Assembly (NCBI GenBank): GCA_946403625.1
Contig: CAMJAP010000025.1
Span: 1 to 32,248, forward strand
Reading direction: 5' to 3'
Length of the DNA stretch: 32,248 nt
Origin: an uncultured Lachnospiraceae bacterium
Lineage (GTDB): Bacteria > Bacillota > Clostridia > Lachnospirales > Lachnospiraceae
The position numbers and the translations under genes were made by a program. The notes under the pieces are model-generated. The model made no database searches, was not told the origin of the DNA, and worked only from the letters and a program-made list of their open reading frames with translations. Of the stretch, positions 1-32,248 are shown in pieces; the stretch's first letter is position 1; every line of letters begins with the position of its first letter.

Positions 1-6
1 GGTCTA

Positions 7-95
7 CGGAGTTGGAGGGATTTGAACCCTCGCGCCGCTTGCGCGACCTGCCGCATTTCGAGTGCGGTCCCTTCGGCCAGCTTGGGTACAACTCC
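7..95 (-). tRNA. tRNA-Ser(CGA)
   Basis: Read on the minus strand, a 7-bp acceptor stem (GGAGTTG with CAACTCC), an anticodon stem CCGCA/TGCGG around a loop with anticodon CGA, a long variable arm and a T-arm GAGGG-TTCAAAT-CCCTC give a class II tRNA. The long variable arm and the G discriminator fit serine. CCA is not encoded; TAG follows the discriminator. A consensus promoter lies just upstream. Confidence 0.95.
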
Positions 96-107
96 GAACG
101 AACCATA

Positions 108-136
108 ATTATACGGGAAATCCGCACGAGTGTCAA
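108..136 (-). promoter_or_regulatory. Consensus housekeeping promoter of tRNA-Ser
   Basis: On the minus strand TTGACA (131-136) and TATAAT (108-113) are separated by exactly 17 bases and end about 12 bases before the tRNA. The -35 box overlaps the stop codon of the upstream permease gene (133-135), so the promoter is partly embedded in that gene. Confidence 0.85.
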
Positions 137-2127
137 GCATCCATCCGAATCGTTTCGATCAGGCTCTGCCCTTTCATCTTCGTGATCTCGATGCGGGTGA
201 TCAAAAGCACCACCGCAAATGCGATCCCCAAACCGCACACGGCAGCCACTCCCGGCAGATGATAGCGCACCGGTACCGCCTGACGGATCGCCAGATTGAT
301 GAGCCACGGGATCAGGATTCCGAATGCCGTACCTTTGATCGCTGCTTTTGCCGTACACAATGCACTCTCGCTGTACAGCATCTTTTGCAGTTTCCCGTTC
401 GTCATTCCCACACTCTTTAATACCGCAAATTCTCTGCTTCTGCCGCGGATTCCGGCGATGATCGTGCTCAAGAAACCTGCCGCTCCCATCAGCGTCAGGA
501 GCGCCACAAAGCTGTACATGATCACCTCCGCCAGAACCAGCATCACATTCAGGGCCATCACCATCGTATCCTCCCGACTGATCCGGACGGAATAGCCCAC
601 CTCGTCATAGGAATCCGTTCCGGTATTCGGAAAATAGGAATCCAGCAGGCTTTGCGCATAGGCCACATAGCCCTCTTCCTCCGCGCCCGGCTCCGCATAC
701 CAGTCAAAATATCTGGCCTCGGCGCCCGGTGTGATCAGCATGACCGTTGTCCGGTTCGGTGCATCAAAAAGCCATTCCTCCGTATCCCCGCGGTCCAGAA
801 AACCATCCACAGAGATCGTACTGCTCTCCCCCTGCGGTGTCACCAGGCTCAGCTCCGTTAAAGACTCCGTAAATACCGGGATCTCCTTTCGGATGCCCTG
901 ATCATTATAGACATAGGTATTGATCAGGATGTTCCCGCCGTATGCCGTGCCGCTGGCCTCGCAAAGTTCCCGGTACAGATCTTCCGTCACGGAAACCATA
1001 TCAAAACTCATTTCCCCATATTCATTGAGCGCATCGCTCTGCGCCTTCATCTCCTCTGAAAACTGCGCCTCGTCTGCCTTTGCAAAATAACTTTCCCGGT
1101 TGCTGCCGATCCCCCATACCGTAAAATCACCATACGCATTCAGCTGCTCATTGATCGCATTGTAGGTTTCCGCGTCGATCGGATGCAGGACCACATCCGC
1201 ACGCCTTCCCGTTTCGGCATCCACACCTTCGTCTCTTAAGGACACGTAATCGACCACCAGCCGGTTGTGCCCGGATTGCATCAGTTTGCGCAGATCCCCA
1301 AACTGCGCCGACAGTCCGGCGGTGACCAGCAAAAGACAAATGCCTGCGGAAAATGCCCGGATCGCCGGTTCAAACGACCGCCGGTTTCGATTGACATTCC
1401 TGGCTCCCAGCTCGCCTTCCAGCCCCCAGAGTTTCTTCCAGAGTTTATTACCGCTCACCTCTTTGACGGTTTCCTTTGCTGCGGTTCCGAACTTCACGCA
1501 TTCCACCGCCGGGATCCCGCTCATCTGCGTTGCCGGTTTGGATGCGGAAAGCAGCACGATGATCAGCGTAAACATGGCTGCTGCCGGATATACAAAACTG
1601 CCCACAATAAAGGACAGCTGCAGGTCAAAACTCTGCATCACGATGCTTCTGGTGATCTCGGCCAGTCGGTCGATGTAGTGCCCCGCAACCGCAACACCGG
1701 CATATCCCAATGCCGTTCCCGCCAGCAATCCCGCCGGAATGCCGATCACACTTACGATCAGCCCTTCGCTGATCACGGTCCTTCGGATCTGGTCTGTCGT
1801 ACCCCCGATACATCTTAAGATGCCCAGCTCCTTTACCCGCTCACTTGCTGAAGCCTGAAAAATATTGGAGATCACCGTAACTGCCATAAAGGCGATCAGA
1901 AACGTAAGAACGAAGGCCGGAAAGAATACCATCAGACGATAGGCACCGGCATACTCTGCAAAACTATCCCCCAGTGCCGTCTGCAGCATGGTAAGCACGC
2001 TGCTCGCAAAACTTAAAACTGCCGTGAGCAGCGCCGCGGACAATGCGATCGCCGTGACGGTTCCGGCCGTGCGTTTCCGGTTCCTTTGGATCTGCCGAAA
2101 CGCCAACTTGGCTGTAATATTTCTCAT
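133..2127 (-). CDS. ABC transporter permease, FtsX/MacB-like
   Basis: 664-residue membrane subunit of an ABC transporter. Seen: an N-terminal membrane helix (about 22-45), a first FtsX-type domain with three helices (about 66-200) containing the typical ERVKELGILRCIGGT segment, another helix (about 258-276), a large extracellular domain (about 277-520), and a second FtsX domain (about 525-660) with SREFAVLKSVGMT. This eight-helix plan with one large outside domain is that of peptide-export, lipoprotein-release or peptide-detoxification permeases. Its start overlaps the stop of the ATPase gene by 4 bases, so the two are translationally coupled. Upstream lies a two-component system, which suggests a cell-envelope or antimicrobial-peptide response unit (inference). 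The substrate is unknown. Confidence 0.9.
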   Translation of the reverse strand: MRNITAKLAFRQIQRNRKRTAGTVTAIALSAALLTAVLSFASSVLTMLQTALGDSFAEYAGAYRLMVFFPAFVLTFLIAFMAVTVISNIFQASASERVKELGILRCIGGTTDQIRRTVISEGLIVSVIGIPAGLLAGTALGYAGVAVAGHYIDRLAEITRSIVMQSFDLQLSFIVGSFVYPAAAMFTLIIVLLSASKPATQMSGIPAVECVKFGTAAKETVKEVSGNKLWKKLWGLEGELGARNVNRNRRSFEPAIRAFSAGICLLLVTAGLSAQFGDLRKLMQSGHNRLVVDYVSLRDEGVDAETGRRADVVLHPIDAETYNAINEQLNAYGDFTVWGIGSNRESYFAKADEAQFSEEMKAQSDALNEYGEMSFDMVSVTEDLYRELCEASGTAYGGNILINTYVYNDQGIRKEIPVFTESLTELSLVTPQGESSTISVDGFLDRGDTEEWLFDAPNRTTVMLITPGAEARYFDWYAEPGAEEEGYVAYAQSLLDSYFPNTGTDSYDEVGYSVRISREDTMVMALNVMLVLAEVIMYSFVALLTLMGAAGFLSTIIAGIRGRSREFAVLKSVGMTNGKLQKMLYSESALCTAKAAIKGTAFGILIPWLINLAIRQAVPVRYHLPGVAAVCGLGIAFAVVLLITRIEITKMKGQSLIETIRMDA

Positions 2128-2804
2128 CGAACCACCTCATCTCTGACGATCCTGCCGTCCTTCATCGTCAGGATCCGATCCGCCTGCCGTGCCACTTTGT
2201 CATCGTGGGTGATGAGCAGGATGGTCTGGTCAAATTTGCGGTTTGAATACTTCAAAAGATCCATGATCTCCTCTCCCGTTTTGCTGTCCAGATTTCCGGT
2301 CGGCTCATCCGCCAGGATAAATGCCGGTTCGTTGATCAAAGCCCGCCCGATCGATACCCGCTGCTGCTGTCCGCCGGACATTTCTCCGGGCAGATGCCTG
2401 GTCCGCTGCGAAAGCCCCAATGCATCCACGATACCGTTTAACTTTTCGCGATCCTCTTTTCTTCCGTCCAGCAGCCACGGTAACATGATATTTTCCTCCG
2501 TGGTCAGCGTCGGGATCAGGTTGTAAAACTGATAGATCATTCCGATCTTTCTCCGGCGCAGAACCGCCAGTTCATCTTCGTCCATTCCGGTGATCTCCTG
2601 CCCCTCGATCCGCACAGACCCGGATGTCGGATGATCGATTCCTCCGATCTGATTGATCAGTGTCGATTTGCCGGAGCCGGATGCGCCGACGATTGCTACA
2701 AATTCGCCCTTTTCCACGCGGAAAGTGACCGACTTTAAGGCTTCCACCTTTGTCTCACCCTCCCCGTAGATCTTGGTCAGATCATATACTTCCAAAACTG
2801 CCAT
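2124..2804 (-). CDS. ABC transporter ATP-binding protein
   Basis: 226-residue nucleotide-binding subunit paired with the FtsX-type permease. Walker A GASGSGKST, Q-loop region, signature SGGQQQR, Walker B ILADEPTGNLD and the switch histidine in LLITHD are all present, as in the LolD/MacB/BceA group. An in-frame ATG lies 18 bases further upstream (2822), but the ATG at 2804 is preceded by AGAGGGG at correct distance and starts the usual family N-terminus (MAVLEVYDLTKIYG), so it is preferred. The stop overlaps the permease start (ATGA). A palindrome with a U-rich tail separates this gene from the kinase gene upstream, so the transporter may be transcribed partly separately. Confidence 0.93.
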   Translation of the reverse strand: MAVLEVYDLTKIYGEGETKVEALKSVTFRVEKGEFVAIVGASGSGKSTLINQIGGIDHPTSGSVRIEGQEITGMDEDELAVLRRRKIGMIYQFYNLIPTLTTEENIMLPWLLDGRKEDREKLNGIVDALGLSQRTRHLPGEMSGGQQQRVSIGRALINEPAFILADEPTGNLDSKTGEEIMDLLKYSNRKFDQTILLITHDDKVARQADRILTMKDGRIVRDEVVR

Positions 2805-2822
2805 GTTTTCCCCTCTTTTCAT

Positions 2823-2865
2823 AAAGAAATGTCATTGGAACGAAGTGGTTCCGTACCAATGACAT
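2823..2865 (-). terminator. Palindromic repeat, likely terminator or attenuator after the kinase gene
   Basis: Arms ATGTCATTGG (2829-2838) and CCAATGACAT (2856-2865) are perfect complements, with an alternative inner GGAAC/GTTCC pairing. On the minus strand the stem is followed by a T-rich run (ATTTCTTTAT). The same TGTCAT...GGAAC...ATGACA design recurs after clpX (26648-26677), so it may be a dispersed repeat used as a terminator. Confidence 0.6.
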
Positions 2866-2875
2866 CTTCTGCTGC

Positions 2876-4930
2876 TTACTCTGTCACTTTTAATTTTAAT
2901 ACTGCCTTGAACATATCGCCGTCTACGGTGATGTGCAGGTCGCCGCCCATCAGCTCCATCAGACTCTTTGCAATGGACAGGCCCAGACCGGATCCTTCCG
3001 TATTGCGGGATGCATCGCCGCGAACAAATCGTTCCATCAGTTCTTCACCGGAGACGCCCAACTCTGCCTTGGAGATATTGGAGATGCTGAAAGTCGCCGT
3101 ATCACCTTCTTCTGCCACCTCCATATATACGCGGGTTCCGGGCATTGCATACTTCAGCGTATTCACAAACAGGTTATCCAAAACGCGCCACAACAGATTG
3201 CTGTCCGCCGAAACCATAATGTCGTTCTTTTTTTCCTTTAAGATCAGCGTCAGTCGCGCTGCATCCAGTTTGTCCTGAAATTCGCCGCTCACCTGTCCCA
3301 CCAGGGTGTTGAGATTCACTTCAGCCAGGTCCACTTCCACAGCCCCGGAGGATGCCTTGGATGCATCGATCAGGTCCTGGATCAGCTTTTTCAGCCGATC
3401 CGACTGGTGTGCCAAAATGCCCAGATACTCCGTCTTTTCCTCTTCCGATGCATCGCTCTGCGACAGCAGATCCACATAATTGATGATGGAGGTGAGCGGT
3501 GTCTTGATATCGTGCGATACATTGGTGATCAGCTGCGTCTTTAAACGCTCACTCTTCATGCGCTCTTCTACCGCAACCTGAATGCTCTCGCCCACATTGT
3601 TCAGATTTCTCGCAAAGAAGCGGAAATCCGGTGCCAGAAACTTTTCATCCACCGGATGCTCCAGATCACCGGCTGCGATCCTTGCCGCACCGTCCCGCAG
3701 CTTTCCGTAACCCCAGAACAGATAAACGAGCAGTGCAAGACAGCCGATCCGTCCGATCAAAAACAGTGCCGCAAATTCCATACCGCAATCCTGGATCAAT
3801 GCTGCTTCGATCAGGCTGATCACAGCGATCACCGGTACCGCGATCCCCAGTCGTACTGCCAGCGGCAGATGTTCGTATGCCCAGTTACCGATCGGCAAAA
3901 GCCGGTTCTTCATCCATCGCAGGATATAATATACCAGTGTGGTCTTCCAAACCGTTTTGGACTTGATCCGCACAATGAAAGTGGACAGAAATGCCAGTCC
4001 AAGCAATCCCAGTGCGAAAACCACTGCCATAAAGATCAGTGAATATTCCGGGAAGGTAAACCACGCCATTGCATCGTCACTTAAGTAAAACTCTGACAGA
4101 AATGCCGGGGTAAGTACTGCAAGTGTGATCGGTGCAAGCCAGAACAGCATCGGAATACGATCCAAAAATCCGAGATGTACTTCGTTCTCACCATTGCGAT
4201 AGCCGGCGCTGCAGCAGCACTGTACAAAGGACAGGATGCACAGGATCAGCGGTATTACTAACAGCATGCTATTCATATCCGCCTGATTCATTGCCAGCAC
4301 AAACTCGATCTGCTTATCTTCCAATCCGGAAACGCCGTCTTTGTGCTGGAACAGGATCGTCAGGAAATGTGCCTGTCCAAAGGGAAGCTCCTCTGCCGGC
4401 CATCTGCCGTAACTGTTCATCCAGAGCGGCGTCACCAGCCCGCTATACGGATCGTGGCTGCCGGTATAATACTGACGAAATGCCTGTACCTGCAGGTATT
4501 CGGTGTAAGTGGTAAATCCTTCGGTGCGATACAGATAGTTCGGCTGTGTCAGGAAGCCATCCTCACGATCGGCTACAACCACCGCAAAATCCACTGCTTT
4601 TTCCTGCTCGGCAAATGCTTCGGCTGCCTTGATCCACTTCTCCTGTACCTGCTCATAGGTCAGCTCGGTTTCTTTGCCGGTTTCGTGATCATATTCCGTT
4701 ACCGGACTTAAGGATAATTCTTCCAGCAGATCGGCCATCCGGTATTCATCCGCAAGCTGCTCCGCACGTGCCAGCGTCCCTTCCGTTCCCAGATCGTGAT
4801 AGCCGCCTTTATAGACCAAAAACAACATTACCGCAGAATACATCAGATAGGCTGCACTCGCTGCACAAACCAGCATACAGAGCAGATGTACCCATCTGTG
4901 GTGCGTTAATTTATCATATTTCTCTTTCAT
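2876..4930 (-). CDS. Sensor histidine kinase, multi-pass membrane
   Basis: 684-residue two-component kinase. Seen in order: one N-terminal membrane helix, an extracellular region of roughly 170 residues, about five further membrane helices, a HAMP-like linker, the dimerisation domain with H-box NVSHDIKTPLTSI (His near residue 471), N-box NLFVNTLKYA and G-box GSGLGLSIAKS near residue 647. The multi-helix input region resembles a permease-like or stimulus-sensing membrane domain and is not the short BceS type. A TTG 15 bases upstream extends the frame, but ATG at 4930 has GGAGG six bases before it and is the better start. It follows the response regulator by about 25 bases in one operon. The signal is unknown. 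Confidence 0.92.
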   Translation of the reverse strand: MKEKYDKLTHHRWVHLLCMLVCAASAAYLMYSAVMLFLVYKGGYHDLGTEGTLARAEQLADEYRMADLLEELSLSPVTEYDHETGKETELTYEQVQEKWIKAAEAFAEQEKAVDFAVVVADREDGFLTQPNYLYRTEGFTTYTEYLQVQAFRQYYTGSHDPYSGLVTPLWMNSYGRWPAEELPFGQAHFLTILFQHKDGVSGLEDKQIEFVLAMNQADMNSMLLVIPLILCILSFVQCCCSAGYRNGENEVHLGFLDRIPMLFWLAPITLAVLTPAFLSEFYLSDDAMAWFTFPEYSLIFMAVVFALGLLGLAFLSTFIVRIKSKTVWKTTLVYYILRWMKNRLLPIGNWAYEHLPLAVRLGIAVPVIAVISLIEAALIQDCGMEFAALFLIGRIGCLALLVYLFWGYGKLRDGAARIAAGDLEHPVDEKFLAPDFRFFARNLNNVGESIQVAVEERMKSERLKTQLITNVSHDIKTPLTSIINYVDLLSQSDASEEEKTEYLGILAHQSDRLKKLIQDLIDASKASSGAVEVDLAEVNLNTLVGQVSGEFQDKLDAARLTLILKEKKNDIMVSADSNLLWRVLDNLFVNTLKYAMPGTRVYMEVAEEGDTATFSISNISKAELGVSGEELMERFVRGDASRNTEGSGLGLSIAKSLMELMGGDLHITVDGDMFKAVLKLKVTE

Positions 4931-4955
4931 CGTTTCCTCCAACAAATTCCTTTTC

Positions 4956-5654
4956 TCAACCGGAGGTTTTCTCCAGTTTGTAGCCCCGGCCCCAGACGAC
5001 TTTCAGATAGCGTGGCTTTGCTGCATCGATCTCGATCTTTTCCCGCAAGCGCCGGATGTGTACGGCAACCGTATTTTCCGTACCGTACGGATCACCGCCC
5101 CAGACTTTCGTATAGATCTCATTGGGTGAAAATACACGCCCCGGCTCCTGCATCAGAAGCTTTAAGATCCCGTACTCCGTCTTGGTCAGGCTGACCGGTT
5201 CCCCATCCACTGTCACTTCCTTGGCCGGATCGTTGATGCGGATGCCGCCGATGACCAGCTCATCATTGGACACCGTCACACTTCCCAGCATCGTGTAGCG
5301 CCGGATGGAAGATCGTACTCTGGCAGTCAGTTCTGCCGGCAGAAAGGGTTTGGTGATGTAATCATCTGCCCCGAGATTCAGCCCCAGGATCTTGTCCGCA
5401 TCTTCCGACTTGGCCGTCAGAAAGATCACGGGTACATTGGAAAACTTTCGGATCTCCGTCAACGCTTCGATTCCGTCCACCTCCGGCATCATAATGTCCA
5501 GAAGGATCAGGCAGATGCCCGGATCGTCCTGCATCAGGCGGATCGCTTCCCTGCCGTTGTATGCCTTGTAAATCTCATAACCTTCGGCCTTCAGATAGAT
5601 CTCCAATGCACGCACAATATCTTTTTCGTCGTCACAGACCAATATTTTATTCAT
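4956..5654 (-). CDS. Response regulator, OmpR/PhoB family
   Basis: 232 residues. Receiver domain with acidic pair DD (8-9), phosphoacceptor Asp53 in LLDIMMPEVDG, Thr80 and Lys82, then a winged-helix DNA-binding domain (about 131-230) with the family motif GTENTVAVHIRRLREKIE. The start ATG is preceded by AAAGGAGAACG. It is the first gene of the regulator-kinase pair, and an ABC transporter follows. Two direct repeats upstream of its -10 box suggest autoregulation. The target genes are not shown by sequence, though the adjacent transporter is the obvious candidate. Confidence 0.95.
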   Translation of the reverse strand: MNKILVCDDEKDIVRALEIYLKAEGYEIYKAYNGREAIRLMQDDPGICLILLDIMMPEVDGIEALTEIRKFSNVPVIFLTAKSEDADKILGLNLGADDYITKPFLPAELTARVRSSIRRYTMLGSVTVSNDELVIGGIRINDPAKEVTVDGEPVSLTKTEYGILKLLMQEPGRVFSPNEIYTKVWGGDPYGTENTVAVHIRRLREKIEIDAAKPRYLKVVWGRGYKLEKTSG

Positions 5655-5699
5655 TAAAACGTTCTCCTTTTAAAAGGTATTTCCTGAGCTCTGAAACGT

Positions 5700-5743
5700 A
5701 TTATAGAGCAAATAATATGAAGAAAAAAGATGACAAAAGATGA
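5700..5743 (-). promoter_or_regulatory. Response-regulator promoter with direct repeats
   Basis: A TATAAT box (5700-5705, minus strand) lies upstream of the regulator gene; no good -35 box is seen at 17 bases. Instead two copies of AAAAGATGA (plus-strand reading, 5725-5733 and 5735-5743) repeat with a 10-bp period, the spacing typical of OmpR-family tandem sites. A weak -35 with upstream tandem sites fits an activated promoter (inference). Confidence 0.45.
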
Positions 5744-5764
5744 AGATTTTATTACGAAATGACA

Positions 5765-5794
5765 ATAAAAAAGGATGAGATTTTACCCTCATCC
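5765..5794 (-). terminator. Rho-independent terminator of glmS
   Basis: On the minus strand GGATGAG (5788-5794) pairs with CTCATCC (5773-5779) and is followed by TTTTTTATT. It lies about 40 bases after the glmS stop, and its upstream arm belongs to the dispersed repeat described at 5787-5832. Confidence 0.75.
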
Positions 5795-5832
5795 GCCCTT
5801 CGGGCACCTTCCCCCTGAAAGGGGGAAGGCTT
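5787..5832. repeat. Dispersed palindromic repeat, CCTCATCC...CCTTCCCC family, copy 1
   Basis: CCTCATCCGCCC-loop-GGGC is followed by ACCTTCCCCC-loop-GGGGGAAGGC. The same two-part layout is present at 16138-16233 and a degenerate piece at 28288-28308. The second hairpin is followed by CTTTTTT on the plus strand, so it could also terminate plus-strand transcripts. Confidence 0.75.
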
Positions 5833-5834
5833 TT

Positions 5835-7706
5835 TTACTCTACCGTAACACTCTTTGCCAGATTTCGGGGTTTGTCTACATCCAGGCCCTTGCTGACGCT
5901 GGTATAGTAGCCGAGCAGCTGCAGCGGGATGATCGCCAGGCTGCCTGCAAACAGCGGATCCACCTTCGGTACATAGACCGCAAAGTCTACGTGATCTTCC
6001 ACTTCGTAGCGTCCGAATACTGTGATGCCCATCAGATAAGCTCCTCTGGCCTTACATTCCACCATATTGGAAACCGTCTTTTCGTACAGATCTTCCTGTG
6101 TGAGCACACCGATCACCAGCGTGCCGTTCTCCAGCAGGGAAATGGTGCCGTGCTTCAATTCGCCGGCCGCATACGCCTCGGAATGGATATAGCTGATCTC
6201 CTTCATCTTAAGGGATGCTTCCAGAGAGATCGCATAGTCCAGACCACGCCCGATGAAGAAGATATCCTTCGCTCCGGCAAACTTGGCCGCAAACCACTGG
6301 ATACGCTCCTTATCTTCCAAAACGCGTTCTGTCTTGGATGGGATAGACAACAGTTCCTTGATATAGTAATCGTACTTCTCTTCCATATCACCGGTGCCGC
6401 GGATCTTCGCAAACTCCAGCGCCAGCATAAAGCCGCACAGCAGCTGACAGCTGTATGCTTTGGTCGTTGCTACCGAGATCTCCGGTCCTGCCAGCGTGTA
6501 CATGACACTGTCTGCCTCTCTCGCGATGGAACTGCCCACCACATTTACGATTGCCAGCGTCTTGACACCTTTTTCCTTTGCCATACGCAGTGCCGCCAGG
6601 GTGTCTGCCGTCTCTCCGGACTGGGAGATCAGGATCACCAGGCTGTCCTGCCGCAGCGTCATCTTGCGGTAACGGAACTCCGATGCCAGCTCGCATCTTA
6701 CCTGCAGATCCGTCAGAGACTCGATCACATACTGCACTTCCATACCCACATGCCATGCCGAACCACAGGCTACGATGTATACCTGTCTGAGCCCTTTGAT
6801 CTCCTCATCGGTAAGTCCCACTTCCGAAAGATCGATCTTCTCGTCTTTGATATATTTACGCAGCGTTGCTTCCATCACCTTCGGCTGCTCGTGGATCTCT
6901 TTCATCATGAAATGCTCAAAGCCGCCCTTTTCCGCTGCTTCTGCATCCCACTGGATCTCGGTGATCTCCTTCTGGATCTCGTCACCGTCCAGGTTGTAGA
7001 ATGCTACCTTTCCGGCGCTGATCCGGGCCATCTCCAGGTTGCCGATATAGTATACTTTTCTGGTATGATTCAGGATCGCCGGGACATCGGAAGCGATAAA
7101 GCTTTCCTCTTCCGTAGTACCGATAATCATCGGACTTTCCTTACGAGCTACAAAGATCTCACCCGGATAATCCTTAAACATTACCTCCAGCGCATAGGAA
7201 CCACGCACACGAACCAGTGTCTTAGCCAGCGCATCCAGCGGACCTACTTTGTATTTCTTATAGTAGTAATCCACCAGCTTGATCAGCACCTCGGTATCCG
7301 TCTGGGAATAGAAATGATATCCGTGGCGCTCCAGTTTCGCCTTCAATTCCTGGAAGTTCTCAATAATGCCATTGTGTACACCCACCACTTCGGACTCCAC
7401 CACACCGGATCCGGATCCGGTACAGTTGCCGCTCACATGCGGGTGTGCATTGGTACGGCTGGGCGCGCCATGAGTCGCCCAACGGGTATGCCCGATACCG
7501 CAATTGCCTTCCGGTACGCGTCCGTCATCCGTCATTTCCATCAGATTCTTCAGTTTCCCCGTTGCCTTGAGTACAACCGCCGGCTTTTCGCCATCCCGTA
7601 CTGCCAGACCTGCGGAGTCATAACCACGATATTCCAGTTTGGAAAGTCCCTCCAGCAGGATCGGTGTAGCTGCCTTATTTCCAACATAACCAACGATACC
7701 GCACAT
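5835..7706 (-). CDS. glmS: Glutamine-fructose-6-phosphate aminotransferase (isomerising)
   Basis: 623 residues; makes glucosamine-6-phosphate from fructose-6-phosphate and glutamine, the entry step to UDP-GlcNAc. N-terminal class II glutaminase with catalytic Cys2 (MCGIVGYVG), conserved GHTRWATHG and HPH, then two SIS sugar-isomerase domains (VACGSAWH and GRGLDYAISLEASLKMKEISY regions) and the conserved C-terminus DKPRNLAKSVTVE. Slightly longer than the usual 600-610. SD GAGAGGAG precedes the ATG. A strong promoter lies about 75-100 bases upstream and a terminator follows, so it is monocistronic. glmM and a GlmU-like gene of the same pathway lie 22 kb away. No glmS ribozyme fits in the leader. 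Confidence 0.97.
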   Translation of the reverse strand: MCGIVGYVGNKAATPILLEGLSKLEYRGYDSAGLAVRDGEKPAVVLKATGKLKNLMEMTDDGRVPEGNCGIGHTRWATHGAPSRTNAHPHVSGNCTGSGSGVVESEVVGVHNGIIENFQELKAKLERHGYHFYSQTDTEVLIKLVDYYYKKYKVGPLDALAKTLVRVRGSYALEVMFKDYPGEIFVARKESPMIIGTTEEESFIASDVPAILNHTRKVYYIGNLEMARISAGKVAFYNLDGDEIQKEITEIQWDAEAAEKGGFEHFMMKEIHEQPKVMEATLRKYIKDEKIDLSEVGLTDEEIKGLRQVYIVACGSAWHVGMEVQYVIESLTDLQVRCELASEFRYRKMTLRQDSLVILISQSGETADTLAALRMAKEKGVKTLAIVNVVGSSIAREADSVMYTLAGPEISVATTKAYSCQLLCGFMLALEFAKIRGTGDMEEKYDYYIKELLSIPSKTERVLEDKERIQWFAAKFAGAKDIFFIGRGLDYAISLEASLKMKEISYIHSEAYAAGELKHGTISLLENGTLVIGVLTQEDLYEKTVSNMVECKARGAYLMGITVFGRYEVEDHVDFAVYVPKVDPLFAGSLAIIPLQLLGYYTSVSKGLDVDKPRNLAKSVTVE

Positions 7707-7742
7707 ACGCTTTTTCTCCTCTCAGTTGCCTTTTTCAGAAAA

Positions 7743-7780
7743 GGACAAAGACATGCCCTATAACCGGTATGCCTTTGTCC
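7743..7780. promoter_or_regulatory. Palindrome over the glmS transcription start
   Basis: GGACAAAG (7743-7750) and CTTTGTCC (7773-7780) are perfect complements, with further partial pairing inside (CATGCC/GGTATG). It sits directly downstream of the -10 of the glmS promoter, covering the predicted start, and is followed on the minus strand by CCTTTTCTG. It could end transcripts of the MFS gene, act as an operator, or both. Confidence 0.5.
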
Positions 7781-7809
7781 ATATTAAATTACTGTTTTTA
7801 ATCTGTCAA
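7781..7809 (-). promoter_or_regulatory. Promoter of glmS
   Basis: TTGACA (7804-7809) and TAATAT (7781-7786) on the minus strand with a 17-base spacer. The predicted transcript starts near 7774, giving a leader of about 65-70 bases. Confidence 0.75.
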
Positions 7810-7826
7810 CTCTTGCAAAAGACTTA

Positions 7827-9179
7827 TTACTTCTTTGCTTCCTCTGCAGCCTTGCCGCTGGGTCTTACCAATACGAGGCAGAGGATCAATGCGATGATGT
7901 ACAGCGCGATCGTAAAGTACAGCACATTCTGATAACCTACCGGGTTCACCATGATCGCCTTACCAGCTGCGTCCACACCATGCTCTACAAATTCACCGGT
8001 GTTGTTCACGATCAATGTAGCCACCTGGTTACCGGTCAGACCTGCAAATGCCCATGCAGAAAGTGTGATACCGTGGATTGCGGAAATACTTCCCATACCA
8101 TAGTGGTCAGACAACAGCGTCGGTACATTGGAGTAACCGCCGCCGTAACCTGCATTTACGATAAAGATCAGTGCCAGTACCAGGAAGATCAGCAGACCGT
8201 TGCCCTCACCATTCTTGATACCACCGGTGATCATAACCAGTGCGGTAAATGCGATGGAAAGGATGAAGATCATCTTGTAGATCGTATTTCTGTCTTTCAT
8301 AGTATCTGCCCAGGCAGAGAAACCAAGACGTCCGCCTGCATTGAAGATAGCGGAAACCGTAGAGATGATACCTGCATATGCCGCAAGACCAACGCACTTC
8401 ACGATCATCTTCTCCTGGCTGATCAGCGCCAAACCACAGGTGATGTTGATGTAGAACATTACCCAGATACCGATATAGTTGGTGATCGGCTTGGTCTTCA
8501 GTACCTGCATAATGCTGGGCTTTGCATCCTTGCCCTGCGGCTCATGCCAGCCAGCCGGTTTTGCCAGCAACAGATGACCAACGAACATCATTACGAAATA
8601 TACACCTGCCAGGATCAGGAACATCTTGTAGACACCGCCTTCTCCCAGATTCTCCAGCATGGACTGCATGATCGGGCTGGCAATGGCCTTTGCTGCACCG
8701 AAACCGGCTACTGCCAGACCGGTAGCCAGACCTTTACGATCCTGGAACCAGAGCATCAGCGTCTTAACCGGAGAAAGATAACCGGTACCCAGACCGACAC
8801 CCATAATGAAACCGTAGCTGATATAAATACCGATCAATGCAATGGGGCTGTGCTGATGCTGTCCGCCATAATAAATGAAGAAACCGGTCAGCGCCATACC
8901 TGTTGCAAAACAGATCGTTGCGATCAGAGATGATTTGTGAATATCTTTTTCTACGACATTACCCAGGAATGCTGCAGACATACCCAGGAAAAAGATGGCA
9001 AAGGAGAATGCCCATTCCGTATTCGCCTTTGTATAGCCGATGTAATCTGCGATCTCCTGTGAAAAGATCGACCAGCAATATACCGTACCGGTACTGCAGT
9101 GCAGTAAAAACGCCGGGATCGCTGCCCGGATCCATTTGTTTGCCCGCCATCCGCCGGACTTTTCCGTAGTTCCACTCAT
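7827..9179 (-). CDS. MFS transporter, oxalate/formate antiporter (OFA) family
   Basis: 450 residues with about 12 membrane helices, in two halves. The segment GVGLGTGYLSPVKTLMLWF followed by QDRKGLATGLAVAGFG is the OFA-family signature around helices 4 and 5. OFA proteins exchange small carboxylates; the substrate here cannot be assigned, and neighbours give no pathway hint. The ATG is preceded by an unusual purine-rich site made of three GGTAA repeats (AAGGGTAAGG, about 9181-9196). The gene has its own promoter and ends before the palindrome in front of glmS, so it is probably monocistronic. Confidence 0.88.
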   Translation of the reverse strand: MSGTTEKSGGWRANKWIRAAIPAFLLHCSTGTVYCWSIFSQEIADYIGYTKANTEWAFSFAIFFLGMSAAFLGNVVEKDIHKSSLIATICFATGMALTGFFIYYGGQHQHSPIALIGIYISYGFIMGVGLGTGYLSPVKTLMLWFQDRKGLATGLAVAGFGAAKAIASPIMQSMLENLGEGGVYKMFLILAGVYFVMMFVGHLLLAKPAGWHEPQGKDAKPSIMQVLKTKPITNYIGIWVMFYINITCGLALISQEKMIVKCVGLAAYAGIISTVSAIFNAGGRLGFSAWADTMKDRNTIYKMIFILSIAFTALVMITGGIKNGEGNGLLIFLVLALIFIVNAGYGGGYSNVPTLLSDHYGMGSISAIHGITLSAWAFAGLTGNQVATLIVNNTGEFVEHGVDAAGKAIMVNPVGYQNVLYFTIALYIIALILCLVLVRPSGKAAEEAKK

Positions 9180-9259
9180 GTTTACCTTACCTTACCCTTT
9201 CCGAGATGTTGTTAATAGCACGGTTTTCCCCAAAAACGCCGCACACAAAACCACACAAT

Positions 9260-9288
9260 ATGATATTCCATTCTCCCGGAAAAAGCAA
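9260..9288 (-). promoter_or_regulatory. Promoter of the MFS gene
   Basis: TTGCTT (9283-9288) and TATCAT (9260-9265) on the minus strand with a 17-base spacer, about 80 bases before the start codon. Moderate match to consensus. Confidence 0.45.
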
Positions 9289-9303
9289 ACACTTTTTTTC
9301 GTA

Positions 9304-10689
9304 CTAAACCTTACCATTCCGATCCGGCAAAATACGGGCGATCCTCCCCCATGGCGGTGTCATTTCTTCATTATTGACGATCCACAAAACCGGGATCCCC
9401 ATTGCTGCCTCTCGCTTTGGATAGGGTGCATATCCGTCTGTCAGGATGATGATGCTCACCGGCAGGTCATCTTCCATATGCTTTCGGATATATTGAAAGA
9501 TCTCCTCAAAGCTGGTACCGCCGCCCCCCTTCGGATGGATCACTTTGAATTCCTCTTCATCCCCAAAGGGCTCCGGTGTCACCACCTTTGCGTCAAAAAA
9601 GCCAAGCCACCCTTCCAGCCGGCCGTTAAACTGATCGACCGCCCCCTTCACCTCGGAATAGCAATCGGTGATCTCTTCGTCCGACATGGAACCGGAGGTA
9701 TCGATCATAAACAGGATCTTCTCTATCTTATCTTCTTTTTCATTAAAATCCGGCAGAAAAAAATCACTCTCCGAAAAGCGCCGGTCGGGAGGGCAAAAAG
9801 AATAGTCATTGATCTCTTCCTGCACAAATTCATCCAATATGGTACGCCAGTCCACCTGCGGATGCTTCAGTTCCTTCAGGTAACGCTCCACACATGCCGG
9901 TACCGAACCGCAAGCCTTCTTACCGCTCTGCAGATCTGCCTGTTCCCGGGCTTTCATAGACTCTGCCGCCTGCAGCATACGCCCTTCCCACATGGCCCGT
10001 TGCCGCTGACTCTCCGCCGTATCACTATCCTGCGCATCCGGATGGTTATCCCAACGCCCAGGCCTATTGCTGTCTCCTTTCGAATTGCCTTCGGAACCGC
10101 CCCCCTGACCTTTTCCGTTTCCCCGGTCATTCCCCGCTCCGGTCCCTCCGTTATCAGAGCCATCCACGCCTGCCTGTCCGCCGGAAACGCTGCTCTGTGC
10201 AGCCCCGGAAGCCTTCTGCCCGACACCGCCGCTTCCCAGCGCCGTGTACACTTCTTCCACCGTATATTGCCAGCCCTCTTCCCCGTCCGGCAGCTGATGA
10301 GGCTGCACTCCCCCGCAGGGATTGAGACAGATACTGTACTCATCCTCCCCATAGCTGCGCATGATATTGGAATTGACCACGATGTCCGCCGCCTCGTTAT
10401 AGCGATCCCTATCGTAGCCCTCCCTGCGCCGGAAATGCTCCAGGATCGTATGCAGCAGCAGATGTACCATCACATACTCCAGCTCGCAATCCATCAGGCA
10501 ATCCAGGAAGCGCGGGTTAAAGTAGATATTCTCCTTCCCGTCCGTCCATGCCGTCGCATTTTCTTCGCTCAGATGAAAATGCATATGCATCAGAAGCAGT
10601 CCGTAGAAGCCCTGCTCACACAACAGTTTCATACGGACCATCATGATCCTGCGGATGTACTCTCTTTTTTTCTGCTCAGATAATACCAT
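9304..10689 (-). CDS. VWA protein with degenerate metallopeptidase-like domain (DUF2201/COG3864 type)
   Basis: 461 residues. The N-terminal region (about 1-150) matches the putative metallopeptidase part of the family, but the usual HExxH-type motif reads H76-LLL-H80-TILE-H85, so the catalytic Glu is replaced by Leu. A Gly/Ser/Asn-rich linker (about 150-230) follows. The C-terminal VWA domain has a complete MIDAS: DTSGSMS, the GGGGTSFEE threonine loop and LTDGYA. Such proteins usually work with a MoxR AAA ATPase, here the overlapping upstream gene (14-base overlap). It is the last gene of the XRE-helicase-MoxR-VWA cassette; I see no hairpin terminator after it. Likely a chaperone-type partner in remodelling a target complex (inference). 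Confidence 0.85.
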   Translation of the reverse strand: MVLSEQKKREYIRRIMMVRMKLLCEQGFYGLLLMHMHFHLSEENATAWTDGKENIYFNPRFLDCLMDCELEYVMVHLLLHTILEHFRRREGYDRDRYNEAADIVVNSNIMRSYGEDEYSICLNPCGGVQPHQLPDGEEGWQYTVEEVYTALGSGGVGQKASGAAQSSVSGGQAGVDGSDNGGTGAGNDRGNGKGQGGGSEGNSKGDSNRPGRWDNHPDAQDSDTAESQRQRAMWEGRMLQAAESMKAREQADLQSGKKACGSVPACVERYLKELKHPQVDWRTILDEFVQEEINDYSFCPPDRRFSESDFFLPDFNEKEDKIEKILFMIDTSGSMSDEEITDCYSEVKGAVDQFNGRLEGWLGFFDAKVVTPEPFGDEEEFKVIHPKGGGGTSFEEIFQYIRKHMEDDLPVSIIILTDGYAPYPKREAAMGIPVLWIVNNEEMTPPWGRIARILPDRNGKV

Positions 10690-11794
10690 TCAGCATACTC
10701 CCCTTGGTCTGCAGCCACCGTACAAATTCCGGGATCTGCATCAGTTTCTTCCGGTAGTCCTTCTCTATGGAAAGATAGTCCTTAAGCAGCACCACGGAAA
10801 AATCAGGCGGCATATGGGATGCATATATAATCGAATTACGGATCTGCTCCAGATCATCCCGATGATCCCTTGCATACGCCGTCATTGCCGATACCAGCGC
10901 ATATAGGCAGTCTGCGGATTTTGGCATCGTTCTCGCCCTGCCAGCAAAAATCTCTTCCATCTCCGGCAGATCCCGATACACCTGTGACCACGCACGAAAC
11001 TCGGATGCTGCGCCCATACCCACCAGGCCGGCGATCAGCAAAAAGACCGCGTCCACATCATCACTGACAGAGTTTAAGATGTTGCTCACCATTTCCCAGG
11101 TACGCGGGGATGCATAGGCAAGTTCTTCCGCAGAAGTTCCGAAGCCCATCAGTGCCTCCGGCTGAAACTCCAGATAGCCCAGCACCATGGGGTGGATGCC
11201 GTGAAAGACTGCCCATGTTCTCCAGGCAGACAGACTCACCTCGATCTCGATATGCAGCAGTCGGTTGGCCAGCGCTTTGGGCATCTTGTACGCCACCGAC
11301 TTGTCCGTCACACGGTTGCCTGCCGCGATCACAATGCAGTTGTCCGGCAGTTTATGCTCACCTACCACACGATCCAGCGTGATCTGGTAGGCGGCTGCCT
11401 GTACCGACTGCGGCGCCGAGGAAATCTCATCCAGAAACAACAGATTGATCACATCCTCCGACGGATCCATATCAAAGATCTTGGGTTTCAGCCACACGGC
11501 CAGGGTCTTGTCCTCATTCGCCGTGGGAATGCCGCGCAGATCAATGGGATTGAACAATAACAGTCGCACGTCCGTCACAACCGCCCGCTTTCCCGTATTA
11601 CTCTCCAGTTCCTCTGCGATCTGCCGCACGCACTGTGACTTACCGACACCGGGCGGTCCCCAGAGCATGACCGAAGGCATATTGCTCACGCTCTCCCCGT
11701 TGCGGATCAGATTGCCGTACGAACCGGCCAGTATGCGTACCGTCTCTCCCACCGACATTCCGGGAATATTTGTCAAATGCAGATCTTTTGCCAT
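10676..11794 (-). CDS. MoxR-family AAA ATPase
   Basis: 372 residues. Walker A GPPGVGKS (46-53), Walker B LLFLDEISSA, sensor-1 region IVIAAGNRVTD and a C-terminal helical lid typical of MoxR ATPases, which act as chaperones with VWA partners. The start ATG is one base after the helicase stop, with GGAAGGGG as ribosome site inside the helicase 3' end; the stop overlaps the VWA gene by 14 bases. This tight packing makes a fixed helicase-MoxR-VWA unit likely. The client is unknown; the helicase next door is the natural candidate (inference). Confidence 0.9.
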   Translation of the reverse strand: MAKDLHLTNIPGMSVGETVRILAGSYGNLIRNGESVSNMPSVMLWGPPGVGKSQCVRQIAEELESNTGKRAVVTDVRLLLFNPIDLRGIPTANEDKTLAVWLKPKIFDMDPSEDVINLLFLDEISSAPQSVQAAAYQITLDRVVGEHKLPDNCIVIAAGNRVTDKSVAYKMPKALANRLLHIEIEVSLSAWRTWAVFHGIHPMVLGYLEFQPEALMGFGTSAEELAYASPRTWEMVSNILNSVSDDVDAVFLLIAGLVGMGAASEFRAWSQVYRDLPEMEEIFAGRARTMPKSADCLYALVSAMTAYARDHRDDLEQIRNSIIYASHMPPDFSVVLLKDYLSIEKDYRKKLMQIPEFVRWLQTKGSMLNGII

Positions 11795-11795
11795 C

Positions 11796-14700
11796 TTATT
11801 CGTCCCCTTCCGTTTCTACACCGAGCTGTTCATCCAGCTCCAACAACTGTTTTTTGTACGCCAGGATCTGATCGGCATAATCTTCCGGTGCCGCCATTTC
11901 TCCCTCCAGAAAAGTCCTGCGCTGTCGTAACCTCTCCCGCTCCTCGGTCAGCGTCTCCAGTCGTTTGCCCAGCTCATCCAGGCAGTTGTCGATGCGGACC
12001 AGCAATCCCGCATCGCTCTTGCCCACATAGACCACATAGTTACCGCTCCTGCGCAGACACAGCACCGGATTGTCTTTGGTCGCGTGCGCCGGCAGGATCA
12101 CCTGAAAGCCCTGATACTCTGCAATGACCTGCTCCTGTCTGGTCGGTTCTTCCGGATGCGCTGCCGCAAATGCCAGCTCGCGGAAATCCTTTCGCTCTTC
12201 CGCTTCGTACTCTCGCCGGTTGGCCTGATAAAACGCCCGGTCCTCATCACACTTCACGATCAGTTCCTGCAGATCCGACTCTCTGGGCGGGATCTTATCC
12301 AGTTCCGCACGGTATTCTTCCATTTTCTGACGGATCTTGCGCTGCAGGATCTGATAACGGGCCAGTTCATTTGCCGCTTCCACCCGCTGTTTCACCAGCG
12401 GATTGCCCACCGCCAGTGCCTTAACCTCAGCATATTTCAGCACGGTATCGTCCACATCCTCACTGCTGCGCTCCGCCGCCATGCCGGAAAGCAGATCGGA
12501 AATGAATCTCTGCTTGGTCTCCAGCAGCTGCCAGGAATAAGCATCAAAACTGCCCTCCGTAATATACCGGAACAGCTGCACCTCTTTGTTCTCGTTGCCC
12601 TGGCGCAGGATACGCCCTTCCCTTTGGACCATATCCGCCGGCCGCCAGGGAACATCCAGATGATGCAGAGCGATCAGCTTGTCCTGCACATTTACACCCA
12701 GCCCCAGCTTGAAAGTAGAACCGATCAGAATGCGCACCACCCCCTGCCGCACCTTTGCAAACAACGCCTCCCGCTGCTTATCCGTACCTGCACTGTGAAT
12801 ATAGGCGATCTCCTTTTCCGGAATGCCACGCGCGAGCAGCAGCCGCTTCAGCTCATCATAAACATTAAAGCCTTCCTTCGGTGTGGACGTATCACAAAAG
12901 ACCAGCTGTGTGCTCTTCTGTGCCATGGTCTTATGGTAGATCCGTGTCACCTCTTCCGCACAGTGCCATACCTTGGATTCCCGTGCAAAGGCTGCATCCT
13001 CCTCTACCAGCCGCAGATCCAGTGCCGCCTTACGACCATCTGTGGTGATCAGCAGCATATTGTCTGTCGTGCGGCTCACACCGCCGCGCCGTACCAGATC
13101 GGCCCGCTCGGAGATCTGTTTCAGATAGGCCTGAAACTCCGGTGTCTTCTGCAGCACGATATCCCGGTAGCCATCATGTACCGGCACACCCTGGCTGCCC
13201 TCCATGGAATGGAAATCCGCAAATGCCGCCAGCATGGTCGTCAGCTCCGGTATATTATGGAAGCGCGAGAAACGGGTGGCCAGACGATAGGCACTGGTAT
13301 CCACATCCACCTCAAACTCCGTATGCGGTTCCGCAAACATGCCGATCCAGCTGTCGAAATTCTGCAGTTCCAACGCCGCCAGCTCGCCCCCCTGCAGATA
13401 GCTCTGCATAATAAATGCATCCGTCACACTGTTGGTGATGGGTGTACCGGTAGCGAAGACCACACCCTTACCGCCGTTCTGGTGCTGCACGATCCGCACT
13501 TTTTCCATCATATCCTTACACTTGGAGGAGCCGGTCTTGCTGATCCCCAGCACATTTTCCGTCTTGGTATCGATGGGAACATTCTTAAAATTGTGTGCCT
13601 CATCCACAAAAAGCCGCTCGATTCCCAGCGCGTCAAAACAGATTCCCGTTTCTTCCTTCTCAGTGATGAGTTTGGCCAGTTTCTTCTTCAGGTCCTTGAT
13701 CCTGCGCTCCAGCCCCTTGGTATTCTTATTGGCACCGCCGTCCCGGATGTCTTCGCAGCTTTTGATCTCCCTGCGCAGCGCATCCTCCTGTGCCGCTTTG
13801 GAAACCGGGATCATAGAAAAGCAGCTGTAGGGCATCAGGATCGCATCCACATCTGCCTTTTGGATAGCTTCCAAAGTCGCCTGTCGTTTCTTTGGTGAAA
13901 AACTGCCCGGAGTCACCAGCAGCACCTCCGCACCGGGATACATTTCATAGAAGAAATGCTCCCACTGCCCCAGGATATTGTTCGGCACCACATAAAGGAT
14001 CTTTTTGCATAATCCCTGACGCCGCATCTCCATCCCGGCCGCGATCATAATATAAGTCTTACCGGAACCTACATCATGTGCCAGCAATGTGTTGGGCGTA
14101 AACAAAATGCGCGCCACCGCATTTTTCTGATAAGGAAACAGGCTCACATCCTGCGCCATCCCCGGAAACTCCAGAAAACCACCGTCAAAATGCCGCTGCC
14201 GGATATTACCGTACTTTTCCTCATAGATACCGCGCAACAGCTTGAACCGCTCCGGATCCTGCCATACCCACTGCTGGAAGTCACTGATCATCTGCTTCTG
14301 CTTCTCCATGGCATCCACAGTGCATTCTTTATTAATGACCTTCTGCACGCCGGATTTGGTATGCTCGCTCTTCACTTCATCATACACAGCCACGGAACGC
14401 TGGTTTAAGGTACGGAATAGGATATCCAGCCCGTCCCAGCCCTTGCCTTTGAACCTTTTCGCACATCCGTATTTGGAGGCAAAGGAAGAACAGATGATAC
14501 GCATATTCCGCATCATCGTGATCTCCCAACTGCCGGTCACCGCATCGTGGCGGATCTCGGAATAGCGCAGATATCTCTTGTATCGCTCAAAAAAATCGGA
14601 ATCCGTGGAATTCTCCACAATAAAATCCATGATCACTTCCCCCGGCACCCAGGGGGACCCCAGTGTGATGTAGATCTCACTTGCTTTTAATGCCGGCGCC

Positions 14701-15344
14701 AGCAGTTTTTCCAGCGCTTCCACATTAGCCGAAAAATACCCATGATAGTTGGCATTTTCTGCCTTGGCGATCTCCAGTTTCCTGCGGATATTCCCCGAAA
14801 GATACTCATCCGCCATCTCCCAGCCCATATAGAAGCATTCGCCCCAGGTGTCCGGATTCTGGTAGATCGAGCCTTTAAGACGCTCGATCACCTCCCGGTA
14901 TTCCGCCCCGGTGATGGCAGCGATATACTCGATGTCCACACATCCTTTGGTATTCAGGCATTTGATCAGGCCATCCGGGATACTCTCCGCACGCACCCCC
15001 GCCACGGAATCGTCCGTATCGTAGAAGTTTTCCCAATCCATGGGCAGTTCCATAGAAGTCACATCCTGCGTGTGTTTCTCCGTCGCTTCTTCAATCTGAA
15101 GTTCCTGAAAATCCTGTAGATCGTCACCTGCGTCCTCCGGCCGGATGTCCTCTTCCCCGGAAGGATCTTCAAAAAACGGGAACCTCGCCACCTGGTTCTC
15201 GTGCAGCAGTTCTTCGAATCCATCCTCGTCCGCTTCCGGCTCACACTCGTCAAAAGCCCAGTCATCCCGGCCGTCTTCCTCTTCGAAGACCGGCCAGTCC
15301 GCCTGCGCATCATCTTCTTCCTGGTGAAAAAACCAATCCTTCAT
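11796..15344 (-). CDS. Large SNF2-type helicase, COG4646-like, without methylase motif
   Basis: 1182 residues. An acidic N-terminus (first ~100), then a region resembling the spacer of the large helicase/methylase proteins of conjugative elements (YLSGNIRRKLEIA, ANVEALEKLLAP, ITLGSPWVPGEVI). Helicase core: DVGSGKT (about 421-427), DEAHNFKN (about 580), GTPITNS, GLGVNVQDKL and QREGRILRQGN (about 905). The C-terminus is charged and probably coiled coil. No NPPY/DPPY methyltransferase motif was seen, so only the translocase part is kept. SD GGAGGTGA precedes the ATG; the XRE gene ends 32 bases upstream. The MoxR gene follows after one base. Likely moves on double-stranded DNA or remodels protein-DNA complexes (family knowledge); the biological role is unknown. 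Confidence 0.87.
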   Translation of the reverse strand: MKDWFFHQEEDDAQADWPVFEEEDGRDDWAFDECEPEADEDGFEELLHENQVARFPFFEDPSGEEDIRPEDAGDDLQDFQELQIEEATEKHTQDVTSMELPMDWENFYDTDDSVAGVRAESIPDGLIKCLNTKGCVDIEYIAAITGAEYREVIERLKGSIYQNPDTWGECFYMGWEMADEYLSGNIRRKLEIAKAENANYHGYFSANVEALEKLLAPALKASEIYITLGSPWVPGEVIMDFIVENSTDSDFFERYKRYLRYSEIRHDAVTGSWEITMMRNMRIICSSFASKYGCAKRFKGKGWDGLDILFRTLNQRSVAVYDEVKSEHTKSGVQKVINKECTVDAMEKQKQMISDFQQWVWQDPERFKLLRGIYEEKYGNIRQRHFDGGFLEFPGMAQDVSLFPYQKNAVARILFTPNTLLAHDVGSGKTYIMIAAGMEMRRQGLCKKILYVVPNNILGQWEHFFYEMYPGAEVLLVTPGSFSPKKRQATLEAIQKADVDAILMPYSCFSMIPVSKAAQEDALRREIKSCEDIRDGGANKNTKGLERRIKDLKKKLAKLITEKEETGICFDALGIERLFVDEAHNFKNVPIDTKTENVLGISKTGSSKCKDMMEKVRIVQHQNGGKGVVFATGTPITNSVTDAFIMQSYLQGGELAALELQNFDSWIGMFAEPHTEFEVDVDTSAYRLATRFSRFHNIPELTTMLAAFADFHSMEGSQGVPVHDGYRDIVLQKTPEFQAYLKQISERADLVRRGGVSRTTDNMLLITTDGRKAALDLRLVEEDAAFARESKVWHCAEEVTRIYHKTMAQKSTQLVFCDTSTPKEGFNVYDELKRLLLARGIPEKEIAYIHSAGTDKQREALFAKVRQGVVRILIGSTFKLGLGVNVQDKLIALHHLDVPWRPADMVQREGRILRQGNENKEVQLFRYITEGSFDAYSWQLLETKQRFISDLLSGMAAERSSEDVDDTVLKYAEVKALAVGNPLVKQRVEAANELARYQILQRKIRQKMEEYRAELDKIPPRESDLQELIVKCDEDRAFYQANRREYEAEERKDFRELAFAAAHPEEPTRQEQVIAEYQGFQVILPAHATKDNPVLCLRRSGNYVVYVGKSDAGLLVRIDNCLDELGKRLETLTEERERLRQRRTFLEGEMAAPEDYADQILAYKKQLLELDEQLGVETEGDE

Positions 15345-15376
15345 TTCGCATCACCTCCAAAAGAGAGCGCCTTGAT

Positions 15377-15634
15377 TCAGGCACTCATTTCGAACTGCTG
15401 CGTGTGTTCCAGCACCAGGATGTCGTCGATCGGTACGCCGAACACCTCCGACAGCACCACCAGGTTGTCCAGGGTGGGCATTGCTGTACCGTGCTGCCAC
15501 TTGTAGATGGCCTGCGGCGTACCAAAGCCGAAGATCATCTGCAGTTCTCTGACCGACAGACCGGAAGCCACTCTCAGCTCCGTGATCCTGCGGCCTGTCT
15601 CCATCATATCGATTACCGGATAACTCTGTAGCAT
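15377..15634 (-). CDS. Small XRE-family HTH regulator
   Basis: 85 residues, essentially one Cro/CI-type helix-turn-helix domain: RITELRVASGLSVRELQMIF, a recognition helix around TPQAIYKWQHG, and the closing PTLDNLVVLSEVFGVPIDDIL. Start ATG with GAGGGAGG before it. It is the first gene of a likely operon with the helicase, MoxR and VWA genes, with only 32 bases before the helicase, and probably controls that operon. The region upstream has a perfect palindrome and several repeated words that may be its operators. Confidence 0.85.
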   Translation of the reverse strand: MLQSYPVIDMMETGRRITELRVASGLSVRELQMIFGFGTPQAIYKWQHGTAMPTLDNLVVLSEVFGVPIDDILVLEHTQQFEMSA

Positions 15635-15958
15635 ACTTTTTCCCTCCCTCTGTTAATATAAACGACGACTGCCGGATTCCGTACAATTCACGGAAAATCA
15701 TTTTTAAAACATTACATCAAAAATCTTATCATGATAAATGTCCAAAAAAGTGCCCAAAAAGACACAAAAAACACTTATCCTGTCAAATTCAAGATAAATG
15801 CCTCTGATCCTGTCTTAGAAAGCAATGCCTTTCTGCAAGTATTTATCCTTTCGTGTTGTCGAAAACTCGGGGGATGCCCCCATTAACGTCTATCTTAGAA
15901 CAAGTCTATCATAACTGTTTTTCTTCGTCATTATACCTGTAGTATAAATCGAATAAAC
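15635..15958. promoter_or_regulatory. Gene-free leader of the XRE-helicase cassette with repeated words
   Basis: No coding signal. Seen: perfect palindrome TTATCATGATAA (15726-15737); GATAAATG at 15733-15740 and 15793-15800 (60 bp apart); ATCCTGTC at 15777-15784 and 15807-15814 (30 bp apart); TCTTAGAA twice (near 15813 and 15893); near-tandem TGTCCAAAAAAG/TGCCCAAAAAG from about 15740; and a small GGGG/CCCC hairpin near 15870. A weak minus-strand promoter TTGTAC...TTTATA lies close to the gene. The spacing suggests operator sites, but which protein binds is unknown. Confidence 0.5.
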
Positions 15959-16038
15959 TGCGGCTAACAGGACTTGAACCTGCACGGTCTCCCACCAGAA
16001 CCTAAATCTGGCGCGTCTGCCAATTCCGCCATAGCCGC
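15959..16038 (-). tRNA. tRNA-Leu(UAG)
   Basis: Minus strand: acceptor stem GCGGCTA/TAGCCGC, D-arm with GGCGGAATTGGCAGACGC, anticodon stem CCAGA/TCTGG with loop TTTAGGT (anticodon TAG), a variable arm and T-arm GCAGG-TTCAAGT-CCTGT. Discriminator A; CCA not encoded. The long variable arm and A discriminator fit leucine. Its 3' end faces the XRE-helicase cassette. Confidence 0.95.
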
Positions 16039-16060
16039 ATAATGCAATCGAACATCTGCT

Positions 16061-16089
16061 ATTCTATCATACTCCGATGGATCTCTCAA
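16061..16089 (-). promoter_or_regulatory. Promoter of tRNA-Leu
   Basis: TTGAGA (16084-16089) and TAGAAT (16061-16066) on the minus strand, 17-base spacer, about 22 bases before the tRNA. Confidence 0.65.
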
Positions 16090-16137
16090 GTCGAAATTTT
16101 CAGTAAACCTTCACCAATCTTCGCTGCCTCCGGAACA

Positions 16138-16233
16138 CCTCATCCGGCCAGCTAACGCATACAGTCCTACTAAATTCGCTTCGCTCATTAAGTAGGAACT
16201 GGTATTCGGCCACCTTCCCCTCAAGGGGAAGGC
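16138..16233. repeat. Dispersed palindromic repeat, copy 2, with a second inverted repeat nested in it
   Basis: CCTCATCCGGCC at the left and GGCCACCTTCCCC-TCAA-GGGGAAGGC at the right (hairpin arms 16213-16220 and 16225-16232) match the layout of the repeat at 5787-5832. Between the GGCC arms sits another inverted repeat, AGTCCTACT (16163-16171) with AGTAGGAACT (16191-16200). It lies after the MATE gene and may serve as its 3' end, although no T-run follows. Confidence 0.7.
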
Positions 16234-16258
16234 AAGAGATATCGTCGGATTGAACGAC

Positions 16259-17668
16259 TTATTCCGGGATCGGCCGGATCACATTCCGATAAATGCGCAG
16301 CAGGAAGAAGGCGGTCACGCAAAGGCTCATGAGTTCCGCGATGGGGAAACACCACCAGATCAAAGGCAATCCGCCGATCTGTGCCAGCGCATATGCCACC
16401 GGAAGAAGAACCACCAGCTGTCTGGCTACGGATACGATCAGGCTGTACAAGCCGTTCCCCAGCGCCTGAAATACACTGCCGCCGATGATGCAGAACCACG
16501 CCAGCAGATAATGGTAGGCAATGATACGCAGTGCCGGTACTCCCAATTCGGACAGACCGGACTGGTGCGGATCAAAAAGCAGCAGCAGTTTGTCCGGAAT
16601 GAGCTGGAACAACGCAAAACCAAAGAGCAGCAGCATGAAAGCATAGGCCATACTGAGGCGGATCACCTGCATCATACGCTTTCGTTTTCTTGCGCCGTAA
16701 TTAAATGCCAGGATCGGTACCATACCGTTATTCAGTCCGAAAGTCGGCATGAAAAAGAAACTCTGTAATTTGAAGTATACCGCAAACACAGAAACTGCGT
16801 CCGGATTGAGTCCCGTCAGGATGCGGTTCATGGTAAAGGTCATGACCGAGCCGATGGCCTGCATACAAATGGACGGAAATCCTACGATATAAACCTTACG
16901 TATGATCCCCCAATCCGGCCGGAATCCGCGCAGATCCACCTCAACATCTTCATTATGTCTGTGGTTCAGCATGATCGCCAGTGCTCCTGCACAGATCTGT
17001 CCGATCACCGTCGCCAGCGCTGCGCCTGCCACCTTGAGTTCCGGCATACCAAACAGACCGAAGATCAGGATCGGATCCAGGATGATATTGATCACGGCGC
17101 CGGTGATCTGTGTAAACATGGAAAAGATCGTCTTACCGGTGGACTGCAGCAAACGCTCAAAAATAAACTGCGTAAAGATACCGAAGGATCCGCAGAATAC
17201 GATGGTCAGGTACTGCGTTCCATACTCCAGTGTAAGTCCCGTCGCTTTTTGTGCCGCGATCAGTGGTCTCGACATGAACAAGCCGATCACCAGAAACAGC
17301 ACAAAATTGCACGCCGCCAGAAAGACACCGTTGTTTGCCGTCTTTTGCACCGTGTCATAATCCTTTTCTCCCAGCGCTCTGGAAAGGATCGCATTCACGC
17401 CGACGCACAGACCGGTTCCGAAAGCGATCATAAGCATCTGAAACGGAAACGCCATTCCCAGGGCCGCCAGCGCCGGCGACGTAGCCTCGTCCGTACCTTC
17501 CTGGAGCTGGGCTACAAAAACGCTGTCTACGATGTTATAACATGCCTGTACCAGCATGGATATCATCATTGGCAGCGCCATATTGATCAACAATTTGTTC
17601 ATGGGCATCACGCCCATTTTGTTTTCTTTCACACCACTTGCTTCATTTAATGCACTTGCTTCACTCAT
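16259..17668 (-). CDS. MATE family efflux transporter
   Basis: 469 residues, about 12 membrane helices in two similar halves, with the MATE-typical start of the first half (LLINMALPMMISMLVQACYN, then IVDSVFVAQ) and the pseudo-repeat in the second half. Such proteins export cationic drugs or metabolites using a sodium or proton gradient; the substrate is unknown. The start overlaps the GGDEF gene by 8 bases (ATGAGTGA), and GGAAGAG lies before it, so it is the last gene of the ClpX-like pair/GGDEF/MATE operon. A Ser/Ala/Glu-rich 20-residue cytosolic extension precedes the first helix. Confidence 0.92.
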   Translation of the reverse strand: MSEASALNEASGVKENKMGVMPMNKLLINMALPMMISMLVQACYNIVDSVFVAQLQEGTDEATSPALAALGMAFPFQMLMIAFGTGLCVGVNAILSRALGEKDYDTVQKTANNGVFLAACNFVLFLVIGLFMSRPLIAAQKATGLTLEYGTQYLTIVFCGSFGIFTQFIFERLLQSTGKTIFSMFTQITGAVINIILDPILIFGLFGMPELKVAGAALATVIGQICAGALAIMLNHRHNEDVEVDLRGFRPDWGIIRKVYIVGFPSICMQAIGSVMTFTMNRILTGLNPDAVSVFAVYFKLQSFFFMPTFGLNNGMVPILAFNYGARKRKRMMQVIRLSMAYAFMLLLFGFALFQLIPDKLLLLFDPHQSGLSELGVPALRIIAYHYLLAWFCIIGGSVFQALGNGLYSLIVSVARQLVVLLPVAYALAQIGGLPLIWWCFPIAELMSLCVTAFFLLRIYRNVIRPIPE

Positions 17669-19193
17669 CTTTTTTCTCTTCCGTCTTCTCCCCTTTATTC
17701 GTATCCCCCGAATCTTCTTCCCCTTCTGTATTCATCTGTTCTTCCCGCTCCTGCTCCGCTTCACGCATGGCAATGTCCGCAAAAAGCTGCATCGGATTTT
17801 CCGCATCCAGGATCTCCTCCGAGAAGGTAATCATCGTATTACCGCGCTTTTCATCCTGCTGGAACACCAACAGTTCACGATAGCACGGCTGCGCGCCATC
17901 CATAGTCACCACCAGCTGGTCTCTGCCGTGTTCCTTACCATAATATAGGCGCTCATCTGCCTGCTTGATCATCTCTTCCAGGTCACCCTCAGGGGTCCCT
18001 TCCACAAGACCGATCGTCATCGTCACCCGTATGGTCTGATATTTGTAATTCACACTCAGTCCATGCAGACGATCCACATACTCTTCCAACGCTGCGCCGG
18101 CACTGATCAGACTCATATCTTCAAAGATCAGCAAAAACTCTTCACCGCCCCAGCGCACGGCATGGCCGCGTCCGCCCATCAGTTCCTTGAGCTCTCCGGC
18201 CACAAATTTGAGCACTTCGTCACCGGCATCGTGCCCATAAGTATCGTTCACTTTCTTGAAAAAGTCAATATCCCCGATGGCGATCGCAAACGGAGCCCCG
18301 GTCTGTTTGGAGCGTTTCTGCATATTCTTCAGCTTGGCATTGCCGTACCGACGGTTATATAGCGTCGTCAGAGGATCACACTCCACCAGCACGCGCACGG
18401 CATTCTGCATCCGCACGATCTCTCCGCCGGTCTGTCCGATCTCGTCCTTGCGTTTCAGCACTTTATCCGGCATCACATTGCTCAGATTGCCGGCCACCAT
18501 TCCCGATAAAAACTTGTGGATCTGCCCGATGGCACTGACAATACGACTGGTATAACGAACACTGATAAAGCTGGCCACCAACAGTCCCAGCACCGTGATC
18601 ACCAGGATCGGCAGGGATGCTTTGGCCGCTTCGCTCTTGACCTCCGCCGAAGTGATGGCCGTAGCGACCATTCCCACCAGATCGTTGTCCGCGTTCCACA
18701 ACGGGATATAGCAGGCATAGTACAGTTCCGTGCCGATCTCCACTTCATAATAGAGCGGCTGTCGTTTGCGCATCATCTGTGAAGATACCGCCGCATTGAT
18801 CGCGCTGCCGGCATAACGGTTGCCCGCATCATCCTGCAAAGTAGTCAAAATACGCGCATCTTTAAAAAACAGCGAGATATGCATCCCGGTCTTTTCCCGC
18901 AGGCGGTCCAGAAAGTCATACTGTTCCGTCAGTTCATAGTCACCTTTATATAAGGAAACATAGCCACCGCCCAGCTGCATCAGCCTATAATCGCCGGGGT
19001 ACATCGTCTCATAGCTCTCCGCCACCGAAGCTGCCGTTGCATAAAGAGACCGGTTCAACTCCTGCGTCAGGGAAGCCTTCGACTGCAACATGGCCATCGC
19101 ATCGATCACAATACACATGACCAGCATGGGCAAAATCGTCCGAAACAATACCGCTCTCTGCAGTTTTCCGATCCTTTGACTCTCTATCTTCAT
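17661..19193 (-). CDS. Membrane GGDEF protein (probable diguanylate cyclase)
   Basis: 510 residues. N-terminal membrane helix (about 18-38), an extracellular sensor region (about 40-185) of Cache-like length, a second helix (about 190-212), a HAMP-like linker, then a GGDEF domain with DPLTTLYNRR, DIDFFKKVNDTYGHDAGDE and the active motif GGEEF near residue 350, all consistent with an active enzyme making c-di-GMP. The inhibitory I-site RxxD is absent: the matching residues read GGRG. The C-terminal tail (last ~45 residues) is very rich in Glu/Lys. It sits between the ClpX-like pair (45-base gap) and the MATE gene (overlap). The signal is unknown. Confidence 0.92.
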   Translation of the reverse strand: MKIESQRIGKLQRAVLFRTILPMLVMCIVIDAMAMLQSKASLTQELNRSLYATAASVAESYETMYPGDYRLMQLGGGYVSLYKGDYELTEQYDFLDRLREKTGMHISLFFKDARILTTLQDDAGNRYAGSAINAAVSSQMMRKRQPLYYEVEIGTELYYACYIPLWNADNDLVGMVATAITSAEVKSEAAKASLPILVITVLGLLVASFISVRYTSRIVSAIGQIHKFLSGMVAGNLSNVMPDKVLKRKDEIGQTGGEIVRMQNAVRVLVECDPLTTLYNRRYGNAKLKNMQKRSKQTGAPFAIAIGDIDFFKKVNDTYGHDAGDEVLKFVAGELKELMGGRGHAVRWGGEEFLLIFEDMSLISAGAALEEYVDRLHGLSVNYKYQTIRVTMTIGLVEGTPEGDLEEMIKQADERLYYGKEHGRDQLVVTMDGAQPCYRELLVFQQDEKRGNTMITFSEEILDAENPMQLFADIAMREAEQEREEQMNTEGEEDSGDTNKGEKTEEKKDE

Positions 19194-19238
19194 GTCATGC
19201 CCCCGTCTGAAAAGTCTCGAGTTTCTAGTTCTACTGCT

Positions 19239-20792
19239 CTATAAATATGCCGGCTTGCTTTCTTTCCTGGCAACCGCTGCCGTGATCAACACTTCTTTCG
19301 CCCCCGTCATCGTCGGCACTTCAAACAATGCATCTTTCAGGATATCCCGTACCACCGCATTCAGCCCGCGGGCACCGATGCTCATTTCGTTCACCCGGTC
19401 GATGATCACATCCAATGCCTCGTCCGTGAACCGCAGCTGTACATTGTCCTCGATCATAAACTCGCGCTCGTATCTCGAAAGGATGCTGTCCTCCGGCTCC
19501 ACCAGCACGCGTTTCATGGTCTCCCGATCCAGTTTTTTCAAAACCGTGACCGTACTGAGTCGTCCTGCCAGTTCCGGTTTCATCCCGTATTCCATCAGAT
19601 GCTCGGTCTTTAATAACTCCCCGGTCATCTCAAAGGTCTCTTCCCCGGAAACTTCACTGCCAAAACCGATGCCGCTCTGTACATATTCCTTCCGCACGAT
19701 CTTGTCCAGTCCTTCAAAAGCCCCGGCACAGATGAACAGGATATCCGTGGTGTTCATCAGCAGGATCTCCTGACCGCTGGATTTGTCCTGCAGCGGCACA
19801 TCGATGTCCGTGCCCTCAAACATGCCAAGCAACTGCCCCTGCAATTCATTATTGATATCGCCGCCCTTGGAATAGAGTTTTGCCGGGATGATCTTGTCAA
19901 ATTCATCACAGAAAACGATCCCGCATTCGGTCAGTTCGATATCTTTGCCCGATTTGAGATACAGATTCAAAAGACTTTCTTCTTTATTGCGCCCCTTCCA
20001 CGGCGTTGCCACGATCCCGCTGAAATCCGAGATCACCACCGGCACCGGCACCAGATCAGTCAGCCGCCGGATCATCTCGGTCTTGCCGCAGCCGGAAGGC
20101 CCCACCATCAGCACATTTGTCTTGATCAGATGCGCATCCGGATACACAATACGCAGGAAATGATTGTAGACCGCCGTGCTGAGCACTTCCTTTGTCTCGT
20201 CCTGCCCGATCACAAAACGATCCAGGTATTCCTTGATCTTGCGCGGTGTATAGTCACGGATAAAGTTCCTGCAATCTTCCATAAACGGCAGATCCGCACG
20301 GTTTCGGACTTCTTCCGTCTTCCGCGGCATCTTGATATTGCGCACTTTATTCTGCTGATAACGGATACGGCAAACCGCCAGCTGTCCCAGCGCATCCTCT
20401 GCCTGCTGGCGATCCGAATCCCGCATCAGTTCGTATTCCATAAAGGAAAAGAGTTCTTCCAGATCATCATTGGTGATCTCGGTCTCAACGGCCTTTGCCA
20501 GATAAAAGACCGGATCGTTCTTGTAGGCGGATGCCGCCTCCCGGATGATCGCCCAAAACGGCGTCCGGTAGCCTTTTTCCTTAAAGCTGGCCCCCATCAG
20601 TTTGAACACGCTGTCCAGATTGCGCTCGCTCTCCGGCCGTGTCATCATAATATAATGCAAAAGAATGCGCAGATAATCGACGATCAGCTGCTCATGCGAA
20701 AAAGCGCCCCCGGCTTCTTTGTACTGCACCACCAGGTTCTTTATGTATTGCGTGCATTCCTCATCGTTTTGACACAAAAAGATCTGCTTCAC
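19239..20792 (-). CDS. ClpX-like AAA+ ATPase without zinc domain (second of a tandem pair)
   Basis: 517 residues. Residues 1-185 are a mostly helical domain I do not recognise. The ClpX-type core follows: YLDRFVIGQDETKEVLSTAV, Walker A GPSGCGKT (231-238), Walker B CDEFDK (Asp296-Glu297), arginine finger ELAGR (Arg411), sensor-2 IGAR (Arg475). The loop GIGF (374-377) corresponds to the IGF loop by which ClpX docks on ClpP. The pore-1 GYVG of ClpX is replaced by a TPWKGR segment and the zinc-binding N-domain is missing. The start is GTG directly after the stop of the upstream paralogue (TAAGTG), with GGAGGT inside that gene, so the two are coupled and probably made in fixed ratio. No function is assigned. 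Confidence 0.85.
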   Translation of the reverse strand: MKQIFLCQNDEECTQYIKNLVVQYKEAGGAFSHEQLIVDYLRILLHYIMMTRPESERNLDSVFKLMGASFKEKGYRTPFWAIIREAASAYKNDPVFYLAKAVETEITNDDLEELFSFMEYELMRDSDRQQAEDALGQLAVCRIRYQQNKVRNIKMPRKTEEVRNRADLPFMEDCRNFIRDYTPRKIKEYLDRFVIGQDETKEVLSTAVYNHFLRIVYPDAHLIKTNVLMVGPSGCGKTEMIRRLTDLVPVPVVISDFSGIVATPWKGRNKEESLLNLYLKSGKDIELTECGIVFCDEFDKIIPAKLYSKGGDINNELQGQLLGMFEGTDIDVPLQDKSSGQEILLMNTTDILFICAGAFEGLDKIVRKEYVQSGIGFGSEVSGEETFEMTGELLKTEHLMEYGMKPELAGRLSTVTVLKKLDRETMKRVLVEPEDSILSRYEREFMIEDNVQLRFTDEALDVIIDRVNEMSIGARGLNAVVRDILKDALFEVPTMTGAKEVLITAAVARKESKPAYL

Positions 20793-22316
20793 TTAACTCT
20801 CTACCTCCGGCAATCCGTCATCTGCGGATGTACCTTCCACCTCATACATTGCCTCCGCACCGTTTAAGATCACATCTTCATTGATCACCACGCGCTTCAG
20901 CCCCTTCATTTCCGGTGCACGATACAGCACTTTTCGCAGCGCCTTACCCAGGATACTCTGCAATGCTCTCGCACCCACCGGTGTTTTCAGTGCCTGCCGT
21001 GCCACCGCCAGCAACGCATCGTCCGTAAAGATCAGATCCGCCGCAACCGAAAGCTGCAGTTCCCGCTCATAACGCTCGATCAGGTTATCCTTCGGCTCGG
21101 TCAGGATACGGATCAGGTCCTGCTCGGTCAGGCGTTCCAAAACCGACACCGTCGATACACGGCCTGCCAGTTCCCGTTTCATTCCGTATTCCATGAGTAC
21201 TTCATGGTTGATATTGTCCCGGATGAACGACAGATCCATCTCCTTTTCCAACGGAGATAAGAATCCGATGTTGCCTGGCAGATTTTCTCTTTTCTTCTTA
21301 TCCGATTTGATGTATTCCTCAATGCCCTGAAATGCCCCCGCCAGCACAAACAGCATATGCGAAGTATCCAATAACAGCGGCATCCCGTCAGCTTTGAGTT
21401 CGATCTCGCTGCCTTCGAGCATCGTCAGCATCTGCGACTGCACATCGTCATGAATATTGACGCCGCGCTCCGAAATGGCCGGAAGCAGCAGTTTGTCAAA
21501 CTCATCCATAAAGATGATCCCCCGTTCCGCATCCGCCTTTTTCCGTCCGGCTGCTTCATAGAGTTCCAGCAGGATATCTTCCTTATGTCTGCCGCGGAAC
21601 TGGCTGGCTCCCAGCGAAGATACATCCGTAAAGACCATAGGGTAGTCCACGATGTCGCGGATCCGCCGCATGATCTCGGTCTTGCCGCAGCCCGAAGGAC
21701 CGATCAGCAGCACCACATTGGGCGCAAATTTCTGTTCCGGGTGACGCAGTCGTTTTCCATGACCGTAAACCGCCGTGCAGACCGCCATCTTGGCATCGTC
21801 CTGCCCGATGATATAGTCGTCCAGATATGCCTTCATTTCCGCCGGTCGCTTCCACGACTCCTTCGGAGCCGCATCCGACATCTTTTCCAGATAGGTGCGC
21901 CGCATACGGGTGATGCGCCCCAGCACATTCCGCTCGCGGCTGTTCATGGATTTGTCCACCGCTTTGCGCAGTGTATCCGCCTCCAGGAAATCCAGAATAA
22001 ACCTCGCCCGCTCCCCGAAGATCTCGGTGGAGTAGGACAGGTCTTCTTCCAGTTTTTCCAGAACATGCAAAAGGGAGCGCATCTGCGGCATAATGCGGGA
22101 GTCCTCGATCACACGGAAACACAGGATCTCCAGATAACTGAGCGCATCCGCGTCTGCAATCTGCACATCATCGCAAACGATCGCCAGCCTTTTGACAATA
22201 TATTCCGAGATGTCCTTGCCGAGCATGGAATTATCCAGCAGTTTATTGCCTGCTGCCCCGATCGGCATCCCGAACATCTTATTCTTTTTTTGAATTTCCT
22301 GAAACAGATTGATCAT
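20793..22316 (-). CDS. ClpX-like AAA+ ATPase without zinc domain (first of a tandem pair)
   Basis: 507 residues. Residues 1-155 are helical and unfamiliar and differ from those of the partner. Core: YLDDYIIGQDDAKMAVCTAV, Walker A GPSGCGKT (206-213), Walker B MDEFDK (Asp271-Glu272), NIGF (349-352, possible ClpP-docking loop), arginine finger ELAGR (Arg386), sensor-2 VGAR (Arg450). The pore-1 segment reads SQFRGR where ClpX has GYVG. The pore-2 region is shorter than in ClpX. Paralogous to the next gene over the whole core, and both differ clearly from canonical clpX at 26694-28259. First gene of a four-gene operon with GGDEF and MATE genes and its own promoter. It may form a hetero-oligomer with its partner (inference). 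Confidence 0.85.
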   Translation of the reverse strand: MINLFQEIQKKNKMFGMPIGAAGNKLLDNSMLGKDISEYIVKRLAIVCDDVQIADADALSYLEILCFRVIEDSRIMPQMRSLLHVLEKLEEDLSYSTEIFGERARFILDFLEADTLRKAVDKSMNSRERNVLGRITRMRRTYLEKMSDAAPKESWKRPAEMKAYLDDYIIGQDDAKMAVCTAVYGHGKRLRHPEQKFAPNVVLLIGPSGCGKTEIMRRIRDIVDYPMVFTDVSSLGASQFRGRHKEDILLELYEAAGRKKADAERGIIFMDEFDKLLLPAISERGVNIHDDVQSQMLTMLEGSEIELKADGMPLLLDTSHMLFVLAGAFQGIEEYIKSDKKKRENLPGNIGFLSPLEKEMDLSFIRDNINHEVLMEYGMKRELAGRVSTVSVLERLTEQDLIRILTEPKDNLIERYERELQLSVAADLIFTDDALLAVARQALKTPVGARALQSILGKALRKVLYRAPEMKGLKRVVINEDVILNGAEAMYEVEGTSADDGLPEVES

Positions 22317-22353
22317 TTTCTTCGATCCCTAATATGTATAATATGCCACTATT

Positions 22354-22391
22354 ATTTTACCCTTTTTTACGCCAACTTGCAAGCAATTGGC
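22354..22391 (-). promoter_or_regulatory. Promoter of the ClpX-like operon with overlapping palindrome
   Basis: TTGCAA (22377-22382) and TAAAAT (22354-22359) on the minus strand with a 17-base spacer. The -35 box lies at the centre of GCCAA-N11-TTGGC (22371-22391), a likely operator position. Confidence 0.5.
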
Positions 22392-22413
22392 AGTGGCACG
22401 GGCCGGCAAAATC

Positions 22414-24546
22414 CTACTCCGTAAGATTTACATAGATCTCTTTTTGAATGATCCCGGAATGTTTCTTTTCCCTCATCCTGACGATCAGATCACGGTTCCT
22501 GTGAAGGCGCACAAAAAGGCCCGAAAACCGTATGCAGACACGGTCCGTTTCGCAGCGTTCCAGCAGATCCTGTCCCAGTTCGATCCTGTAAGCCCGCCCC
22601 TTTTCCGTCCGGATCTGCAGTTTGCCCAGCCGCTTCTTGCGCCCGTCAACACAGATCGTATGCACCTCCGCCATGGCGAACAGATAGACCAGACCGGCGT
22701 GTATCCCGGCAATCCCGCCCAGGCAGCCGGTAGTAACCGCCACCGCCGTTCCTACCACAGCGGCCCGGCTGCGGATGTGATTCTTCTCACCTCTGTCCGT
22801 CGCATCCCCATCGGTCTCAGCACTCTGCACCACCGGGAGCGCTACCGTTGCCGCCGGTTCGGCAATGCACTCCGGCAAAATCGTTTCCGAAACCACTGCT
22901 TCTGCCGGCTCCGCGATCCCCCCGGGATAAGGCGTTGTTTGCACAATGTCGGACTCTTTGCTATAGGGAGCGACATCCCGGCTCTCTTCTGTTCCGCCCG
23001 GCTCCGTCAGATCGCAGATTTCACGTTCTTCGTGATCGGGTTCCGGTACGGTTATCGCCGGTTGTTCCGGAATGGTTTCCTTCACATTTTCAGGCAATTC
23101 AATGCTCGGCTGCGGTTCGTCCCGGTCGGATCCGTTTGCTTCCTCCTGCCGTACAGGTTGCGGTGTTGGTGTCGTCTGATCCTGTTCCGGTTCTTCTTCC
23201 TCCTCGTCCGCTTGCGGAGTTTCGGGCTCCTCTCGTACTTCCTGCCCCCGCGATATCGTACGGATATCCGCTTTCAGGATCGGCTCCTCCACCAGCCATT
23301 TCCACACGCCGGTCGGGTTTCCATCCGCATCAAATACGGGATCTCCGTCCAGCCGGTAACCGCGAAACTCCTCCCCATCGGCCATCTCCGGCACCGGAAC
23401 GGCACTGTATTCTTCCCCGTAGCGTGCTTCAAACGAATGATCCGGCATGCCGTCACCATCCGCATCCTCACCGTAATACACCATATAACGCTCTGTGTCC
23501 CAAAGCGCATCCAGCACTACATCCCCGTCCGGATCCCACTGCCAGGTTTTTCCGGAAGTTCCGTCCGCAGCAAACAGCTTCTGCCCCTCATACGCATAGC
23601 CGTCAAAATGAAAGCCGCTTCTGTTTTCGTCCGTTACCGGAACGATCGCAGGGATCTCCTCGCCGTAGGCTACGCGAACGCTCCGGTCCGGCACGCCATC
23701 CCCGTCTGCATCGCTGCCGTAGTGCAAAAGGTAGGTCTTGGTCTGCCATCTCGCCTGCAATTCCAGTCGGGTCTCCGCAAATTCCGTATCCTCCAAAACC
23801 GGCGTTCCTTCCGCGTCATAATAGCGTGTATCTCCGCAGTAAAACCCGGCAAACGAGTACCCTTTCCGTTGCGGCACGCGGATCCCGGGCAGGCTGCCGC
23901 CATACGACATCGTTTCTTCCTGCAGCAGCCGGTCCCCATCCATATAACGGATCCGAATCGGCACAGACAGATCCGTATAGGAAAGTGTGTTATCATACCA
24001 GCACTCTGCCTTTGCATCGTACCAGTGCAGCGTTGCCGAGTAGGTCCGGTTTTGCGTGATCGACACACGGCTCACCCCGTCACTTTGCTCCGCTCCGGAA
24101 ACATTCCACTCGATATCATACTCTTTGACGACTTCGTTCCGGTCTTCGATCCGGGCTTCCAGGGCAGCATCTTCCCCTTCCCCCGTTTTGCGCAGCACAA
24201 AGCGCCCCAGAGAAGACAGCTCGCAGGTCATCTGTCTCTCCCATCGTCCGGTACATGTCTTTGGCGGATCATCATAGTAAAAATTCGGACATTTGACGCA
24301 CACATAGACCTGTCGGTCATTGTGATCCTTGTAGGATTCATAGATCCACCCGTCGCACTCGATATGCACTTCCTCGTAGCATCCGCCGTCTTCGCTATGC
24401 GTATGCTGCAATTCTACGGACGGTTCCCCCGTGGTCTGCTCCGGCCCGGCAGCGCTGATCGCATCCCACTTTCCTCCGCAAGCCAGCAGCAAGAGAAACG
24501 GCAATAACTTCCTGCCACCGGTCCTTATTCTGTATTCTTTTTTCAT
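22414..24546 (-). CDS. Surface protein with InlB-type repeats, membrane anchor and basic C-terminal tail
   Basis: 710 residues from the ATG at 24546, which has GGAGG eight bases before it (an upstream ATG at 24567 lacks one). Signal peptide with hydrophobic core LLPFLLLLAC; the LLAC could be a lipobox or cleavage may occur after AISA. Next a His/Cys segment (HTHSEDGGC and six Cys between 56 and 108) as in clostridial surface proteins, then three Listeria/Bacteroides-type repeats (about 205-427) with two DADGDG calcium-loop-like insertions (279-284, 361-366), a Glu/Pro/Thr-rich stalk (about 430-585), one Gly/Ala-rich membrane segment (about 594-627) and an 80-residue basic tail, which would be cytosolic. 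No sortase motif. The function is unknown; it could be an adhesin or surface sensor. Confidence 0.8.
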   Translation of the reverse strand: MKKEYRIRTGGRKLLPFLLLLACGGKWDAISAAGPEQTTGEPSVELQHTHSEDGGCYEEVHIECDGWIYESYKDHNDRQVYVCVKCPNFYYDDPPKTCTGRWERQMTCELSSLGRFVLRKTGEGEDAALEARIEDRNEVVKEYDIEWNVSGAEQSDGVSRVSITQNRTYSATLHWYDAKAECWYDNTLSYTDLSVPIRIRYMDGDRLLQEETMSYGGSLPGIRVPQRKGYSFAGFYCGDTRYYDAEGTPVLEDTEFAETRLELQARWQTKTYLLHYGSDADGDGVPDRSVRVAYGEEIPAIVPVTDENRSGFHFDGYAYEGQKLFAADGTSGKTWQWDPDGDVVLDALWDTERYMVYYGEDADGDGMPDHSFEARYGEEYSAVPVPEMADGEEFRGYRLDGDPVFDADGNPTGVWKWLVEEPILKADIRTISRGQEVREEPETPQADEEEEEPEQDQTTPTPQPVRQEEANGSDRDEPQPSIELPENVKETIPEQPAITVPEPDHEEREICDLTEPGGTEESRDVAPYSKESDIVQTTPYPGGIAEPAEAVVSETILPECIAEPAATVALPVVQSAETDGDATDRGEKNHIRSRAAVVGTAVAVTTGCLGGIAGIHAGLVYLFAMAEVHTICVDGRKKRLGKLQIRTEKGRAYRIELGQDLLERCETDRVCIRFSGLFVRLHRNRDLIVRMREKKHSGIIQKEIYVNLTE

Positions 24547-24680
24547 CTGGTTTTCCTCCTTGACCATTTCGGAGGATAGCCGATCGACAGATCCCGTCTG
24601 TCCATGAAAGTTTTGTCAGATTGTGCGAGAAAGAAAATATCATATCCGTTTCGTTTTGTCCACCCCCAATTTTAATCTTT

Positions 24681-24731
24681 CGCAAAAAGTCCTGTCCCAC
24701 CGCAAAAAACACATCAAAAACTATCGCAAAA
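24681..24731 (+). promoter_or_regulatory. Three phased CGCAAAA boxes upstream of carbamate kinase
   Basis: CGCAAAA occurs at 24681, 24701 and 24725, spaced 20 and 24 bases, near two helical turns each. The last copy occupies the -35 position of the arcC promoter, where no normal -35 hexamer is present. Possible activator sites. Confidence 0.35.
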
Positions 24732-24743
24732 TGCCTTCTGTTC

Positions 24744-24783
24744 TGCTATAATCGTTATGTATAAACATAATAATCTTATGTTT
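24744..24783 (+). promoter_or_regulatory. Extended -10 promoter and overlapping inverted repeats before carbamate kinase
   Basis: TGCTATAAT (24744-24752) is an extended -10 box. Right after it come TTATGT (24755-24760), ACATAA (24765-24770) and TTATGTTT (24776-24783), so TTATGT-N4-ACATAA and AAACATAA-N5-TTATGTTT form two overlapping palindromes across the predicted start. They fit a repressor operator or an early RNA hairpin. Confidence 0.6.
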
Positions 24784-24816
24784 ACTATTAATCCTTTTTC
24801 AAGGGGGAATAAATCA

Positions 24817-25755
24817 ATGGCAAAGATGAAAACCGTGGTTTCCCTGGGACATGAAGCTCTCGGAAGCACCACATTGGAACAGATGGATGCGGTAAAGCAC
24901 ACCGCCAAGGCTCTGGCAGATCTGGTGGAGCAAAATATGCAGCTCATCATTACGCACTCCAACGGCCCGCAGGTCAGCATGATCCATAAGGCAATGACCG
25001 AGTTGCGCCGTGTCTATATCGACTATACCCCGGCACCGATGTGCGTCTGCTCGGCAATGAGCCAGGGCTATATCGGATACGACCTGCAGAATTCCCTGCG
25101 CTCGGAACTGTACAGCCGCGGCGTTGCCGTACCGGTCAGCACGATCCTGACCCAGGTAACCGTAGATCCCTATGACGAAGCATTCTACGAGCCGCAGAAA
25201 GCCCTGGGCCGTTATATGTCCAAAGAGGATGCGGAACAGGAACAGCGTAAAGGCAACTATGTTACCGAAGTACCCGGCAAAGGCTTCCGTCGTGTCGTGG
25301 CAGCTCCCAAGCCGATCGACATCGTGGAGATTGATGCCATTCGTACTTTGAGTGATGCCGGACAGATCGTTATCGCCTGCGGCGGCGGCGGTATTCCCGT
25401 GATCGAACAGAACCACATCTTAAAGGGCGCTTCTGCCGTGATCGAAAAAGACAGCATCGCCGGAAAGCTTGCCGCTGACCTGGCTGCAGAACAGTTGCTG
25501 ATCTTCACCAGCGTAGACCATGTCTATACCGGCTTTGAGACCGATCACGCCGCTCCCATCACCGAGATGAGTGTTGCTCAGGCAAAGGAACTGATCGAAA
25601 AAGGCGAATTCGGCACCAATAACATGCTGCCGAAGATCGAAGCTGCCATCGCTTATCTGGAAGCCGTTCCTACCGGCCGCGTGATCATCACTTCGCTGGC
25701 CAACGCTACCGATGCTCTGAAAGGAAAGAGCGGTACGCTGATCACAAACAAGTAA
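24817..25755 (+). CDS. arcC: Carbamate kinase
   Basis: 312 residues from the ATG at 24817, which has AAGGGGG upstream; 20 extra in-frame codons before it lack a ribosome site. It converts carbamoyl phosphate and ADP to ATP, carbamate or the reverse, usually the last step of arginine deiminase or agmatine/ureide breakdown. Family features: THSNGPQVS, the long central segment with CSAMSQGYIGYDLQN, CGGGGIPV, and KDSIAGKLAA. The N-terminal phosphate loop reads SLGHEALG where classic enzymes have ALGGNAL, a variant that needs noting. It stands alone with its own promoter and terminator; no arcA, argF or transporter adjoins. The only plus-strand gene of the window. Confidence 0.92.
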   Translation: MAKMKTVVSLGHEALGSTTLEQMDAVKHTAKALADLVEQNMQLIITHSNGPQVSMIHKAMTELRRVYIDYTPAPMCVCSAMSQGYIGYDLQNSLRSELYSRGVAVPVSTILTQVTVDPYDEAFYEPQKALGRYMSKEDAEQEQRKGNYVTEVPGKGFRRVVAAPKPIDIVEIDAIRTLSDAGQIVIACGGGGIPVIEQNHILKGASAVIEKDSIAGKLAADLAAEQLLIFTSVDHVYTGFETDHAAPITEMSVAQAKELIEKGEFGTNNMLPKIEAAIAYLEAVPTGRVIITSLANATDALKGKSGTLITNK

Positions 25756-25796
25756 TCTTCCATTTCCGGAAATGCCGGAAAAAGGATTATGAATGC

Positions 25797-25834
25797 AACA
25801 GCCCCGAAGAATTTCTCCCGAGGGGCTGTTTTTT
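25797..25834 (+). terminator. Rho-independent terminator of arcC
   Basis: ACAGCCCC (25798-25805) pairs with GGGGCTGT (25822-25829) and is followed by six T. It lies about 40 bases after the stop. Confidence 0.92.
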
Positions 25835-26640
25835 GTTACCCATAAGAATTTCTCTCGGGGATGTTTTGGGTGCTCCCAAAAATTTGTGCAGCCATTTTAT
25901 GTTACTCGGAAAGAATCGAAAATATGCAATTAGATTTCTTGTATCAAATCCTGATTAGATATTTTGATTGACATAATCTATTTCAGGCAGTACTTCTCTG
26001 TTTCGTCCTAAATCCGAGCCCAAAACGCCCTTTGACCAAAATGGTCTATAGGTAATACGGGCATTACACAGTTATTGGGAATTTCGTTATATTTCCGGTA
26101 TTTTGATACTTTGGGCACCTGCTTTTCGTCGACATAATTTATTTGGGAATTTCCCTCCTCAATTATGCCCCTCTCCCATCCCGGATTTAGGCATCCAAAT
26201 CCCTGTAGGATCTGACCCTTTTCATTTACATAAAGTCTGTTTTACACAGTTATGTTGCTTTTGGGAGCTGATATGGCTTTACATAAGGCATTTTGGTGGC
26301 TTTTACATTGTGGTTTACATAATATCGTGCTGTCTTCTATTGTTCACATAATATGATTGTGTACATTTATTGCAAAAATTTATGTTGTTAGTTGTGTTAT
26401 ATGTAATTCTATATGTTAATTCTGCTTTTAATTCATCCGTTTGAGGTTTACATATTATTTCCTCTGTAATATGGAATAATGTAAATTACTATCGATATGC
26501 TTTATTTATACCGTAGGGATTTTCCGTTACATAAAATGAAAAACGCAGAATATAGATGCATTTATAGAAATAATTGCGTTGAACTACGCATAGTTACATA
26601 ATTGTATTATGTTAAGGCAGGAATATCGGCGAGCCCAAAT
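25835..26640. other. AT-rich gene-free stretch with repeated TTACATAA words
   Basis: About 0.8 kb without a credible gene and much more AT-rich than its neighbours, especially after 26200. Exact TTACATAA starts at 26226, 26279, 26315, 26527 and 26594, with variants at 26343 (TTCACATAA) and 26448 (TTACATAT). Other repeats: TTACACAGTTAT at 26064 and 26242; TTGGGAATTTC at 26075 and 26143; inverted CCTAAATCCG (26007-26016) and CGGATTTAGG (26182-26191); hairpins TTTTGGG/CCCAAAA (25864-25881) and GACCA/TGGTC (26034-26046). The frame at 26103-26351 lacks a ribosome site and domain. Could be a decayed element, a protein-binding array or an RNA gene. Confidence 0.6.
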
Positions 26641-26677
26641 AAAAAAAGGTGTCATGGGGAACGGTCCCTATGACACC
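26641..26677 (-). terminator. Rho-independent terminator of clpX
   Basis: A 13-bp stem (26648-26660 with 26665-26677, one G-U pair) with loop of four bases, followed on the minus strand by seven T. Its GGTGTCAT...GGAAC...ATGACACC design matches the palindrome at 2829-2865. Confidence 0.9.
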
Positions 26678-26693
26678 AGTGATCGTTTTGTGG

Positions 26694-28259
26694 TTACTCC
26701 GCACCGCGTACGATGATCTCGGGCGCCCCTTTGCCTTCAAGGTAGTCGCGTGTGATCGTTACCGTACCGATATTGTCATCCTTGGGGATTTCGTACATAA
26801 TGTCCACCATATACTCGTCCAGGATGGAACGCAGCGCGCGGGCACCGGTCTCTTTTTTGATGGCTTTTTCCGCGATCAGCTCCAGCGCATCGTCTGCAAA
26901 ATTCAGCTTCACTTCATCGAGCGCCAACAACTTCTGGTACTGCTTGAGGATGGCATTCTTCGGCTCTTTTAAGATGCGCACCATCATCTGCTGGTCGAGC
27001 CCCTCCAGGGCGCATACCATCGGAAGACGGCCGACAAATTCCGGGATCATACCGAACTTGCGGATGTCCTCGGTCTCTACTTTCTGCATGATCTTTTTGC
27101 TCTGATCGTCCTTGTCCGCCAGCTCTGCATGGAAGCCGATACCGCCGCTCTTGTTCAGGCGGTTCTTGATGATCTCTTCGATGCCCGGAAATGCTCCGCC
27201 ACAGATGAACAGGATATTGCGTGTGTTTACCGTAGTGGTCGGAACCATTGCATTCTTGGAGGATGCCCCGATGGGTACCTCGATGTCTGCGCCTTCGAGC
27301 AGCTTCAACATTCCCTGCTGTACGGATTCACCGCTCACATCACGGGAATTGGTATTCTGCTTCTTTGCGATCTTGTCGATCTCGTCGATGTAAATGATAC
27401 CCTGCTCCGCCTTGTCCACATCGTTGCCGGCAGCCGCAAGCAACTTGCTGACAACACTCTCAATATCATCACCGATGTAGCCTGCTTCCGTCAGGGTAGT
27501 AGCATCCGTAATTGCTAAAGGTACATTTAATATTCTCGCAAGTGTCTGTACCAAATATGTTTTACCGCAACCGGTAGGCCCTAGCATTAACATATTGGAC
27601 TTTTCGATCTCGATCTCGTCCATGGTGTTGGTCGCGATCCGTTGGTAGTGATTGTAGACCGCAACACTCATGATCTTCTTGGCTTTTTCCTGGCCTACCA
27701 CATATTCATCCAGCATTGCCTTGATCTTGTGCGGTGCCGGGATATCTTTCAGTTCGATCAGCGGCTTGTGTTCGCCCTTTTCTTTCTTCTTTACCTTCTG
27801 ACGGCCACCGAAGCCAAAGTCAAACGGCAGGTCCGCAAAGTTCACGAAACTGACTTTCGGGATTCCGGAGCTCTTCTTTTTCTCTTTCTTCTCCGCCTCT
27901 TCCTCGTCCGTCTTTTTCAGATCCTTGGACTCCCCGGATTCTTCCGCACTTTCTGCAGTTTTTTCGTCACCCTCCGCATCTTCGCTCTCGGTTTTTGTTA
28001 TGTTTTGATTAAACATATTGGGATCCATCTGAAAATTCGACGGATTGTACATGCTCATTACCTTGGACCAATCGATGGCACCGGCATTGTTCATGCCCCC
28101 CATCTGCGAATCGATCATATCCGAAAGCTTGTCCATGCACTGCGGGCAGATATACATATTCATCGGCATACGAACCAGTTTGCCGGCGACGCTCTCCGGT
28201 CTGCGGCAAATGCTGCACAGTTCCTCGTATCCGTCTTTATTCTGATCCTGATCTGTCAT
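26694..28259 (-). CDS. clpX: ATP-dependent Clp protease ATP-binding subunit ClpX
   Basis: 521 residues; unfolds substrates and feeds them to ClpP in the cytosol. Zinc-binding domain with Cys15, Cys18, Cys38 and Cys41; a linker of more than 100 residues (about 50-165) holding an acidic Glu/Asp/Ser run followed by a Lys run, where typical ClpX has a short linker; AAA+ core with GPTGCGKT (227-234), pore loop GYIG (260-263), IDEIDK (Walker B), GGIGF (ClpP-docking IGF 374-376), arginine finger EFVGR and sensor-2 TGAR. SD GGAGGAG precedes the ATG. No clpP or tig is nearby. The two divergent ClpX-like genes at 19239-22316 lack the zinc domain. Confidence 0.96.
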   Translation of the reverse strand: MTDQDQNKDGYEELCSICRRPESVAGKLVRMPMNMYICPQCMDKLSDMIDSQMGGMNNAGAIDWSKVMSMYNPSNFQMDPNMFNQNITKTESEDAEGDEKTAESAEESGESKDLKKTDEEEAEKKEKKKSSGIPKVSFVNFADLPFDFGFGGRQKVKKKEKGEHKPLIELKDIPAPHKIKAMLDEYVVGQEKAKKIMSVAVYNHYQRIATNTMDEIEIEKSNMLMLGPTGCGKTYLVQTLARILNVPLAITDATTLTEAGYIGDDIESVVSKLLAAAGNDVDKAEQGIIYIDEIDKIAKKQNTNSRDVSGESVQQGMLKLLEGADIEVPIGASSKNAMVPTTTVNTRNILFICGGAFPGIEEIIKNRLNKSGGIGFHAELADKDDQSKKIMQKVETEDIRKFGMIPEFVGRLPMVCALEGLDQQMMVRILKEPKNAILKQYQKLLALDEVKLNFADDALELIAEKAIKKETGARALRSILDEYMVDIMYEIPKDDNIGTVTITRDYLEGKGAPEIIVRGAE

Positions 28260-28287
28260 TGTTACTCCTCCGTTGATATATATTTCC

Positions 28288-28308
28288 GCTTCCCATCAAG
28301 GGGAAGGC
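28288..28308. repeat. Degenerate copy of the CCTTCCCC repeat
   Basis: GCTTCCCATCAAGGGGAAGGC is the second hairpin of the dispersed repeat seen at 5787 and 16138, with one arm base changed and no CCTCATCC half. It lies in the leader of clpX. Confidence 0.55.
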
Positions 28309-28334
28309 AAAAACTCACATTACATAATAATAAC

Positions 28335-28369
28335 AAAAAATTCTGCCCGTGTATAGCGCACGGACAGAA
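28335..28369 (-). terminator. Rho-independent terminator of the HtrA gene
   Basis: An 11-bp stem with one mismatch (28341-28351 with 28359-28369), loop of seven bases, followed on the minus strand by six T. About 40 bases after the stop. Confidence 0.88.
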
Positions 28370-28409
28370 CTTTACTCATCTATCCCTTTGTTTTCCGGAC
28401 ACCAGCCAC

Positions 28410-29783
28410 TCAATTGGTCCTGCCCAGCGTACTCTTGTCGCCCAGAGTCACCTGTAGGGTCAATTCGTCGTATCCGTTTCTGGTGGGACGCTCAATCTGT
28501 ATCTCTACAGCAGCGCCCTCTTCATAGTACATCAGCAGACGCTGTAACTGCTCCATCGAAGTGATCTTCTGGTCGTCAAATTCCATAATGTAATCGCCGC
28601 GCTGTAAACCGGCTTCCTCTGCTGCCGAACCGGCATTCACATTGGCTACATACACACCTTCCGGGTAGCCGTAAAAAGCGATCTCCTGACTGGTCACGGT
28701 TGCCCCGGTGATCCCCAGATAACCGCGGTCTTCTTCCGCAACCAGGGTTCTGGTGGTACGCGTCATCAGATCTTCGATGATCGGCTGTGCGGCAGAGATC
28801 GGGATGGCATAGCCCATACCTTCTACAGTAGATCCGCCGATCTTGTTGGAGTTGATACCGATCACTTCACCGCGGATGTTTAACAAAGCGCCGCCGGAGT
28901 TCCCCGGGTTGATGGCTGCATCCGTCTGGATGAAGGTGCCGGAAGTGTTCTCCATATTCATTTCGCGGTTCACTGCACTGATCACACCGGTCGTTACCGA
29001 CTGCCCGTATCCCAATGCATTACCGATGGCGATCGCCGGTTCTCCGACTTTCAGCGAATCCGAATCCCCCATGGTAGCGATCTCGATGGCATCTAAGGTT
29101 TCCGGCGCCAGATCTTCCATTTTCACCGCGATCACTGCCAGATCGCTGGAAGAATTGGTGCCCTTGACCAGCGCCTGCGATTCCGTACCGTCTACAAAGT
29201 CTACATACAGCTTGTCGTTTCCTTCCACCACATGGTAGTTGGTCACGATCAGCAGTTCCTCATCGTTGGATCCGATGATGATGCCGGATCCGCTGGACTC
29301 CGTAGGCACTTTATAATAATAGTAGCTTTCGTATCCGGTATTGGTGATCGAAACGATGGACGGCATTACATTTTCTACCACATCCGTCACATCGGTCACG
29401 ACCGTCGTAGCAACTGCCGTCGGCATCGCCACACTCTTTTCCGTTTCGGTCGGTGTTACCGTCGCTGCTCTGGCCACCGATCCGCGTTCCGGGGTCTGCG
29501 TTTCTGCTTTGCTCGGCTGCTCCTCTTCCACCCAGCCCAGGGCGATACCCGCCTCACGCGCTGCATAAAACCCGGCACAACCGGATCCACCAAAAAGGAT
29601 TCCCAGAACCGATGCTGCAGCAACCTTCTTTACAAAGCCGCCGTTCTTTTTCTTCTTTTTATTCATCTCCGGCTGCGGCGGCATCGAATACCCCTGCGGC
29701 GGAATGTAGCCATTATTTCCGCCGGTATAGGCGCCCTGCGTTCTCGGATCATAACCATTCGGTAAACCATTGTTTGTGTACAT
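28410..29783 (-). CDS. htrA: HtrA/DegP-type trypsin-like serine protease with PDZ domain
   Basis: 457 residues from the ATG at 29783; an upstream GTG at 29831 would add 16 codons without family support. Short Gly/Pro/Tyr-rich cytosolic part, basic run KKKKK, one membrane helix (about 52-72), Thr/Ala-rich linker, trypsin-like domain with His184 (TNYHVVEG), Asp214 (SSDLAVI) and Ser296 (GNSGGAL), then a PDZ domain (about 360-450, GYLGITG, AGLQRGDYI). It degrades or refolds damaged proteins outside the membrane. SD AGGAAGG is about 13 bases before the ATG, longer than usual. The leader has a strong stem-loop and two GATCTGTGAA repeats. Confidence 0.94.
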   Translation of the reverse strand: MYTNNGLPNGYDPRTQGAYTGGNNGYIPPQGYSMPPQPEMNKKKKKNGGFVKKVAAASVLGILFGGSGCAGFYAAREAGIALGWVEEEQPSKAETQTPERGSVARAATVTPTETEKSVAMPTAVATTVVTDVTDVVENVMPSIVSITNTGYESYYYYKVPTESSGSGIIIGSNDEELLIVTNYHVVEGNDKLYVDFVDGTESQALVKGTNSSSDLAVIAVKMEDLAPETLDAIEIATMGDSDSLKVGEPAIAIGNALGYGQSVTTGVISAVNREMNMENTSGTFIQTDAAINPGNSGGALLNIRGEVIGINSNKIGGSTVEGMGYAIPISAAQPIIEDLMTRTTRTLVAEEDRGYLGITGATVTSQEIAFYGYPEGVYVANVNAGSAAEEAGLQRGDYIMEFDDQKITSMEQLQRLLMYYEEGAAVEIQIERPTRNGYDELTLQVTLGDKSTLGRTN

Positions 29784-29823
29784 AAAGTATGCACTTCCTT
29801 CCTCTGCGAAGTATGAATTAATT

Positions 29824-29860
29824 AAGACCACCGGGAACTCTTTCCGTTCCTGATGGTCTT
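29824..29860 (-). other. Stem-loop between glmM and htrA
   Basis: A 15-bp stem with one mismatch and one G-T pair (29824-29838 with 29846-29860), loop of seven. Only AATTAATT follows on the minus strand, so it may end glmM transcripts weakly or structure the htrA leader. Confidence 0.45.
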
Positions 29861-29872
29861 CATTCTAGTAAT

Positions 29873-29937
29873 GATCTGTGAACATAATGTGAAGAAAAAA
29901 TTGCAATTTTGTGTTGTTTTCGTCACCGATCTGTGAA
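29873..29937. promoter_or_regulatory. Two GATCTGTGAA repeats upstream of htrA
   Basis: GATCTGTGAA occurs at 29873-29882 and 29928-29937, 55 bases apart in the same orientation, the second overlapping the glmM 3' end. Possible regulator sites; no clear promoter boxes were identified between them. Confidence 0.35.
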
Positions 29938-29939
29938 AT

Positions 29940-31286
29940 CTACTCCAAGTGTCCTTTTGCGCGGATCACATCGATCACCTGATCCACATACTTTTCGCAC
30001 ACTTCGTTGCTGCCGGCTTCCACCATCACGCGGATCAACGGCTCGGTACCGCTCTCGCGTACCAGGATGCGTCCGTCGCTGCCCAGTGCTGCAGCCACAT
30101 CGGCAACCGCCTTCTGCACATCCGGATCGTTCTGCGCTTCCGGTTTGCTCTTCACACGCACATTCTTGAGTACCTGCGGATAGAACACTACCGGCGCTGC
30201 CAGCTCGCTCATCGGCTTTTCCTTTGCCAGCATCACTTCCATCAGTTTCAATGCAGTCAGGATACCGTCGCCGGTGGTCTCATATTTTAAGAAAATGATG
30301 TGACCGCTCTGCTCACCGCCCAGACGGTTGCCGGTCTGCTGCATATTTTCGTATACATATTTATCGCCTACCGCTGTCTTGTCATATTCGATGCCGGCCT
30401 TGTCAAATGCCTTGTACAGACCGAAGTTGCTCATGACCGTGGTCACCACTTTGTTGTTCAGCAGTTTACCGCGTTCCTTCATATATACACCGTAAACATA
30501 TAGGATATGGTCACCGGTCAGAACATTGCCCTTCTCATCCACAGCCAGGCAACGGTCTGCATCGCCGTCAAAAGCAAAGCCGATATCCAGGCCTTTTTCC
30601 ACCACAAACTTCTGCAGGTGCTCGATATGCGTAGAACCGCAGTCGGTGTTGATGTTGTAGCCGTCCGGTGCATCGTTCATCACATAGGTCTTTGCGCCCA
30701 ATGCGTCAAACACGCCCTTGGCGATCTGCCAGGAGGCACCGTTCGCACAATCCAGACCTACCTTCTTGTCCTTGAAGCTGTACTTGGACATCGAAATCAG
30801 GTGGCCGATGTAACGGTTGCGGCCTGCCACATAGTCCACGGTACGGCCGATCTGATCGCGCTCTGCCACCGGAATCTCCAGCTTGCCGTCGATATAATCT
30901 TCTACCTTCAGGATGGTCTCTTCGTCCATCTTTTCTCCGCTACCGTTCAACAGTTTGATGCCGTTATCGTAGTACGGATTGTGGGATGCAGAGATCATGA
31001 TACCGCAGTCAAAATCATCCACACGGGTGATGTAGGCTACCGAAGGTGTGGTGGTTACATGCATAATATACGCATCCGCACCGGAAGCCATCAGACCGGT
31101 ACACAGTGCATACTCGAACATATAGCTGGAGCGTCTGGTATCTTTGCCGATCACGATCTTGGCTTTCTTGCCTTCTCTGGCACCATAGTACCAGCCCAGA
31201 AAACGACCGATCTTGATCGCGTGCTCAAATGTCAGATTTTTGTTTGCCTCCCCGCGGAAGCCGTCGGTTCCGAAATACTTACCCAT
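29940..31286 (-). CDS. glmM: Phosphoglucosamine mutase
   Basis: 448 residues; converts glucosamine-6-phosphate to glucosamine-1-phosphate for UDP-GlcNAc and peptidoglycan. Catalytic Ser101 in ISASHNPYYDNGIK, magnesium loop DGDADR (240-245), sugar-binding region GEQSGH, and C-terminal phosphate loop RESGTEPLIRVM are all present, and the start KYFGTDGFRG is typical. Overlaps the GlmU-like gene upstream by 8 bases, so the two are coupled. Its substrate comes from GlmS, encoded at 5835-7706. Confidence 0.97.
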   Translation of the reverse strand: MGKYFGTDGFRGEANKNLTFEHAIKIGRFLGWYYGAREGKKAKIVIGKDTRRSSYMFEYALCTGLMASGADAYIMHVTTTPSVAYITRVDDFDCGIMISASHNPYYDNGIKLLNGSGEKMDEETILKVEDYIDGKLEIPVAERDQIGRTVDYVAGRNRYIGHLISMSKYSFKDKKVGLDCANGASWQIAKGVFDALGAKTYVMNDAPDGYNINTDCGSTHIEHLQKFVVEKGLDIGFAFDGDADRCLAVDEKGNVLTGDHILYVYGVYMKERGKLLNNKVVTTVMSNFGLYKAFDKAGIEYDKTAVGDKYVYENMQQTGNRLGGEQSGHIIFLKYETTGDGILTALKLMEVMLAKEKPMSELAAPVVFYPQVLKNVRVKSKPEAQNDPDVQKAVADVAAALGSDGRILVRESGTEPLIRVMVEAGSNEVCEKYVDQVIDVIRAKGHLE

Positions 31287-31944
31287 TTTCTCTCTTCCTC
31301 ACAATCTCTCCGTTGTTTTTGTAAATGCTGTTTTCCGGTACCACACCGCGCACGCAGGAGGTCGGATAAACATTACTGTTACGCCCGATCACCGTACCCG
31401 GATTGCACACTGAGTTGCAGCCCACTTCTACGTGATCGCCCAGCATCGCGCCAAATTTCTTGATGCCGGTCTCCATCTGCTCGGTGCCGTTGTGTACGAC
31501 CACCAGCTGCTTGTCCGACTTCACATTGGAAGTGATGGAGCCTGCCCCCATATGGGAATAGTAGCCCAAAATGGAATCGCCGACATAATTGTAATGCGGT
31601 GTCTGCACATGATCAAAGAGGATCACGTTCTTGAGTTCCACGGAATTGCCGACTACGCAGTCCGCACCGACCAGAGCGGATCCGCGGACAAATGCGCAAT
31701 GACGCACTTCGGTATTGGGGCCGATGATGCACGGTGCCCCCAGATAGGCGGACGGGAAGACCTTTGCCGTCTTGTGTACCCACACATGCTCTTCTCTTTC
31801 TTCATAGTCATCGCCCAGCGTCGGTCCCAGTTGCAGGATAAAGTCCTTGATCCCCTTTAACGCTTCCCAGGGGTAGGTGAACTGCGAAAGGTAGTCCTTC
31901 GCAAGCGTATGTTCCAGGTCATAAAGATCTGCGATCGTATACAT
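31279..31944 (-). CDS. Left-handed beta-helix acyltransferase-like protein, GlmU C-terminal type
   Basis: 221 residues. A short helical N-terminus (about 1-55, typical of the clostridial family often named UDP-N-acetylglucosamine pyrophosphorylase) and then hexapeptide-type repeats (V-x-P-S-A-Y-L-G-A-P-C-I-I-G-P-N pattern) forming a beta helix with the segment VGDSILGYYSHMGAGSITSN, similar to the GlmU acetyltransferase domain. The uridylyltransferase domain (LAAGxGTRM-type motif) is missing, so it cannot be a complete GlmU. Overlap with glmM suggests action on glucosamine-1-phosphate or a related sugar (inference). SD GTGAGG precedes ATG. Confidence 0.85.
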   Translation of the reverse strand: MYTIADLYDLEHTLAKDYLSQFTYPWEALKGIKDFILQLGPTLGDDYEEREEHVWVHKTAKVFPSAYLGAPCIIGPNTEVRHCAFVRGSALVGADCVVGNSVELKNVILFDHVQTPHYNYVGDSILGYYSHMGAGSITSNVKSDKQLVVVHNGTEQMETGIKKFGAMLGDHVEVGCNSVCNPGTVIGRNSNVYPTSCVRGVVPENSIYKNNGEIVRKRENG

Positions 31945-32029
31945 CCGGTATGCCTCACTTTCCAGTTTACATAATTTCCATTACTATACTATATCTTCCG
32001 GCAGATTGCAAGCAGAACCAAACGCCCCG

Positions 32030-32248
32030 TCACTCTCCCTGCTTCCAATAGTTCGGGTTCATGGTCACCTTCCGGATCACCCAAGCCGGCAGGCACTTAT
32101 AATGCTTTCCCAGCTGATAGCCAATGAACTTAAAGCCACTGTTTATGACCATTCCCGGAATCTGCAGCGGTCTGCCTTTATGCAGGAGATACGCTGTCAT
32201 ATTTTTGATCATCTTCACCCCTTCGGAAGAGGATGAGATCCCGCCGAA
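32030..32248 (-). CDS. Probable family 2 glycosyltransferase, C-terminal part (cut by window edge)
   Basis: The frame is open to the window end (72 codons visible) with no stop, so the gene continues outside. The visible end (FKFIGYQLGKHYKCLPAW, then VIRKVTMNPNYWK) resembles the C-terminus of clostridial rhamnosyl- or other family 2 glycosyltransferases, from memory of the family; no catalytic part is visible. An internal GTG at 32218 is not a convincing start. It lies about 85 bases before the GlmU-like gene, which fits a cell-wall sugar context. Confidence 0.5.
   Translation of the reverse strand, partial: FGGISSSSEGVKMIKNMTAYLLHKGRPLQIPGMVINSGFKFIGYQLGKHYKCLPAWVIRKVTMNPNYWKQGE

Follow-up and report, generated by a model that had tools for sequence, protein, structure and literature searches.

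A tandem pair of ClpX-like proteins in Lachnospiraceae as a candidate two-subunit unfoldase for ClpP

Two adjoining genes in the window, by which we mean the whole 32,248-nucleotide stretch of DNA analysed here, encode divergent ClpX-like proteins, called P1 and P2 (Table 1). On balance, we favour the reading that they form a ClpX-type hetero-hexamer, which would dock onto the housekeeping ClpP and serve substrates of its own. The case for this comes from the sequences: the conservation of their cores, the uneven retention of the ClpP-docking loop and the constant pairing of the two genes.

Table 1. Positions in the window of the gene pair, its motifs and domains, and two neighbouring genes.
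Feature	Position	Strand	Remarks
P1, first ClpX-like subunit	20793..22316	-	507 aa, ATG start
P2, second ClpX-like subunit	19239..20792	-	517 aa, GTG start right behind the P1 stop codon
P1 Walker A, GPSGCGKT (residues 206-213)	21678..21701	-	from sequence
P2 Walker A, GPSGCGKT (residues 231-238)	20079..20102	-	from sequence
P1 pore-1 loop, QFRG (residues 239-242)	21591..21602	-	
P2 pore-1 loop, PWKG (residues 264-267)	19992..20003	-	
P1 IGF (residues 350-352), predicted ClpP-docking position	21261..21269	-	
P2 IGF (residues 375-377), predicted ClpP-docking position	19662..19670	-	
P1 N-domain (residues 1-157), helical, weakly related to P2 N-domain	21846..22316	-	
P2 N-domain (residues 1-182), helical	20247..20792	-	
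P2 residues 37-100, profile-similar to the all-alpha domain of VirD4/TraG-type coupling proteins	20493..20684	-	
Exported single-pass protein directly upstream of P1, possible partner or client	22414..24567	-	
Third ClpX paralogue (P0003), neighbour, outside the pair	26694..28259	-	zinc finger, no RKH

Both proteins have the ClpX AAA+ core that a preliminary description of this DNA had assigned to them, with GPSGCGKT, DEFDK, ELAGR and GAR all at the residues it had named, and both match the Pfam families AAA_2 and ClpB_D2-small. The Walker A lysine, the Walker B DE, the arginine finger and the sensor-2 arginine are invariant in the alignments of P1 and of P2-type proteins, which makes both subunits look competent for ATP hydrolysis. 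The same description had reported genes abutting through TAAGTG, a pore loop in which GYVG is replaced by QFRG or PWKG, and an IGF tripeptide in each protein, and in these points it was exact, down to coordinates and strand. Both IGF tripeptides align with the IGF of solved ClpX chains (for the P2 core by sequence only). It had also allowed that these residues might prove to be buried; the predicted structure of the whole P1 monomer matches ClpXP structures, and in this model the IGF sits in a coil.

No Pfam match to the zinc-binding domain zf-C4_ClpX was found in P1 or P2, in agreement with the earlier description, while the window's third ClpX does have one. Nor did profile searches place either protein in a described family outside the ClpP partners: the best NCBIfam matches of both were ClpX equivalogs, below their curated cut-offs (PRK05342, 237 bits for P1 and 284 for P2 against a cut-off of 359; TIGR00382, 212 and 258 against 370.75). 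Judged by these scores, P1 and P2 are ClpX-like, yet not ClpX under NCBI's rule. Three other identities were considered and rejected. HslU scores (132 bits for P1, 121 for P2) fall far under the cut-off of 362. Matches to PADLOC defence systems were weak and of partial length, the best being to DolB (1.3e-11 for P1, 6.4e-7 for P2). A phage origin was dismissed after a viral scan with A3, a third group of metagenome proteins, gave nine loci that match only from residue 173 on and not in the N-domain.

To follow the motifs beyond the window, we aligned 54 P1 proteins, picked among the 120 matches listed of 638 found, and 60 P2-type proteins, picked among the 120 listed of 5569 found; the 638 and 5569 matches themselves came from about 8000 candidates scored. 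The RKH motif, described in PMC7112951 as unique to ClpX-family enzymes, is absent from all rows of both alignments (0/54 and 0/60) but present in 10/10 canonical ClpX rows. An aromatic residue is retained in the pore-1 loop of 45 of the 54 P1 rows and of all 60 P2-type rows. The net charge around this loop, -3 or -4 in canonical ClpX, has a mean of +0.7 in P1 and +1.3 in P2. As the RKH motif is absent and the pore charge is shifted, we would expect P1 and P2 to act on substrates other than those of ClpX. Although they lack three defining features of ClpX (the cut-off score, the zinc domain and RKH), they most likely work in a ClpX-like manner.

Compared with the ClpX of ClpXP from E. coli, Neisseria, B. 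subtilis and others, the pair is the same in the fold of the AAA+ core, the catalytic motifs and the position of the docking IGF, and differs in having two genes, helical N-domains and another pore-1 loop, with neither zinc domain nor RKH. Myxococcus xanthus ClpX3 resembles it, going by its description in PMC11423568, as a divergent extra ClpX without zinc domain and RKH, but is there a single isolated gene without an N-domain. For a mixed ring, a parallel is the eukaryotic Pex1/Pex6, which has two paralogous subunits per ring, as proposed here for P1 and P2, but has two AAA+ domains per subunit and is not of the ClpX type.

The docking loop is unevenly kept. In P1, the three IGF columns are conserved (I in 45, G in 54 and F in 51 of 54 rows) while the adjoining loop columns vary, and because of this contrast the P1 tripeptide is, as a pattern of conservation, more than chance. 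The corresponding counts over all 60 P2-type rows are I32, G48 and F51. Defining an IGF-like tripeptide as [ILVM]G[FYL] at the IGF column, we found it in 52 of 54 P1 rows as against 23 of 42 paired P2 rows, though one row scored as lacking it in each set reads FGF (P0178 and P0043). Among the 19 paired P2 rows that lack it, STF, QGF and RGF are examples of what stands there instead. For twelve of them, the longest contig has the same length as that of a listed P1, which is presumed to lie on the same contig, and this P1 has IGF in 12/12 cases; the other seven have no such partner among the matches listed. A mixed ring would permit this asymmetry, which is less easily accounted for by two independent rings that each need ClpP. 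On the other hand, ClpP binding by a ring with half of the IGF loops may be weak or absent, since in E. coli the loop mutations I268L, F270L and V274A severely reduce it (PMC7112951).

The pairing of the genes is constant. Among 35 genomes of the same genus, 31 carry P1 and in all 31 P2 adjoins it; with the second tandem pairs found elsewhere in the genomes G306 and G310, 33/33 loci hold both genes, P2 being broken in the assembly of G305. The pair-less genomes are G300 (99% complete), G327 (94%), G301 (77%) and G302 (67%). A P1 search of the family at E 1e-60 matched 2 of 299 genomes and a search of the order with the P2 N-domain 2 of 392, in both cases genomes of this genus, so that beyond it no pair turned up in the genomes searched; a search of the class for A3 at E 1e-100 matched 0 of 391, a result that lacks a positive control and so tells little. 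A collection of named genomes gave 46 loci, many of them ordinary ClpX, and 21 with the pair (L042-L062), of which 20 carry Lachnospiraceae in their title and one Bacillota, from rumen, omasum or other gut where a source is given. One of these (L062:608-3903, plus strand) is a divergent pair in which the P2-like gene comes ahead of the P1-like one, with unrelated genes as neighbours; the tandem arrangement is thus not confined to a single gene order. Counting from the first possible start, the two frames touch or overlap in 48 of 49 locus rows, a set in which some genomes are counted twice, once from each of two collections; the exception has a 26-base gap. This arrangement fits coupled translation. 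Pairing alone is no proof of a mixed ring, because adjacent genes are co-inherited anyway. Taken together with the abutting or overlapping frames, the sister grouping described below and the asymmetric IGF, however, it makes a second and possibly hetero-oligomeric ClpP unfoldase with other substrates, as proposed in the preliminary description, the best reading of the sequences; the P2 rows without an IGF-like tripeptide (19/42) tell against it.

In a tree of AAA+ cores, the P1 relatives (21 rows) and the P2 relatives (22 rows) each form one group, with bootstrap/SH-aLRT values of 100/97 and 100/99. Apart from both stand ClpX with the third-copy group (13 rows, 100/100) and A3 (7 rows, 100/99); P0193 was counted with A3, and two long rows (the C53 paralogue and P0178) were left out of this main tree. 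A quick tree that included the long rows and was rooted on ClpX joins P1 and P2 (SH-aLRT 95), with A3 outside. The simplest account would be a single ancestral ClpX-like gene, already with this kind of N-domain, that was duplicated into the pair. We also noticed a protein, P0015, in which a canonical-looking ClpX zinc finger is fused to a P1 core (91% identity); it lies on a 2059-base contig and is perhaps an assembly chimaera.

The window's own genome encodes five ClpX-type proteins: P1, P2, the third ClpX (P0003), a ClpX on contig C85 and the paralogue on contig C53. The preliminary description had taken the window's zinc-finger copy for the canonical clpX. This is ruled out, as that copy is not clpP-linked and the clpP-linked gene lies on C85, in the order trigger factor, clpP, clpX, lon. 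In the quick tree, the third ClpX belongs to a group separate from canonical ClpX (SH-aLRT 100); it has an acidic-rich linker about 110 residues long and usually lies beside HtrA. The C53 protein (L010:5268-6710, minus strand) is a divergent ClpX-like protein of 480 aa with the pore loop GYRG and an AIGF loop, and its gene adjoins genes that, from their sequence, resemble McrB and McrC. On C108 (L011:4120-4383, plus strand), a frame of 87 aa resembles a ClpX C-terminus and is perhaps a remnant.

Four ClpP-family genes are present in the same genome. Across the genus, a ClpP match at E 1e-30 occurs in 34 of 35 genomes, and in 30 of 35 one such match lies beside a ClpX match within one contig, as read from match coordinates. 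A dedicated second ClpP, on contig C112, was ruled out as the partner: its close relatives (61-79% identity) occur in five other genomes of the 35 and do not track the pair. Given this, and the wide occurrence of the housekeeping ClpP in the genus, the latter is the likely partner. The two extra ClpP-family genes on C58 and C5 (L090, L091, L094, L095) lie near coupling-protein genes, as if on conjugative elements.

The N-terminal sequences had been described as 155-185 residues of unfamiliar helical sequence. They are indeed helical, and neither gave anything above cut-off in Pfam or NCBIfam (best DUF4240, E 0.0019 for a relative and 0.012 for the window protein), but they are not wholly without relatives. 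The P1 and P2 N-domains are probably related to each other, as suggested by a weak relation between their profiles (HHalign 79.7, p 1.5e-5), and the P2 and A3 N-domains are clearly related (HHalign 99.9, E 9.4e-37).

Part of the P2 N-domain also resembles the all-alpha domain of VirD4/TraG-type (CD1115-like) coupling proteins. This likeness was first spotted by eye in the sequence and then tested with four coupling-protein profiles. The main one holds 14 all-alpha domains, of which 13 belong to conjugation genes of this genus and the last came out of a protein search; these VirD4/TraG-form rows were chosen after viewing a 41-row alignment. Against it, P2 residues 37-100 reached a probability of 93.4 in HHalign (p 2.4e-7, score 44.6), and the A3 N-domain matched in the same register (90.8, score 43.6), although the two matches are not independent because the P2 and A3 profiles are related. 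In 60 permuted-column controls, one of them a reversal, scores were at most 16.6 (P2) and 20.0 (A3), and 36 segments from 11 other protein families gave at most 16.7 and 19.0. The other profiles gave the P2 N-domain probabilities of 62.5 (6 proteins), 77.4 (4 proteins) and, for a mixed set of 27 coupling proteins, a weak 6.9 (p 0.0052). The P1 N-domain has no similarity to the 14-domain profile (0.5). Foldseek and VIA-align with the P2 N-domain found no coupling protein among the matches listed, and since structure searches did not confirm the likeness, we regard shared ancestry of the P2 N-domain and the coupling-protein domain as reasonably probable and no firmer. The motor domain of coupling proteins is of another ATPase type. 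Their all-alpha domain confers substrate specificity. According to PMC7431656, it faces the cytoplasm, and chimaeras have served to study its function in VirD4.

Many relatives share the gene order HtrA, third ClpX, exported protein, P1, P2, Cache-GGDEF, MATE. The exported protein has no Pfam or NCBIfam match; it combines a Cys/His-rich start, repeats, a low-complexity stretch and one membrane helix with a conserved tail of about 75 residues. This tail was found in 27 of the 35 genus genomes, all pair-bearing, and in 0 of the 4 pair-less genomes; 21 of the 27 have it immediately upstream of P1 (positions read from tables). It was not found in four pair-bearing genomes (G305, G319, G322 and G325), and the second pairs in G306 and G310 have no exported-protein neighbour. 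On this distribution, a functional link between the exported protein and the pair is possible. Elsewhere in the window (9304-15701, minus strand), we noted a row of genes for DUF2201 (metallopeptidase-like plus VWA-like), a MoxR-like AAA protein, an SNF2-like helicase of 1182 aa that weakly matches defence helicases, and a protein of 116 aa for which Pfam gave no match.

Could the two proteins instead form separate homohexameric rings, ClpX paralogues from one operon that each dock ClpP with their own substrates? Every catalytic motif is kept in both subunits and both window proteins have IGF, and M. xanthus carries three single ClpX copies, one without N-domain and RKH, as reported in PMC11423568. 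We nevertheless consider this unlikely: neither gene was found alone at any of the 33 loci, and the loss of the IGF-like tripeptide in 19/42 paired P2 rows, compared with 2/54 in P1, would be odd if each ring needed ClpP. That degeneration in P2 would better suit a mixed-ring remodelling motor working without ClpP, which unfolds or disassembles a client, perhaps the upstream exported protein, without degrading it, and the restriction of the exported tail to pair-bearing genomes would agree with this. However, the P1 IGF stands out as an island of conservation, and the pair also occurs without the tail, both in four genomes and in the second pairs, so that a ClpP-free role seems quite improbable.

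The broken P2 of G305 and the variable docking loop of P2 might also suggest that the genes are simply decaying clpX duplicates with no distinct function. This is very hard to square with Walker, arginine-finger and sensor-2 residues that are invariant in both alignments, with conserved pore loops and with well-supported groups apart from ClpX, and we give it next to no weight.

In the hetero-hexamer that we favour, P1 and P2 would be made in balanced amounts through coupled translation and likely co-assemble into one mixed ring. The ring is predicted to dock the cell's ClpP, presumably the housekeeping protease, through its IGF loops, with P1 carrying most of the contact, and the N-domain of P2 may recruit the substrate. 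In this way, the mixed ring would feed ClpP substrates that ordinary ClpX would not select. More tentatively, and with considerable doubt, the pair might be the first ClpX that is two-subunit and obligately hetero-hexameric, feeding ClpP through a ring in which one subunit keeps the docking loop and the other is free to lose it, with a substrate-facing domain that shares ancestry with the coupling-protein all-alpha domain. No description of a hetero-hexameric bacterial ClpX, or of a ClpX with a coupling-protein domain, was recognisable from titles and the beginnings of abstracts in the open-licence literature.

Work on ClpX has dealt with rings made of six copies of one subunit. If the proposal is true, a two-gene version found in nature, with one subunit that may lose its docking loop, would offer a natural test of the number of IGF loops that ClpP requires, of what takes the place of RKH-based substrate selection, and of the way in which mixed AAA+ rings evolve. 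Through the coupling-protein-like domain, a protein-degrading motor would moreover be linked to a domain of the conjugation machinery.
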